From assembly GCA_938082505.1 (NCBI GenBank), contig CALLLH010000018.1:1-64000 (forward strand): 64,000 bases of DNA. Reading direction: 5' to 3'. Source of the stretch: an uncultured Flavobacteriales bacterium (lineage in GTDB: Bacteria; Bacteroidota; Bacteroidia; Flavobacteriales_D; Sanyastnellaceae). The notes under the pieces were generated by a model, which was given only the letters and a program-made list of their open reading frames with translations, did no database searches and was not told the DNA's origin. Shown here one piece after another: positions 1 to 64,000 of the stretch (positions are counted from its first letter, which is position 1; every line of letters starts with the position of its first letter). A program made the translations under genes and the position numbers.

Positions 1-2460
1 CCGAGCTCAGGGGACACCGGCCTGGCCAGCGATGATGACGGCTGCAGCAGTCCGCTTTTCAATTCGAGCCTGTCACTTCCGGTCAGCGCATCCAACACCT
101 ACCTGATCCAGTTGGGTGGTTGGAACGGCACTCAAGGCGACGGTGAGCTTTACATTGAACTTGACATTCCGGTACCGACCCTTTTCATTCCGGAATACAC
201 CTTCGACTGCGACGATACAGGCAACAACCTGATGTACGTCGAGGTGGAGGATGTCAATGGAAATGTGGCGCACGGCCTGGTCAACATCGCAGTCTATGAT
301 ACCGCTTCCCCTGTGGTGAACATCTTCGATTTGGAGGATTTCACCCTCTATGCGGGTGAGACCTGTGTCAATGAGGTGGACCTCTTTGCAGCTGGCCAGC
401 CCTGGTATGAGGCGGATGACAACTGTGACCAGGATGTGGAGATCCTCTACGACATCATCAACGAGACGGGTTCGGCTGGATGCCGTGAATTCGATCGCCG
501 TTGGATCATCCACAGCACGGACGCCTCCGGCAATATGGGCAGCGATACGACCCTTCAGCACATAACCGTTGCCGACACAACCGCACCAATGGTCTTCTTC
601 GGCAACGCTCCGGAAGACCTGATTCTCGAGCTGGGTGACGACTGCACCATGGACATTCCCGAAGCGGGAACGCCTGTTGATTCCGTGCAGGTGACCTTCA
701 CGTACACGCTCGATTTCTTTGCGGGTGAGATGGCTTCCATCATCAACGCCGATGATGGTACCGTGGTCGAGAACATCTATGTGGATGGCGTGGGCTTCAC
801 TTCGATGAATCCAATCGACCTGTATTTCACGGTCGATGAAGCGACGGTATACAGCAATGGCTATACGCTCATCCAGACCCTGAACCTTGCTCCGGGCAAC
901 TATGACGTCCTGCTCACCGATGATTATGGCGACGGTTGGGTTTGGGGCAATGTTGACGGTTCGGATGCACTGGTGATTTCCGGCGGAGCCGATGCCACTT
1001 TCGACTTCACAGGAGGTTTGGAGTTGATCGGCGCCTTCTCCGTGGAGGCCACTGTGGAATTCGACATGACCGCCTCGGCAACGGACAACTGCACGGTCAT
1101 GCCGGAACTCTCCGCCATCACATACGAGGATGGCGCTCCCGAAGCCCTTTGCGACGGAGGCGGCAGCTATACGGTCTTGCGGACGTTCTCGGCCACGGCC
1201 ACGGACATCTGCGGCAATGAGACGGTCGCCACCCATGTCCAGACCATCACGGTCCTGGACGTCACCGCTCCGCAGATCACGGACAGCGAAGGCATCAACA
1301 ATGGCGAGATCCTCACTGAAACCGAGGAGGGCGGCATCTTTGATTTCATCGAGTTGCCTGAAGCCATCGGGCTTGAGGCGGAGGATGCCTGCAGCGACGT
1401 GACCATCGACGTGACCGAGACCGAGAGTGGCTTCTTGCCCACCGAAGAAATCGGCAACTACTGCGGTGCGGCGACGCCTGCGGCATTCAGCGGAGGGGAA
1501 TCCTGCAGTGGTTCCAATCCTGCGGCCATCGTCCTGGAAGGCGCACCGTTCAACGGGGAGTCCTTCACCATCCTTCCGGGAGGGGTCAACATCATCGAGA
1601 GCTTCTTTGACAAGACCCTGCACATCGAGATCGAGGTGACCAATGCCGACGGCACGGGTGGCTTCATCTGGAATGCGGATTACAATGAGGCCTACAATTG
1701 GGCCGAATGGAATGCGCTTGGACGTGGCTACAAGAAGGACTGTGCGAATGTCCTGCCGGGCCAGTCACCCTGGACCGATTGGGACTACTTCGTCATGCAG
1801 ACGGGAGGCATGCTCGGAACAGGCATTTATGCCGGAACCGAACTCAGCCTGACCCACCAGCCGATGAACTACTACTATGGACTGCAGGTCGGAGACGGCG
1901 CCAACAACCAGAACGCCAGCTACGGAGCCAGCGCATGGTTCTATTGGAGCGGTCAGCTCATCGTCGATGGGGTGTCCCAGGGCATGGTCGGGTCAAGCGG
2001 TGACATCATGCTCGACCTCGATTGCGTGATGCCGTGGGCGCTGGACTTCAGCTACTCGGTTACAGACCAGTGCGGCAATGAGACTACGTTTGGCTATGGC
2101 GTCACCAACGCCGCGGCCCAAGGCGCCGGATCCAACGTGAGCGGAGAAAACGGCCACCAGCCGTTTGACGTGACCGTGGTGGGCGACCTGAAGGAGCCCA
2201 TCCGCGTGACGGGTCTCCAGCCGAATCCGACCAACAATGTGAGCCAGCTCGGATTCGAGGTGTCCAACAACATGCGCCTGCGTGTGGACCTCTACGACAT
2301 GGGCGGTCAGTTGGTCCAGGAGTTGTTCGATGGCAATGCGATGAGCAATGTGGAGTATTTCCTGACCATCGATGCCCAGGGCCTCGATGCCGGCATGTAC
2401 CAGATCCGCATCTCGTCCAACACCTACATGGCCGTGAAGAAGCTGTTGGTCTCGCAGTGA
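1..2460 (+). CDS. T9SS-secreted multidomain protein, 5' end missing
   Basis: The frame is open from the first base, so the gene begins upstream of the window; 819 codons are visible. It contains Ig/HYR-like segments whose cores end in DTASP, DTTAP and DVTAP (about residues 100, 190 and 418 of the visible part), each with cysteines in an ATDxCGN-like context. A DDYGDGW motif near residue 307 is common in large flavobacterial surface proteins. The last 80 or so residues start with LQPNPTNN and end with a basic VKKLLVSQ tail, which is a type A T9SS C-terminal sorting domain. The protein is therefore probably exported through the outer membrane and attached to the surface or released. No enzymatic domain was recognised. 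A hairpin terminator follows the stop. The role as adhesin or matrix protein is inference. Confidence 0.85.
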   Translation, partial: PSSGDTGLASDDDGCSSPLFNSSLSLPVSASNTYLIQLGGWNGTQGDGELYIELDIPVPTLFIPEYTFDCDDTGNNLMYVEVEDVNGNVAHGLVNIAVYDTASPVVNIFDLEDFTLYAGETCVNEVDLFAAGQPWYEADDNCDQDVEILYDIINETGSAGCREFDRRWIIHSTDASGNMGSDTTLQHITVADTTAPMVFFGNAPEDLILELGDDCTMDIPEAGTPVDSVQVTFTYTLDFFAGEMASIINADDGTVVENIYVDGVGFTSMNPIDLYFTVDEATVYSNGYTLIQTLNLAPGNYDVLLTDDYGDGWVWGNVDGSDALVISGGADATFDFTGGLELIGAFSVEATVEFDMTASATDNCTVMPELSAITYEDGAPEALCDGGGSYTVLRTFSATATDICGNETVATHVQTITVLDVTAPQITDSEGINNGEILTETEEGGIFDFIELPEAIGLEAEDACSDVTIDVTETESGFLPTEEIGNYCGAATPAAFSGGESCSGSNPAAIVLEGAPFNGESFTILPGGVNIIESFFDKTLHIEIEVTNADGTGGFIWNADYNEAYNWAEWNALGRGYKKDCANVLPGQSPWTDWDYFVMQTGGMLGTGIYAGTELSLTHQPMNYYYGLQVGDGANNQNASYGASAWFYWSGQLIVDGVSQGMVGSSGDIMLDLDCVMPWALDFSYSVTDQCGNETTFGYGVTNAAAQGAGSNVSGENGHQPFDVTVVGDLKEPIRVTGLQPNPTNNVSQLGFEVSNNMRLRVDLYDMGGQLVQELFDGNAMSNVEYFLTIDAQGLDAGMYQIRISSNTYMAVKKLLVSQ

Positions 2461-2485
2461 GCCACGGCAGCGTTACGAATTTGAT

Positions 2486-2523
2486 GGAAGCCGGCCCCCT
2501 TGGGGTCGGCTTCCTGCTGTTTT
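2486..2523 (+). terminator. Rho-independent terminator after the T9SS protein
   Basis: A 13-bp stem (2486-2498 with 2502-2514, one G-U pair) closes a 3-nt loop and is followed by a short T-rich stretch (TGCTGTTTT). It lies 25 bases after the stop codon. Confidence 0.8.
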
Positions 2524-2571
2524 GACGGGCTATCTTCGCCCTCCCTCGTCTTCGGTTCAGAACAAAGACAC

Positions 2572-3771
2572 ATGCCGCGCATTTCGACCAAAGGGCAACA
2601 GATGCCCGACAGCCCCATCCGGAAGCTTGCTCCGTTTGCTGTTGCCGCGAAGGCAGCAGGCCGCAAGGTCCTCCACCTCAACATCGGTCAGCCCGACATC
2701 GAGACGCCCGAGGTGGCCCTCCTCGCCGTCAAGGACATGGACAGAACGGTCATCGAGTACAGCCCGAGTGACGGGTTTGCGACCTACCGAGAGGGACTGG
2801 CGGATTACTACGCTTCGGTAGGGGTGGAAGTCAGACCGGACCAGATCATCGTGACGACCGGAGGCAGCGAGGCATTGATCTTTGCCTTCCAGGCCTGTCT
2901 CGAACCGGGCGATGAAGTCATCATTCCCGAGCCTTTTTACGCCAACTACAACGGGTTCGCGACCATGGCCGGGGTCAAGGTGGTTCCGGTCACATCGCGC
3001 ATCGAAGACGGATTCGCATTGCCTCCGGTCTCCGACATCGCTTCGAAGGTCTCTGACAGGACCAGGGCCATCCTCATCTGCAATCCCGGCAACCCGACAG
3101 GATACGTGTATACGGACGCCGAGCTCAAGGCCATCCGCGAGTTGGTGCTGGAGCACGACCTCTACCTCTTCGCCGATGAGGTCTACCGGGAATTCTGTTA
3201 CGGCGATGGGCCTCCCACCAGCGTCCTTTCCCTTGAGGGCCTGGAAGACCATGTGGTCCTGGTGGATTCTGTGTCAAAACGATACAGCATGTGCGGGGCC
3301 CGTGTGGGGGCCTTGGTCACCCGCAACATCGAGGTGTACAAAGCGTGCATGCGCTTCGCCATGGCGCGGCTCTCACCCCCGACACTCGGTCAGATTGCCG
3401 GGGAGGCCGCGCTGCGCACACCGCGGACGTACTTTGAAGAAGTCAAGGGTGCATATGTGGGCCGGCGTGATGCCTTGGTGGAGGGGTTGAGTGCCATTCC
3501 CGGTGTGATGGTGTCGAAGCCGGGGGGCGCGTTCTATGCTGTGGCCCGCCTGCCGATTGACTCCAGCGATACGTTCTGTCAATGGCTGCTCTCCGAATTC
3601 CACCTCGATGGTGAGACCGTCATGATGGCGCCGGCCAGTGGATTCTATGCCACGCCGGGCGCGGGACAGGATGAGGTGCGCATTGCCTATGTCCTTGAAG
3701 AGGCTTCCATCCGCCGTGCCGTGGCGGTCATAGCCGCCGCATTGGCAGTCTACCCCGGTCGAAAGGGTTGA
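2572..3771 (+). CDS. Class I/II pyridoxal-phosphate aminotransferase
   Basis: This is a 399-residue fold-type I aminotransferase, the usual length for the aspartate aminotransferase class. Visible motifs are GGSEAL (PLP phosphate contact), CNPGNPTG, a DEVYREF segment with the pyridine-nitrogen Asp, and DSVSKRYSMCG with the Schiff-base Lys near residue 236. RIAYVLEE near the end carries the Arg expected to bind the substrate carboxylate. The ATG at 2572 was chosen because the longer open frame runs back into the upstream terminator. The substrate (Asp, aromatic or other amino acid) cannot be read from the sequence. It is a single transcription unit that converges with the next gene across an 11-bp gap. 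Confidence 0.9.
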   Translation: MPRISTKGQQMPDSPIRKLAPFAVAAKAAGRKVLHLNIGQPDIETPEVALLAVKDMDRTVIEYSPSDGFATYREGLADYYASVGVEVRPDQIIVTTGGSEALIFAFQACLEPGDEVIIPEPFYANYNGFATMAGVKVVPVTSRIEDGFALPPVSDIASKVSDRTRAILICNPGNPTGYVYTDAELKAIRELVLEHDLYLFADEVYREFCYGDGPPTSVLSLEGLEDHVVLVDSVSKRYSMCGARVGALVTRNIEVYKACMRFAMARLSPPTLGQIAGEAALRTPRTYFEEVKGAYVGRRDALVEGLSAIPGVMVSKPGGAFYAVARLPIDSSDTFCQWLLSEFHLDGETVMMAPASGFYATPGAGQDEVRIAYVLEEASIRRAVAVIAAALAVYPGRKG

Positions 3772-3782
3772 GCCGGTCGGCC

Positions 3783-5783
3783 CTAGCGGATGCCCTTGAC
3801 GATGTAGTCATAGATGGGGTCGTTGGCGTCGCGCGAGGGCGCTTCGAAGGCCCGCGGTCGATGGACAGGGGCCACCAGGAGTTCCCGTTCGATCATTTCC
3901 CGCAGCACCTCTTCCCATTCGAGTGAACATTTGCCCAACAGCAGAGGGGAAAGGTCTTCTCCGCGCCGCCACATCCGGAGGACCTTTCGGAATCCTTGGA
4001 GGTACAAGTGGTCCTTGGTGAAGCCGCCCCCCCGGTAAGCCCTTGCGCACAGGAAGAAGGCCTCATCGACATCCATGCCATGCTCGTCGACCAGCATGGA
4101 GAAAGTCTCGGGAAAGGAGGCGCCGCGTACCATCTGGTCACAGGCGAGCACGCGCAGTCCGAGTTCCCTGAGGCGCTTCAGCGAGATGGTCCCGCTCAGG
4201 TACTCACTGAGGACAGCCAGCCCTTCCTGGGTCATGGTGTTCACCGGGGTGCCGAAAGTGGGCAGCTTGAGTGGCTGCAGGGCTGCATTCTCTGTCGTGA
4301 CCATGTGGACGCCAATCTCATGGTGAACCAGCCGCCTCAGCGCCTTGGGGGAAAACCGGGCCCCCTTCTTGATCATCACCTTCCGCTGCTGGCCCAATAC
4401 CATGGCATCGGCGACCATACGCGTGGAGACGATGACCTTGGCGGTGAATCCATATTCGGTCAGGGCCTCCTCGAATTGCCGCCCGGCCTCGGCGGCGGAC
4501 AGGGTCGCCATGGGCTCCTGTTCCACAGGCGGCAATTGCAGGAGATAGAGTGCATTCCGAACGTCCTTTTCGGTAGGCGCCCCGAAGTAGCGCAGGCTTC
4601 CGTAGAGGAAACGTGCCGTACCGAGGTCGGAAAGCAGGTCGACCTTGTCGATGTACCCTGTGATGGCGGCTTCATAGAGTCCGCGGATGTCAGGGTCCGT
4701 CAACTTCTCTACTGGAACTCGGTGCAGTCTGCGCTTCATGCTCCGCGCGTCGAATCCGATGGGGCGGTACTTGAAGGCGGGGGATTTCTGGAAACGGGAG
4801 CTGAAAAAAGCCCGGCGCTCCGCAGCGAGGTTGATGGGGTTGATGTATTCGAGCAATTCGAATCCACGGACGCATTGGTGGATGGCCTCGTCGACCTTCT
4901 TCAGGTCGGGTTCGGCTCCTTTGGAAAGTATGCGGCTCTTTTTGCCATCTGGAATGGTGGTGAACCGCTCAGCAAAGGCGGAGGCATGTTGGCTCAATGC
5001 TTCCTTGAGCCCTCCTGCGATGCCTTCGATTACCGCGGGGAACAGGGTTCCATCCTGTTCATTGCAATAGACCTTGGCGACTTCGAGGGCCAGGTCCACC
5101 ACTGCCGGATGTTGTTGGGTAATCCATCGGCACTGGTAGCCGTGGCCCTTGAAAACATCATTGGAGGCCACAGTTGGTGGAACCCCGTCGGGCCAATCGA
5201 CCCGGCCAAGGGCATCGACCAGGCTGTGACAGACATTGCCGTAACGTTCCTCATCGATGAGGTCCCAGCCGAGATTGAAGGTGGGTACCGGACGTTCCCA
5301 GCGCAGCCGGTTGTAGCTGTGAAGGTCATAGACCACGGCGGACTCGAAGCGGACCACGAGCTGGCGCAGCAGGGCGTCCAGCACCTCGTAGTAGCGCGCG
5401 TGCTTTTCAAGGCTGAGCAGCCGGTTCGCTTTGGTCAAGGGTTTGCGCCACACCTTTTGGCCCCAGGCCACGTCATAGACCGCGTCGGCGGGCGGGCGGT
5501 TGAGGTCATATTCATACCGGCTGTCCAATCCGACCAGGGTGATGGGCATGGCCTCGATCATCTGGGCGGTGCAGGGGTCCTCCTCCTGCCAGCGCTCAAG
5601 CTCTGACAGGCGGCAATTCACCTGCAGTTCGGGACGCAGCCGATGGCCATCGTGGATGGCCGTGCCAACCAGGGGCTGCCATTCAGCGATGCGGATGAAG
5701 AAGCCGGCATCCGTGGCCTCGGCCTGGAAGGTCCTTCCAGCCTGGATCCGACGGACGATTTCAGACGTGGTGAGCTCCAGCAC
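3783..5783 (-). CDS. N-formylglutamate amidohydrolase-like/DUF1704 (QEGLA) zinc peptidase fusion
   Basis: This 666-residue protein has two parts. Residues 1-260 resemble N-formylglutamate amidohydrolase, with IHDGHRLRPE (43-52), DSRYEYDLNR (87-96) and DLHSYN (153-158). Residues 285-640 are DUF1704, the flavohemoglobin-expression-modulating QEGLA family. That part has a zincin HExxxH motif, HEIGVH at 488-493, then TMTQEGLA (516-523), whose Glu520 is a likely third zinc ligand, and RGGGFTKDHLYLQGF at 584-598. The eukaryotic relatives of DUF1704 are the MATCAP tubulin tyrosine carboxypeptidases. The start is GTG at 5783, ten bases after the stop of the ATP-grasp gene, so the two are probably co-transcribed. 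No signal peptide is seen, so it should be cytoplasmic. The substrate is unknown; carboxypeptidase or deformylating activity is inference. Confidence 0.85.
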   Translation of the reverse strand: MLELTTSEIVRRIQAGRTFQAEATDAGFFIRIAEWQPLVGTAIHDGHRLRPELQVNCRLSELERWQEEDPCTAQMIEAMPITLVGLDSRYEYDLNRPPADAVYDVAWGQKVWRKPLTKANRLLSLEKHARYYEVLDALLRQLVVRFESAVVYDLHSYNRLRWERPVPTFNLGWDLIDEERYGNVCHSLVDALGRVDWPDGVPPTVASNDVFKGHGYQCRWITQQHPAVVDLALEVAKVYCNEQDGTLFPAVIEGIAGGLKEALSQHASAFAERFTTIPDGKKSRILSKGAEPDLKKVDEAIHQCVRGFELLEYINPINLAAERRAFFSSRFQKSPAFKYRPIGFDARSMKRRLHRVPVEKLTDPDIRGLYEAAITGYIDKVDLLSDLGTARFLYGSLRYFGAPTEKDVRNALYLLQLPPVEQEPMATLSAAEAGRQFEEALTEYGFTAKVIVSTRMVADAMVLGQQRKVMIKKGARFSPKALRRLVHHEIGVHMVTTENAALQPLKLPTFGTPVNTMTQEGLAVLSEYLSGTISLKRLRELGLRVLACDQMVRGASFPETFSMLVDEHGMDVDEAFFLCARAYRGGGFTKDHLYLQGFRKVLRMWRRGEDLSPLLLGKCSLEWEEVLREMIERELLVAPVHRPRAFEAPSRDANDPIYDYIVKGIR

Positions 5784-5793
5784 GGATTCCTAT

Positions 5794-6822
5794 TCAGGCG
5801 TTCTCGACCGTGTTGCGGAATTCCAGGCGCCGCTGCGAGTCCATCTGGCGAAATGCGACCGTATCCTCGAGCCAATCGATGATGCGCTTCTGCAGCTTGA
5901 CCTTGTTCAGGCGGTTGATGTTGACGATGCCACCCGGTGAGAGGACATTGACCTCGATCAACTTGCCCCCGATGATGTCGAGGCCCACAAAGTAGAGGCC
6001 GTCGGCGACCAGCTTTGGTCCAATCATCTTGCACACCAAACGTTCCTCCCGGGTGAGTTTGTGCTTTTCCGCCCGCCCTCCGGCGTGGACATTGGATCGG
6101 GGGTCATTCGCACTGGGGACCCGCCGCATCGCACCGATGGGTTCTCCCTGCAGCATCATGACGCGCACGTCGCCCTTCTCGGCCCCTTCCACATAATCCT
6201 GAAGGATGACATAGTTCGATTCGCCGCGCCCATCGATGTAGAAATCGAGGAGCGAGTTGACATTCTGGTGGGCATCGGGTTCGATCACGATGACGCCGCT
6301 TCCTCCAAAGCCATTGAGCGGCTTCATGATCATCTTTTTGGCGGCACTGTCTTCGATGACCCTTTTGAGGTATTCCTTGTTCTTGGAGACGTAGGTCTTG
6401 GGAATGATCTGATTGGAAGGGTCGTGGAATGCCGCGGTGTACAGCTTGTTGTTGGCCTCACGGAGCCCTTGGACATCGTTGACCACAAACACGTGGTTCT
6501 TCACTGAATCCAGGAAATTCAGGACAAGGCCATCCAACGGGGGGTCCGAACGCATGAAGATGGCGTCAAATCCTGCCAGCGGAAGCATTTGCTCCTTGAA
6601 GGCGACCTGCTTGTACCAAATGTTGGGAGAGGGACTGACCCTTCCCCGTTTTTCAATCACCCGACAGAAAGACATGGTGACGGAATCCCGGATGGTGAGG
6701 TTCGCACCGGTCGTCAGGGCAACTTGGTGTTCCCGGCAGACGCATTCGTGGATCAGGCGAAGCGTGCTGTCGGATTCCGGCTGAACCCGTTCCCACGGGT
6801 ACATGATGAACAGGATGTTCAT
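5794..6822 (-). CDS. ATP-grasp ligase, glutathione synthetase (GshB)-like
   Basis: This 342-residue ATP-grasp protein is clearly related to bacterial glutathione synthetase. It starts MNILFIMYPWE, has FMRSDPPLD (substrate domain), MKPLNGFGGSGV (ATP-binding loop), a GDVRVMMLQGEPIG strand, the AGGRAEKH segment and FVGLDIIGG with a late IEVNVLSPGG metal-binding motif. The ATG at 6822 was chosen over an extension to 6897 because a perfect -7 box (TACTTTTG, minus strand 6853-6846) lies within that extension. No gamma-glutamylcysteine ligase gene is present, and the partner gene encodes a DUF1704 peptidase. True glutathione synthesis is therefore not established; ligation of an amino acid to a peptide or small molecule is equally possible. 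Confidence 0.87.
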   Translation of the reverse strand: MNILFIMYPWERVQPESDSTLRLIHECVCREHQVALTTGANLTIRDSVTMSFCRVIEKRGRVSPSPNIWYKQVAFKEQMLPLAGFDAIFMRSDPPLDGLVLNFLDSVKNHVFVVNDVQGLREANNKLYTAAFHDPSNQIIPKTYVSKNKEYLKRVIEDSAAKKMIMKPLNGFGGSGVIVIEPDAHQNVNSLLDFYIDGRGESNYVILQDYVEGAEKGDVRVMMLQGEPIGAMRRVPSANDPRSNVHAGGRAEKHKLTREERLVCKMIGPKLVADGLYFVGLDIIGGKLIEVNVLSPGGIVNINRLNKVKLQKRIIDWLEDTVAFRQMDSQRRLEFRNTVENA

Positions 6823-6845
6823 ATCAATGAAGCAAAAAAGGAGCG

Positions 6846-6853
6846 CAAAAGTA
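6846..6853 (-). promoter_or_regulatory. -7 box TACTTTTG of the ATP-grasp operon
   Basis: On the minus strand this is an exact match to the Bacteroidota TAnnTTTG element, 23 bases before the ATG at 6822. It is flanked by GCGC on both sides (6843-6857). Confidence 0.6.
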
Positions 6854-6924
6854 GCGCATACCAATATCCAAACCTTCACGTATCGAGGCAATTGCAAGAT
6901 TTCACGGAGGCTTAACTTTTGCCC

Positions 6925-9900
6925 ATGAACCAGCCTGTGTTCCGCGGTTTTGCCGCCCTGATCCTCTGTCTTTCATCGGTCTCTCTTCTTGCGACCGATA
7001 CCACGACCGTTCAGACGTTCACTTTCGAAGCCCAGAACAACCCCGCCACGGCCTACGACAGCCCGGGCCGCCGTTGGTTCGAATTCCCCTCCTCCGACAA
7101 TGGGGTCGAATACGGCAAGGTCATCATGGAATACACCCTCAAGTGTTTCGAGGACGGCACCGCGGGCAACCTCGGCTACCCCTGCGGCGAGTGGGACTAC
7201 CTGAGCTATACCTATCTCTTCGATCACACCGGCCTGCTCGACAGTGCCGCCCTCCAGCATCCCTATCAGCTCCTTGCGGACGCCCCCTTTGATACAGCGG
7301 ATGTCGTGCCCTACATCCCGAACATCCAGGACACCGTCTACCTCCCGGCGGCCCAATACATCGTCGACGCCGTGGTGGAGGAGTCCGTCCTGCAGCCGGG
7401 TTCCGTGGACTTTGCCACACCCCTGTTCGAACCGGTGGGGGCCAAGCGGGCCCAATATCTCTGGACGGCGGATGAGCTGGCGCCCCTCGGGGCAGGCAGC
7501 ATCGACCGCCTCTGGATTCCCATGATGGCCGGCGCGGCCGACGCGCGGCGCATGGACCTCAAATGGGGCCTGACCCAGGACACCGCGCTGACCGGTTTCC
7601 TGGACCTCTCGAATACGGCTTATCAGTACGGACTGTCGACGTGGCAGTTCGATGACAGCCTGTCCCTGCGTCTGTCTCCGCCCATTGCATGGGACGGCAC
7701 CAGCAACCTCGTGCTCGAATTCGCCCTCGAAGACGTGAACGTGGAGACCGACGGCATCAACGACGGGTGGGCGTTGGCCTCCAGCGCAGAAGGCAAGGGC
7801 TGGGTTTCCGGGGTGGCCGACGGCGAGGTGGTGTTCACCGCCCCGGACCGCATTGCCGTCGACACCGGCGACCTGCAGGGCCTGTCCCAGGAGATCACCG
7901 TTGAATGCTGGGTCTATGGCGACCCGGACAGCCAACCCCAGAACGGGACGCTGTTCGAGGGCATCAATGCGGCAGGCCAGCGGGTGGTCAACGTGCACCT
8001 GCCATGGAGCAACGGCCGCGTCTACTGGGACTGCGGCTGGGACGGCGGCTACGACCGCATTGACCAGCAGGCGCAGACCGAGGACTACGAGGGGCGTTGG
8101 AACCACTGGGCCTTCGTGAAGAACGCCACGACCGGAGTGATGGAGATGTACCTCAACGGGGAGCTCTTTCACAGCGGTACGAACAAGGACAACCCCATCG
8201 AGGACATCGTCAAGATGAACCTCGGGGCTTCAGGCAACGGCAGCTTGCGCTACAATGGGCGTGTGGACGACTTCCGCATCTGGTCCAAGGCACTGGACGG
8301 AGAGACCATCGCCTCCTGGATGAACAGGCAGCCTACCGCCTTCCATCCGGATTGGGATGATTTGCTGGTCGACTACCGCTTCGACGGTGCGAATGGCACC
8401 CAGGAGGTCAACCATCACCCCGGCGGCGCCCCGGGACTGCATCACGGCACCACCCTGAGGCGGACGACCCCGGCACGCGAGCAGGCCAAGGGGCTGGCAG
8501 ACGGATTGCGGCCTCTGCTCGGATTCGGGCGCGGTACCTATTTGGAACTCGTTGCGGACGGATCCATCCTCGATCTGCGTCCGGTGGCGCCGATGAGCCT
8601 ATCGACTTGGGAGGTCGAAGGGAATGGGGTCACCATGACGGACCTCACCTACCATTATGTGCCGGGGGAGACCTACGAACTGTTCATTTTCGGAGACACC
8701 ATCTTTCACCCAATCCCGGGTGAGGTGACGGAGATCATCAACGACACCCTGGACTATTTCGGGATGCCGTTCGAGGTCATCGATCGCTACGAATTGTACC
8801 GGTTCATCACACCCTACGGCATCGGACTCGACCTGGGAGAAGACGGTTGGACATGGAAGTATGATGTCACCGACTACATGCACCTGCTGCGCGACAGTGT
8901 GGAGCTGCAGGCGGGAAATTGGCAGGAGCTGCTCGACCTGAAATTCCATTTCATTGAAGGGGCCCCGGCGAGGAATGTCCTCGGGATGGAGGCTTTCTGG
9001 AAAGGCCAATACGGTCTTTCCACCTTTGACGCGAACGTCGTGGCTTACGAATACACCCCGGAGGCCGGCGAGGAAATGTGGCGGCTCAAGACCCGGGCTT
9101 CCGGCCATGGTTTCGGCAGCGGAAACAACTGCGCGGAATTCTGCTTCAATACGCACAAGGTCAAGGTCAATGGAGAAGAGCATTGGTCGTGGGAAATCAT
9201 GCAGGAATGTGCGGACAACCCCCTCTTCCCTCAGGGCGGAACGTGGATATACGACCGCGCCGGTTGGTGTCCGGGGGCTCCAACCGAGACCCGCGATATG
9301 GAATTGACACCCCTGTTGGATGGGGGAGCCTCCTTCACGGTGGACTACGACATCGATTACGATCCCGATGGCAACTACCGCTTCGAAGGGCAGATCGTCG
9401 CCTACGGCGCACCGAATCATGCGCTGGATGCCGAAATCGTGGAGGTCATCGCGCCCAATGGATCCAAACTCTCTTCCCGCACGAATCCCATTTGCGACAA
9501 GCCACAGGTGTTGCTGCGGAACAGCGGCAGCACCCCCTTGACCTCCTGCACCATCACGTTCGGATTGGCGGAAAACCTGCAGTCGTTCACCTGGACGGGA
9601 AACCTCGGGTTTCTCGAGCAGGAAGTGGTCGACCTGGTCGCATTGGACACCGAGCTCTGGGACGGGGACGAAGAAGAGGACCTGACTTTCATCGCCAAGG
9701 TTTCCGCACCGAATGGCGGAACCGATGAGGTGGACTGGAACGATGAAGTGAGGAGCACATTCCGTCGTCCGCCGACCTACACTTACCTCGAGGATCCGGG
9801 GGACGAGGATGACAACCGCCTCATCATTTTCGTGCGGACGAACTCGACGCCTTGGGAGAACAGCGCCAAGTTGACCCACCAGGACGGGACCGTATACCTG

Positions 9901-10410
9901 GACCGCACCTACCCGGAGGCCAATACCCAATACCGGGATACCGTCTATCTGAACCAGGGTTGCTACACGTTCGAGTTTCAAGATTTTGACGACGATGGGA
10001 TCAGCTTCTGGGCCAACAGCGATGGCAGTGGCTTCGTGCGGCTTCGGAAAGTGGGGGGCAACTGGATCACCTTCGAACCGGACTTCGGGAAGTCCATCAT
10101 CCACAATTTCCATTTCGAGACCAACCTGGTCAATGACATCGCAACCCCGGAGATGACGGAGGGTGTGGTGCGGGTTTTCCCCAATCCAGCATCCGGCAGC
10201 CTGCAGTTCGAAATGGAAGGGTGGCAGGGCAAGTACGACTGGCTCCTCGAGGATGCTGCTGGTCGATTGCTGCGTTCAGGCCAAGGAGTGGCGGTGGAAG
10301 GGAGCATCTTGCAGGGCAGGGTGCCGCTGGCGGGACTTCCTGCGGGCGTGCACATGTTCACCGTGATGCAGCCGGGCCAAGTGGTGCGAAAACGGGTGGT
10401 GGTATTCTGA
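6925..10410 (+). CDS. PNGase F-related secreted protein with LamG insert and T9SS sorting domain
   Basis: The 1161-residue product starts with a signal peptide (hydrophobic FAALILCLSSVSLLA). Elements of peptide-N-glycosidase F are split along it. CGEWD at 87-91 matches the segment holding the catalytic Asp60. ELYRFITPYG near 626 and a following KYDVTDYMHLL match the next part. NCAEFCFNTH with Glu738 matches the Glu206 segment, and DRAGWCPG lies near 777. The Glu118 position does not seem conserved. Between Asp91 and residue 626 sits a large insertion containing a LamG/concanavalin-like domain at about 312-467 (ends VDDFRIWSKAL). The C-terminus from VRVFPNPASG (about 1080) is a T9SS sorting domain. 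The ATG at 6925 lies three bases after a promoter-like AACTTTTGC. Whether it cleaves N-glycans is inference. Confidence 0.85.
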   Translation: MNQPVFRGFAALILCLSSVSLLATDTTTVQTFTFEAQNNPATAYDSPGRRWFEFPSSDNGVEYGKVIMEYTLKCFEDGTAGNLGYPCGEWDYLSYTYLFDHTGLLDSAALQHPYQLLADAPFDTADVVPYIPNIQDTVYLPAAQYIVDAVVEESVLQPGSVDFATPLFEPVGAKRAQYLWTADELAPLGAGSIDRLWIPMMAGAADARRMDLKWGLTQDTALTGFLDLSNTAYQYGLSTWQFDDSLSLRLSPPIAWDGTSNLVLEFALEDVNVETDGINDGWALASSAEGKGWVSGVADGEVVFTAPDRIAVDTGDLQGLSQEITVECWVYGDPDSQPQNGTLFEGINAAGQRVVNVHLPWSNGRVYWDCGWDGGYDRIDQQAQTEDYEGRWNHWAFVKNATTGVMEMYLNGELFHSGTNKDNPIEDIVKMNLGASGNGSLRYNGRVDDFRIWSKALDGETIASWMNRQPTAFHPDWDDLLVDYRFDGANGTQEVNHHPGGAPGLHHGTTLRRTTPAREQAKGLADGLRPLLGFGRGTYLELVADGSILDLRPVAPMSLSTWEVEGNGVTMTDLTYHYVPGETYELFIFGDTIFHPIPGEVTEIINDTLDYFGMPFEVIDRYELYRFITPYGIGLDLGEDGWTWKYDVTDYMHLLRDSVELQAGNWQELLDLKFHFIEGAPARNVLGMEAFWKGQYGLSTFDANVVAYEYTPEAGEEMWRLKTRASGHGFGSGNNCAEFCFNTHKVKVNGEEHWSWEIMQECADNPLFPQGGTWIYDRAGWCPGAPTETRDMELTPLLDGGASFTVDYDIDYDPDGNYRFEGQIVAYGAPNHALDAEIVEVIAPNGSKLSSRTNPICDKPQVLLRNSGSTPLTSCTITFGLAENLQSFTWTGNLGFLEQEVVDLVALDTELWDGDEEEDLTFIAKVSAPNGGTDEVDWNDEVRSTFRRPPTYTYLEDPGDEDDNRLIIFVRTNSTPWENSAKLTHQDGTVYLDRTYPEANTQYRDTVYLNQGCYTFEFQDFDDDGISFWANSDGSGFVRLRKVGGNWITFEPDFGKSIIHNFHFETNLVNDIATPEMTEGVVRVFPNPASGSLQFEMEGWQGKYDWLLEDAAGRLLRSGQGVAVEGSILQGRVPLAGLPAGVHMFTVMQPGQVVRKRVVVF

Positions 10411-10558
10411 TGGAAAATCCGTTTTCAACCGAAAAGCAGGGGGGTGTTTGTAAGAAAAGGCTCCATTTTCTGAAAGGCACCCTCTGATTTTTGGGGGTCG
10501 GGGGCAAAAAAGTTGTCATTTTTAGAAAAAGACCCCCTTTCAAGGGAGGGGGCTGCTG

Positions 10559-10566
10559 TATTTTTG
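10559..10566 (+). promoter_or_regulatory. -7 box TATTTTTG before glnN
   Basis: TATTTTTG lies 21 bases before the glnN start, at the end of a 177-base gap (10411-10587). The gap also holds G- and C-runs (GGGGGTC at 10494-10500, GACCCCC near 10531) that can pair into a long-loop stem and may end the upstream transcript. No other element was seen there. Confidence 0.5.
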
Positions 10567-10587
10567 CGGGGCAGTTACAGCTAAATC

Positions 10588-12777
10588 ATGTCAACCTACC
10601 GCATCACCGCCGTCGAGGATGTCCTCGAGCGGTCCCCGAAGACCGCCACGACGCCGTCTTCCAAAATTTCCGAGTACTACGGAGACCTCGCGTTCACTTT
10701 GAGCGCCATGCGTGAATACCTCACCGAGGAAGCGTTCGACCATGTCGTCGCGGCCATGGTGGATGGCATACGCATCGACCGTAAAATCGCCGACCAGGTG
10801 GCGAGTTCCCTCAAGGAATGGGCCATGGCCCGCGGTGCCACGCACTACACGCACTGGTTCCAGCCTTTGACGGGCAGCACGGCGGAGAAGCACGACAGCT
10901 TCATCCAGCCCGACGGACAAGGGGGCGCCATCGAGCGGTTTGACGGCAGTCTTCTCGTGCAGCAGGAACCCGATGCGTCCAGCTTCCCCAACGGCGGCAT
11001 CCGGTCCACTTTCGAGGCCCGTGGTTACACCCTTTGGGATCCGAGCAGCCCCCCATTCCTGATGGGTAAGACCCTGTGCATTCCCACGATTTTCATCGCC
11101 TATACGGGGCAGTCACTCGACAACAAGGCGCCGCTGTTGAAGGCCCTCACCGCGGTGGACAAGGCCGCAACGGAGGTTTGCCAGTATTTCGACAAGAATG
11201 TCACGAAGGTGATTGCCACTTTGGGTTGGGAGCAGGAGTACTTCCTCGTCGACAAGGCACTCTACAATGCGCGCCCTGACCTCAGCCAAACCGGCCGCGC
11301 CCTGCTTGGAGCCGCCCCGGCCAAGGGGCAGCAGCTCGACGACAACTACTTCGGGAGCATTCCGCCCCGCGTCATGGCCTTCATGCAGGACTTCGAATGT
11401 GAGGCCCATCAGCTGGGAATTCCTGTGACGACCCGTCACAATGAAGTGGCGCCGAACCAATTCGAGGTGGCACCGGTCTTCGAGGAAGCCAACTTGGCCA
11501 ATGACCACAACCTCCTTCTCATGGACCTCCTCGAGCGGGTGGCCCAACGCCATGATTTTCGGGTGCTGCTTCATGAGAAGCCGTTCTCCGGACTGAATGG
11601 ATCGGGGAAGCACAACAACTGGTCCCTCGGAACGAACACCGGTGTCAACCTCTTGAAGCCGGGCGTGAACCCCAAGACCAACCTGCGTTTCCTCACGTTC
11701 TTCGTCAATACGATTGCCGCCATCCACAAACACGCCGATGTGCTGCGGGCTGCCATCGCAAGTGCTGGAAACGACCACAGGCTCGGTGCCAATGAGGCTC
11801 CTCCTGCCATCATCAGTGCTTTCATCGGTTCCAAGCTGACCGAGTTGCTCGACGCCGTGGAGGCCAACGTCTCTGCTGGCAAGATGAGTCCGGACGAGAA
11901 AACTGCCGTCAAGCTGGAGATCGGAAGGATCCCGGAAGTGCTCCTCGACAATACCGATCGGAACCGCACCTCACCTTTTGCTTTCACCGGCAACAAGTTT
12001 GAGTTCCGCGCCGTGGGCAGCACGGCCAACTGTGCGGTACCCATGACGGTCCTGAATACCATCATGGCCAAGCAGCTCAACGAGTTCAAGGCTGCCGTGG
12101 ACGCCCGCATGGCCAAAGGCGACAAAAAGGACGAGGCGCTGCTCAAGGAGATCCAGAAGCTGATCAAGGAGAGCAAGTCCATCCGCTTCGAAGGCAACGG
12201 ATACGGGCAGGAGTGGGTCGAGGAGGCCGCCAAGCGCGGATTGGCCAATTTGTTGGATACCCCGAGCGCACTCGCCGTCTGGGACCGCAAGGAGACGGTG
12301 GAGTTGTTCGAGGGACTCGGTGTGTTGAGTGCCGAGGAAATCGCGGCGCGGACCGAGGTTGAGCTCGAGAACTACGTGATGAAGTTGCAGATCGAAGCCC
12401 AGGTTCTGGGCGATATGGTGACCAATCAGGTTCTCCCGGCGGTCATGGACTACCAAAGCGATTTGTTGGCCAACATCCAAGGATTCATGGATGTCTATGG
12501 AGAGGACCAGTCGGAAGGAATGACGCGGGGACAGCGCGGCATCCTCGAGGAATTGTCCGCAGGGTTCTCCGCGACATACGCGGCCATGGAGTCCCTGCGC
12601 ACCGAGCGCTTAAAGGTCAATGGCATTGAAGGTCTTCATGCCAAGGCCGAAGCCTATGCGGGCACGGTGAGGCCGCTGATGGACGAATTGCGCGTCCAGG
12701 TTGACCAGTTGGAGAAGCTGACGGAGGACAGCCGCTGGCCATTCCCCAAGCTGCGGGAACTGCTCTTCACGCGCTGA
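10588..12777 (+). CDS. glnN: Glutamine synthetase type III
   Basis: At 729 residues this has the length of GSIII, which is much longer than GSI or GSII. It catalyses ATP-dependent amidation of glutamate with ammonium in the cytoplasm, the entry point for nitrogen. Typical GSIII segments are visible: EVAPNQFEVAPVFEEANL, GLNGSGKHNNWSLGTNTG, the ANEAPPAIIS loop, NRTSPFAFTGNKFEFRA and GNGYGQEWVEEA. It is monocistronic, with its own promoter box at 10559 and a strong hairpin after the stop. Type III enzymes are typical of Bacteroidota and cyanobacteria. No regulator gene lies nearby. Confidence 0.97.
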   Translation: MSTYRITAVEDVLERSPKTATTPSSKISEYYGDLAFTLSAMREYLTEEAFDHVVAAMVDGIRIDRKIADQVASSLKEWAMARGATHYTHWFQPLTGSTAEKHDSFIQPDGQGGAIERFDGSLLVQQEPDASSFPNGGIRSTFEARGYTLWDPSSPPFLMGKTLCIPTIFIAYTGQSLDNKAPLLKALTAVDKAATEVCQYFDKNVTKVIATLGWEQEYFLVDKALYNARPDLSQTGRALLGAAPAKGQQLDDNYFGSIPPRVMAFMQDFECEAHQLGIPVTTRHNEVAPNQFEVAPVFEEANLANDHNLLLMDLLERVAQRHDFRVLLHEKPFSGLNGSGKHNNWSLGTNTGVNLLKPGVNPKTNLRFLTFFVNTIAAIHKHADVLRAAIASAGNDHRLGANEAPPAIISAFIGSKLTELLDAVEANVSAGKMSPDEKTAVKLEIGRIPEVLLDNTDRNRTSPFAFTGNKFEFRAVGSTANCAVPMTVLNTIMAKQLNEFKAAVDARMAKGDKKDEALLKEIQKLIKESKSIRFEGNGYGQEWVEEAAKRGLANLLDTPSALAVWDRKETVELFEGLGVLSAEEIAARTEVELENYVMKLQIEAQVLGDMVTNQVLPAVMDYQSDLLANIQGFMDVYGEDQSEGMTRGQRGILEELSAGFSATYAAMESLRTERLKVNGIEGLHAKAEAYAGTVRPLMDELRVQVDQLEKLTEDSRWPFPKLRELLFTR

Positions 12778-12796
12778 TTGAGACGCTATTTATAAA

Positions 12797-12840
12797 GAAG
12801 GCCCCGGATTCGTTGACGCGAAGTTCCGGGGCCTTCTTAC
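12797..12840 (+). terminator. Terminator after glnN
   Basis: A 12-bp perfect stem (12797-12808 with 12825-12836) has a short inner TTCG/CGAA pair in its loop and is followed by a weak TT-rich tail. Confidence 0.7.
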
Positions 12841-12865
12841 ATTCGCCCGTAAACCACTTTTGGGA

Positions 12866-14872
12866 ATGTTGAACCTGCAATTCGGGCATGAGACTGCCCT
12901 GCGCTCCACGCTCGCCTTTGTTTTTGCCTTGTCTGTCATGAGTGGCATGGCCCAGAATGACCTCACGGCCGATGCTGATGCCGCCTTTGACCGAGGGGGT
13001 TACTTCGAGGCAGCAAAGGATTACCAAGCGTCCTACGCCAAGCTCAAAGGCGACCTCGAAGAAAAGGGGCGCGTGTGCTATCGCATTGGTGAATGCTACC
13101 GTTTGAGCAGGGCCTTGGCTGCTGCAGAGGAATGGTACAAGCGTGCCATCGACCTGAAGTGGGCGGACGACAATCCTGTGGTGTTCAAGCATTACGGCAT
13201 GGTCTTCATGGGCCAGGGCGAATTCGATGATGCCGTGGAACAATTGCAGAAATACAAGTCTTCAGGTGGTGACGCTTCTACGGCGAACAGCATGATTGAA
13301 GCCTGCAATGCGGCAGCGGAGAGTCTGATCGTCAGCGACAGCCGATTCGTGGTCGAGCCCCTCGTCATGGTCAACTCACCCAACTTCGATTTCGCCATGG
13401 CCTTTGCCGACAAGCGCGGAGAAGAAGTCATTTTCGCTTCGAGCCGCAGCAGTTCGGCAGGAAGCGGTGAAGATCCAATCACAGGTGAGAGCTACATGGA
13501 CCTCTTCTCTGCTGAAGTCGACCGCAAGGGCAAGTGGAGCATTCCCGAGCCCCTCGGCAATGCCATCAACAGCCCCAGCAATGAAGGGGGCGTGACCTTG
13601 GATTCGAAGTTCAAGACCCTGTACTTTACCCGTTGCCTGATTGAGAAGGACAACAACTACCCCTGCGACATCTACACTTCACAACGGACGGGTTCCAAGT
13701 GGGGCGCTCCGGAGGACTTTCCCATAGTGGACCGCGCGACCGATGACAGCTCGCAGGTCGGGCAGCCGTCGCTCAGCCCGGATGACCAGTACCTGGTGTT
13801 TGTCAGTGATATGCCGGGAGGTCAGGGCGGTCGCGACCTGTGGTACCTGAAATGGAACGATGCCTCCGAGGAGTGGGGCGCAGCAGAGAACATGGGACCT
13901 GGAATCAATTCGTCCTCGGATGAGTATTTCCCACACATCCGCAAGAATGGCGACTTGTATTTCGCATCTGACCGTCCCGGAGGCATGGGGGGGCTCGATA
14001 TTCTCATGGCGACCTGGAAAGGCGACGGCATGAATTTCGAGACACCTGAATTCATGGAGTATCCCATCAACACCGCCAGCGATGATTTCGCTTTGGTCTA
14101 CCATCCGAAGGATGAGAAGGGTTACCTGTCCTCCGATCGCCCGGAAAGCAAAGGAAAGGACGACATTTTCTCCTTTACGATGCCGCCGCTTGAATTCGAT
14201 TACGTGGCCTATGTGTACGACTATGACACCGGCATGCCGATCGAAGGCGCGACCGTAACCGTCACGGGCAGCGATGGCGAAAGCACGTCCACCTCCACGG
14301 ATGGAGAGGGTGGCGCCGAGGATGGAGAGTGGAGCATCGGCTCAGAGAGCACCTATGCCGTCGACATCTCCAAGGAAGGTTACATCAGTGCAGGAGACCA
14401 GTTCAGCACGGTGGGGCTCTCGAAGTCCACCAACTTCATCAAGGAATACCTCCTGCGCGAAGTGGTGACGAACGAGGACTACCCCATGCCATTGGTGCAG
14501 TATGAATTTGCCAAGGCTGACCTCGTGGTGAATGCCGATTGCAATTCACGGGATTCGCTTGACTACCTCGTGGACCTGCTCGAGCGCAACCCGACGTTCG
14601 TCATTTCGCTCGAAGCCCACACGGACACCCGGGGTGGTGATCAGGCCAACGACGAATTGAGCCAGCGCCGTGCCGAGACCTGTGTCAATTATCTCGTGGA
14701 GCGGGGCATCGATCGTCAGCGACTGCAGCCTACCGGGCGTGGAGAGAGCATGCCGCTCGTCAGCGACGCTGAGATTTCAGCCCTTGCGACGGAGGAGGAG
14801 CGTGAGGCGGCGCACCAGATGAACCGCCGCACCGTATTCCGAATCACGAGCTTCGACTACGTGCCGGAGTGA
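12866..14872 (+). CDS. PorE-like envelope protein: TPR, PD40 propeller, carboxypeptidase-like domain, OmpA domain
   Basis: The 668-residue protein begins with a signal peptide ending near MSGMAQ. TPR-like helices follow (about 30-150; FDRGGYFEAAKDY, AEEWYKRAIDL). A PD40/WD40-like beta-propeller comes next (about 165-450; VIFASSRSS, LVFVSDMPGG, LYFASDRPGG, GYLSSDRPE). Then there is a carboxypeptidase-regulatory-like beta domain (about 450-540; GMPIEGATVTVTG) and a C-terminal OmpA peptidoglycan-binding domain (about 550-668; LEAHTDTRG and NDELSQRRAETC). This order matches PorE of the T9SS, which anchors the machine to peptidoglycan. Many paralogues share the architecture, so the exact role is not certain. 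The gene overlaps purM by 4 bases. The ATG at 12866 was chosen over an in-frame TTG six bases upstream. Confidence 0.88.
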   Translation: MLNLQFGHETALRSTLAFVFALSVMSGMAQNDLTADADAAFDRGGYFEAAKDYQASYAKLKGDLEEKGRVCYRIGECYRLSRALAAAEEWYKRAIDLKWADDNPVVFKHYGMVFMGQGEFDDAVEQLQKYKSSGGDASTANSMIEACNAAAESLIVSDSRFVVEPLVMVNSPNFDFAMAFADKRGEEVIFASSRSSSAGSGEDPITGESYMDLFSAEVDRKGKWSIPEPLGNAINSPSNEGGVTLDSKFKTLYFTRCLIEKDNNYPCDIYTSQRTGSKWGAPEDFPIVDRATDDSSQVGQPSLSPDDQYLVFVSDMPGGQGGRDLWYLKWNDASEEWGAAENMGPGINSSSDEYFPHIRKNGDLYFASDRPGGMGGLDILMATWKGDGMNFETPEFMEYPINTASDDFALVYHPKDEKGYLSSDRPESKGKDDIFSFTMPPLEFDYVAYVYDYDTGMPIEGATVTVTGSDGESTSTSTDGEGGAEDGEWSIGSESTYAVDISKEGYISAGDQFSTVGLSKSTNFIKEYLLREVVTNEDYPMPLVQYEFAKADLVVNADCNSRDSLDYLVDLLERNPTFVISLEAHTDTRGGDQANDELSQRRAETCVNYLVERGIDRQRLQPTGRGESMPLVSDAEISALATEEEREAAHQMNRRTVFRITSFDYVPE

Positions 14873-16071
14873 CGGAGCGGCTGGTGGACTCTCCAGTGCA
14901 GGACCGATACGCCAAGAGGGGCGTCTCCTCTGGAAAAGAGGAGGTGCACGCCGCCATTGCGGGATTGGACAAAGGGTTGTTTCCCAAGGCCTTCTGCAAG
15001 GTCGTCCCCGACGCCTTGACCGGCAGTGAGGATCATTGTCTGGTCATGCATGCGGATGGGGCGGGCACCAAGAGTGCGCTGGCTTGGATTTATTGGAAGG
15101 AAACCGGTGACCTTTCGGTGTGGAAAGGCATCGCGCAGGACGCGTTGGTGATGAACATCGACGATCTCCTGTGTGTCGGGGCCACAGGCCCCATCATGGT
15201 CAGCTCCACCATCGGCCGAAACAAGCGGCTCGTTCCGGGCGAAGTGATCGCAGCCTTGATCCAGGGAACGGAAGAACTCATGTCCCAATGGCGCGGATGG
15301 GGACTCGATGTTCGCGGTACAGGAGGTGAAACAGCCGATGTCGGGGACCTTGTCAGAACGGTCATAGTCGACTCCACCGTGGTGTGCAGGATGCGACGCG
15401 ATGAAGTCATAGACAACGCCCGGATTGCGGCAGGGGACGTGATCGTTGGCTTGGCCAGCCATGGTCAGGCAGACTACGAGGATGCATGGAACGGCGGGAC
15501 GGGGAGCAATGGCTTGACCAGTGCAAGGCACGACCTGTTCGGGCCTTCCTGGCGTGAGAAGTATCCTGAGTGTTATGATCCGGGCCTCCCGGAAGACCTC
15601 GTGTACACAGGCCCCTTCGATGTGGAGGACACCGTGGATGGCGTGCCGCTCGATGCCGGCAAGCTCGTCCTGTCACCGACGCGCACCTATGCCCCCGTAA
15701 TGGTGGACCTGTTCAAGCATGGCAAGGAGCACTTGCATGGCCTGGTGCACTGCAGTGGGGGAGGCCAAACGAAGGTGCTGCATTTCGCAGCGCCAGAATT
15801 GCACATCGTCAAGGACGGCCTTTTCGAGGTGCCGACGTTGTTCCGGTTGATCAAGGAGCACAGTGGGACGGCGTGGAAGGAAATGTACCAGGTGTACAAC
15901 ATGGGCCACCGTATGGAAGTCTACACGACCCCAGAACATGCCTCAACGGTCATGGAAACGGCGGCTGCTCACGGTGTTGATGCCCGAATCGTCGGTCGTG
16001 TGGAAGTCCGGTCTGCGGACGCGCCTCGATTGACCATCCAAGGTCCGGAAGGAATCGAGACCTACGATTGA
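14869..16071 (+). CDS. purM: Phosphoribosylformylglycinamidine cyclo-ligase (AIR synthetase)
   Basis: This 400-residue PurM-family protein makes aminoimidazole ribonucleotide from FGAM with ATP, the fifth step of purine synthesis. Visible features are the glycine-rich N-terminal segment [38 protein letters not shown], the GGETADVGD metal/phosphate segment and [10 protein letters not shown]. It is the longer form found in Bacteroidota rather than the 345-residue E. coli form. The start is GTG at 14869, inside the stop of the upstream gene (GTGA overlap). prfA follows after one base, so the three are probably one operon. Confidence 0.93.
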
Positions 16072-16072
16072 G

Positions 16073-17182
16073 ATGGAAGGGCTGCTCGATCGGCTGGCGG
16101 CCTTGGAGGATCGGTACAGGGAGCTGTCCCTCCAGGTGATCGATCCGGAAGTCCTTGCGGATCCGGAAGTCTACCGGTCGGCCATTCGCGATTTCAAGCA
16201 GCTGGAGCCCCTCGTGGAGCGGATCAAGCGATACCGCATCCTGTCTGATGCCCTTGCCGAAGCGCGCACGGAGAGCAAGAGCGAGGACGCCGAAATGCGC
16301 GACATGGCCCGCGAGGAGGTGGGGCGCATCGAAGGAGAGCTGAATGGGCTCAAGCGTGAATTGCAGGAAGCGCTGGTGCCCGCTGATCCCAGTGACGGCC
16401 GGGACTGCGTTCTTGAAATCCGGGCCGGGACAGGGGGGGACGAAGCCGCATTGTGGGCGGGGGATTTGTTCAGGATGTACCAGCGGTATGCAGAAGGCTG
16501 TGGATGGCGCTTCGAGGTGGTCGGGTCACACCCGGGCACAGCCGGGGGCTTCAAGGAGGTGGTGGCCCGGATTTCAGGGGAGGCGGTGTTCGGTCATTTG
16601 AAATTCGAGAGCGGGACCCACAGGGTCCAACGGGTTCCCGCCACGGAATCGCAGGGGCGCATCCATACGAGCGCGGCCACGGTGGCCATCCTGCCCGAGG
16701 CGGAAGCCGTGGATTTCGAACTCAACACGGGTGACATCCGCAAGGACACGTTCAGGGCTAGCGGTGCTGGAGGCCAGCACGTCAACAAAACGGAAAGCGC
16801 GGTGCGGTTGACGCATGTTCCAACGGGTGTTGTGGCGGAGTGCCAGGATGGCCGGTCGCAGCACCAGAATTATGAGCAGGCCTTGAATGTCCTGCGCACC
16901 CGGCTGTGGGAGGCGGCGGACCGCAAAAGGAGGGACGCCGAGGCCGCCGAGCGGAAATCCCAGGTGGGCACCGGGGATCGCTCGGGCAAGATCCGCACCT
17001 ACAACTACTCCCAAGGACGGGTGACGGACCACCGCATCGGGCTGACGCTCCATGCCCTGGACAAGGTGCTCGCCGGAGAGCTGGGTGAAGTGGTCACGGC
17101 GCTCAGAACGGTGGAGCGCATGGAGCGCCTCAGGCAGGCCGGACTGTCTTCGGATGATGCGCTCCCGGGTGCCACGCGATAA
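16073..17182 (+). CDS. prfA: Peptide chain release factor 1
   Basis: The 369-residue class I release factor recognises UAA and UAG and triggers peptidyl-tRNA hydrolysis. The catalytic GGQ is at residues 233-235 ([12 protein letters not shown]). The anticodon-like PxT tripeptide of RF1 is present as RVPATE, rather than the SPF of RF2, which settles RF1 over RF2. The N-terminal helical domain and the C-terminal DHRIGLTLH segment are complete. It starts one base after the purM stop and is followed by pyrF with its own promoter box. Confidence 0.97.
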
Positions 17183-17187
17183 CTTCG
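17180..17187 (+). promoter_or_regulatory. -7 box TAACTTCG before pyrF
   Basis: TAACTTCG overlaps the stop codon of prfA and ends 6 bases before the pyrF ATG. If used, it would give an essentially leaderless message. Confidence 0.5.
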
Positions 17188-17193
17188 CCGCCC

Positions 17194-18015
17194 ATGGACC
17201 AGCATCAGTTGATCGACACCATTCGGAGCAAGGCCTCCTTCCTGTGCGTGGGGCTGGACCCGGACCCGGCGCGAATACCTGCCCACCTCGGCACTGGGCC
17301 TCAGGCGGCTTTGCGCTTCAATCTCGGCATCATCGAGGCGACGTCGGACCTCGCAGTGGCCTACAAGCCCAATGTCGCGTTCTACGAGGCCATGGGCGCG
17401 GAGGGATGGGGCGTCCTGCAGGCGACGATGGACGCGATTCCCTCGGGATGCCTGAGGATCGCCGATGCCAAGCGTGGAGACATCGGGAATACCGCAACGC
17501 GTTACGCAGAAGCGGCTTTCCGGCAGTGGAAAGCCGATGCCGTCACCGTGGCGCCCTACATGGGTAGGGACAGCGTGGAGCCCTTCCTCGCCTTCGAGGA
17601 CAAGTGGACCATCCTGTTGGCCGCCACCTCGAATCCGGGCGCCGAGGATTTTGAGTTCCACGGAGCGGAAGGGGGACAGCCCTTGTGGCGCAGGGTCATG
17701 GAGGTCAGCCGCGGATACGAGGGGGCTGAGCGGCTGATGTACGTCGTAGGGGCCACGCGTCCGGAGTTGCTGGCGGAATGCCGCGCTGCGGCACCGGATC
17801 GCTTTCTTCTCGTTCCGGGCGTGGGAGCACAGGGCGGCTCCCTGGAGGAAGTGTGTGCCGCGGGCTGGGCGCCAAAGCTTGCGGGTGGACTGCTCGTCAA
17901 CGTGGGCCGCAGCGTGCTTTATGCCTCAGAAGGGTCGGATTTCGCAGAGGCGGCCAGATTGGAGGCAAAAACGATCCAGGCTTCGATGGCGGCTGTTTTG
18001 GACCTGAACCGCTAA
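17194..18015 (+). CDS. pyrF: Orotidine 5'-phosphate decarboxylase
   Basis: The 273-residue enzyme converts OMP to UMP, the last step of UMP synthesis. The catalytic DxKxxD array is visible as DAKRGDIGNTA (Asp91, Lys93, Asp96). FLCVGLDPDP at the N-terminus, APYMGRDS and LLVPGVGAQGG (phosphate binding) fit the longer type 2 PyrF. pyrD lies at 59654 in the same window, but the two are not in one operon. Confidence 0.96.
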   Translation: MDQHQLIDTIRSKASFLCVGLDPDPARIPAHLGTGPQAALRFNLGIIEATSDLAVAYKPNVAFYEAMGAEGWGVLQATMDAIPSGCLRIADAKRGDIGNTATRYAEAAFRQWKADAVTVAPYMGRDSVEPFLAFEDKWTILLAATSNPGAEDFEFHGAEGGQPLWRRVMEVSRGYEGAERLMYVVGATRPELLAECRAAAPDRFLLVPGVGAQGGSLEEVCAAGWAPKLAGGLLVNVGRSVLYASEGSDFAEAARLEAKTIQASMAAVLDLNR

Positions 18016-18024
18016 TTTCCGGAA

Positions 18025-19053
18025 GTGTATTATCGATTCAAGTCGTTTTCCCGCATTGCCCTGTCCCTCGTCGTAGTGGCTGCGGTAATCGTCATTGGCA
18101 GTGTGGGGTTCATGGTCTTGGAGGGCTACACCTTCATCGAGGCCTTCTACATGACGATGATCACGGTGAGTACCGTGGGGTTCAGGGAAGTCCACGAGCT
18201 GAGTCCGAAAGGGATGGTCTTCACCTCCCTGCTCATCATTTTCTCCATCGGTACATTCGCCTACACCATTTCGGCCATTACCACTTACTTCGTGGCCGGC
18301 GAGTACCGGGATTTATTCAAAGCCAGGAAATTGGAACGCACCATCGAGAACCTCAAGGGGCACGTCATCGTCTGCGGCTATGGCCGTGTGGGGGAGAAGG
18401 CCTATGCCGACCTCATTGCCAAGGGCTACTCGGCGGTCATCGTGGAGAAGGACGAGGAATTGGTGGGCAACCTCCGGGAGGGCCTGACCCCGCTTGTCAT
18501 TGCGGGAGACGCCACGCGCGATGACCGCTTGATGGCGGCGGGGGTGGACAATGCCGCTGCAGTGATCTGCACCCTCCCCAGTGATGCGGACAACCTCTAC
18601 ACCGTGTTGTCGGTTCGGGAGCACAACCCGCTCGCCGTGATCATCAGTCGGGCTTCACAGGCGGGTTCGGTGGCCAAGCTGCGTCGCGCAGGTGCCGACA
18701 ATGTCATCATGCCGGATACCGTGGGGGGCGCTCACATGGCATCCCTCGTGGTGAATCCCGACGTCATGGAATTCATCGACCACATTCGGATCCAGGGCAA
18801 GGATGCCATCAACCTCGAGGAAGTGGACGTGAAGGACCTTCCCAGCGAATTCCGGCTGCCCACCCTCGGGGAAATCGACGCCCGGAACCGGCTCGGCGTC
18901 AACGTCATCGGCGTCAAGACTTCCGAAGGGGAATTCATCATCAACCCGGGGCCGGAAACGGCATTGGACAACGCGTGCAAGCTGTTCGTGCTCGGCAGCG
19001 AGCAGCAGTTGCGTTTACTCAACCGTTTGTTCGGTCTGCAAACTCCCGAATAG
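18025..19053 (+). CDS. Two-TM potassium channel with RCK/TrkA-N domain, atypical filter
   Basis: The 342-residue protein has two membrane helices (about 10-32 and 64-88) around a pore loop with the filter [14 protein letters not shown] cytoplasmic RCK domain follows ([14 protein letters not shown], a Rossmann nucleotide-binding loop with acidic VEKDEE) and then a TrkA-C-like tail (about 255-335). This is the MthK-type architecture. The filter reads TVGFR where TVGYG is classical, so the second glycine is missing. The start is GTG at 18025, nine bases after the pyrF stop. K+ transport is inferred from the family; selectivity could differ. Confidence 0.85.
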
Positions 19054-19112
19054 GACACGTCCTGACCGGGCTGGGCGTGGGGCCTATATTGCGCCCCGAA
19101 CCCAAGAGATTC

Positions 19113-20657
19113 ATGAAACGTCTTATTGCCGCCAGCGCAGCGCTGACAGCCCTTTTTATCGCTCCAACCACTGCATCCGCAGCGTCGATCGACGACAGGA
19201 TCAATGAAGCGATGGGGCCCATCACAGAAGCCATTACCTCCGTGATATTCTGGACCGTGGATATTGCGGGTTTCACGGTTCCATTCGTGCTCATCTGGCT
19301 GTTTTTCGGAGCGGTGTTCTTCACGGTCTATTTCAAGTTCGTGAACTTCCGGGCCTTCCGGCACGCACTGGATGTGGTTCGGGGCAAATACGATGACCCC
19401 AGTCACCAGGGTGAGGTCTCGCATTTCCAGGCCCTGACCGCGGCATTGAGCGGTACCGTGGGGGTCGGCAACATCGCCGGTGTGGCGGTTGCCGTCTCGT
19501 TGGGAGGGCCCGGCGCCACATTCTGGATGATCATCGCCGGCCTTTTCGGCATGAGCAGCAAGTTCGTGGAGTGCACACTCGGGTTGAAGTACCGCAGGCA
19601 GAACCCCGACGGTTCCGTATCGGGCGGTCCCATGTACTATCTCCGTGATGGTTTGGCAAAGAAGAACATGGGGGGGCTCGGCAAGGTCCTTGCGGCCTTG
19701 TTCGCCGTGGCGTGCATCGGAGGATCCTTTGGTGGGGGCAACATGGTCCAGATCAATCAGGCCACCCAGCAGCTCATTTCCGTGACGGGCGGAGAATCGA
19801 GCATTTTCTTCGGCCAAGGCTGGATTTTCGGCGCCATCATGGCCCTGATCGTGGGGGTTGTCATCCTGGGCGGCATCAAGTCCATCGCCAAGGTGACGGA
19901 CAAGATCGTACCCTTCATGGTGGGCATCTACATCCTGGGTGCCATGTGGGTCATCCTGAGCAATCTCGGCGCCGTTCCCGGTGCGTTCTCCCGGATCCTT
20001 TCCGGTGCATTCGATACTGAAGCCATGTATGGAGGCCTGGTCGGCGTCTTGATTCAAGGAATCCGCAGGGCGGCATTCTCCAATGAGGCGGGCATAGGTT
20101 CGGCTTCCATCGCACACAGTGCAGCCAAGACGGATGAGCCTGTAAGCGAAGGGATCGTCGCCTTGTTGGAGCCTTTCATCGACACGGTGGTCATCTGCAC
20201 GATGACGGCCCTTGTGATCGTCATTACGGATTACGGTCAATTCGACGCCTTGACCGTGCTCAACAATGCGAAAGGAGGGTCGTTGGACGCCATCGGGCTG
20301 ACTTCAAGTGCCTTTGAGCAGAGCATTTCCTGGTTTCCCGCCGTGCTCTCGCTGGCGGTCATCCTGTTTGCCCTGTCCACCATGATTTCCTGGAGCTATT
20401 ACGGTTTGAAGGCCTGGACCTACCTGTTCGGAGAGACGCGGGCGGCTGACTTGAGCTACAAGGCGATTTTCTGTGTCTTCGTCATCGTGGGCAGCGCCAT
20501 CAGCGCAAGCAGCGTCTTCGATTTCGGCGACGCGATGATTTTTGCGATGTGCTTTCCCAATGTGCTGGGCCTGTATTTCATGGCTGGAGAGGTCAAGGCC
20601 GACCTCGCCGATTATCTGGGCAGGGTCAAGTCTGGAGAGATCAAACGGTTCGACTGA
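19113..20657 (+). CDS. Alanine/glycine:cation symporter (AGCS family)
   Basis: The 514-residue inner-membrane protein has about eleven hydrophobic segments and the AGCS signature region [17 protein letters not shown] followed by [20 protein letters not shown] and GGPMYYL also match the DagA/AlsT family, as does [20 protein letters not shown]. Members import alanine or glycine with Na+ or H+. The ATG at 19113 was chosen because [15 protein letters not shown] begins a hydrophobic leader; the longer frame reads back into the channel gene. A TATATTGC box lies 21 bases upstream. The following gene starts 18 bases after the stop. Confidence 0.93.
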
Positions 20658-20675
20658 GCGGCCCCCCGGGTTTTC

Positions 20676-21602
20676 ATGCACATCCTGCGCGCCGAGCGTC
20701 TGGGAACATTGGGGTGCGGATTGGCCATGGCCGTCTGCCTCTTTGTGGAGGGTTGGCGCCATTCACGCCCCGATTACGCTGACTCCTTGACAGTGGTCGA
20801 GCTGCTCCTGGCATTGGAGTCCATGCCCGGGCCCTCCATGGGATCCACCGGATTCAAGGAGGCCCAAGGCGAAGAAGGGGTTCTTGGAAAGCAGTTTCCT
20901 CCCATTGAAGGGCCAATTGACGTGGCGGAGCTGGACTCCGCTGGTTGGGTTCGCTGGGGGCTCACTCCACGACAGGCGGGCAGTGCCATGCGCTATGCGC
21001 GGGCGGTTGGGGGCATTCGGAGGCAAGAGTTGTTGGACCGGATGCGCGTATTGCCGGAAGGTTGGGCGGTGTTTTACGCTGAGGTCCTGCGCTATCCGGA
21101 ACAGGGGCAGCGCAATGCTCCGGCACCTTCTTCGAAGCGGTCCACAGCAGGTCATGAGGCCCATCAGGCAGCAGCAATCCATTCTGGGGTGATTGGTTCT
21201 GGATTGGTCAACATCAACACGGCGGACAGCGCGACATTGTTGGGCATCAGGGGGGTGGGGCCATGGGTGGCCGGGCGCATTCTGCGCGCGCGGAATCAAT
21301 GGGGGGGCATCGCTGACGAGGCCTCTTTGGCCGAAGCGCTCAATGGGTGGGACAGCCTCGCTGCGGCATTGGCGCCCCAATTCCTGATGGATCCCGCTGA
21401 TGTCGTTCCGCGCTGTGCGGATACGCTGAGCGAGTCACAATGGGCGCTATTGCCGGGAATAGGGCGTGATGAGGCTGCAGTGCTCAAGCGTTATTTCTTT
21501 CATCACAGGTCGGCTGCCATCGAGGAAATCAGACATCCCGCACTGGATTCAGCAGGTTGGGTGACGGTTGCACATTACTTGGTTCGGTGTGCCATGGATT
21601 GA
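20676..21602 (+). CDS. ComEA-like helix-hairpin-helix protein
   Basis: The 308-residue protein has an N-terminal membrane anchor (LGTLGCGLAMAVCLFV) and repeated helix-hairpin-helix units. The clearest is VNINTADSATLLGIRGVGP, typical of ComEA. A degenerate earlier repeat (AELDSAGWVRWGL) and a later one (WALLPGIGRDEAAVL) flank it. ComEA-type domains bind double-stranded DNA during uptake, but Bacteroidota carry several such proteins whose function is untested. No other competence genes lie nearby. The tail DSAGWVTVAHYLVRC ends close to the acyl-CoA dehydrogenase start. Confidence 0.8.
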   Translation: MHILRAERLGTLGCGLAMAVCLFVEGWRHSRPDYADSLTVVELLLALESMPGPSMGSTGFKEAQGEEGVLGKQFPPIEGPIDVAELDSAGWVRWGLTPRQAGSAMRYARAVGGIRRQELLDRMRVLPEGWAVFYAEVLRYPEQGQRNAPAPSSKRSTAGHEAHQAAAIHSGVIGSGLVNINTADSATLLGIRGVGPWVAGRILRARNQWGGIADEASLAEALNGWDSLAAALAPQFLMDPADVVPRCADTLSESQWALLPGIGRDEAAVLKRYFFHHRSAAIEEIRHPALDSAGWVTVAHYLVRCAMD

Positions 21603-21641
21603 CGCCTCGGATGGGCGACCTTTGGGGAAACCCCGGTAGAA

Positions 21642-22793
21642 ATGGACTTCCAGGAAAAAGACACCATCGCCGCGATACGCGGTATGGTCCGCGACTTTGC
21701 TGCTCAGGAGATTGCACCAAACGTCATGGATTGGGACGAGCGGCAGCATTTTCCCAGGGATTTGTTCCGGAAAATGGGGGAATTGGGGTTGATGGGCATC
21801 CTCGTACCGGAAGCCTATGGAGGCTCTGGATTGGGGTATCACGAATACGTGGCGGCCATCGAGGAGTTGTCCGCGGTCTGCGGGGCGGTTGGGTTGAGTA
21901 TGGCCGCGCACAATAGCCTGTGTACGAACCACATACTGACCTTTGGGAACGAAGAACAGAAGCAGCGTTGGCTCCCGGCGTTGGCTTCGGGTGAGCACGT
22001 AGGTGCCTGGGGATTGACCGAGGCGGGCACGGGTTCGGATGCCATGCGCATGCAGTGCACAGCAACACAGGACGGGGATGATTGGATCCTCAATGGCACT
22101 AAGAATTGGATCACACACGGGCTGAGCGCAGAAGTGACGGTGGTGTTGGCCCGAACCGGCGAGCTGCTGGACAGCCGGGGCATTACAGCCTTTGTGGTCG
22201 AAAGGGGCTGCCCTGGCTTCAAGGGGGGGAAGAAGGAGAACAAACTCGGAATGAGGGCCAGTGAGACGGCCGAGTTGATATTCGAGGATTGTCGGATTCC
22301 GTCAAAAAATGTGTTGGGAGAAGTCGGAGGTGGATTCGTGCAGGCGATGAAAATCTTGGATGGCGGCCGGATTTCCATCGCGGCATTGTCCATGGGCATT
22401 GGCAGGGGGGCATTTGATGCCGCTGTTCAATACGCCAAACAGCGCGAGCAGTTCGGCAGGCCCATTGCTCAATTCCAAGGCATTGGCTTCAAGCTGGCGG
22501 ACATGGCAGTCAAGTTGGAGGCCTCGAGGGGGTTGATTGCAAAAGCATGCCATGCCAAGGAGCACCGTGGTGATGTCACCCGGTTCGGTGCGATGGCGAA
22601 ATACCTGGCGTCAGAGGCTTGCGTTGAAATTGCCACGGATGCCGTTCAGGTTTTCGGTGGGTATGGTTACACCAAGGATTTTCCGGTGGAGAAGTTCTAC
22701 CGGGATTCCAAGCTCTGTACCATTGGGGAAGGCACATCTGAAATTCAGAAGCTGGTCATTTCCCGCGGATTGGTGTCCAATGGTGTCAATTGA
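21642..22793 (+). CDS. Acyl-CoA dehydrogenase
   Basis: The 383-residue flavoenzyme of the short/medium-chain acyl-CoA dehydrogenase family oxidises acyl-CoA to enoyl-CoA and passes electrons to ETF. Features in order are GLTEAGTGSDA (FAD/substrate loop), NGTKNWITHG, LGMRASETAEL, the RGAFDAAVQYAKQREQFG helix and VFGGYGYTKDFPVE. IGEGTSEIQ near the end contains the catalytic-base Glu at about 363. Chain-length preference cannot be read. A partner crotonase lies far away at 53488. Confidence 0.95.
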   Translation: MDFQEKDTIAAIRGMVRDFAAQEIAPNVMDWDERQHFPRDLFRKMGELGLMGILVPEAYGGSGLGYHEYVAAIEELSAVCGAVGLSMAAHNSLCTNHILTFGNEEQKQRWLPALASGEHVGAWGLTEAGTGSDAMRMQCTATQDGDDWILNGTKNWITHGLSAEVTVVLARTGELLDSRGITAFVVERGCPGFKGGKKENKLGMRASETAELIFEDCRIPSKNVLGEVGGGFVQAMKILDGGRISIAALSMGIGRGAFDAAVQYAKQREQFGRPIAQFQGIGFKLADMAVKLEASRGLIAKACHAKEHRGDVTRFGAMAKYLASEACVEIATDAVQVFGGYGYTKDFPVEKFYRDSKLCTIGEGTSEIQKLVISRGLVSNGVN

Positions 22794-22837
22794 GTATTGT
22801 TTCCTGCGAGGAATACGGTGGACTCAGGAATTTCAGC

Positions 22838-22845
22838 TAACTTCG
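22838..22845 (+). promoter_or_regulatory. -7 box TAACTTCG before rpsU
   Basis: TAACTTCG ends 18 bases before the rpsU ATG, which implies a leader of only about a dozen bases with no room for an upstream Shine-Dalgarno sequence. Confidence 0.45.
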
Positions 22846-22863
22846 CGGTCCCAATTTTGAATC

Positions 22864-23052
22864 ATGCTGATCATTCCGGTAAAGGAGGGAGAAAACATTG
22901 AACGGGCGCTCAAGCGCTTTAAGAAGAAGTTCGATCGCACCAAAACCGGGCGCATGTTGCGGGCCCGTAAAGAGTACGTGAAGCCCAAGACGGTTCGTCG
23001 CGAAGCGATGAAGAAGGCCGTTTACAAAAACAAGAAGGCATTGATGGGCTGA
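22864..23052 (+). CDS. rpsU: 30S ribosomal protein bS21
   Basis: This 62-residue basic protein begins MLIIPVKEGENIERALKRF and is rich in Lys/Arg, as expected of bS21. bS21 sits near the 3' end of 16S rRNA, where the anti-Shine-Dalgarno sequence lies. The gene is followed by xerC and hpf, the usual Bacteroidota order. There is no Shine-Dalgarno sequence before the ATG. However, codons 6-9 contain AAAGGAGG (22881-22888), a full complement to the anti-Shine-Dalgarno sequence. Confidence 0.95.
   Translation: MLIIPVKEGENIERALKRFKKKFDRTKTGRMLRARKEYVKPKTVRREAMKKAVYKNKKALMG
22881..22888 (+). promoter_or_regulatory. Internal Shine-Dalgarno-like AAAGGAGG in rpsU
   Basis: AAAGGAGG is complementary to the usual 3' end of 16S rRNA and lies 17 bases after the A of the ATG, inside the coding region. 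In flavobacteria, where such sequences are mostly unused, rpsU is known as a gene controlled through anti-SD pairing. Function at this internal position is inference and may be chance, since it encodes conserved residues. Confidence 0.25.
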
Positions 23053-23066
23053 TAATTTGGAGTACC

Positions 23067-23100
23067 GGTTTGGTAGAGTAATATTCGCTTTGACCAAACC
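23067..23100 (+). repeat. 8-bp inverted repeat just before xerC
   Basis: GGTTTGGT (23067-23074) pairs perfectly with ACCAAACC (23093-23100) around an 18-base loop. The right arm ends three bases before the xerC ATG, so it could hide the start or act as an operator. Confidence 0.45.
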
Positions 23101-23103
23101 AAA

Positions 23104-24009
23104 ATGTCAGCTTCATCGTCTGCCCAAACGCCGCTTCAGGCATTTCTCCACTTCCTAGAGAAGGAGAAACGAGGAAGCGTTCACACCTTGCGGTGCTACC
23201 GCTCGGACTTGAATCAATTTCAGCGATTTTTGGCGGACCAATACGAGCACGATTCCCTCATTGGAATTGAGGGTGATTGGGTTCGCTCCTGGATCGTGCA
23301 CATGATGAAGGATGGGCGCAGTCCGAGGACCATTCACAGGAAGGTCAGTGCATTCCGTACTTTCAACCGTTTTGCTCGGCGCATGTCCTTTACGGACCGC
23401 GACCCCAGCAATGGCGTGACTCTGCCCAAACTCGAGAAGCGCATCCGTGAAGTCGTTCCCGAGCGCAGCATGATCTCATTGTTGGACGGATCCGTTTTCC
23501 CGGACAGTTGGTCAGGATTGCGGGACCGCCTCATGATGACCCTGCTGTATGAGACGGGTGTCCGTCAGGATGAGCTCATTACCCTCCGCCACAGTGACGT
23601 GAATGTGAGCCGCAGGAACATCAAGGTTGTCGGCAAGGGAGGAAAGGACCGGTACATCCCCATTACCCAGGAGACCATCGATCTGGCCGAGGATTACATG
23701 CGTTCCAGGCCCGGTGAAAACGAGCGTTTGCTCGTTACGGATGGAGGAAGGGAGCTGTACCCCGCGTTTGTTTATCGCCGAGTGAATCACTACATTACCG
23801 AAGCGAGCTCGCTTAGCAAGTGTAGTCCGCACGTCATCCGGCATTCGTTCGCGACACATCTCCTGAACCGTGGAGCGGACATCAACGCAGTGAAGGAACT
23901 GCTAGGTCACAGCAGCTTGAACGCGACCCAGCATTACACCCACGTCACCACCAGCCGGATGAAGGACGTGCACAAAGGGTCACCACTTGATACGCGAGGC
24001 ATCTTCTGA
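23104..24009 (+). CDS. xerC: Tyrosine recombinase XerC/XerD
   Basis: The 301-residue tyrosine recombinase has a SAM-like N-terminal core-binding domain (about 8-95) and a catalytic domain. Catalytic residues are visible: Arg154 (ETGVRQDEL), the Lys of VGKGGKDR, His243 and Arg246 (HVIRHSF), His269 (LLGHSS) and Tyr278 (QHYTHV). Its place between rpsU and hpf is the conserved housekeeping position in Bacteroidota, so it should resolve chromosome dimers at dif rather than serve a mobile element. The choice of the name XerC over XerD is by convention. Confidence 0.92.
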   Translation: MSASSSAQTPLQAFLHFLEKEKRGSVHTLRCYRSDLNQFQRFLADQYEHDSLIGIEGDWVRSWIVHMMKDGRSPRTIHRKVSAFRTFNRFARRMSFTDRDPSNGVTLPKLEKRIREVVPERSMISLLDGSVFPDSWSGLRDRLMMTLLYETGVRQDELITLRHSDVNVSRRNIKVVGKGGKDRYIPITQETIDLAEDYMRSRPGENERLLVTDGGRELYPAFVYRRVNHYITEASSLSKCSPHVIRHSFATHLLNRGADINAVKELLGHSSLNATQHYTHVTTSRMKDVHKGSPLDTRGIF

Positions 24010-24032
24010 AGTCTCACCCTCAAGTGGTTTCC

Positions 24033-24326
24033 ATGCAAATACAAATCCAGTCCATTCACTTCAAGGCCGATGGTGCCCTGATTCGTTTCATTGAGGATAA
24101 GCTGAACAAGCTCACACTCTTTCACCCCGGAATCCTTTCAGCGGATGTTTTCCTGCGATTGGACCGCGATCAGGACCGCGAAAACAAGTGCGTCGAGGTG
24201 AGGTTGAGTGTCCCTGGCCCCGATTTGTACAGCAGCAGGAAAGCCACCTCGTTCGAAGAGGCGGCAGCAGAGGTCTCGGAGGCCCTTCGGAGACAGCTCG
24301 AAAAGGCCCGGAATCGCGCAGCCTGA
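24033..24326 (+). CDS. hpf: Ribosome hibernation-promoting factor, short form
   Basis: The 97-residue protein has the HPF/RaiA beta-alpha-beta fold pattern (IQIQSIHFKAD, FIEDKLNKLT, KCVEVRLSVPG, FEEAAAEVSEALRRQLEK). It lacks the C-terminal dimerising domain of long HPF. It binds the 30S subunit at the tRNA and mRNA sites in stationary phase. The ATG at 24033 is preferred over a GTG nine bases upstream. It is the last gene before the tRNA cluster. Confidence 0.9.
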   Translation: MQIQIQSIHFKADGALIRFIEDKLNKLTLFHPGILSADVFLRLDRDQDRENKCVEVRLSVPGPDLYSSRKATSFEEAAAEVSEALRRQLEKARNRAA

Positions 24327-24389
24327 CAGCATTTGCGAAAAGCTTGAAATCAGTTGTGCTTGGGGCATTGTGTCCAAGTTTTTCTGAAC

Positions 24390-24397
24390 TACATTTG
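24390..24397 (+). promoter_or_regulatory. -7 box TACATTTG before the tRNA-tuf cluster
   Basis: An exact TAnnTTTG match with TTG about 20 bases upstream (24369). It abuts the terminator stem at 24397, so one short region ends the hpf transcript and may start the tRNA transcript. Confidence 0.5.
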
Positions 24398-24427
24398 CCC
24401 TCCCGAAATCGGGGAGGGCATTTTTTT
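24397..24427 (+). terminator. Terminator between hpf and tRNA-Thr
   Basis: GCCCTCCC (24397-24404) pairs with GGGAGGGC (24412-24419) and is followed by seven T residues. Confidence 0.8.
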
Positions 24428-24447
24428 GCCCTTGTTCTTTGACAGAG

Positions 24448-24521
24448 GCCGGTGTAGCTCAGTTGGCCAGAGCAGCTGATTTGTAATCAGCGGGTCGGGG
24501 GTTCGAATCCCTCCACCGGCT
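24448..24521 (+). tRNA. tRNA-Thr (anticodon TGT)
   Basis: Full cloverleaf. The acceptor stem GCCGGTG pairs with CACCGGC, the anticodon loop is TTTGTAA and the T-loop is TTCGAAT. It decodes ACA. It is the first of four tRNA genes ahead of tuf; CCA is not encoded. Confidence 0.95.
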
Positions 24522-24544
24522 CTACATCGACCACAGATTCTCCA

Positions 24545-24627
24545 GGGGGTACGCCGGAGTTGGAGAGCCGGGGCAGACTGTAAATCTGTTGTCTATGACT
24601 GAATAGGTTCGAATCCTATTACCCCCA
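24545..24627 (+). tRNA. tRNA-Tyr (anticodon GTA)
   Basis: An 83-base class II tRNA with a long variable arm. The acceptor GGGGGTA pairs with TACCCCC and the anticodon loop is CTGTAAA. Confidence 0.95.
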
Positions 24628-24633
24628 CTTAAT

Positions 24634-24706
24634 GCGGAAGTAGCTCAGTTGGTAGAGCGTCAGCCTTCCAAGCTGAATGTCGCGAGTTCGAATCTCGTCT
24701 TCCGCT
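24634..24706 (+). tRNA. tRNA-Gly (anticodon TCC)
   Basis: The acceptor GCGGAAG pairs with CTTCCGC and the anticodon loop is CTTCCAA, decoding GGA/GGG. It is six bases after tRNA-Tyr. Confidence 0.95.
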
Positions 24707-24737
24707 CCAGTGACCATCCAACGGGATGGTCGATTTT

Positions 24738-24809
24738 GCCGATGTAGCTCAGGGGTAGAGCGCTTCCTTGGTAAGGAAGAGGTCACGGGTTCAATTCCCG
24801 TCATTGGCT
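24738..24809 (+). tRNA. tRNA-Thr (anticodon GGT)
   Basis: The acceptor GCCGATG pairs with CATTGGC (one G-U) and the anticodon loop is TTGGTAA, decoding ACC/ACT. The next bases are CCA, so the 3' CCA seems encoded (24810-24812). tuf begins 49 bases later. Confidence 0.95.
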
Positions 24810-24858
24810 CCATTGCTGAAGCACATCTTTAATTACGTAAACCCAAATAAACCAAACC

Positions 24859-26046
24859 ATGGCTAAAGAGACGTTCGATCGTTCCAAGCCGCACGTGAAC
24901 ATCGGGACCCTCGGTCACGTTGACCACGGCAAGACGACCCTTACCGCCGCCATCACGAAAGTGTTGGCCGACGCTGGTTTCAGTGAGGCTTCCTCCTTCG
25001 ACCAGATTGACAATGCTCCCGAGGAAAAGGAGCGTGGTATCACCATCAACTCCTCTCACGTGGAGTATGCGACGGCGAACCGCCACTATGCACACGTTGA
25101 CTGCCCCGGCCACGCCGACTACGTCAAGAACATGGTGACGGGTGCTGCCCAGATGGACGGCGCCATTCTCGTTGTGGCCGCTACGGATGGCCCAATGCCC
25201 CAGACCCGCGAGCACATCCTGCTCGGACGTCAGGTGGGTGTTCCGCGCATCGTGCCCTTCCTCAACAAAGTCGACATGGTCGATGATGAGGAGCTGCTCG
25301 AGCTCGTTGAGATGGAGGTGCGTGAGCTCCTCAGCTTCTACGAGTACGATGGAGACAATGTGCCCTGCATCCAGGGATCCGCTCTTGGCGCCCTCAATGG
25401 GGAGCAGAAGTGGGTGGACACTGTGATGGAGCTCATGAATGCTGTCGACGAGTACATCTTGTTGCCAGTTCGTGACAATGAGAAGCCGTTCCTGATGTCT
25501 GTGGAGGACGTGTTCACGATCACGGGTCGTGGAACTGTTGCTACGGGCCGTATCGAGACCGGCATCATCAACACGGGTGATGAGGTGGACATCCTCGGCC
25601 TCAACGCCGAAGGCATGAAGTCGACCATCACGGGTGTGGAGATGTTCCGCAAGATTCTCGACCGTGGTGAGGCTGGAGACAATGTGGGTCTGCTTCTTCG
25701 CGGTATCGACAAGAAGGACATCAAGCGCGGTATGGTGATTGCCAAGCCGGGTACGGTGAACCCCCACAGCAAGTTCAAGGCTGAGGTCTACATCTTGAAG
25801 AAGGAAGAAGGTGGTCGCCACACTCCTTTCCACAACAGGTACCGCCCGCAGTTCTACTTCCGGACTACGGACGTGACCGGTGAGATCCACCTCGAGGAAG
25901 GCCGCGAGATGGTGATGCCTGGTGACAACGTGTCCATCACCGTTGAGTTGATCTACGGTGTGGCCATGTCCCCCGGTCTGCGTTTCGCCATCCGTGAGGG
26001 TGGACGCACCGTAGGCGCCGGTCAGGTGACCGAGTTGATCGGTTGA
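24859..26046 (+). CDS. tuf: Elongation factor Tu
   Basis: The 395-residue GTPase delivers aminoacyl-tRNA to the ribosome. Motifs are [14 protein letters not shown] (P-loop), [12 protein letters not shown] (switch I), [12 protein letters not shown] (switch II) and NKVDMVDD (base recognition). The C-terminal beta-barrel domains are complete. The leader is A-rich with almost no G (AAACCCAAATAAACCAAACC before the ATG), as in highly expressed flavobacterial genes without a Shine-Dalgarno sequence. It is flanked by tRNA genes on both sides. Confidence 0.98.
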
Positions 26047-26120
26047 TCGACCCGGTTCTGAACCCAACGAACAATCAAGGGGAAAGAAGGTGCCCGAAGG
26101 GGCATCTTCTTTCGCCGTCT

Positions 26121-26193
26121 ACGGGCATAGCTCAATTGGTAGAGTAGCGGTCTCCAAAACCGTTGGTTGCAGGTTCGAGTCCTGCTGCCCGTG
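26121..26193 (+). tRNA. tRNA-Trp (anticodon CCA)
   Basis: The acceptor ACGGGCA pairs with TGCCCGT and the anticodon loop is CTCCAAA. It lies between tuf and secE, the standard Bacteroidota position. Confidence 0.95.
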
Positions 26194-26212
26194 CAAAACA
26201 CACCGAATCGAC

Positions 26213-26434
26213 ATGGCAAACGTCATTGAATACGTCAAAGAGAGCTACACCGAACTGGTGGAACGTGTGACCTGGCCCGGCCCCAAGCAGTTGCAGGAGG
26301 CCTCCGTGCTGGTGTTCATTTCTTCCCTCATCATTGCGGGCATTGTGTTCGCCATGGATTGGGTATTTGGAGTGAATTCCGGCGACAGCATCTGGCAAGG
26401 TGTCATCGGTTTGATCTACACCTACGTCATTTGA
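26213..26434 (+). CDS. secE: Preprotein translocase subunit SecE
   Basis: The 73-residue protein has the short form of SecE. An amphipathic N-terminal helix ([19 protein letters not shown]) is followed by one membrane helix ([19 protein letters not shown]). It clamps SecY in the SecYEG channel of the inner membrane. The ATG at 26213 was chosen because the longer frame runs through tRNA-Trp. nusG starts 14 bases downstream. Confidence 0.93.
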
Positions 26435-26448
26435 ACGCCACCAGGACC

Positions 26449-27000
26449 ATGAGCGAAATCGACAAGAAATGGTACGTCGTGCGCGCCATCGGCGGGCAGG
26501 AGAACAAGACCAAGGACTTCCTTGAGTCGGAGATTTCCGCGGCCGGCTTGTCCGATTACGTTGGTCAGATCCTGATTCCTACGGAGAAGGTGCTCCAGAT
26601 CCGGAATGGAAAGAAGGTCACCAAGGAGCGGAACCACTTCCCGGGCTATGTCTTCGTGGAATGCGCTTTGGTGGGTGAGGTTCCCCATGTCATCAGGAAC
26701 ACACCGAACGTAATCGGCTTCCTCGGAGCCGAGAAGCGTGGAGATCCGCTTCCATTGAGGGAGAGTGAGGTCAGCAGGATGTTGGGCCGTGTGGACGAGT
26801 TGGCCGAGAGTGAGGAGGAATTGGCCATTCCATTCAAGGTGGGAGAGGTGGTCAAGGTGGGTGACGGCCCATTCAATGGCTTCCACGGTACCATCGAGGA
26901 GATCAACGAGGAGAAGCGCAAGCTCAAGGTGATGGTGAAGATTTTTGGAAGGAAGACCCCCGTTGAATTGGGCTTCCTCCAAGTGGAGAAGGAGTCCTGA
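26449..27000 (+). CDS. nusG: Transcription termination/antitermination protein NusG
   Basis: The 183-residue protein has an NGN domain ([29 protein letters not shown]) and a C-terminal KOW domain ([18 protein letters not shown]). It travels with RNA polymerase and couples it to ribosomes or Rho. It lies in the conserved secE-nusG-rplK order. A 130-base gap separates it from rplK. Confidence 0.96.
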
Positions 27001-27053
27001 GCGGGCGAATGAAGAATTGCTGAATTAGAAGAAACCTACATAAACCGGAACAG

Positions 27054-27092
27054 CCAGGACGCCCCGTGCCCTGTACCAGAATGCTTCCCTGG
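27054..27092 (+). promoter_or_regulatory. Possible leader structure upstream of rplK
   Basis: The 130-base gap 27001-27130 is the longest inside the ribosomal protein operon. CCAGG (27054-27058) can pair with CCTGG (27088-27092). It is a plausible site for ribosomal-protein feedback control, but no known L1 or L11 binding motif was recognised. Confidence 0.25.
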
Positions 27093-27130
27093 ACACATCG
27101 GCCGACCTGTTCATTATAAACAATAGATCC

Positions 27131-27568
27131 ATGGCTAAAGAAGTCGCCAAGATGGTCAAACTGCAAGTGAGGGGTGGCGCTGCCAATCCCTCGCCGCCGG
27201 TTGGTCCTGCACTCGGTGCGGCAGGTGTGAACATCATGGAATTTTGCAAGCAGTTCAATGGGCGTACCCAGGACAAAGCAGGCAAGGTTCTCCCGGTGGT
27301 CATCACCGTCTACAGTGATAAGTCGTTTGACTTCATCATCAAGACACCGCCCGCAGCAGTGCAACTCATGGAAGCCGCCAAGGTCAAGAAAGGTTCTTCG
27401 GAATCCAATCGACTGAAGGTGGGCAAAGTGACGTGGGACCAGGTCCGTGCAATTGCAGAGGACAAGATGCCCGATCTCAATTGCTTCTCCATCGAATCCG
27501 CCATGAAGGTGGTCGCTGGAACGGCAAGGAGTATGGGGCTGAACGTGACCGGCGATTCGCCTTTCTGA
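27131..27568 (+). CDS. rplK: 50S ribosomal protein uL11
   Basis: The 145-residue protein has the L11 N-terminal domain ([32 protein letters not shown]) and the rRNA-binding C-terminal domain ([26 protein letters not shown]). It forms the GTPase-associated centre with L10 and L7/L12. First of four ribosomal protein genes; rplA follows 19 bases later. Confidence 0.98.
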
Positions 27569-27587
27569 TCGTTAATCATCAGACACA

Positions 27588-28283
27588 ATGGCAAAATTGA
27601 CACGCAATCGCAAGGCCGCGCTCGACAAGTTCGACGTGGACCAGGCGTACACGCTCGACGAGGCAGCAGGCATCGTGAAGGAGATTTCCTCCACGAAGTT
27701 TGATTCCTCTGTCGACCTCGCCGTCAGCCTCGGCGTGGATCCGCGAAAAGCCAACCAAATGGTGCGCGGCACGGTCAGCCTTCCCCACGGGAGCGGCAAG
27801 AACGTGCGCGTACTGGTTCTCTGCAATCCCGACAAGGAGGCAGAGGCCAAGGAGGCAGGAGCGGACCACGTTGGTCTCGATGATTACATCGAGAAGATCA
27901 AAGGCGGATGGACCGATGTGGATGTGATCATCACGACCCCTCAAGTGATGGGCAAGGTGGGAGCGCTGGGCCGAATTCTCGGACCGCGCGGCCTCATGCC
28001 CAACCCGAAATCGGGTACCGTCACAATGGAAGTCGGGAAGGCCGTCCAGGACGTAAAGGCGGGCAAGATTGATTTCAAAGTAGACAAGTACGGCATCATC
28101 CACGCTTCAGTGGGCAAGGTGAGCTTCTCGAAGGAGAAGTTGGCTGAGAATGCCAATGAAGTGCTGTCTACTCTGGTTCGATTGCGCCCCTCTGCTGCAA
28201 AGGGCACCTACATCAAGAGCGTATACATCAGCTCTACGATGTCCCCAGGTGTCCGGATTGAATCGAAGTCGCTCAACAGCTGA
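27588..28283 (+). CDS. rplA: 50S ribosomal protein uL1
   Basis: The 231-residue protein of the L1 stalk controls exit of deacylated tRNA. Typical segments are [51 protein letters not shown] and [14 protein letters not shown]. It may also feed back on the rplK-rplA message, as L1 does elsewhere; the leader before rplK is the place to look. Confidence 0.98.
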
Positions 28284-28294
28284 TACAGGAACCC

Positions 28295-28819
28295 ATGACA
28301 CGCGAAGAGAAAAAACAAGCGATCGAGGAGCTCCAGACCATGCTGAAGGAAACCAATGTGGTTTACCTGACGGACGCTTCGACTCTGAATTCCGCGGATA
28401 CGACAAAGCTGCGCGGAGAATGCTACAAGGCCGAAATCAAGATGCAGGTGGTGAAGAATACACTGCTGCGCATTGCGATGGAGCGTACGGAGGGCCGTGA
28501 ATACGGCGAGCTGTATGACGTGCTGAAAGGGCAGACTGCCTTGATGACGAGTTCGGTGGGGAACGCCCCTGCCAAGCTGATCAAGGATTTCCGCAAGAAT
28601 GGCGATCGCCCGCTTCTCAAGGGCGCATATGTCGAGGAGGCGGTGTATATCGGTGACGACCAGCTGAAGGCGCTCACGGAGATCAAGAGTAAGGAAGAGC
28701 TCCTCGGAGAACTTGTCGGACTCCTCCAGAGCCCTATGAGCAATGTCCTCGGAGCACTGCAATCCGGTGGAAACACCATTTCCGGACTGGTCAAAGCACT
28801 TTCCGAACGCGAAGGATGA
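28295..28819 (+). CDS. rplJ: 50S ribosomal protein uL10
   Basis: The 174-residue protein begins MTREEKKQAIEELQ, with the RNA-binding N-terminal domain (VVKNTLLRIAMERT) and a C-terminal helix that carries L7/L12 dimers (SPMSNVLGALQSGG). It starts 11 bases after rplA, so the long L10 leader known in E. coli is absent here. Confidence 0.96.
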   Translation: MTREEKKQAIEELQTMLKETNVVYLTDASTLNSADTTKLRGECYKAEIKMQVVKNTLLRIAMERTEGREYGELYDVLKGQTALMTSSVGNAPAKLIKDFRKNGDRPLLKGAYVEEAVYIGDDQLKALTEIKSKEELLGELVGLLQSPMSNVLGALQSGGNTISGLVKALSEREG

Positions 28820-28867
28820 CTTTGACAACCCCAATCAATAATCAAGCAAACCCCAATACCACATATC

Positions 28868-29248
28868 ATGGCTGATTTGAAAACCATGGCAGAAGAGCTG
28901 GTGAACCTCACCGTAAAGGAGGTCAGCGAGCTCGCAGAGATCCTCAAGGATGAATATGGCATCGAGCCGGCAGCTGCTGCCGCTGTTGTCGCTGGTCCCG
29001 CTGCTGGCGGTGATGCAGGCGACGGTGGCGCGGAGCAGACCGAGTTCGACGTCATCCTCAAGTCCGCAGGCAGCTCAAAGCTGGCCGTCGTAAAGCTTGT
29101 AAAAGAGCTGACCGGCCAAGGCTTGAAGGAGGCCAAGGGCATCGTTGATGGCGCACCCGCCACCCTCAAGGAGGGCGTCGCCAAAGACGAAGCCGAGGCC
29201 CTCAAGGCTCAACTCGAGGAAGCCGGCGCAGAGGTTGAGGTCAAGTAA
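28868..29248 (+). CDS. rplL: 50S ribosomal protein bL7/L12
   Basis: The 126-residue protein has the N-terminal dimerisation region, an Ala/Gly hinge ([17 protein letters not shown]) and the factor-binding C-terminal domain ([32 protein letters not shown]-like region). The leader 28820-28867 is A/C-rich with very few G residues, as before tuf. A strong hairpin separates it from rpoB. Confidence 0.97.
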
Positions 29249-29270
29249 GATCACAACCCGCTGAATTTCA

Positions 29271-29311
29271 GAAGGTCAGACTGGGCGCAGGTCCCGGTCT
29301 GGCCTTCTTTT
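29271..29311 (+). terminator. Hairpin terminator/attenuator between rplL and rpoB
   Basis: A 15-bp stem (29271-29285 with 29293-29307, two G-U pairs) around a 7-base loop is followed by TTTT. rpoB starts 75 bases after it. The position matches the partial terminator that sets the ribosomal protein to RNA polymerase ratio in E. coli. Read-through must occur unless rpoB has its own promoter. Confidence 0.75.
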
Positions 29312-29385
29312 GCCCCATTTCGATGGGGAAACCCAAAACCTGCACCACTGCGATTTGTTCTCCCCTTGTTAAGCCGCCCGCACCC

Positions 29386-32300
29386 ATGTTGACGCCCCAA
29401 CTGCAGCAGCGACACTCTTTCGCCACTACCACACCGGATATTCCATATCCGGATTTCCTTGACATTCAATTGCGGTCCTTCCGCGAGTTCTTCCAGCTTG
29501 AGACCAAGCCTGAGGATCGCGAGAGCGAGGGACTGTTCAAGGTGTTCAACGAGAACTTCCCCATTACAGATACCCGGAACCAGTTCGTTCTGGAATTCCT
29601 GGATTATTTCATCGACCCTCCCCGCTACAGCATTGCAGAGTGCATCGAGCGGGGTTTGACCTACAGCGTCCCGCTGAAGGCCAAGCTGAAGCTGTACTGC
29701 ACCGACCCCGAGCACGAGGATTTTGAGACCATCGTTCAGGATGTCTACCTCGGGACCATTCCTTACATGACGCCACGCGGCTCTTTTGTGGTCAATGGAG
29801 CCGAGCGCATCATCGTCAACCAATTGCACCGCTCACCCGGTGTGTTCTTCGGACAGAGCCGCCACGCCAACGGCACCAAGCTCTACAGTGCGCGCATCAT
29901 CCCGTTCAAGGGCAGCTGGATTGAATTCGCTACGGACATCAACAGCGTGATGTATGCTTACATCGACCGGAAGAAAAAGCTTCCCGTCACCACGTTGTTG
30001 CGTTCCATCGGATATGAATCCGACCGTGACATTTTGGGCATCTTCGACCTTGCGGAAGAAGTGAAAGTGTCCAAGGCGGGCGTCAAGCGCGTGCTGGGTC
30101 GCCGCCTCGCTGCGCGTGTGCTCAAGACTTGGATCGAGGATTTCGTGGATGAGGATACCGGTGAGGTGGTCAGCATCGAACGGAATGAGCTTGTGCTCGA
30201 CCGCGATACCGTGCTCGAGAAGGAGCACATCGAGTTGATCGTGGACTCTGGTTCCAAGAGCATCATCCTGCACAAGGAGGACATCAACCAGGCTGACTAC
30301 GCCATCATCCACAATACCCTCCAGAAGGATCCGTCCAACAGTGAGAAGGAGGCTGTGGAGTACATCTACCGCCAGCTGCGGAATGCCGAGCCGCCGGACA
30401 TGGAAACGGCCCGTGGCGTCATCGACAAGCTGTTCTTCAGTGAGCAGCGTTACGACCTCGGTGAGGTGGGGCGTTTCCGGATCAACCGGAAGCTGGGCAT
30501 CGACATGTCCGAGGAGTCCCGCACCCTGACCAAGGACGACATCATCCTGATCATCAAGTTCCTCATCGACCTCGTGAACTCGAAGTCCGACGTGGACGAC
30601 ATCGACCACCTCTCCAACCGCCGTATCCGCACGGTAGGGGAGCAGTTGCACAACCAATTCGGTGTGGGTCTGGCGAGGATGGCACGGACCATCCGGGAGC
30701 GCATGAATGTGCGTGACAATGAGGTGTTCACCCCGACTGACCTGATCAACGCCAAGACGCTGAGCTCGGTGATCAATTCATTCTTCGGAACGAATCAGCT
30801 CAGCCAGTTCATGGACCAGACCAACCCGCTGAGCGAGGTGACGCACAAGCGCCGCATCTCGGCCCTCGGCCCCGGTGGCCTGTCCCGAGAGCGCGCGGGC
30901 TTTGAGGTCCGTGACGTGCACTACACGCACTATGGCCGTCTGTGTACCATCGAGACGCCGGAGGGACCGAACATCGGTCTGATCAGTTCGCTTTGCGTCT
31001 ACGCCAAGGTGAACCGCCTCGGCTTCATCGAGACGCCCTACCGCGAGGTGAATGATGGTGTGGCCAGAACAGGGGATACCGGCATCACTTACCTCTCCGC
31101 AGAGGAAGAAGACAGTGCCATCATCGCCCAGGCGACGGTGGGCCTGAATGACGATGGCACCTTCAAGAAGGACATCATCAAAGCCCGTCTCCAAGGCGAC
31201 TTCCCGTTGGTGGCACCGAAGGAGATCAAGTACGTGGACGTGGCACCCAACCAGATTGCGTCCATCGCGGCCTCTTTGATTCCTTTCCTTGAGAATGACG
31301 ACGCCAACCGTGCGCTCATGGGATCGAACATGATGCGTCAGGCGGTGCCGCTCATGCGCCCGAACAGCCCGATCGTGGGCACCGGCCTCGAAGGTCAGGT
31401 GGCCCGCGACAGCCGCGTGCTGATTACGGCAGAAGCGGACGGTGTGGTCGAATACGTGGACGGCAATGAAATCCACATCCGCTACCACATGGATGAGAAT
31501 GACCGTCTCGTGTCGTTCGAGGAGGACATCAAGGTCTACGACATCACCAAATTCGCGAAGACGAACCAGGGCACCTGCATCAACCTGAAGCCCATCGTAT
31601 CCAAGGGGATGCGCGTGGAAAAGGGTGACATTCTCGTGGAGGGCTACTCCACGCAGGCGGGAGAGCTGGCCCTCGGTCAGAACATGAAGGTGGCCTTCAT
31701 GCCCTGGAAGGGATACAACTTCGAGGACGCCATCGTCATCAGTGAACGCGTGGTGCGCGAAGACGTCTTCACGTCCATGCACGTGACGGAGTTCAGCCTC
31801 GAAGTGCGGGACACCAAGCGTGGCCAGGAGGAGCTGACCGCCGACATTCCGAATGTCAGTGAGGAGGCCACCAAGGATCTCGACGAGAACGGCCTGATTC
31901 GCATCGGCGCCCATGTGGGTGCCGGGGATATCCTCATCGGCAAGATCACGCCGAAAGGGGAGAGCGACCCGAGCCCGGAGGAGAAGTTGCTGCGGGCCAT
32001 TTTCGGCGACAAGGCTGGAGACGTCAAGGATGCCTCCTTGAAGCTCGGACCGAGCGCGACGGGCGTGGTCATCGACAAGATGCTCTTCTCCCGCATGGTC
32101 AAGGACCGCAAATCCAAGGCAGCCGACAAGGCCGTTTTGGAGATGATCGACGCGGAATTCGACCAGGAGGCGGCAACGCTGCGCAAAGCCCTCGTAGAGA
32201 AGCTCATGAAGATCATCGGCGGCAAGACGTCGCAGGGGGTCATGAACTACTACAAGGAGGTCCAGATCAAGAAGGGTGTGAAGTTTACGCAACGCGCCCT

Positions 32301-33201
32301 CCAGACGCTGGATTTCAGCATCGTGAACACCGAGGGGTGGTCCCGTGATGAGGACAACAATGGCCTCGTGAAGCGCGTCGTCCACAACTACAACATGAAG
32401 TACAACGACCTGCTCGGCACCTTCAAGCGGAAGAAATTCCAGGTGACGGTGGGTGATGAACTTCCCGCGGGCATCGTGAAGCTGGCCAAGGTCTTCGTCG
32501 CCAACAAGCGCAAGCTGAAGGTTGGTGACAAGATGGCGGGTCGCCACGGAAACAAGGGCATCGTGGCCCGGATCGTCCGTGCGGAGGATATGCCGTTCCT
32601 CGAGGATGGCACCCCGGTCGACATCGTACTCAATCCGCTGGGTGTACCCTCGCGGATGAACCTCGGTCAGATCTATGAGACCGTGCTCGGTTGGGCCGGT
32701 GAGAAGCTCGGAACGAAGTTTGCCACGCCCATCTTCGACGGTGCGCGCATCGACCAGATCTCGGACTTCACGGAAAAGGCAGGCGTACCGAATTTCGGTG
32801 TGACCTACCTCTACGATGGTGAGACCGGCGAGCGTTTCGACCAGCCTGCCACGGTCGGTGTGATCTACATGATCAAGCTGAGCCACATGGTGGACGACAA
32901 GATGCACGCCCGTTCCATCGGTCCGTACAGCCTGATTACCCAGCAGCCGTTGGGTGGTAAGGCGCAGTTCGGTGGACAGCGTTTCGGAGAGATGGAGGTG
33001 TGGGCCCTCGAGGCCTTTGGTGCCTCGCACATCCTACAGGAGATCCTCACGGTCAAGTCCGACGACGTGGTCGGCCGGGCCAAGACCTACGAGGCCATTG
33101 TAAAAGGAGATCCGATGCCGACCCCCGGCATCCCGGAATCCTTCAACGTGCTGATGCACGAGTTGCGCGGATTGGGATTGACCGTGGCCCTGGAGGCCTG
33201 A
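29386..33201 (+). CDS. rpoB: DNA-directed RNA polymerase subunit beta
   Basis: At 1271 residues this is the Bacteroidota-length beta subunit. The rifampicin region [20 protein letters not shown] keeps the sensitive-type residues (Gln, Asp, His, Arg, Ser at the E. coli 513, 516, 526, 529, 531 positions). [11 protein letters not shown] and the C-terminal [19 protein letters not shown] are present. The ATG at 29386 was chosen over an earlier in-frame start at 29323 because [12 protein letters not shown] is followed at once by conserved sequence. rpoC follows 34 bases later. Confidence 0.98.
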
Positions 33202-33235
33202 GTCGCTCCTGCTTCTAACTATTGATCACCAAGAG

Positions 33236-36200
33236 ATGACCAACAACAAGACCCCGAAGCTCTCAAGCGACTTCAACAAGATTCGCATCAGCATGGCCTC
33301 CCCCGAGGAAATCCTCGAGCAGAGCCATGGAGAGGTGCTGAAGCCAGAGACCATCAACTACCGGACGTACAAGCCCGAGCGTGATGGCCTCTTCTGCGAA
33401 CGCATCTTTGGCCCCGTCAAGGACTACGAGTGCCACTGCGGCAAGTACAAGCGCATCCGCTATAAAGGCATCGTCTGTGACCGATGCGGTGTCGAGGTGA
33501 CCGAGAAGAAGGTGCGCCGTGAACGCATGGGCCACATTCAGCTCGTGATTCCCGTGGCGCACATCTGGTATTTCCGGAGCCTGCCCAACAAGATCGGCTA
33601 CCTGCTTGGACTGCCTACCAAGAAGCTTGACCAGATCATCTATTACGAGCGCTACGTGGTGATCCAGTCCGGTGTGGCGACCAAGCCTGACGGGGAAGCG
33701 TTGGATGTGAACGAGTTCCTCACGGAAGAGGAGTACCTCGACATCCTCGACACCCTGCCCAAGGACAACCAGTACCTCGACGAGAAGGACCCCAACAAGT
33801 TCGTGGCCAAAATGGGCGCAGAGGCGCTGCACGATATGTTGGCCAACCTCGACCTGAACAGCCTGAGTCACTCCTTGCGCCACAGCGCCAACACGGAGAC
33901 GAGCCAGCAGCGGAAGAACGAGGCCCTGAAGCGCCTTCAGGTAGTGGAGGCCCTTCGCGATGCCAATCAGCGGGTGGACAACAAGCCCGAGTGGATGATC
34001 GTCAAGGTCGTACCGGTGATTCCGCCGGAATTGCGCCCGCTCGTTCCGCTCGATGGAGGGCGTTTCGCCACCTCCGACCTCAATGACCTGTACCGCCGTG
34101 TCATCATCCGGAACAACCGTCTGAAGCGCCTGATCGAGATCAAGGCACCGGACGTGATCCTTCGGAATGAGAAGCGGATGCTTCAGGAGGCCGTAGACAG
34201 CCTGTTTGACAACAGCCGAAAGTCATCCGCGGTCAAGACGGAGAGCAATCGCCCGTTGAAGTCCCTTTCCGATAGCCTCAAAGGCAAGCAGGGACGTTTC
34301 CGGCAGAACCTGCTTGGTAAGCGTGTGGACTACTCCGCGCGTTCGGTCATCGTCGTGGGTCCCGAGCTCAAGTTGCACGAATGCGGCATGCCGAAGAATA
34401 TGGCGGCCGAATTGTACAAGCCCTTCATCATCCGCAAGATGATCGAGCGGGGCGTGGTGAAGACGGTGAAGTCGGCGAAGAAGATTGTGGATTCCAAGGA
34501 GCCCGTCGTTTGGGACATCCTGGAAAATGTGATGAAGTCGCACCCGGTGCTGTTGAACCGGGCTCCGACCCTGCACCGCCTCGGCATCCAGGCTTTCCAG
34601 CCCAAGATGATCGAGGGCAAGGCGTTGCAGCTGCACCCGCTGGCCTGTACGGCGTTCAACGCTGACTTCGACGGCGACCAGATGGCGGTGCACTTGCCGT
34701 TGGGTCCCGCGGCCATCCTGGAGGCCCAGCTGCTCATGCTGGCCAGCCACAACATCCTCAATCCGGCCAACGGAGCGCCGATCACGGTGCCTTCGCAGGA
34801 CATGGTCCTCGGCTTGTACTACATCACCAAGGAGCGCAAGTCCACCAAGGAGGAGCCGGTGAAGGGTGAGGGCATGACGTTCTACTCTCCGGAGGAGGTC
34901 ATCATCGCCTACAATGAGGGCCGCGCGGCCTTGCATGCGGGCATCAAGGTTCGCTGGACCGACCACGAGGGCAACTCGAGCATCATCGACACCACCGTGG
35001 GACGGGTCCTGTTCAACGAAGTCGTGCCGAACGAGGCAGGCTATGTGAACGACCTGTTGACCAAGAAAAGCCTCCGGACCATCATTTCGGACGTGCTGCA
35101 ATCGGTGGGCGTTCCCAGGACGGTGCAGTTCCTCGACGACATCAAGCGTCTCGGATTCACGATGGCGTACAAGGGTGGCCTGAGTTTCAACCTGAATGAC
35201 ATCATCATTCCGGAAGAGAAAGTCAAGCTGGTCCACACTGCGAATGAGCGTGTGGGCGAGGTGATGGACAACTACAACATGGGTCTGATCACCAACAACG
35301 AGCGGTACAACCAGATCATCGACATCTGGACGAACACCAACTCGCGGTTGACGAACATCCTGATGGAGCGCTTGGAGACCGACAAGCAGGGCTTCAACTC
35401 CATCTACATGATGATGCACTCCGGAGCCCGTGGTTCCAAGGAGCAGATCCGCCAGCTGAGTGGCATGCGGGGACTGATGGCCAAGCCGCAGAAGTCAAGT
35501 GCTGCCGGCGGTCAGGACATCATCGAGAACCCAATCCTGTCCAACTTCAAGGAGGGCCTGTCCATCCTTGAGTACTTCATTTCCACGCACGGTGCCCGGA
35601 AGGGTCTGGCGGATACGGCCTTGAAGACGGCAGACGCGGGTTACCTGACGCGACGTCTGGTCGACGTGGCCCAGGACGTGATCATCAACGAGCAGGACTG
35701 TGGAACCATCCGTGGCTTGACCGCCACGGCGCTCCGCAAGAATGAGGAGATCGTGGAGTCGCTCGCAGACCGGATCATCGGCCGTACGGCGGTGCAGGAT
35801 GTACAGGACCCCACGAGTGGTGAGGTGATTGTGGTCACCGGAAGCGAGATTACGGAAGCCGTGGCGGCCCGCATCGAGGCGGCCGAAATCGACGAGGTGG
35901 AAATCCGCTCCGTCCTGACCTGTGAAAGTCGCCGGGGTGTGTGTGCCAAGTGTTATGGCCGTGCGTTGAGCACGAACCGCCTGGTGCAGGAAGGAGAAGC
36001 GGTGGGTGTCATTGCGGCACAGTCCATCGGTGAGCCCGGAACCCAGTTGACCCTCCGGACGTTCCACGTTGGTGGTACGGCTTCGAAGATTTCCGATGAG
36101 AACGAAATCGTGGCCCGCCAGGATGGTCTGGTCGAATTGGAGGACCTGAGGACCGTCCAACGGAGCACCCCCGACGGTGAGATCGAGACGGTTGTCGTTT

Positions 36201-37534
36201 CGCGTTCGACTGAATTCAAGGTGATCGATCCCCAGATCGGAATCACCCTGAGCTCGACCAACCTGCCTTACGGTGCCGTGCTCGAAGTGAAGGGCGGCAA
36301 GAAGGTGAAGAAGGGAGACGTCATCTGCACGTGGGACCCCTACAACAACGCGATCATCAGCGAGGAGGATGGAACCGTGGTGTTCGACATGATCGAGGAG
36401 GGCGTGACTTACCGTGAGGAGCTGGACGAACAGACCGGTTTCCGCGAAATCGTCATCACCGAGACCAAGGACAAGAAGAAGAACCCCGCCATCCACATCG
36501 TGGGGGCGAAGAAGGAGGTCCTCAAGGTTTACAGCCTGCCTGTGGGCGCTCACGTGAGCGTGCAGGAAGGCGACAAGGTGGGCACGGGCCGTATTCTCGC
36601 CAAGATTCCACGGGTGGCCGGAAAGTCCGGTGACATCACGGGTGGTCTGCCGCGTGTTACGGAGCTCTTTGAGGCCCGGAACCCCTCGAATCCCGCAGTG
36701 GTGTCCGAGGTGGATGGCATTGTCTCCTACGGCAAGATCAAGCGGGGTAACCGCGAGATCATCGTGGAGAGCCGGACCGGCGAGAAGCGCAAGTACCTCG
36801 TGCCATTGGCCAAGCACATCCTCGTGCAGGAGAACGACTTCGTCAAGGCTGGCATGCCGATGTCCGACGGGGCCACCACCCCGGCCGACATCCTGGCGAT
36901 CCAGGGTCCGACGGCGGTTCAGGAATACCTCGTCAACGAGATCCAGGAAGTCTACCGCCTGCAGGGTGTGAAGATCAACGACAAGCACTTCGAGGTCATC
37001 GTTCGTCAGATGATGAAAAAGGTGGTCGTCGAGGATCCGGGAGACACCAAATTCCTCGAGAAGCAATTCGTGGAGAAGGCTGATTTCATGGACGAGAACG
37101 ACCGCATGTTCGGCATGGTGGTCGTGACAGAATCAGGAGACAGCGCGGACATGCAGCCGGGACAAATGGTTTCTGCACGTCAGCTGCGCGATGAGAACAG
37201 TGCCATTCGTCGCAATGACGGCAAGCTGGTGGAGGGGCGCGAAGCGCTTCCTGCGACAGCCCGCCCCTTGCTTCAGGGCATTACACGGGCTTCATTGCAG
37301 ACCAAGTCCTTCATCTCGGCCGCATCCTTCCAAGAGACGACGAAAGTCCTCAATGAGGCTGCAGTCAGTGCGAAGGAGGACAAGCTCGGAGGCCTCAAGG
37401 AGAACGTCATCGTGGGTCACCTGATCCCGGCCGGTACCGGTATGCGCCACTGGCACGACCAGATCGTCGGTTCCCAAGAGGAGTTCGACCGTCTGATTGA
37501 AGTGGGCGAGGAGGAAGGCGTTTCCGCTGATTGA
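33236..37534 (+). CDS. rpoC: DNA-directed RNA polymerase subunit beta'
   Basis: The 1432-residue catalytic subunit carries the N-terminal zinc site ([11 protein letters not shown] and CDRCGVEV), the Mg2+-binding [12 protein letters not shown], the second zinc site ([13 protein letters not shown]) and the C-terminal omega-binding region. It begins [15 protein letters not shown] with an A-rich leader. A strong terminator follows within 60 bases, so it closes the tuf-rpoC region. Confidence 0.98.
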
Positions 37535-37565
37535 TTTCTCCGGCCCAAGCCGAACATGACCAAGC

Positions 37566-37594
37566 AAAAGGCAGCCCGAGGGCTGCCTTTTGCA
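37566..37594 (+). terminator. Terminator after rpoC
   Basis: AAAAGGCAGCCC (37566-37577) pairs with GGGCTGCCTTTT (37580-37591). The A/T-rich ends make it usable in both directions, and the next gene converges on it. Confidence 0.85.
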
Positions 37595-37644
37595 TTCCGC
37601 CATGTTGCGAAGGGGATGAAAGGATCAAAGGGCCATTCCCATGC

Positions 37645-39105
37645 TCAATTCAGCATGGCGGCGCCGGCGATGCCGCCGCTTCCGGTCGGGGTAGGGCCAT
37701 CATATCCGAACAGGCGTTTCTGCTTGATGATCCTGTCGACCTCTTGGGGGACCAAGTCTTCCCATCCGGGTTCCCCATCCCGGATCATGCGCAATACCTC
37801 GACACTGAAGATGTCCAGGAGCGACAGGTCATCGAGCTGGATGTCCGTGATGCGCTTGTTGAAGAGGAGATAGTCGTACAGCGGTTTGATCCGCGGGTGG
37901 ACAGGGGCATTGTCCGTTCGGATGAGGACATCATTCTCCGCATCATGCCAGGGGTAGGCATACACCTTGAGGTCACGGCTGAACATGATGCCGAAGGCCT
38001 CGAGGATGCCGCCGTTCAACTCCCGGTAATACCGTTCGTTGAACAGGTCCATCAGGGCATTGCCTCCCATGATGACGCCCATGCGCTTCTTCGTGTAGCG
38101 TGAGAAGTACTCGATGAGCTTGTAGTATTCCTGGTAGTTCGAGATGAGCACCGTGTGTCCCAAGGAACACAGGATGTCGGCGCGGTCCAGGAAGTCCTTC
38201 TCGTCGATGTCGCCCTCGGCCTTGAGGTTGTTCAAGGTGATTTCGAAAAGCAACTGGATGTCGCGTTGACCTACCCGATTCTCCTCCGAGAACAGCGCCA
38301 GTCCGCGCTCCATCATGTCGAGGTTGACCTTCGTGACCGGCCGGAAACTGCCTCGGATGGCGAGGATGTTCCGCTTGTACAGGACATCGGCAGCTTGGAG
38401 GTTCCGACCGTCCGGGCTGAAGATGACCGCATCGGTCATGCCGTGCTTGACCAGTTGCAGGGAGAGGAGGCGGTTGTCCACCCCGGCGAAATCCGGGCCG
38501 TTCATCTGGATCGTATCGATCTCGATGCGGTCCTTGTCGAGTTCGTCATACAGGCTCAGCAGCAAGTCGTTGGGCTGCTTGAACAGGAAGTGGCAGCCAT
38601 AGATCAGGTTGACCCCGAGGATGCCGATGGTGGCGTGCTGCAGAAGGGCGTCCGTTTCGTGGAAACGGGCATGGAGGACAATGGTATTGGGCTTCTTGTT
38701 GGGGCCGGTCTGGAAACTCATCCCGAACCAGCCATGCCCTTCGATGGTCTTGTGGTAGTTGATGGTCGCCACGGTGTTCGCGAAGGCGAAGAACCGCTTG
38801 GTGGGATGCTTCTCACGCGGGAGCCTTTCCTCACACAGGCGATACTCGTGGTCGAGCATCTTCTGGACCCGCGCCTCGCAGACGTAGCGGCCGGACGGCT
38901 CCACACCATAGATGGCGTCACTGAAATCCTTGTCGTAGGCGCTGATGGTCTTGGCGATGGTGCCACTCGCTCCACCGGCCCGGAAGAAATGCCGGACGAC
39001 TTCCTGTCCTGCCCCGATCTCGGCAAAGGTGCCGTAGAGGTCGTGGTTCATGTTGATCCGAAGGGCCTTCTGCTTGGCCGAGAGGACGACACGGTTGGAT
39101 TCCAC
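37645..39105 (-). CDS. Conserved protein of unknown function
   Basis: The 486-residue product is not assigned to a family I can name. It begins near MNHDLYGTFAEIGAGQEVVR, has an FFRAGGASGTIAKTISAYDK stretch with glycine-rich turns, NLIYGCHFLF, and a C-terminal RIKPLYDYLLFNKRI region. No signal peptide or membrane helix is visible, so it looks cytoplasmic. The start is GTG at 39105, preceded by AAGGAG and a perfect TACCTTTG box; an internal ATG at 39051 is the alternative. It stands alone between the rpoC terminator and a divergent MBL hydrolase gene. I recall similar proteins in many Bacteroidota but cannot confirm this here. Confidence 0.8.
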   Translation of the reverse strand: MESNRVVLSAKQKALRINMNHDLYGTFAEIGAGQEVVRHFFRAGGASGTIAKTISAYDKDFSDAIYGVEPSGRYVCEARVQKMLDHEYRLCEERLPREKHPTKRFFAFANTVATINYHKTIEGHGWFGMSFQTGPNKKPNTIVLHARFHETDALLQHATIGILGVNLIYGCHFLFKQPNDLLLSLYDELDKDRIEIDTIQMNGPDFAGVDNRLLSLQLVKHGMTDAVIFSPDGRNLQAADVLYKRNILAIRGSFRPVTKVNLDMMERGLALFSEENRVGQRDIQLLFEITLNNLKAEGDIDEKDFLDRADILCSLGHTVLISNYQEYYKLIEYFSRYTKKRMGVIMGGNALMDLFNERYYRELNGGILEAFGIMFSRDLKVYAYPWHDAENDVLIRTDNAPVHPRIKPLYDYLLFNKRITDIQLDDLSLLDIFSVEVLRMIRDGEPGWEDLVPQEVDRIIKQKRLFGYDGPTPTGSGGIAGAAMLN

Positions 39106-39134
39106 GGTAACGGGGTTGAGGGAGTTGCTCCTTG

Positions 39135-39142
39135 CAAAGGTA
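39135..39142 (-). promoter_or_regulatory. -7 box TACCTTTG of the conserved unknown
   Basis: Exact TAnnTTTG match on the minus strand, 29 bases before the GTG start. The divergent plus-strand box lies at 39179. Confidence 0.55.
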
Positions 39143-39178
39143 TCGTTCCTGAACGGGACCGCCGGAACCGGGGCGGAT

Positions 39179-39186
39179 TAACTTTG
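39179..39186 (+). promoter_or_regulatory. -7 box TAACTTTG of the MBL-acyltransferase-rarA operon
   Basis: Exact TAnnTTTG match ending five bases before the ATG at 39192, so transcription would start at or next to the start codon. Confidence 0.6.
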
Positions 39187-39191
39187 CCCGT

Positions 39192-39983
39192 ATGGGCGTT
39201 CATCTCACCCTTCTCGGTACGGGAACCTCCCAAGGGGTGCCGGTCATCGCATGCGACTGTCCGGTGTGTACCTCCTCCGATCCGAGGGACAACAGAACCC
39301 GCTCCAGCGCGCTGTTCGAGGTCGATGGCGAGCATGCTTCCGAAGGGCCGAGGACGTTTGTGATCGACACGGGCCCTGATTTCAGGCTCCAGATGCTCCG
39401 GTCCAAAGTGAAGTCCTTGGACGCGGTGCTGTTCACCCATGAGCACAAGGACCACGTTGCCGGACTCGACGACATCCGCGCCTTCAACTTCCGGCAGAAG
39501 CGGGACATGGATGTCTACGCGACCCCGAGGGTCCAGGAAGCCCTTCGGAGGGAATTCAAATATGTCTTTGACCCGCATCCTTATGCGGGAATCCCGAAGG
39601 TCCAGCTGCACGAACTCGACGGCAGTCCGCTGAACGTGGGAGGGGTGGACGTGATTCCCCTGCCCGTCATGCACTACAGGATGCCGGTTCTCGGTTTCAG
39701 GATTGGTCCGGTCGCATACATCACCGATGCGAAGGCTTTCGAACCCGAGACATGGCAACGGCTGGAGGGGGTAAATGTGTTGGTGATCAATGCCCTGCGA
39801 AAGGAGCCACACCTCAGCCATTTCACCTTGGATGAAGCGCTTGAGGTGATCGAACGGGTGGGGCCGGAAACGGCCTACCTGACGCACATCAGCCATCTTT
39901 TGGGCAAGCACCGCGACCTGACACCCGATTTGCCCCGCGGAGTTTTTCTCGGTGAGGACGGCCTGCGCATTTCCACCCCATGA
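39192..39983 (+). CDS. PhnP-like metallo-beta-lactamase-fold hydrolase
   Basis: The 263-residue protein has the MBL metal motif HEHKDH at 83-88, GTGTSQGVP at the N-terminus, a CDCPVC cysteine cluster that in PhnP binds a structural zinc, DTGPDFR and an internal YITDAK segment. The family includes the cyclic phosphodiesterase PhnP and related proteins. No phn genes are nearby, so a phosphonate role is unlikely and the substrate is unknown. It overlaps the acyltransferase gene by 4 bases (ATGA). Confidence 0.88.
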   Translation: MGVHLTLLGTGTSQGVPVIACDCPVCTSSDPRDNRTRSSALFEVDGEHASEGPRTFVIDTGPDFRLQMLRSKVKSLDAVLFTHEHKDHVAGLDDIRAFNFRQKRDMDVYATPRVQEALRREFKYVFDPHPYAGIPKVQLHELDGSPLNVGGVDVIPLPVMHYRMPVLGFRIGPVAYITDAKAFEPETWQRLEGVNVLVINALRKEPHLSHFTLDEALEVIERVGPETAYLTHISHLLGKHRDLTPDLPRGVFLGEDGLRISTP

Positions 39984-40927
39984 CACGCCTGCTCCATACG
40001 CTGTTGGTAGGCCCCGTCGGTCGGCTTCCATACGGGTTGCTGTATCCCATCGCGGACGTGCTGGCCACCATGCTGTGGTGGAGCGGATACCGCAAACAGG
40101 TGGTCCTCGCCAACCTCGAGCGGGTCTTCCCGGAGAAGACGGCGACTGAACGTCGCTCCATCGCCCGCGGATTCTACACCCACCTGGCCGAGGTGCTCGT
40201 GGAGTCGATCAAGCTCTTCAGGGCCGACAGAAGCGATCTCGCCAAGCGGTTTCATCACGTCAATCCCGAAGTATTGGCGCCATACGCTGACAAGCCGCCC
40301 GGCGTGCTGCTCTCCTGCGGCCATTACGGCAATTGGGAACGCTATGCCGTGACCTCGGGAGACGCCTTGCCGATGCCGTTCATGGGCGTCTACAAGCCGC
40401 TTTCCAATGCTTTCTACGATCAACTGATCCACAGCACGCGCAGCCAGTTCGGGACCGAACTCGTGCCCATGAAGGAGGTGTCGGCATGGATGGTCGAGAC
40501 GGTGGGCAGGGCCAAGGCGGTCACCCTCGCCGTGGACCAGCGCCCGCTCGACCCCAAAAAGGCATGGTGGATGGAGTGGATGGGGGTGGAGACCGCCATG
40601 CACTTCGGACTCGAGGCCTTCGCCCGGAAATTCGACATGCCGGTGGTCTTCTTCGGCCTGCGCAAGGCCGAGGGCAAGCCCCGAGGGCATTGGGAGGTCC
40701 ACTACGGGCTTATCACCGATACGCCCAGGGAGTGGCCGAAGGGCGCCCTGCTCAAGGCCACCTACGACCGGCTCGAGGCCCAGATCCGACGCGACCCCGC
40801 CCATTGGCTGTGGTCCCACACCCGCTGGAAGCATGCCCGCCCCGAAGGCATTGCCCTCAATGAGGTGGGTGTGCCCGAATCCACGCCTTCGCCTGCCCCC
40901 CAGGCCGCAGCAACACCTGCCGAATGA
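39980..40927 (+). CDS. Lysophospholipid/lipid A-type acyltransferase (LpxL/HtrB family)
   Basis: The 315-residue protein has a hydrophobic N-terminal membrane segment and the catalytic HX4E motif as His115 and Glu120 in CGHYGNWE. LANLERVFPEKT and LAVDQRPLDPKKAWW also match the family. Members transfer secondary acyl chains to lipid A; the substrate in this organism is inference. It overlaps the genes on both sides by 4 bases each, giving a tight three-gene operon with rarA. Confidence 0.88.
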   Translation: MTRLLHTLLVGPVGRLPYGLLYPIADVLATMLWWSGYRKQVVLANLERVFPEKTATERRSIARGFYTHLAEVLVESIKLFRADRSDLAKRFHHVNPEVLAPYADKPPGVLLSCGHYGNWERYAVTSGDALPMPFMGVYKPLSNAFYDQLIHSTRSQFGTELVPMKEVSAWMVETVGRAKAVTLAVDQRPLDPKKAWWMEWMGVETAMHFGLEAFARKFDMPVVFFGLRKAEGKPRGHWEVHYGLITDTPREWPKGALLKATYDRLEAQIRRDPAHWLWSHTRWKHARPEGIALNEVGVPESTPSPAPQAAATPAE

Positions 40928-42225
40928 ACGTTGCAACGACCCCGGAAGCGCCGCTGGCTGAACGCATGCGGCCGCGCTCCCTCGACGAATATGTCGGGCA
41001 GGAGCACCTCGTCGGGCCGGATGCCACCCTGCGCCGTGCTTTGAAAGCGGGCCAGCTTCCTTCCATGATCCTGTGGGGGCCACCGGGGGTCGGCAAGACC
41101 ACCCTGGCCCGGCTCATGGCGGAGGCGACCGGTCGTCCATTCCACCAGCTCAGCGCCATCCGCAGCGGCGTCAAGGAAGTCCGGGAGGTCATCGACAGCG
41201 CTGAACGTCAAGGCATGTTCAGCACCCGCGCCGTCCTGTTCATCGACGAGATCCACCGCTTCTCCAAGGCCCAGCAGGACAGCCTGCTCGGCGCGGTCGA
41301 GCGCGGCTCCGTGACCCTCATCGGGGCCACCACCGAGAACCCCAGCTTCGAGGTGATCCCCGCCTTGCTGTCCCGCAGCCAGGTCTATGTGCTCGAAGCT
41401 TTTGGGCGGGAACAGCTCGAGGCGCTGGTATCCAGGGCCCTCGACAAGGACGAATGGTTGCAGTCCCACCATGTGGAAATCGCAGAATGGGATGCCCTGT
41501 TGCGCGCCAGCGGGGGAGACGGCCGGCGCCTGCTCAATGTCCTCGAACTCGTTGTGGCGGGGGTTGCATCCGAGCAGGGAGAGGCATCGTCTGGAATCCA
41601 AGTGGACGACGACCTCGTCTCCCGGTTCATCCAGGCCAACCTGTCCCGCTACGACAAGACCGGGGACACCCACTACGACATCGCCTCGGCCCTCATCAAG
41701 TCCATCCGCAGCAGCGATCCCGACGGGGCCGTCTATTGGCTGGCCCGCATGGTGGAGGGTGGTGAAGACCCCAAATTCATCGCCCGCCGCCTCCTCATTT
41801 CCGCGAGCGAGGACATCGGCCACGCGAACCCTACCGCGCTGGTCCTCGCCAACGCCACCTTCGAAGCGGTGGAGCGTCTGGGCTACCCGGAGTGCCGCAT
41901 TCCGCTCTCCCAATGCGCGACTTACCTGGCCTCGAGTCCCAAGTCGAACAGCGCCTACGCCGCCATCGGGGCGGCCCAGCAGGCGGTCCGCGACCACGGT
42001 GACCTGCCCGTGCCGATGCACCTGCGGAACGCACCCACCAAGCTGATGAAGGACCTCGGCCATGGCAGCGGCTACCGCTACGACCACGAGCACGGTGGCT
42101 TCAGCGGTCAGGAGTGCCTGCCGGAGGCGCTTTCCGGCCGCCGGTTCTTCACACCCGGCAACACACCGAGGGAGCGTGGAATCGCCGATTTCCTGCGCAG
42201 CCTGTGGGGCGACCGAAAGGGCTGA
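40924..42225 (+). CDS. rarA: Replication-associated recombination protein A (AAA+ ATPase)
   Basis: The 433-residue clamp-loader-like ATPase begins with the [20 protein letters not shown] segment typical of RarA/MgsA. Walker A is [11 protein letters not shown], Walker B is [15 protein letters not shown], and sensor 1 is [11 protein letters not shown]. The C-terminal [17 protein letters not shown]-type helical region and the [14 protein letters not shown] tail are complete. It acts at stalled replication forks. Confidence 0.95.
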
Positions 42226-42284
42226 ACAGGGCAATGGACCAAGGATTTTTCAACCCTTGGCGCAACCTTCTTATACCGCGTGCG

Positions 42285-42292
42285 TATCTTTG
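42285..42292 (+). promoter_or_regulatory. -7 box TATCTTTG before tRNA-Thr(CGT)
   Basis: Exact TAnnTTTG match, 29 bases before the tRNA, in the 96-base gap after rarA. Confidence 0.6.
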
Positions 42293-42321
42293 CCGCCCCG
42301 TCGCCGGAAGCGGTGACGCAG

Positions 42322-42394
<73 letters not shown>

Positions 42395-42397
42395 CAG

Positions 42398-42424
42398 AAA
42401 AGCCCCTCCCACGAGGGGCTTTTT
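42398..42424 (+). terminator. Bidirectional terminator after tRNA-Thr
   Basis: AAAAGCCCCTC (42398-42408) pairs with GAGGGGCTTTT (42413-42423); the loop is CCAC. A- and T-runs on the two sides allow termination of both the tRNA and the convergent minus-strand operon. Confidence 0.85.
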
Positions 42425-42522
42425 CATTCAGCCCCCCAACAGTGGGCAGCTGCCAGAAGAAGCCAGGCGAAGAAAAGGTTGATGAACAGAATGGCCCGAA
42501 AATCGGAGCAGAGTGCGCGCAT
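42424..42522 (-). CDS. Possible 32-residue membrane microprotein
   Basis: A short open frame starts with ATG at 42522 and ends at the terminator. The product has one strongly hydrophobic stretch (AILFINLFFAWLLLAAAHC), the size of a single membrane helix. It follows the basic protein gene on the same strand after 45 bases. Length alone cannot prove coding; it is listed because no other feature explains the space 42425-42567. Confidence 0.25.
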   Translation of the reverse strand: MRALCSDFRAILFINLFFAWLLLAAAHCWGAE

Positions 42523-42567
42523 GGTCAGAAATTACCATGCTGCTTGTCACCCCGTAAATGACATCCT

Positions 42568-42948
42568 TCAGTAGGACCTGCGTTGGCGCTTGCGTTTGAA
42601 GAGGTTACCGACCTTGTTGACGGCGCGCCGTGTCCAGGGAATGGGACGTCCGGATTTGAACATGCCCTTGTACCAGCTGTCCGGTCCTCCGCCGCGGCGC
42701 ATGCGTTTCGCGGCCTTGCGTTGGGCGCGCCAGCGCTTGCGGGTCGATCGGTCCTGCGCCTTCCAATGGTCCTTCCTGCCTTGCCGAAAAGAGGCTTCTT
42801 TCTCCTTGTTGCGGTCCTTCTGCTGGTCGATTTGGCCCTGTCGCTGCTTGGCCGTGCTTTCACGCTTGATCCTTTGGGCCTCCATGGGATGGCTCCACAG
42901 CAGTGAGGCCATGAAAGGCAGAAGGGTGAATGCGCGGGGCCAGCTCAT
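42568..42948 (-). CDS. Small secreted Arg/Lys-rich protein of unknown function
   Basis: The 126-residue product has a signal-peptide-like start (SWPRAFTLLPFMASLLW, cut near MEAQ) followed by a very basic chain. KRESTAKQRQGQIDQQKDRN, RSTRKRWRAQRKAAKRMRR and the tail NLFKRKRQRRS contain few acidic residues. A DSWYKGMFKSG segment is the only less charged part. The ATG at 42948 was chosen because it lies 13 bases after the stop of the upstream subtilisin gene. Function is unknown; binding of an acidic polymer is conceivable but is only inference from charge. Confidence 0.65.
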   Translation of the reverse strand: MSWPRAFTLLPFMASLLWSHPMEAQRIKRESTAKQRQGQIDQQKDRNKEKEASFRQGRKDHWKAQDRSTRKRWRAQRKAAKRMRRGGGPDSWYKGMFKSGRPIPWTRRAVNKVGNLFKRKRQRRSY

Positions 42949-42961
42949 GATCGGAATCTCG

Positions 42962-44736
42962 TCATTCCACGGCAAACCGAGCCCAAGCCGCAGGAGGAGC
43001 GCCGGAATCCTCCTCCGGCGCGCCATCGAACAGGAGCAGATAGCTGCCCGTGGCCAGGGGCCCCACATCGAGGGTGAGGGTGGTCAAGGTTTCCTTGCCC
43101 CGCTCCACCGCACCCTCTGCGAGGATCTGTCCCAAGGGGTTGCGGACTGTCCAGCGCAATGGACTCCCGGCGGCCGCGAGGAGGTTGCCCTCCTTGAATG
43201 CCACACGCAATGCACCGCTTGCGGCCGGAACCGGGTTGGGGTAAATGAGCAGGCCGGATCCTCCTGTTGGTGCTTCCGGTTCCCGCCCTCCCAGGAGAAG
43301 GTGGGCGGTCCACAGGTCGGGAATGCCGAAGCCGCGAACGGTGTCAGGGGCGGTCCATTGCGAGGCGGATTCGAGCAGGGCCCGGCGGATGGCCCAGGCG
43401 GGCTGGTCTGGGTGGGCACTCCACAGGCTCGTTGCGGCCCCGCACAGGATGGGGGAGGAAAAAGAGGTTCCGTTGCCGCTGCGGATGGTGCCGTCGGGAT
43501 GGATGTAGGCCGCGTCGCGTCCCGTCGCGCAAAGGTCGGGCTTGACACGGCCATCGGCCGAGGGTCCGTAGCTGCTGAACGGCGCATGCTGACCGAAGGC
43601 ATCCACAGCGCCTACGGCGATCACGCTGTCTCCATCAGCCGGTGCGGTGATCTTCTGCCAAGGGTTGTTGCCGCTGTTGCCTGCCGAGTTGAAGACGAGC
43701 ATGCCCTTGGCGGCCGCGATGTCAGAGGCCTGCGTGATGCGGAAGGTCTCGCCGTCCAATTCGGCCGGACTGTGGTCGGAGTTGGTGTCGTCGAAGAGGG
43801 AGTAACCGAGCGAGGTGTTCAGCACATCGCATCCCATGCTGTCGGCACGCTCGGCGGCGGCAACCCAGTGGAACTCTTCGACCAGGTGCTCCCAATGCAC
43901 GTCCTCAGTGCGGAACAGCACGTAGGTGGCATCCGGGCCGCTTCCCATGAAGGGGTCCTCGGCGGGATTTTCGAGGACGCCGAGCATGGTGGAAAGGACC
44001 ATGGCCCCATGGCTGTGTTCCGTGTAGATCCAGGGTGAGGCGTTTCCCCCATTGGGGAAATTCCCGCCGATGATGATCCGGCCCTCGGCGTGGGCCCTTG
44101 CGAAGGCGGGGTTGTCGTCCACCCGGTCGAAACCGCTGTCCAATACACCGACCATCATGCCCTTGCCGCGGTGGCCAAGTCCGTGGAGCAGGTCCAGCCG
44201 CAGCTGGTCGGTCTGGCCCCATGCCATGCCGTAGCCCTGGAGACCACTTTGGTGTTCCTGATGCAACCGGGGACGCACGGCGGAAGGCAGGTCGACCGGT
44301 CGGGGGGCGCCGTGCCAGAGGGTGGAACGCGTTTCAATGACGCCATCGACCATCTCGATTTCAGCCAGCAGGGTGGCGGCCTGCGCCGAATCCACAAGTG
44401 CGGTATCAATCTGGATGACGATGCCGTTGAACCACTTGCTGCGGTGCAGCAGCTGCACCGGGCGTCCGGCGTCCGTCTCGCCCACGGTCAGCACCGCTTC
44501 AATGCGCGACGGCGGGACAGGAAGATCCAAGGAGTCGAGGCTGATGCCTTGGCGTATCCGCCGGTCCAGCGCCCGTTGGCTCAGCAGCTGCAGGCCGGCA
44601 TCGGGGGCGCTGATGTCGACCCCGCACCCCACTTTGTCGGCGAAGCCTACCCAATGGTGGTCCGGAGCAATCTGGGCCTTCAGTGCAGCACCACTGCACA
44701 TGCAGCAGGCCAGCAACTGAAATGGGATGAGCCACC

Positions 44737-44740
<4 letters not shown>
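42962..44740 (-). CDS. Subtilisin-like serine protease (S8) with T9SS-type C-terminus
   Basis: The 592-residue protein has a signal peptide (MRWLIPFQLLACCMC...AQ) and a prodomain to about residue 180. The S8 catalytic domain shows the triad: Asp201 (GVLDSGFD), His244 (EHSHGAMV) and Ser426 (GNGTSFSSP). The oxyanion Asn355 is in FNSAGNSGNN. The C-terminal 85 residues begin with LLIYPNPVPAASG and look like a T9SS sorting domain, though the last strand is unusual and ends AWARFAVE rather than a basic tail. The ATG at 44740 overlaps the MORN gene stop by 4 bases. It is probably a secreted protease. Confidence 0.9.
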
Positions 44741-46889
<2,149 letters not shown>

Positions 46890-46902
46890 ACGTGTCCCCT
46901 CG

Positions 46903-49266
46903 CTATCGGTCGGTCACGACCAGCCTGCGGGCGCCATTTCCGATGGGGATGGCGCCCGTATTGTTTCCGGGTCCTGCAGGACGCACCAGATAGGTGCCGA
47001 TGGGCCAATGTGGGGGCCAAGTCACGTTGCCATCCACTGCGTCGAGTCGACCGAAGCAACGACCGAGCAGGTCGTGCACTTCAAGGCCGGTTCCCGGCAC
47101 GGAAATCGCCATGCCGGCGCGGACTGGATTGGGTGCGGGGTTCCATCCCTTGGCGGGGGAGGGGAGGTTGGCGATGGCGTCCACGACGGGGAGACAACCC
47201 CTCAATGCGGATTCGGAGGTCCCGCCCTTCCACAGGGTCAGTCCACCATCCCTGACCCCCACAACGAGATCACGGAACCCGTCTCCGTTGAGGTCGGCCA
47301 TGGCCGGAGCAGCGAATTCCCCCTCGTAGAGGTCCAGCCACTCCGCATCCAGTTCTGTCCATTCCGTGTCAGCCTCGGCCATCGGGTTGTCAGGACAATC
47401 ATATAGTTGAAGCCGGCCGAGTTCATTGCCGAGAATGAGAACCAGGCCGGTATCGGTCGGCCAGATTTCGGGCACCGAGAAGCCGTTGATGCCCAATAGA
47501 TTGTTGGCCAGAACCTGGCCGCAATTGGCAGTCACGAGCGAGAATGCCGGCGCGGCGCCATTGCCGGTGTTTGCATAGAGGTTCAGGTTCCCGTTCTTCT
47601 CACCCACGAGCAAATCGAGATCCCCGTCACCGTCCAAGTCGTGCAGCAAGGGGGCTGCAAACTGTCCGACGTCGATGGCATCGCCGCTGTTGTCAGCCAT
47701 CGCCGCTTCGGTGAGCACCAGGTCCATGGGGTTGCCGACATCCGCAACATTCTCCCAGCGGTGCAAGTTGCCGAGTTCATCGCCGAGCACCAGGTCCTCA
47801 TCGCCGTCGCCGTCGAGATCTCCGAAAGCGAGGACCACACTTTCAAGGCCGAAACCGGGCAAGGCCAACCAATTCGTGTCGAGTTGTGCGAAAGCAGGTG
47901 CCGAGGGCGTTCCCACATTGCGGAATCGGGCAAGCAGGGCGGGAGTCATGCCGGGACCGAGATAGCGCTCCTTGTTGGCCACCACCAGATCCAGCAGGCC
48001 ATCCCCATCGAAATCCGTGAACGACGGGTAGGCGCCGCGGCCCACATCGATCATGCCCTCCTGAAGCAGAGCACGGGTCTGCAGCGTCCATTCCGGCACA
48101 GCATCCGTTCCGGTATTGCGGTACCACCAGCCCCCATGCCGGCCATCCACTTCGAAAGTGGCATTGGCCGCCACGATCAGATCCTGCACACCGTCCTGAT
48201 CGACATCCAGGGGGAATCCAGCGGGAAACCGCTGGATGTCCAAGGTGTCCCCGTCGCCCAGGTCTGCCGGCCAGGCGCTCGTGGTGCTCATCGTGCTGTC
48301 CTGTCCATCCGCGGCATCCGTCATGTAGCAGGCCACAAATTGGTTGTAGGAGACATCGCCGAGGAGCATGTCGAGGTGGCCGTCTCCATCGAGTTCCAAC
48401 AATGCGGTTGTCCCGCCGGCATGCCGCATGCCTGATGAGGGCTCGACCACGCCCCCTCCTTCCCAACGGGGTTCAGCGACATTGAAGTCACAGGAATGCG
48501 CCTCCCCTATGAAAACCGTATTGTCTTCCGTGGCTTCGTCCAGCATGCCGAAGCAGCGGTTGGTCACGTCCCAGATCAGGGTGTCCCCACAACCGACCGA
48601 TTCCGCAGTGGCCCCCCTTCCGGTGTAGCTGTAGAGCGTGGAAGAGGTCTCTGTCCAGGTGACGATGTCCAGGTCTCCGTCACCGTCGAAATCTCCGATC
48701 GCTGGAATGTCGGTGTTCAGGCAGACCATCGGGAGTTGTTGGTCCCCGCTGCCAAAGTCCCAGTTGGCGAACACGTTGGCCGAGGGCACGACGGGGAATT
48801 CGGTCATGCCGTTCATGAATTCCCCCAGCCAGATCCGGACGCCGCTCTGGCTGTTCACGAAGATGTCCGCGGTGCCATCACAGTTGGCGTCACGCAACAG
48901 GGCCCAGTTCCGAAGCTCATCGGGAAAAGCGGACCGCCAGTCCGGGCGATGGTGATAGGTAATGGATGCTGCTGGAACATCGGAAACACATCCTTGGAAG
49001 ACGAGCACACGGTTGCCGCTGCGATCGAAAACAAAGAGGTCTTGCACGCCATCGCCGTCCAGGTCGGCCGCAGAGAATTGCGGGGCGGTGAGCCCCCCTG
49101 CCCAAGGGTTGTCGAGCGGTGCTCCATCCAGCCCTAAGACCGCAACGGTATCCCACCTTCCGAATTCAGGCAGTTCCTGTGAATGCGATGCGACGGAAAA
49201 CCCAAAAAGGAGGCCGACCAAGGAAAAAATAGAAAGCAGCCAGCATTGGTTCCATTCGATGCTCAT
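46903..49266 (-). CDS. FG-GAP/VCBS-repeat secreted protein with T9SS-type C-terminus
   Basis: The 787-residue protein has a signal peptide (LLSIFSLVGLLFGFSVASHSQ) and at least eight calcium-binding-type repeats spread over its length. Examples are AADLDGDGVQDLFV, GDFDGDGDLDIVTW, FTDFDGDGLLDLVV, HDLDGDGDLDLLVGE and ADLNGDGFRDLVVG, as in integrin-like seven-blade propellers. The C-terminus from WNPAPNPVRAG resembles a T9SS sorting domain and ends ARRLVVTDR. Such proteins are adhesins or scaffold proteins; no enzyme domain is visible. The ATG at 49266 is chosen for the signal peptide. It lies 35 bases after the FAS1 lipoprotein gene, so both probably share a transcript. Confidence 0.88.
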   Translation of the reverse strand: MSIEWNQCWLLSIFSLVGLLFGFSVASHSQELPEFGRWDTVAVLGLDGAPLDNPWAGGLTAPQFSAADLDGDGVQDLFVFDRSGNRVLVFQGCVSDVPAASITYHHRPDWRSAFPDELRNWALLRDANCDGTADIFVNSQSGVRIWLGEFMNGMTEFPVVPSANVFANWDFGSGDQQLPMVCLNTDIPAIGDFDGDGDLDIVTWTETSSTLYSYTGRGATAESVGCGDTLIWDVTNRCFGMLDEATEDNTVFIGEAHSCDFNVAEPRWEGGGVVEPSSGMRHAGGTTALLELDGDGHLDMLLGDVSYNQFVACYMTDAADGQDSTMSTTSAWPADLGDGDTLDIQRFPAGFPLDVDQDGVQDLIVAANATFEVDGRHGGWWYRNTGTDAVPEWTLQTRALLQEGMIDVGRGAYPSFTDFDGDGLLDLVVANKERYLGPGMTPALLARFRNVGTPSAPAFAQLDTNWLALPGFGLESVVLAFGDLDGDGDEDLVLGDELGNLHRWENVADVGNPMDLVLTEAAMADNSGDAIDVGQFAAPLLHDLDGDGDLDLLVGEKNGNLNLYANTGNGAAPAFSLVTANCGQVLANNLLGINGFSVPEIWPTDTGLVLILGNELGRLQLYDCPDNPMAEADTEWTELDAEWLDLYEGEFAAPAMADLNGDGFRDLVVGVRDGGLTLWKGGTSESALRGCLPVVDAIANLPSPAKGWNPAPNPVRAGMAISVPGTGLEVHDLLGRCFGRLDAVDGNVTWPPHWPIGTYLVRPAGPGNNTGAIPIGNGARRLVVTDR
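46928..46958 (+). terminator. Hairpin within the 3' end of the FG-GAP gene, possible mdh terminator
   Basis: CGGGCGCCAT (46928-46937) pairs with ATGGCGCCCG (46949-46958), 38 bases after the mdh stop and inside the convergent coding region. The T-tract (TATTG) is poor. Confidence 0.35.
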
Positions 49267-49301
49267 GCCTGTTTTACCCTCAGAAAAGGGCATTTGTGAC
49301 A

Positions 49302-49889
49302 TCAATCCCATCGAATGGGTTCCACCATGCCGACCACGGGAATCACCAATCCTGCATCCGTCTCCACCTCTTTGCCGAGAAGCCTGGCGCCTCCACAGAC
49401 CAATTCACCCATGGCGTTGCGTTCTATGGTGACGGGGTCGCCATTGAGGTTCTCATATTGGCCTTCAAGCATTTTCGGCCCTTTGATGCCCACCACGACG
49501 TGGGCCTTGACGTAGCGGTCCAGCGCAGCTTCCTGTCCCTCATCGAGGATGCCTTTCCATTCCTTGTCAAACGTGTAGGTAGGATCTTGGGGGACCAGGA
49601 CGGCGTGACCACTGTTGTGCACATCCCGGGAAATGGTTGATTTGCCCACAATGCGCTCGAAATACTGGGTTTCCGGACTCGTGACGATATAGCGCCATGG
49701 GCTCACACGGCTGTAGGGCTCATTGAGCTCTTCCGCGGTGTAGGATTTCCGGACTTTTTTTCCCTTGCCCTTGACGCCATTCTTGGTGGCCTCCTGTTGC
49801 ACTTCAACCGCATCCGGGGAGGGCGCGTCCGGGCTTCCGCCGCAGGCATACAGGAAAAGGGGAAGAATGAGTGCCGATTTGAATTTCAT
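49302..49889 (-). CDS. Lipoprotein with fasciclin (FAS1)-like domain
   Basis: The 195-residue protein begins with a lipoprotein signal (ALILPLFLYAC, lipobox Cys16) and a Gly/Ser/Pro/Asp linker. It then has a single FAS1-like domain (about 85-195): HAVLVPQDPTYTFDKEW, an ALDRYVKAHVVVG segment, LNGDPVTIERN and a GLVIPVVGMVEPI end. FAS1 domains mediate weak adhesion. It should sit in the outer membrane. It is the first gene of a pair with the FG-GAP protein. Confidence 0.75.
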   Translation of the reverse strand: MKFKSALILPLFLYACGGSPDAPSPDAVEVQQEATKNGVKGKGKKVRKSYTAEELNEPYSRVSPWRYIVTSPETQYFERIVGKSTISRDVHNSGHAVLVPQDPTYTFDKEWKGILDEGQEAALDRYVKAHVVVGIKGPKMLEGQYENLNGDPVTIERNAMGELVCGGARLLGKEVETDAGLVIPVVGMVEPIRWD

Positions 49890-49932
49890 GGGGCTTGAGA
49901 ATCAATGGCCGCGGACTCTGTTGCGGTCGGGG

Positions 49933-49950
49933 TTTCTTTGCTGCAAATTA
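49933..49950. promoter_or_regulatory. Abutting divergent -7 boxes
   Basis: TTTCTTTGC (plus, 49933-49941) and TAATTTGC (minus, read from GCAAATTA 49943-49950) lie one base apart between the FAS1 and DUF423 genes. The two start sites would fall inside each other's box region. Confidence 0.4.
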
Positions 49951-49960
49951 GGTCCCCATC

Positions 49961-50362
49961 ATGGAACAAGAGAAGCAAATCGGACAGCTCCGTGGGGCAG
50001 GGATATTGATTGTGGTCGGCATCATTTCAGGGGCGTTCGGGGCCCATGCACTGGGCGGTCTGCTGGATGCGCCGCGAGGGGTGGCCTATGAGACGGCATC
50101 CCGTTATGCCCTGGTCATGGGGGTGGCCATACTGGCCGCCAATGCAACGGGGAGGACCCGAGGAATCAAGCTTGTCCAGGTCGGGGCCTGGCTGTTTTCG
50201 GGCAGCATTTTCATCTTGGTTTTCGGGGGGGCTTTCGGGTGGGGCTGGACGTCCGTCATGGGGCCCGTTACACCGCTTGGGGGCACCCTCATGATCGCGG
50301 GTTGGGTGTGGTGGTGCATCCACTTGCAGCCCTGTGAATCAGGCGAAAAAAGCAAGAAGTAA
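49961..50362 (+). CDS. DUF423 family membrane protein
   Basis: The 133-residue protein has four membrane helices and the DUF423 hallmark GAFGAHAL at 24-31 followed by YETASRYALVMGVAIL. VMGPVTPLGGTLMIAGWV is the last helix. Related to bacterial YgdD and eukaryotic TMEM256; the function is not known. Its ATG is 19 bases after a -7-like box. pckA follows after 66 bases with its own box. Confidence 0.88.
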   Translation: MEQEKQIGQLRGAGILIVVGIISGAFGAHALGGLLDAPRGVAYETASRYALVMGVAILAANATGRTRGIKLVQVGAWLFSGSIFILVFGGAFGWGWTSVMGPVTPLGGTLMIAGWVWWCIHLQPCESGEKSKK

Positions 50363-50408
50363 GAAAATTCTGACGCGGGTACATCGCCTTTTCGTCAAGC
50401 TCATTTCA

Positions 50409-50416
50409 TATCTTCG
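50409..50416 (+). promoter_or_regulatory. -7 box TATCTTCG before pckA
   Basis: TATCTTCG ends 12 bases before the pckA ATG. Confidence 0.45.
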
Positions 50417-50428
50417 AGTGGGACAGCA

Positions 50429-52063
50429 ATGATCTGGCCCAAAGCCATGGTACACCAAGGAAACACGCCATTCCACCCGGATTTGGCCCAGAGCGGTCTT
50501 AGAAAAGCCCGAAGCATCTGGTGGAATCTCCCCCCCGCTCGGCTCATTGAGAGGACCCTGCTTGCAGGCGAGGGCAAGCTGACATCAACAGGCGCACTCG
50601 CCATAGATACCGGCCGATTTACAGGCCGAAGTCCCAAAGACAGGTTTATCGTCTCTGATTCCCTGACCCGTGACCAAGTGTGGTGGGGGGACGTCAACAA
50701 GGCCATCCAACCTGAACAGGCGACCTCATTGCATGAAGACCTGATGCAGTACCTGGATGGGAAAGGCCTGTATGTCAGAGACGCCTTCATTGGGGCACAC
50801 GAATCCTACCGCAAGTCCGTCAGGGTCATGACTGAAAAATCATGGTCCAACCTGTTTGTCTACAACATGTTCATTCGACCAAACCCGGAGGACGCCGCGC
50901 ATTTCGAGCCTGATTGGCACGTCATCTGTGCCCCGGGATTCAAGGGCAGCCCGGAACGTCATGGCATCCGCCAATCGAATTTCGCCATCCTCGATTTCAC
51001 CCACCGGCGTGTGCTCATCGGAGGCACGGGTTACACGGGAGAAATCAAGAAGGGCATGTTCAGTGCGATGAACTTCCTTCTGCCTACGGAGTCGGATGTC
51101 CTGCCCATGCATTGTTCGGCAAATGAGGGGAGCGACGGGAAGACGGCCATTTTCTTCGGTCTTTCCGGAACCGGAAAAACCACACTGTCCAGTGATCCCA
51201 ATCGGAAGTTGATCGGAGATGATGAGCATGGATGGGCCTCGGATGGCATTTTCAATTTCGAAGGGGGGTGCTATGCGAAAACCATCGACCTGAACCCTGA
51301 CCGCGAGCCGGACATATACGGGGCCATCCGTCATGGGGCCTTGCTCGAGAATATCGGCTTCGGTCCTGACGGTGTGACGCCGGATTATGCCGATGCCACC
51401 ACGACCCAGAACACCCGGGTCAGCTATCCCCTGGACCACATCGAAGGGGCCAAGCCGAGTGGGCAAGGCGCCCACCCGGATCACATTTTCTTCCTCACCT
51501 GTGACGCCTTTGGCGTTCTCCCTCCGCTGGCCAGGTTGGATGCCCCGACGGCGATGTACCATTTCATCAGCGGGTACACGGCCAAAGTGGCCGGAACGGA
51601 AGACGGCATTGACGAGCCCACCGCTGTGTTCAGCGCCTGTTTCGGAGCCCCTTTTCTCCCGCTGCACCCCGGCCGTTATGCCGAGATGCTGGGTGAGCGG
51701 ATGAAGGCACATGGTTCAAAGGTCTGGTTGGTGAACACCGGCTGGACCGGGGGACCGCATGGTGTCGGGCATCGGATGCGCCTCAAGGATACGCGCGCGC
51801 TGCTGGCCGCGGTGCTGAACGGAAGCATGGATGCCATGGATTTCGCGCCATGCGCCAGGTTCGGCTGGGAAGTTCCAATGGCTGCCCCGAATGTGGACGA
51901 TGCACTGCTGAATCCCCGCAATACCTGGAATGATGGCGAAGCCTTCGATGAGAAAGCGGATGCCTTGGCCGACCGATTCAATGCCAATTTCGAGCAGTTC
52001 GCCGACGGGGTGTCGGCTGCTGTGCGCAATGCCGCGCCCAAAGCGGGCATCTTGTCGGACTGA
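50429..52063 (+). CDS. pckA: Phosphoenolpyruvate carboxykinase (ATP)
   Basis: The 544-residue ATP-dependent enzyme converts oxaloacetate to PEP and CO2, the first step of gluconeogenesis, or runs in reverse during fermentation. Motifs are FTGRSPKDRFIV (substrate), MFSAMNFLLP, the kinase P-loop FGLSGTGKTTLSSDPN, the metal-binding GDDEHGW and NTGWTGG. mdh, which supplies oxaloacetate, is 3.5 kb upstream but not in the same operon. An internal Met at 50447 is an alternative start. Confidence 0.97.
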   Translation: MIWPKAMVHQGNTPFHPDLAQSGLRKARSIWWNLPPARLIERTLLAGEGKLTSTGALAIDTGRFTGRSPKDRFIVSDSLTRDQVWWGDVNKAIQPEQATSLHEDLMQYLDGKGLYVRDAFIGAHESYRKSVRVMTEKSWSNLFVYNMFIRPNPEDAAHFEPDWHVICAPGFKGSPERHGIRQSNFAILDFTHRRVLIGGTGYTGEIKKGMFSAMNFLLPTESDVLPMHCSANEGSDGKTAIFFGLSGTGKTTLSSDPNRKLIGDDEHGWASDGIFNFEGGCYAKTIDLNPDREPDIYGAIRHGALLENIGFGPDGVTPDYADATTTQNTRVSYPLDHIEGAKPSGQGAHPDHIFFLTCDAFGVLPPLARLDAPTAMYHFISGYTAKVAGTEDGIDEPTAVFSACFGAPFLPLHPGRYAEMLGERMKAHGSKVWLVNTGWTGGPHGVGHRMRLKDTRALLAAVLNGSMDAMDFAPCARFGWEVPMAAPNVDDALLNPRNTWNDGEAFDEKADALADRFNANFEQFADGVSAAVRNAAPKAGILSD

Positions 52064-52089
52064 CGATACAATGTGGATGATTGTGAAGT

Positions 52090-52125
52090 GACCGGGAAGA
52101 TTCCTTCCGGGTCCGGTCTTTCTTT
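52090..52125 (+). terminator. Terminator after pckA
   Basis: GACCGG (52090-52095) pairs with CCGGTC (52113-52118), with an inner GAAG/CTTC stem, followed by TTTCTTT. The T-rich tail also forms the promoter-like TTTCTTTG box directly before rsmE. Confidence 0.6.
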
Positions 52126-52130
52126 GCCCC

Positions 52131-52856
52131 ATGCGCCGTTTCCATGCTCCTGACGTGGCCATGGGTTCCTACCTGCTGGGTCCGGATGAAGCCCGTCATC
52201 TGGGACAGGTCCTGAGGGCCAAGCCCGGAGACTTTGTAGAATTGGCCGATGGCCGTGGCGCGGTATTCTCCGCCGAGGTCGTATCCGTGGGGAAGCGCGA
52301 AGCATTGCTCCAGGTGGGCATGCCGGAGTGTTTTCCAGTACCGACGCCCCGATTGACCCTCTGGGTGTCCCCTACAAAACACACGGACCGTTTTGAGTGG
52401 TTTCTGGAAAAGGCTTGTGAATGCGGCATTTCCTCCATTCAGCCCATTTGGACGACGCGCAGTGAGCGCCGTGTGGAAAAGCGGGAACGGTGGCAACGGA
52501 CTTTGGTGGAAGCGATGAAGCAGAGCCGACGGGCCTGGCTTCCGGAGCTACAGCCGGCCATGGGATTGTCCGAAGCCCTGCACGCATTGCCTGCTGGGGA
52601 GACGTGGCTTGGACTCGCCCATTGTCCCGTACCGGAGCATCCGGAATGGTCCCGCCAGGCCTTGCAGGAAGCCTTGCCGGTGGGCCGCGATGCCCTGTTG
52701 GCCATTGGTCCGGAAGGCGATTTCACACCGCAGGAAATCGAGGCATTCGCAGAGCGTGGCTTTGCGCCCGTGACCTTCGGTTCCCATCGCCTCAGAACAG
52801 AAACTGCAGCCCTCTACGCGGTGCAGGCATTCCACATCCTCAACGCAACTCCATGA
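52131..52856 (+). CDS. rsmE: 16S rRNA (uracil-1498-N3)-methyltransferase
   Basis: The 241-residue SPOUT-family enzyme begins MRRFHAPDVAMGSYLLGPDEA. It has HLGQVLRAKPGDFVEL (PUA-like domain), KTQRVEW-like KHTDRFEWFLEKACECG and the knot signature LLAIGPEGDFTPQEIEAF, then LRTETAALYAVQAF. It methylates U1498 of 16S rRNA. The start codon is four bases after a TTTCTTTG box, so the message may be leaderless. It overlaps the next gene by 4 bases. Confidence 0.95.
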   Translation: MRRFHAPDVAMGSYLLGPDEARHLGQVLRAKPGDFVELADGRGAVFSAEVVSVGKREALLQVGMPECFPVPTPRLTLWVSPTKHTDRFEWFLEKACECGISSIQPIWTTRSERRVEKRERWQRTLVEAMKQSRRAWLPELQPAMGLSEALHALPAGETWLGLAHCPVPEHPEWSRQALQEALPVGRDALLAIGPEGDFTPQEIEAFAERGFAPVTFGSHRLRTETAALYAVQAFHILNATP

Positions 52857-53170
52857 AGTTCATTCGCAACCTCTTTCTGCTGCTGGTCTTTGCCGGTGGA
52901 GCCCTGTATTTCACCAATCCCGATCAGGCGGCTTTTTCAGCTTGGCTCTCGGTATATGTCCAGAATGAACTGGCCGACGATGAACCCGGTGAATCCGAGC
53001 TCGGCAAGAAATTCCGTCGTGGACTCGGGCAGATTGCAGGCGCGGCTGGCGGCAAGATGGCCGAGAGGCAGGACCTGACCGTGGCCTCGCTGTATACGAT
53101 TGAAATCGCGGGAGAATCCCACGTCTTCGTAGGGGTTGCGGGGCAGTTTTTCGCCCTCAAGGGCGCTTGA
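52853..53170 (+). CDS. Small DUF4359-like exported or anchored protein
   Basis: The 105-residue protein has one N-terminal hydrophobic helix (FIRNLFLLLVFAGGALYFTN) and a small hydrophilic domain ending TIEIAGESHVFVGVAG and FFALKGA. This resembles DUF4359, whose function is unknown. The ATG overlaps the rsmE stop (ATGA), so they are co-translated. It converges with the DUF551 gene three bases after its stop. Confidence 0.65.
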   Translation: MKFIRNLFLLLVFAGGALYFTNPDQAAFSAWLSVYVQNELADDEPGESELGKKFRRGLGQIAGAAGGKMAERQDLTVASLYTIEIAGESHVFVGVAGQFFALKGA

Positions 53171-53173
53171 GCC

Positions 53174-53485
53174 TCAGCCGTTGTCCTCTTGGGAAGGGGG
53201 AGGGGCTTCAGGCATGGGCATCCAATGGGTCACCGCCTTGAAATATTGGTTCGACGCGCCTTCCCCGGACCAGAAGTGACGGCCGTGGTTGTCCGCCTGA
53301 TTGGATTGCTCAGCAAAGAAGTGCTCCATGAACCGAAGGACCAGGACTTCCCTCAGCTCGAAGCTGGCCTTGCCGGGGAGCAGGACTTCGTTGCCGGGCA
53401 CCACCGCGAGGACGCGCTCCCCGTTCGAGGGCAGGCGCTCTTCACAGGCTATCCAGCCAAGGCCGATGTGGGCAAGCTGTTCCAT
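53174..53485 (-). CDS. DUF551-like small protein
   Basis: The 103-residue protein has the pattern of DUF551: WIACEERLPSNGERVLAV near the start and AVTHWMPMPEAPPP at the end. It is cytoplasmic and of unknown function. The ATG at 53485 lies two bases after the crotonase stop, which indicates translational coupling. Confidence 0.7.
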   Translation of the reverse strand: MEQLAHIGLGWIACEERLPSNGERVLAVVPGNEVLLPGKASFELREVLVLRFMEHFFAEQSNQADNHGRHFWSGEGASNQYFKAVTHWMPMPEAPPPSQEDNG

Positions 53486-53487
53486 GG

Positions 53488-54270
53488 TCAACGTCCGTGA
53501 AAGTTAGGGTGCCGCTTTTCAAGGAATGCGGCCACCCCTTCCTTGTAGTCCTCTGTACGGGATGCGGCCCGCTGAAGTTCCATTTCCGTATCGAGCTGGG
53601 CGCTCAACCCTTGCTCAAATCCCTGTTCGAACGCGGCTTTCGTCAACGCCAATCCCCGGGTAGGCATGGCGGCGAGCTGCTTGGCCATGGACGCCACTTC
53701 CGCGGTGAACTCATCGTCGGCGATCGCACGGTGGATCATGCCCATGGCCGCGGCTTCCTCGGCACCGACGGGGGTGCCGAAGTAGGCGAGGGCCGTCGCC
53801 CGCTGCAATCCGACAAGCCTCGGCAGCATCCAGGTGCCACCGCTGTCGGGAATCAGGCCGATCTTGGAGAAGGCCTGTATGAACCGGGCGCTGGATGCGG
53901 CCACGCACAAATCTGCCGCAAGGGCGAGGTTGGCACCCGCTCCGGCAGCAACGCCATTGACGGCGGCGATGATGGGTTTGGGGAGGGCCCGCATTTTTCG
54001 GACCGTGGTGTTGTAGCTCCCCCCTACAATGTCCTCGAGTGGGGGGGCATCCTCGGCGGTCACCTCTTTCAAATCCTGACCGGCACAGAACGCCTTGCCC
54101 ACACCGGTAAGGACAACGCAGCGCACGGTTTCGTCCACAGCGGCATCATCCAAGGCTCCTTGCAGGGCAGCAGCCATGGGACGCGTAAAACTGTTGAAGG
54201 CAGCAGGACGGTTGAGCGTCAAAGTCAGGACTCCGCCCTCCCGGGATCTCAGGATGGTTTCTTCGGGCAT
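53488..54270 (-). CDS. Enoyl-CoA hydratase/isomerase, PaaG-like
   Basis: The 260-residue crotonase-fold protein has LNRPAAFNSFT (CoA-binding start), GKAFCAGQDLKE and GVAAGAGANLALAADL (oxyanion hole), then KIGLIPDSGGTWMLPRLVG. The Asp in PDSGG is the PaaG-type catalytic residue. PaaG isomerises ring-1,2-epoxyphenylacetyl-CoA, but no other phenylacetate genes are in the window, so a general fatty-acid role is as likely. The ATG at 54270 is preferred over a TTG nine bases upstream because a TACATTG box sits directly before it (54283-54277). Confidence 0.9.
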   Translation of the reverse strand: MPEETILRSREGGVLTLTLNRPAAFNSFTRPMAAALQGALDDAAVDETVRCVVLTGVGKAFCAGQDLKEVTAEDAPPLEDIVGGSYNTTVRKMRALPKPIIAAVNGVAAGAGANLALAADLCVAASSARFIQAFSKIGLIPDSGGTWMLPRLVGLQRATALAYFGTPVGAEEAAAMGMIHRAIADDEFTAEVASMAKQLAAMPTRGLALTKAAFEQGFEQGLSAQLDTEMELQRAASRTEDYKEGVAAFLEKRHPNFHGR

Positions 54271-54290
54271 CGGGTGCAATGTAGCGCGCC

Positions 54291-56675
54291 TTATCGGCGC
54301 ACCACAAGGCGTTGGACGGCCCTGCCTTGCAGGTGGAGCACTTCGACGAGATAGGTGCCTTGTCGCAGCCCGCCCACATCAAGGGTTTCCACATTCATCA
54401 TGTCACCGGAGGCAAGGACCTCCCTTCCTGCTGCATCCCGGAGTACGATGGATTGCACCGCCCATGCCTCAGGCAGGCTCAGCCGAACCACTCCGCTCGC
54501 CGGATTGGGGAGCAGCACGAATGTGGAATGGACAGCATCCACGACGGAGGAGACCCCCAAAGTGTCGCAGAAGATGTCGCCGCAGCCAATGGCGTCAACG
54601 ACCTCGATACAATAGGCCCCATCCGGCAATCCTGTCCACGCGAGGGAAAGGTTGCCAACCCCACCTTCGATTCCTGTCGGCACCTGGTTTCCGTCCAGCA
54701 GGATGAACTCATAGGGCGGAGTACCCCCCGAGACTTCGCATTGCAGGAACCCTGAGGCATCATCTGAGGTGATGACCGCTTCCAGCGCCGTGCACAGGCT
54801 GTCATCGGCCAGTGCACAGGGATTGAAGTTGCAGGCCTCAGGGTCGCCGCATCCCGCTTCGAAATTGACCACAGGGGCGGTGTATCCTCCGTAGAGAGGC
54901 CAGACCCATCCCGTACCGTCGTACGCGACTGTTGTGGTATCGCCGGAATACCCGCTGACCACGGTCATATCGGACCCGCAGACAGACAAAGTTTGGGAGA
55001 GGAGGTCGTCGTAGAGCACCTGGAATCCGGAGGCGACCAGCAATGTGGCGATTTCCGGTGTGATGGACCAGGTATGGCCGGAGGTGTCGGTTCCGGGGAC
55101 CAAGGTCACAAAGCCGTCATCGTAGACTTCGTATCCGCCGCAGGCTTCAGGGTCGACGAGCCCGAGCATCATCACGCCCACGGTGCCCAGGGGGGCATCG
55201 GCATCGACATATTCACAGGTTCCTTCATCGCCGTAGTTGCAGGCAATGGGGTCGCCACAAACCGCCGCACTGCCGCATGCTTCGAGCGGCGTGGGATTGA
55301 TCTCGATGACCTCTCCGGAAGACAGGTCCTGGCCCGCAAAAGCAGGGAAATTCAAGGGGTATCGGTCGGCGCGGAAAGTGAGGTTGTTGTTCATCTGGAG
55401 CTCGGTGCCCTGTTCCACTGGCGCCCCTTGAATCAGCGGTGTCCTGTATTCCCAGGCGAGCTCGCCATCCTCCGTGATTTCGAAGAGTTCCCCGGTACGG
55501 CCGTTGCAGATGAGGTTGCCTCCATTGCCCAGCCTCTGGAAAGAGCTGAGTCCCGTGCTGCTCAGGCCCGGCTGGGTGTAGGTCCATTGGAAATCTTCCG
55601 GACCCCAGCGTCCCGTCGACGTATTGAACTCGTAGCCACCGTCGTATTCGTCGAAAATGGGTGAGATGATGGCGGCTTCAGAATGTGTTCCTGTCGTGTC
55701 CGCACTGGGTACCCGGTTGTTGAAGACGAAGAACTTCGTGAAATCGGGGTTGCCCGGTTGGACGCCCAGTCCGTTGCCCCAATGGATGTCGTGCTGGTAG
55801 AACAGCTTTTGGTCCGCGCTGTCCCCCCTTTGATAAGCCTCGGGGTTGCCCCAGCGCCAGATCAGGTTGTCATTGAACTGCCAATCGTGCCAGATGACCC
55901 ACACTTCGTTGAAGGTGGGGACGCTCATGATGATCTGACCCGCGGTATCGTAGAAGGGGAAATAATCGATGGCATTCATGTGCAGCCAATCGGCGGCCTG
56001 TGAGCTGGGCGAGCCGAAATTGAGGTCGATCAGGTGCTGGTTGTCCGCCACTACGCCGTAGTTGGCCTTGGTGCTGTCGTAATCCTGTACGAGGTGATCC
56101 CACACCCGCCATTCCCATACGATGTCCGCTCCACCCGAGGTGTCGGGCTGCAATTCGATGAGCTTGTCGCTCCACAGCTCTCCGCCATCGAGCAGCGCAG
56201 GGTCGCGTCCGTTCTCGATGCACTCAAGGCTGTCGATGACTTCCCAGCAGATGGCGATTACGTTGCCTTGCGGCGTCACCGTGAAGTCGTGGTGGAGGCG
56301 CATGCTGTCGTTGTTGGCGGTGAAGCTCCACAGCACCTCGTTGTTCCACGTGCGCCTTTCGATGGTGGCACCACCGCCACCCGCCCAGATCGGGTCGTTT
56401 CCCACGGCGGCCGGCCGCGAAGTCATGATGATGTCCCCATTGGGTTGCAGGTATGCCGTGTTGCCCGGCCTGCGGTTCTCTGCGATGGTCCAATCGTGCA
56501 CCACTTCTCCGCAGGCATTGAGGAGCATCGCGCGGTTCTGGTTGTGCGGGTAGATCATCGTGTACCCTTCTGTATACAGGTCGGGGTCATAGGCGATGGT
56601 GCCCACGGTATTCTGGGCAGGAACAGCGCCGAAGGGGAGCAGGATGGCTAGGATAGCGGTCAATCGAAGGGTCAT
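54291..56675 (-). CDS. Arylsulfotransferase-like secreted protein with T9SS sorting domain
   Basis: The 794-residue protein has a signal peptide (LTAILAILLPFGAVPAQ). An ASST-type propeller covers about 25-440, with repeated NGD/NGN turns: AYLQPNGDIIMTS, LHHDFTVTPQGNVI, VWEWRVWDHLVQD, HDIHWGNGLG and GNLICNGRTGELFEI. Two cysteine motifs follow, CGDPIACNYGDEG and CGDPEACNFNPCA, then an SprB-like SGGTPPYEFILLDG domain. The T9SS domain begins FVLLPNPASG and ends RAVQRLVVRR. ASST enzymes move sulfate between phenols without PAPS; activity here is inference. The ATG at 56675 gives the signal peptide. Confidence 0.82.
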   Translation of the reverse strand: MTLRLTAILAILLPFGAVPAQNTVGTIAYDPDLYTEGYTMIYPHNQNRAMLLNACGEVVHDWTIAENRRPGNTAYLQPNGDIIMTSRPAAVGNDPIWAGGGGATIERRTWNNEVLWSFTANNDSMRLHHDFTVTPQGNVIAICWEVIDSLECIENGRDPALLDGGELWSDKLIELQPDTSGGADIVWEWRVWDHLVQDYDSTKANYGVVADNQHLIDLNFGSPSSQAADWLHMNAIDYFPFYDTAGQIIMSVPTFNEVWVIWHDWQFNDNLIWRWGNPEAYQRGDSADQKLFYQHDIHWGNGLGVQPGNPDFTKFFVFNNRVPSADTTGTHSEAAIISPIFDEYDGGYEFNTSTGRWGPEDFQWTYTQPGLSSTGLSSFQRLGNGGNLICNGRTGELFEITEDGELAWEYRTPLIQGAPVEQGTELQMNNNLTFRADRYPLNFPAFAGQDLSSGEVIEINPTPLEACGSAAVCGDPIACNYGDEGTCEYVDADAPLGTVGVMMLGLVDPEACGGYEVYDDGFVTLVPGTDTSGHTWSITPEIATLLVASGFQVLYDDLLSQTLSVCGSDMTVVSGYSGDTTTVAYDGTGWVWPLYGGYTAPVVNFEAGCGDPEACNFNPCALADDSLCTALEAVITSDDASGFLQCEVSGGTPPYEFILLDGNQVPTGIEGGVGNLSLAWTGLPDGAYCIEVVDAIGCGDIFCDTLGVSSVVDAVHSTFVLLPNPASGVVRLSLPEAWAVQSIVLRDAAGREVLASGDMMNVETLDVGGLRQGTYLVEVLHLQGRAVQRLVVRR

Positions 56676-56709
56676 GGTCGTATTGAAAATCGGGGGGCAA
56701 AGTTGGGTG

Positions 56710-58404
56710 TCAATGGCGAATATGAAGCCGTCGGGGCGGGCCCAGGGGCAGTCCCTGGGCATCGAAGGTGTGCAGCAGCAGCATGCCTGCAGGCCACGCG
56801 GAAACATCGACGACGTGCTCCGTCGATGTTTCGAGATGGGTGCCAAGAGTTCTGCCTGAGAGGTCGGTCAAGCGCAGGGCGACCGGCACCGGGCTGCGGA
56901 CGAAGAGGGCATGGTCCACCGGGTTGGGGCCGAACAGGAATTCAACCACACCGGCTTCAAGGCCCGTCGTGCCGGAGGTGTCGATGGGTGCTGGGTACAG
57001 GGTGCAATCGAAGGGGAGGGGATTGCCCTCAACAGGGTCTCCCGGCGTCATGTCCCGCCCTGCGAATGCCGCGTAGTCCGGTGCGTAGCGGTAGGCCCTG
57101 AAGGTGGCAGTGCCGAAGGGATTGTCGCCCTGACTGATGGCCCCCCATTGATTGTATGCCGTGGTGTATTCCCAGACGATGTCGCCTTCGGGCGTGATTT
57201 CGAACAGCTTGCCCTTGTTGCCCTCACAGATGAGCGTGTTGCCATTGGGAAGGCGCTGTGATCCGCTGATGTTGTGGCTGTGGAATGCCATGCTTGGATT
57301 TTCGGGCCAACTCCAGCTCAGCTGCCATGGCGCAAAAGGGACACCGAAGTCATCTTCCGGGGGGAGCGTGTAATGGCCATCAGCCCACGGAAGCAAAAGT
57401 TCATCCACCGAACTGCCGTCGCCCCCGGGCCGACCGTTGCCATTGTTGTAGACCATCACGGTCAATGCAGAATCCCCACCGGTGATGGAAGGCCCCTCTT
57501 GAAGCAACCAGTGGGCATCGTGCTGCTGATAAAAGAACCGGTCCTCGGCATCGCCGCGGTTGTAGGTCTGGGGGTTGCCCCAGCGGTAGAGCAGGTCTCC
57601 GGCGGGCCCCGCCGCATCTTCCGTTGAGGTGCTGTGGTCGATGATGTAGAATTCGTTCCAATTCCGAGAATTGAGCATCAATTGGTCCAGTTCCGCATTG
57701 TACGCGACCGCATTGCAGTGGAACCAGTCGCCCCCGGCATTGCCTCCGGGAAATCCGCCGCCCGTGACCTGGCCGTAGTTGATGTTGAAACGGGTCGGGG
57801 AGAGGGCGGGGTCCGCAAAATGGGGGAGCTCGGGATCCACATCTTGGATCAGGTGGTCCCAGGCATGCCACTCCCACACCACATTCCCTCCGTCCTCTCC
57901 GTCCGGTTCGATTTCCACCAGCATTGGAGGCCACAGGGGCCCCTCACTTTCCCTGCCTGCCTCAGCCGCCTCGGCTTCCGTCTTGAGCTCCCATGCGAGC
58001 AGGACCACATTCCCGTTGGGCAGCCACGCCATATCGTGGTGGTGGTGCGCCGTGTCATTGGCGAGGGTGTAGCTCCACAGCAATTCCCCGTCCCAACTGA
58101 AACGCTCGATGCGTCCGCCTATGCCTCCGCCATTGAAGACGGTGCTCGATTGCCGTGCCGTGCGCAACAGCGATCCGTCTTCGAGCAGATAGGCGGACTC
58201 CCCCGGTCGGAATTCACTGTCCCACTGGTTGACGATCCTGCCGCAGTTGTCGATCAGATGGGTGCGCGTTGCCCCCGTGGGGGCTACGAGCGTATATCCA
58301 TCGAAGGCCTCGGGTCCATTGAGGAACAGTCCAACCGTTTGATTTTGGCCGGCACCCAGGGCGGGCAACAGCAGGAGGCAAATCAGGGCAAGGTCGAACC
58401 GCAT
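56710..58404 (-). CDS. Second arylsulfotransferase-like secreted protein with T9SS sorting domain
   Basis: The 564-residue paralogue of the next gene has the same order but is shorter. It has a signal peptide (LALICLLLLPALGAGQ), then SAYLLEDGSLLRTA, HHHHDMAWLPNGNVV, VVWEWHAWDHLIQD, DLLYRWGNPQTYN, QHDAHWLLQE and SQRLPNGNTLICEGNKGK. The C-terminal LFGPNPVDHALFV starts a T9SS domain. It lacks the CGDPxACN modules and the SprB-like domain of its neighbour. The conserved His residues in both copies suggest an intact active site. The stop lies 34 bases before the next start. Confidence 0.82.
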   Translation of the reverse strand: MRFDLALICLLLLPALGAGQNQTVGLFLNGPEAFDGYTLVAPTGATRTHLIDNCGRIVNQWDSEFRPGESAYLLEDGSLLRTARQSSTVFNGGGIGGRIERFSWDGELLWSYTLANDTAHHHHDMAWLPNGNVVLLAWELKTEAEAAEAGRESEGPLWPPMLVEIEPDGEDGGNVVWEWHAWDHLIQDVDPELPHFADPALSPTRFNINYGQVTGGGFPGGNAGGDWFHCNAVAYNAELDQLMLNSRNWNEFYIIDHSTSTEDAAGPAGDLLYRWGNPQTYNRGDAEDRFFYQQHDAHWLLQEGPSITGGDSALTVMVYNNGNGRPGGDGSSVDELLLPWADGHYTLPPEDDFGVPFAPWQLSWSWPENPSMAFHSHNISGSQRLPNGNTLICEGNKGKLFEITPEGDIVWEYTTAYNQWGAISQGDNPFGTATFRAYRYAPDYAAFAGRDMTPGDPVEGNPLPFDCTLYPAPIDTSGTTGLEAGVVEFLFGPNPVDHALFVRSPVPVALRLTDLSGRTLGTHLETSTEHVVDVSAWPAGMLLLHTFDAQGLPLGPPRRLHIRH

Positions 58405-58519
58405 GGGCTGGTTGTTCTTTTTATGGCCTGATCCTCACCCGGCCCCATGGCCGTGTTCATTCAGGCTGAACAAAGGACGCATCAAATCGCGAAAGGTTGA
58501 ATGCAGGCGGCGGTACGCG

Positions 58520-58526
58520 TAATTTG
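58520..58526 (+). promoter_or_regulatory. -7-like box TAATTTG before smpB
   Basis: TAATTTG ends 11 bases before the smpB ATG; it is one base shorter than the consensus. Confidence 0.35.
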
Positions 58527-58537
58527 TCCCTGCGTCC

Positions 58538-58975
58538 ATGGGCATCGAAATCAAGAACAGGAAGGCGGCATTCAGCTATTTCCTCACGGACCGTTACACG
58601 GCAGGCATTCAGCTGCAAGGCACGGAGATCAAGAGCATCCGGGCCGGAAAGGCGAGCATCATGGAAGCCTACTGCAAATTCCAAGGCGATGAGTTGTTCG
58701 TCTTCAACATGTACATCGAGGTGTATGGAAATGCGGGCTATGTGACCCATGAGCCCCGGCGGATCCGAAAGCTCCTGATGAAACGGACGGAGTTGAGCAA
58801 GCTTCAGCGCAAGCTGCGGGATGTGGGGGTGACGGTGGTTCCGACCCGCCTTTTCATCTCGGAGAGTGGTTTTGCAAAGCTGGACATTGCCGTTGCCAAG
58901 GGAAAGAAACTGGTGGACAAGCGCAACACCATCAAGGACCGGGACCAGGCCCGGGACCTCGACAGAAGGGGGTAG
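58538..58975 (+). CDS. smpB: SsrA-binding protein
   Basis: The 145-residue protein binds tmRNA for rescue of stalled ribosomes. It has IKNRKAAFSYFL, GIQLQGTEIKSIRAGKASI, RRIRKLLMKRTELSKLQ and the basic C-terminal tail KKLVDKRNTIKDRDQARDLD, which enters the decoding site. Length and motifs are standard. The tmRNA gene is not in the window. Confidence 0.97.
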   Translation: MGIEIKNRKAAFSYFLTDRYTAGIQLQGTEIKSIRAGKASIMEAYCKFQGDELFVFNMYIEVYGNAGYVTHEPRRIRKLLMKRTELSKLQRKLRDVGVTVVPTRLFISESGFAKLDIAVAKGKKLVDKRNTIKDRDQARDLDRRG

Positions 58976-58990
58976 GCAGAAAGAACCGGG

Positions 58991-59557
58991 TCAGACCGTC
59001 AGGCCTTGGGAAGACTGCAATTGCAGCCGGTACTGTTCGTGGAACGAGGACCAGTCCCACAGGAAATGCCGCAAGATCTCCTCCATCTGCATGAGGAAGC
59101 GGGGGTTGGGCACGTTCAATGAACGGAAGTATTCTTCCTGGCAGTCATTCAGGCTGTAGCCGAGATACATGCCGCGGGACATGGCGCTCAACGTCTTCTT
59201 GGAAGGTTTGTTCAGCTTGGCCATGGCATCGCGGGTGGTTCCGATGCGATGGGCCAATTGTTCCACCGGCAATTCCAACTGCTTGGACAATTCGTTCAGG
59301 ATGGCTTCGACGAGAACCTGGTCGCTGCCCGGCTCGAAGAAATGGGGAATGGAATCCAGATTTCCTGCCAGCACGACCAACAGGAAGGGGCCCACTTCGG
59401 AATCCTCGATGTTCGGATGGTGCTCCAAATGGGGAGTCTCCCGCATCAGCCCGAGGACATCTGCCCAGGCGTCCTCCACACTGTCAAGCGTGGCATGGAC
59501 GAACATCCTGGCGGCCTCTTCAGGCTTGAGTTTTTTCTTGCCCCAGTTGAACAACAT
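58991..59557 (-). CDS. Hypothetical protein
   Basis: The 188-residue protein begins MLFNWGKKKLKPEEAARMFV and is mostly helical and soluble. A central LPVEQLAHRIGTTRDAMAKL segment has a helix-turn-helix-like rhythm but no clear family match. An aromatic C-terminus contains LRHFLWDWSSFHEQYRL. I do not recognise it. It converges with smpB and is divergent from pyrD. A TAGCTTTA box (59580-59573, minus) lies before its ATG. Confidence 0.65.
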   Translation of the reverse strand: MLFNWGKKKLKPEEAARMFVHATLDSVEDAWADVLGLMRETPHLEHHPNIEDSEVGPFLLVVLAGNLDSIPHFFEPGSDQVLVEAILNELSKQLELPVEQLAHRIGTTRDAMAKLNKPSKKTLSAMSRGMYLGYSLNDCQEEYFRSLNVPNPRFLMQMEEILRHFLWDWSSFHEQYRLQLQSSQGLTV

Positions 59558-59639
59558 TCTTCAGGTTGGCCGTAAAGCTATTTCCAAGGATGACCGGAGC
59601 ATCCGTTCCTGGAAGGTGCCGTTTCCACATGTTTATCAA

Positions 59640-59647
59640 CATCTTTG
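59640..59647 (+). promoter_or_regulatory. -7-like box CATCTTTG before pyrD
   Basis: CATCTTTG ends six bases before the pyrD ATG, consistent with a leaderless message. Confidence 0.4.
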
Positions 59648-59653
59648 CCCGCC

Positions 59654-60706
59654 ATGGACGCTCCTTCCTTCGGTGCCAGGTTGTACCGCCATCTGATTCG
59701 GCCCCTTGCATTCCGCATGGATCCTGAACGCGCGCACTACAGGACCATGACTTTGTTCGGGTTGGGCTTGTCCATTCCCGGCGTGGGGGGGGTGCTTCGG
59801 AAGTCCTTGTCGGCCGGGGCCGCAACGGGTGATGCCGTAGAGGTGGCGGGCCTGCGTTTTCCGCACCGAGTGGGGTTGGCCGCAGGGTTCGACAAGGATG
59901 GCCGTTGGCTCCACGCGTTGGAGGCGATGGGGTTCGCGTTTGTCGAAGTCGGGACCATCACGCCGAAGCCACAGCCCGGCAATCCCAAGCCGCGGCTGTT
60001 CAGGTTGAAGGAGGACCGGGGACTCATCAACCGGATGGGATTCAACAACGGAGGCCTCGACGCCCTCATTGAACGGCTGAAGCACAGGCCCGAGGGGTTG
60101 ATTGTGGGCGGCAACATCGGGCGAAACAAGGTCACCTCCAATGCGGATGCCGCGGACGACTACCTCACCTGTTTCAAGGGGCTTCATCCCCATGTCGACT
60201 ATTTCGCCGTCAATGTGAGCTCGCCCAACACCCCGGGGTTGCGTGAGCTGCAGGACAGGGCGCCATTGACGGCACTGCTGGACCAGTTGCAGGCATACAA
60301 CCGCACGCAGTCCACACTGAGACCGGTGTTCCTCAAGATCGCTCCGGACCTGACGGATGCGCAACTGGATGACATCGTGGGGCTGGTGGCGGATACCGGA
60401 ATTGATGGGGTCATTGCGACCAACACCACCATCGCGCGCGATGGACTCCGGACACCTGCGGCAACGGTGGAAGCCATGGGCGCCGGAGGTCTGAGCGGGG
60501 CCCCGGTTCGCCGGCGCAGCACGGAAGTGGTGCGCTACCTCCGTGAGCGCGGACAGTTCGCCATCATCGGAGTCGGAGGCGTGGAGGACGGGGCCTCGGC
60601 CCGGGAGAAAATGGAAGCCGGGGCGGATCTGGTCCAGGTCTACAGCGGCATGGTCTACACGGGTCCCGGGATTGTCCGGGAGTGCCTGGATGGGTTGCGG
60701 GACTGA
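59654..60706 (+). CDS. pyrD: Dihydroorotate dehydrogenase (quinone)
   Basis: The 350-residue class 2 enzyme oxidises dihydroorotate to orotate at the membrane with quinone. It has the class 2 N-terminal extension (YRHLIRPLAFRMDPERAHY), VGLAAGFDKDGRW, FVEVGTITPKPQPGNP, RLINRMGFNNGG-like RGLINRMGFNNGG, catalytic Ser in NVSSPNTPGLR, and GGVEDGASAREKMEAGADL. The ATG at 59654 is preferred over a TTG nine bases upstream. It ends four bases from the convergent MBL gene. Confidence 0.96.
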   Translation: MDAPSFGARLYRHLIRPLAFRMDPERAHYRTMTLFGLGLSIPGVGGVLRKSLSAGAATGDAVEVAGLRFPHRVGLAAGFDKDGRWLHALEAMGFAFVEVGTITPKPQPGNPKPRLFRLKEDRGLINRMGFNNGGLDALIERLKHRPEGLIVGGNIGRNKVTSNADAADDYLTCFKGLHPHVDYFAVNVSSPNTPGLRELQDRAPLTALLDQLQAYNRTQSTLRPVFLKIAPDLTDAQLDDIVGLVADTGIDGVIATNTTIARDGLRTPAATVEAMGAGGLSGAPVRRRSTEVVRYLRERGQFAIIGVGGVEDGASAREKMEAGADLVQVYSGMVYTGPGIVRECLDGLRD

Positions 60707-60710
60707 CCCC

Positions 60711-61583
60711 TCACCACCCGAAATCCGCCTTGTTTCCAGCGCGCTCCAGGCGAATGCCCTTTTCGGTGTGGTGCACGGATGCGGCTTCGTGGTGCGCATC
60801 GTGTTCGAAGAGCAGGGTCCACCCTTCGTTGGCGGCGCAATTCAGGATGCGGCTTTTCTCAGCCACCGTCATCAGTGGACGCGTGTCGTACCCCATTACC
60901 CAGGCGATGGGAATGTGGGTGGTGGCAGGCAGCAGGTCGGCCGTAAAGAGCGCCTTTCGGCCTTCGCGCTTCAGCAACGGGAGCATCTGGCTGTCCGTGT
61001 GGCCGTCCACGAAGAGGACGTCCAGATCGGGAAAGCCCGGAATGGGGTGGCGCGTATCCGTCGTGCCCGCTTGGCGGGGGATGAACTGCAGCTGGCCTGA
61101 GGCTTCGATGGGGTGGATGTTCTCCTTGAGGAAGCTCGCCTTCTCGCGCGGGTTGGGCTCCGTCGCCCATTGCCAATGGCGCTCGGTGCTCCAGAAGGTC
61201 GCGTTGGAAAATGCCGGTTCGAACCGGTCGGGATTGCTTCGGTTCCGGCGGATGGCGCCACCGCAATGGTCGAAATGCAGGTGGGTGAGAAAGACATCGG
61301 TGATGTCATCCCGATGGTACCCCAGGGCGTCCAGCTGGGCATCGAGATCGTCCGGGCGGGGCGCATAATGCGCAAAGAACCGCTCGCCTTGTTTGTCGCC
61401 CATGCCGCAGTCGACGAGCATCAGCCGTTCTCCCTCTTCAATCAACAGGGACCGCAGGCCCCAATCGCAACGGTTCCGTTCATCGGTAGGATGCTGCTTC
61501 GTCCAAAGGGGCTTGGGCACGACGCCGAACATCGCGCCGCCATCCAGCTTGAACAGTCCGTGCGAAACGGTGTGGATCAACAT
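60711..61583 (-). CDS. MBL-fold metallo-hydrolase (AHL-lactonase-like)
   Basis: The 290-residue protein has the metal-binding HLHFDHCGG, LMLVDCGMGDKQG, DGHTDSQMLPLL, TADLLPATTHIPI with the bridging Asp, and a late LLFEHDAHH His. The closest named relatives are quorum-quenching lactonases and related lactone or ester hydrolases, but substrates vary widely and no AHL system is visible. The ATG at 61583 lies only three bases from a TACCTTTCG box (61595-61587). It is divergent from purB. Confidence 0.85.
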   Translation of the reverse strand: MLIHTVSHGLFKLDGGAMFGVVPKPLWTKQHPTDERNRCDWGLRSLLIEEGERLMLVDCGMGDKQGERFFAHYAPRPDDLDAQLDALGYHRDDITDVFLTHLHFDHCGGAIRRNRSNPDRFEPAFSNATFWSTERHWQWATEPNPREKASFLKENIHPIEASGQLQFIPRQAGTTDTRHPIPGFPDLDVLFVDGHTDSQMLPLLKREGRKALFTADLLPATTHIPIAWVMGYDTRPLMTVAEKSRILNCAANEGWTLLFEHDAHHEAASVHHTEKGIRLERAGNKADFGW

Positions 61584-61647
61584 GTGCGAAAGGTACGTGT
61601 CCCCTGTGCTGCAAGCCGTAATTTCGGGCTTCAGCTCCCCAGCAGCG

Positions 61648-63003
61648 ATGTCCGATCACGACGCCCTGAATGCCATCAGTCCCATAGACGGTCGCTACCG
61701 TCGCCACACCGCACCGCTGTCCGCCTATTTCTCGGAGGCTGGCCTGATCCAGTACCGGATCCGTGTGGAAATCGAATATTTCATTGCGCTGCACGCGCTG
61801 GATTTGCCGCAGTTGCCGGCACTGTCAGACGATGAGGTGGCGGCCCTCAGGGCCATCTACATCGAGTTCGATGCCGCCGGCGCACAGCGGGTGAAGGACA
61901 TCGAGAAGACCACGAATCACGATGTCAAGGCGGTGGAGTATTTCATCAAGGATCGCCTGACCGCCATCGGCATGGAGGCCCGTGCGGAATTCGTCCACTT
62001 CGGGTTGACTTCACAGGATGTGAACAACACCGCCATTCCCCTGTCCATGGCGGAAGCCACGGCGGATGTGCTTTTGCCCGCCTTGCAACAAGTGCGGGAC
62101 GACCTGTCCGAACGTGCGGAGCAATGGCGTTCGGTGCCCATGCTGGCCCGCACCCACGGCCAGCCGGCCAGTCCGGTCAGCCTGGGCAAGGAGTTTGCCG
62201 TGTTCGTGGAGCGGCTCGACCACGCCATCGCCCAGTTCGAAGCGGTGCCCTTTGCCGCCAAGTTCGGAGGTGCGACAGGGGGGTTCAATGCGCACCACGT
62301 AGCCTACCCCCAAGTGGATTGGCACGCTTTCGCAGATGCCTTCGTCCAAGAGGAGCTGGGCCTGCACCGCAGCCATCCCACGACGCAGATCGAGCATTAC
62401 GATTACCTCGCCGCCTGGTGCGATGCCCTCCAGCGCATCCACACCATCCTGATCGACCTGGACCGCGATGTCTGGCATTACATCAGCCTCGATTATTTCA
62501 AACAGAAGGTCGTGGCCGGTGAAGTCGGCTCCTCGGCCATGCCGCACAAGGTCAATCCCATTGACTTCGAGAACAGCGAGGGCAACCTCGGTGTCGCCAA
62601 TGCCCTGCTCGCCCATCTGGCCCGCAAGCTGCCCATCAGCAGGTTGCAGCGGGACCTCACCGACAGCACCGTACTGCGCAATGTGGGGGTGCCAATCGGA
62701 CACAGCCTGATCGCGCTCAATGCGTTGCACAAAGGCCTTGGAAAGCTGGTGCTCAATGAGGCGCGGCTGAAGGCTGACCTCGAAGGCCAATGGGCCGTGG
62801 TGGCGGAAGCCATCCAGACCATCCTCCGGCGTGAAGGGGTGCCGAAACCCTACGAATTGCTCAAGGCGCTGACCCGCGGTCAAGCCGGGATCACCGAGGC
62901 CACCATCCGCTCGTTCATCCAAGGCCTCGAGGTCAGCGATGCCGTCAAGGCGGAACTCGCGGCCATCTCACCCCACAACTACATCGGGACGACCGGCGGA
63001 TGA
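61648..63003 (+). CDS. purB: Adenylosuccinate lyase
   Basis: The 451-residue enzyme cleaves SAICAR and adenylosuccinate in purine synthesis. It has SPIDGRYRRHTAPLSAYFSE at the start, VHFGLTSQDVNNTA, ARTHGQPASPVSLGKEF and the family signature GSSAMPHKVNPIDFENSEG with the catalytic Ser loop. It is the E. coli-like form. The ATG at 61648 gives the conserved N-terminus; the longer frame overlaps the divergent MBL gene. It overlaps the ABC transporter gene by 4 bases. purM lies far upstream. Confidence 0.96.
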   Translation: MSDHDALNAISPIDGRYRRHTAPLSAYFSEAGLIQYRIRVEIEYFIALHALDLPQLPALSDDEVAALRAIYIEFDAAGAQRVKDIEKTTNHDVKAVEYFIKDRLTAIGMEARAEFVHFGLTSQDVNNTAIPLSMAEATADVLLPALQQVRDDLSERAEQWRSVPMLARTHGQPASPVSLGKEFAVFVERLDHAIAQFEAVPFAAKFGGATGGFNAHHVAYPQVDWHAFADAFVQEELGLHRSHPTTQIEHYDYLAAWCDALQRIHTILIDLDRDVWHYISLDYFKQKVVAGEVGSSAMPHKVNPIDFENSEGNLGVANALLAHLARKLPISRLQRDLTDSTVLRNVGVPIGHSLIALNALHKGLGKLVLNEARLKADLEGQWAVVAEAIQTILRREGVPKPYELLKALTRGQAGITEATIRSFIQGLEVSDAVKAELAAISPHNYIGTTGG

Positions 63004-64000
63004 GGCGGTTCAAAGACCTTTTCAGTCTGGTCCTGCGGTACCGGTTGAACCTGTTGGGCAACATTGCCTTCAATGTGCTCGGGTCGGTCCTGTCCTTGTT
63101 CACTTTCCTCGCCATCGTGCCGTTCCTGCGCATCCTGTTTCGTTCGGGAGGTCCGCGGGAGGCGTCCGGAGAGGGCGCGCCGCAAGGCTTCGAGCGCCTG
63201 TCGATGATGTTGGACCAATACGTGGCCACCCATGGGGCCGAACAGGCCCTCTTCACCATGTGCGCTTCCATCGCCGTTTTGGCCCTCGTCAAGAATGCGG
63301 TGACGTATTTGTCCTTCTACAGCCTGGCGACCATCCGTACCGGTGTGGCGAGGGACCTCAGGGAGCAGCTCTTCGACCGCATCCTGGCCCTGCCGGTGGG
63401 CTATTTCACCGAGCAGAGGAAGGGCGACCTGATCAGCCGCATGACGAACGACCTGATGGAGGTGGAGTTCAGCGTCATTGGAACCCTCGAGGTGCTCTTC
63501 AAGGCACCCATCATGATCCTGCTTTCGCTGATCACCCTGTTCGCCATCAGTTGGGAGCTGACCCTGTTTGCCCTGGTTTTCATGCCGGTGGCCGGCTTCA
63601 TCATCTCGCGCATCGCCACTGCCCTGCGGGGGGCAGCGGGGCGGGGCAAGGCCCGCTTGGGAGATCTGATCAGCCGGCTCGAGGAGACCCTCGGAGCGAT
63701 GGTCGTGGTCAAGGCCTTTGATGCGGCTCCCCGGTTCCGTGGGCGTTTCGCCGAGCACAATGAAAGCTACTTCCAGCTGATGCGCAAGCTCTACAAGCGG
63801 GAGTACCTCAGTTCACCGGTCAGCGAATTCGTTTCCATGTCGGTCATTGCCATTTTGCTGGCCGTCGGAGGCCGGTTGGTGCTGCGCGGAGAGGGCCTCG
63901 AAGGAGAGCTGTTCATCGGCTACCTCGTGGTGTTCAGCCAGATCATTCCCCCCGCCAGGTCACTGAGCGATGCCATTTTCAAGGTGCAGAAGGGAGCGGC
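63000..64000 (+). CDS. ABC exporter permease-ATPase (MsbA-like), 3' end missing
   Basis: Only the first 333 codons are in the window. They encode a type I ABC exporter membrane domain with about five of six helices: YRLNLLGNIAFNVLGSVLSL, LFTFLAIVPFLRILF, VKNAVTYLSFYSLATI, ILLSLITLFAISWELTLF and MSVIAILLAVGGRLVL. The coupling segment VGYFTEQRKGDLISRMTND is typical. The nucleotide-binding domain must lie beyond the window. The ATG overlaps the purB stop (ATGA). It probably exports lipids or drugs; the substrate cannot be read. Confidence 0.85.
   Translation, partial: MRRFKDLFSLVLRYRLNLLGNIAFNVLGSVLSLFTFLAIVPFLRILFRSGGPREASGEGAPQGFERLSMMLDQYVATHGAEQALFTMCASIAVLALVKNAVTYLSFYSLATIRTGVARDLREQLFDRILALPVGYFTEQRKGDLISRMTNDLMEVEFSVIGTLEVLFKAPIMILLSLITLFAISWELTLFALVFMPVAGFIISRIATALRGAAGRGKARLGDLISRLEETLGAMVVVKAFDAAPRFRGRFAEHNESYFQLMRKLYKREYLSSPVSEFVSMSVIAILLAVGGRLVLRGEGLEGELFIGYLVVFSQIIPPARSLSDAIFKVQKGA

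Follow-up and report, generated by a model that had tools for sequence, protein, structure and literature searches.

In the tubulin tyrosination cycle tyrosine is added by TTL, an ATP-grasp ligase, and the ATP-grasp superfamily is common to TTL and the GshB-like ligases. N-formylglutamate amidohydrolase, the namesake of the FGase domain described below, frees glutamate. The “flavohemoglobin expression-modulating” name of the QEGLA family TIGR02421 reportedly originates in Pseudomonas work, and the association of peptide ligases with peptidases is said to be a general theme of the ATP-grasp gene neighbourhoods of Iyer et al. 2009. The latter, the likeliest place for a description of the three-part set reported here, lay outside the scope of our literature search, in which none of the titles and abstract openings listed concerns this trio. 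According to part of the text of PMC10499314, human and ciliate relatives of MATCAP trim Tyr, Ala and Glu off the tails of tubulin. Three other papers mention DUF1704 (PMC3245289), the NCBI family name (PMC10308900) and PA3697 (PMC8070244).

The gene pair and its domains

The window is the whole stretch of DNA that was analysed, 64,000 nucleotides from an uncultured Flavobacteriales bacterium. The initial annotation described a GshB-like ATP-grasp gene ten bases upstream of a 666-residue fusion protein, and both reading frames are present with the corresponding profile matches. The ligase gene, hereafter ATPG, lies at 5794..6822 on the minus strand and encodes 342 aa from a conserved ATG (ORF list and profile search); the list also contains a longer frame of 367 aa starting at an upstream TTG. 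The ten intergenic bases (5784..5793, minus strand, read by eye) contain AGGA, likely the ribosome-binding site of the FGase-MATCAP fusion gene (3783..5783, minus strand, 666 aa, GTG start), which encodes two metallo-hydrolase-like domains.

The N-formylglutamate-amidohydrolase-like domain (FGase, PF05013, E 2e-16) covers residues 37-235 (5079..5675, minus strand). Its profile has no match among PDB sequences, but its kinship was revealed by the fold search, in which it has the N-formylglutamate amidohydrolase fold (PF05013; 2q7s); the positions H44, E67-E68-D69 and D153-x-H155 are near-invariant. The metallocarboxypeptidase-like MATCAP domain (DUF1704, PF08014, E 1e-92, 310.9 bits vs a curated cut-off of 27) covers residues 325-651 (3831..4811, minus strand) and has the MATCAP fold in the same type of search, while the fusion as a whole scores above the TIGR02421 cut-off (353.1 vs 338.65). 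The zinc site announced in the initial annotation is intact in the window protein: HEIGVH, the putative metal-binding and catalytic motif, is found at residues 488-493 (4305..4322, minus strand) and QEGLA, with the putative third metal ligand, at residues 519-523 (4215..4229, minus strand). Both His and the Glu of HExxxH, as well as Q-E-G, are invariant in 112/112 aligned MATCAPs. Profile, motif and fold thus agree with the kinship to MATCAP first proposed for the DUF1704 domain.

ATPG is, by its sequence, a relative of GshB. It contains the GSH-S domains PF02951 and PF02955 above cut-off (E 1e-55), and a sequence search of the PDB at E 0.001 gave six matches, solely GshB and RimK-type chains, the nearest being E. 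coli GshB (1gsa, E 1e-39) and the RimK-type chains coming next (E about 1e-12). It passes NF003573, the NCBI glutathione-synthase equivalog (294.3 vs 272), and NF009110, a subfamily named glutathione synthetase (426 vs 408), and fails TIGR01380 (243.4 vs 299). The fold lists cover the domains of the fusion, so that GshB and TTL could not turn up in them.

We compared ATPG with four GshB-type references, from E. coli and three class genomes, of which only that of E. coli is a proven GshB. In the numbering of the 367-aa frame, the ATP-grasp core residues R116, K151, K192, Q233, D243, R245, R267, N269, D307, E315 and N317 are common to all four. In contrast, ATPG has NVxSPG where the references have NVTSPT, and mostly Asn150 and Tyr153 where they have Glu and Phe. 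At position 322 a Gly is present in 98/98 set-linked ATPG rows (97 loci) and a Thr in 4/4 references; from this sequence difference we infer that the position matters for function.

Conservation of the three components

The best 80 of the 544 confirmed MATCAP matches in a scan of named genomes were taken as loci. ATPG is near MATCAP on the same strand in 77 of these 80, a sample that leans towards the type of the window because it holds the best matches (the 295- and 274-genome samples below are more even), and FGase, fused or split, is present in all 77. This number corresponds to 76/79 plus L031, a copy of L012 which was excluded from alignments, distance correlation and linkage count. Conservation had been set as the test of the pairing, which is not random. 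Of the “pair” of ligase and fusion initially described, the linkage stands; the unit is nevertheless a trio, because FGase is conserved as a component of its own.

Three loci depart from this pattern. In L049 the MATCAP protein begins at the edge of a contig; L054 and L089 have neither ATPG nor FGase. The latter two are nested inside the Flavobacteriaceae clade of the MATCAP tree (71 of the 112 MATCAPs, most Flavobacteriaceae being thinned and the fusion L055 left out) and therefore probably lost both partners. Elsewhere a six-frame search located ATPG (L029, L032, L149 and L155) or FGase (L148 and L167). No separate FGase was found at L018 and L020, and L146 and L166 keep FGase-MATCAP with no ATPG within the stretch examined; in L166 (4666-7092, a plasmid of Vibrio sp. 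HDW18) FGase-MATCAP is beside a DUF413 (maoP) gene.

Carriers of the trio are mostly Bacteroidota, with representatives in Bacillota (L050 and L051), a Piscirickettsiaceae strain (L045, to which L145 is nearly the same) and Halobacteriovorax (L055). FGase, MATCAP and ATPG are also carried by pSymB of the laboratory strains S. meliloti 1021 and 2011. In the class of the window MATCAP is found in 10/295 genomes: ATPG adjoins it in 8, in G088 each of the two lies at the end of a different contig, and G215 has a lone MATCAP. A second class is that of G295, which contains the Piscirickettsiaceae locus and thus designates it as Gammaproteobacteria; 38/274 of its genomes have MATCAP, and 20 of these 38 were examined at a single locus per genome, 11 of these loci being FGase-linked and 9 lone. 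ATPG was found in 10/11 FGase-linked forms and in 0/9 lone forms, which miss both partners and form another clade of the tree. Members of this lone clade (L021 and L156-L164) are 424-549 aa long, with one of 702, and have no ATPG or FGase in their stretches. The “flavohemoglobin expression-modulating” name probably belongs to them.

Over 96 loci the distance correlation within the set is 0.89, without a control gene. A second layout, type B, is characterized by a MATCAP bearing an FGase-like domain without the invariant histidines. L147 (1835-3980) has a tandem pair of ATPG genes, one scoring weaker; this one may carry the single core-position departures seen in the ATPG rows of type B.

No gene family beyond the trio is met repeatedly across the sampled phyla (ORFs of at least 80 aa, sequence clusters, 90 loci). 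The window pair is flanked by an aminotransferase gene aimed at it (family c14, 11/90 loci) and by a large laminin-G-like-domain gene aimed away (family c16, 10/90), both families being mostly from close kin; the divergent protein encoded at 6919-10410 has 1163 residues, with laminin-G-like and PNGase F C-terminal-like domains. We considered a substrate encoded in the operon and rejected it, there being no likely small gene of at least 80 aa beside the window pair and no family shared across phyla.

Proposed function and alternatives

The homologies, the intact hydrolase motifs, the conserved operon and the non-GshB sequence signature of ATPG form the basis of our preferred reading, to which we give an even chance: the trio would be a dedicated amide make-and-break module, with one ligase and two carboxypeptidase-type hydrolases for one amide. 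ATPG would have departed from the glutathione role and would use ATP to activate a carboxylate and couple an amino acid to it. FGase and MATCAP would hydrolyse the amide from the carboxyl side by carboxypeptidase-like chemistry, the FGase fold detaching an amino acid, which is glutamate in its namesakes, from an N-acyl group and MATCAP freeing a C-terminal residue. This chemistry fits a carboxyl end that gains and loses an amino acid, as initially supposed. Candidate substrates are the tail of a peptide or protein and a small, acidic metabolite resembling a peptide. As Glu is among the residues that relatives of MATCAP take off tubulin (Tyr, Ala and Glu) and is freed by the FGase namesake, the residue handled may well be glutamate, as a first guess. 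All three enzymes would presumably act on the same product, and ATPG would be active on it.

Operon membership by itself is no proof of a common substrate, as a synthetase and hydrolases could also represent successive steps. The tight linkage and the distance correlation suggest one substrate, and they suit a cycle and consecutive steps alike. A pathway is the first alternative: the hydrolases would unmask a carboxylate or an amine on a precursor, ATPG would then couple an amino acid, and a peptide-like metabolite would result with no cycle. This reading is tentative and comes well behind the make-and-break module. Strict linkage suits it as well as it suits a cycle, and in many Flavobacteriaceae a tandem-rhodanese sulfurtransferase (family c2, 41/90 loci) stands between ATPG and FGase, but no family beyond the trio recurs across the phyla. 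More doubtful is a bacterial equivalent of the tubulin-tail code, in which the ligase would add and the two carboxypeptidases remove C-terminal residues (glutamate being again a good guess) on a specific protein or peptide, and which would also represent the stock from which eukaryotes took MATCAP.

It is improbable that the trio handles thiols or persulfides, as a system for bacillithiol or an analogue of glutathione. The rhodanese, sometimes accompanied by a part weakly resembling TerB (below the Pfam cut-off), separate or fused (e.g. L016:7770-8938 and L102:5862-7016), has an intact active site of the CGSG/CGTG type in the two copies read (L016 and L102), and a DCC1-like thiol-disulfide oxidoreductase (family c4, of which one member was scanned) is found at 43/90 loci. 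However, these genes neighbour the set mainly in Flavobacteriaceae, and the set occurs with BshC, with gshA (G295) or without any of the three markers (G296, G297 and G298). A thiol-specific role was rejected on this basis.

A plain glutathione synthetase with glutathione-degrading hydrolases is the least probable of these readings. The closest solved relative of ATPG and the two NCBI models passed speak for it. Against it, and as the initial annotation had noticed for the window, gshA seems to be missing: no match to PF04107 or PF04262, two of the gshA-type families (the others being PF08886 and PF03074), is found anywhere in the 2.45-Mb genome (94.8% complete), whose single MATCAP and single FGase profile matches are both within the fusion and whose one GSH-S_ATP match, among the matches listed, is the window ATPG. 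Neither PF04107 nor PF04262 is found in 17/22 other genomes with the ATPG-MATCAP set, the remaining ones having PF04262 (G295 only) or PF04107 (four, one a weak fragment). BshC, a bacillithiol synthesis enzyme, is present in the own genome and in 22/26 searched. The chromosomal gshB (SMc00419) mutant of S. meliloti 2011 is GSH-deficient and accumulates gamma-Glu-Cys, as stated in part of PMC7063052, despite the ATPG of pSymB; this copy may be silent, which would blunt the argument. Together with the Gly for Thr at 322, these data led us to reject a glutathione role for the set as unlikely, in line with the early doubt about it.

Among the matches listed, three class genomes match GSH-S strongly (at least 170 bits, the next being 101; the cut was chosen after viewing the scores) and have no MATCAP. 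Two of them (G095 and G267) carry a GCS2 gene no more than about 2 kb from this match and may have true gshAB genes. GSH-S ranks 13-15 of the same list (G152, G182 and G001) correspond to another system. A defence system (0 PADLOC families for four proteins at E 0.01) and a phage-borne origin (viral contigs gave 67 pattern matches, but none could be confirmed to be a relative) were also rejected.

Comparison with known systems

A widespread three-part set is presently filed under two model names, “glutathione synthetase” and “flavohemoglobin expression-modulating protein”. ATPG has the same domains as GshB (PF02951/PF02955; 1gsa) and differs by its tie to MATCAP, with gshA not found (PF04107, PF04262); the evidence as a whole argues that the name “glutathione synthetase” is wrong for the ATPG of the trio. 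According to part of PMC6282198, 79% of gshB genomes also have gshA; the trio could account for some gshB genes without gshA. The window fusion is over the TIGR02421 cut-off; the lone members of this family form a separate clade with neither ATPG nor FGase close by. The N-formylglutamate amidohydrolase domain (PF05013; 2q7s) is here fused to MATCAP or beside it.

In another recurring set a GSH-S/RimK-like ATP-grasp gene is near a zinc deacylase gene (L171:5283-7218, L172:5453-7394 and L173:2882-6340), the deacylase being AstE/AspA in L171, the sole one scanned. It also has a protein of 480-504 residues with no Pfam family over cut-off, and no MATCAP in the stretches. As a pairing of ligase and hydrolase, this set parallels the trio.

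Human MATCAP/TMCP (KIAA0895L; 7z5g, 7z6s) shares about 23% identity with the bacterial MATCAP, which differs by its association with FGase and ATPG. The trio provides a testable context for these bacterial kin of an enzyme that modifies tubulin. As ATPG is nearest to GshB, its link to TTL is that of a shared superfamily and an analogy: the parallel initially drawn with TTL probably does not extend to descent, the ligase being GshB kin; the add/remove logic remains analogous and the chemistry fits. What is common with the tubulin tyrosination cycle (TTL with VASH/MATCAP) is logic only, an ATP-grasp enzyme adding and a peptidase removing, with a GshB-related ligase here and a protein substrate that is putative.
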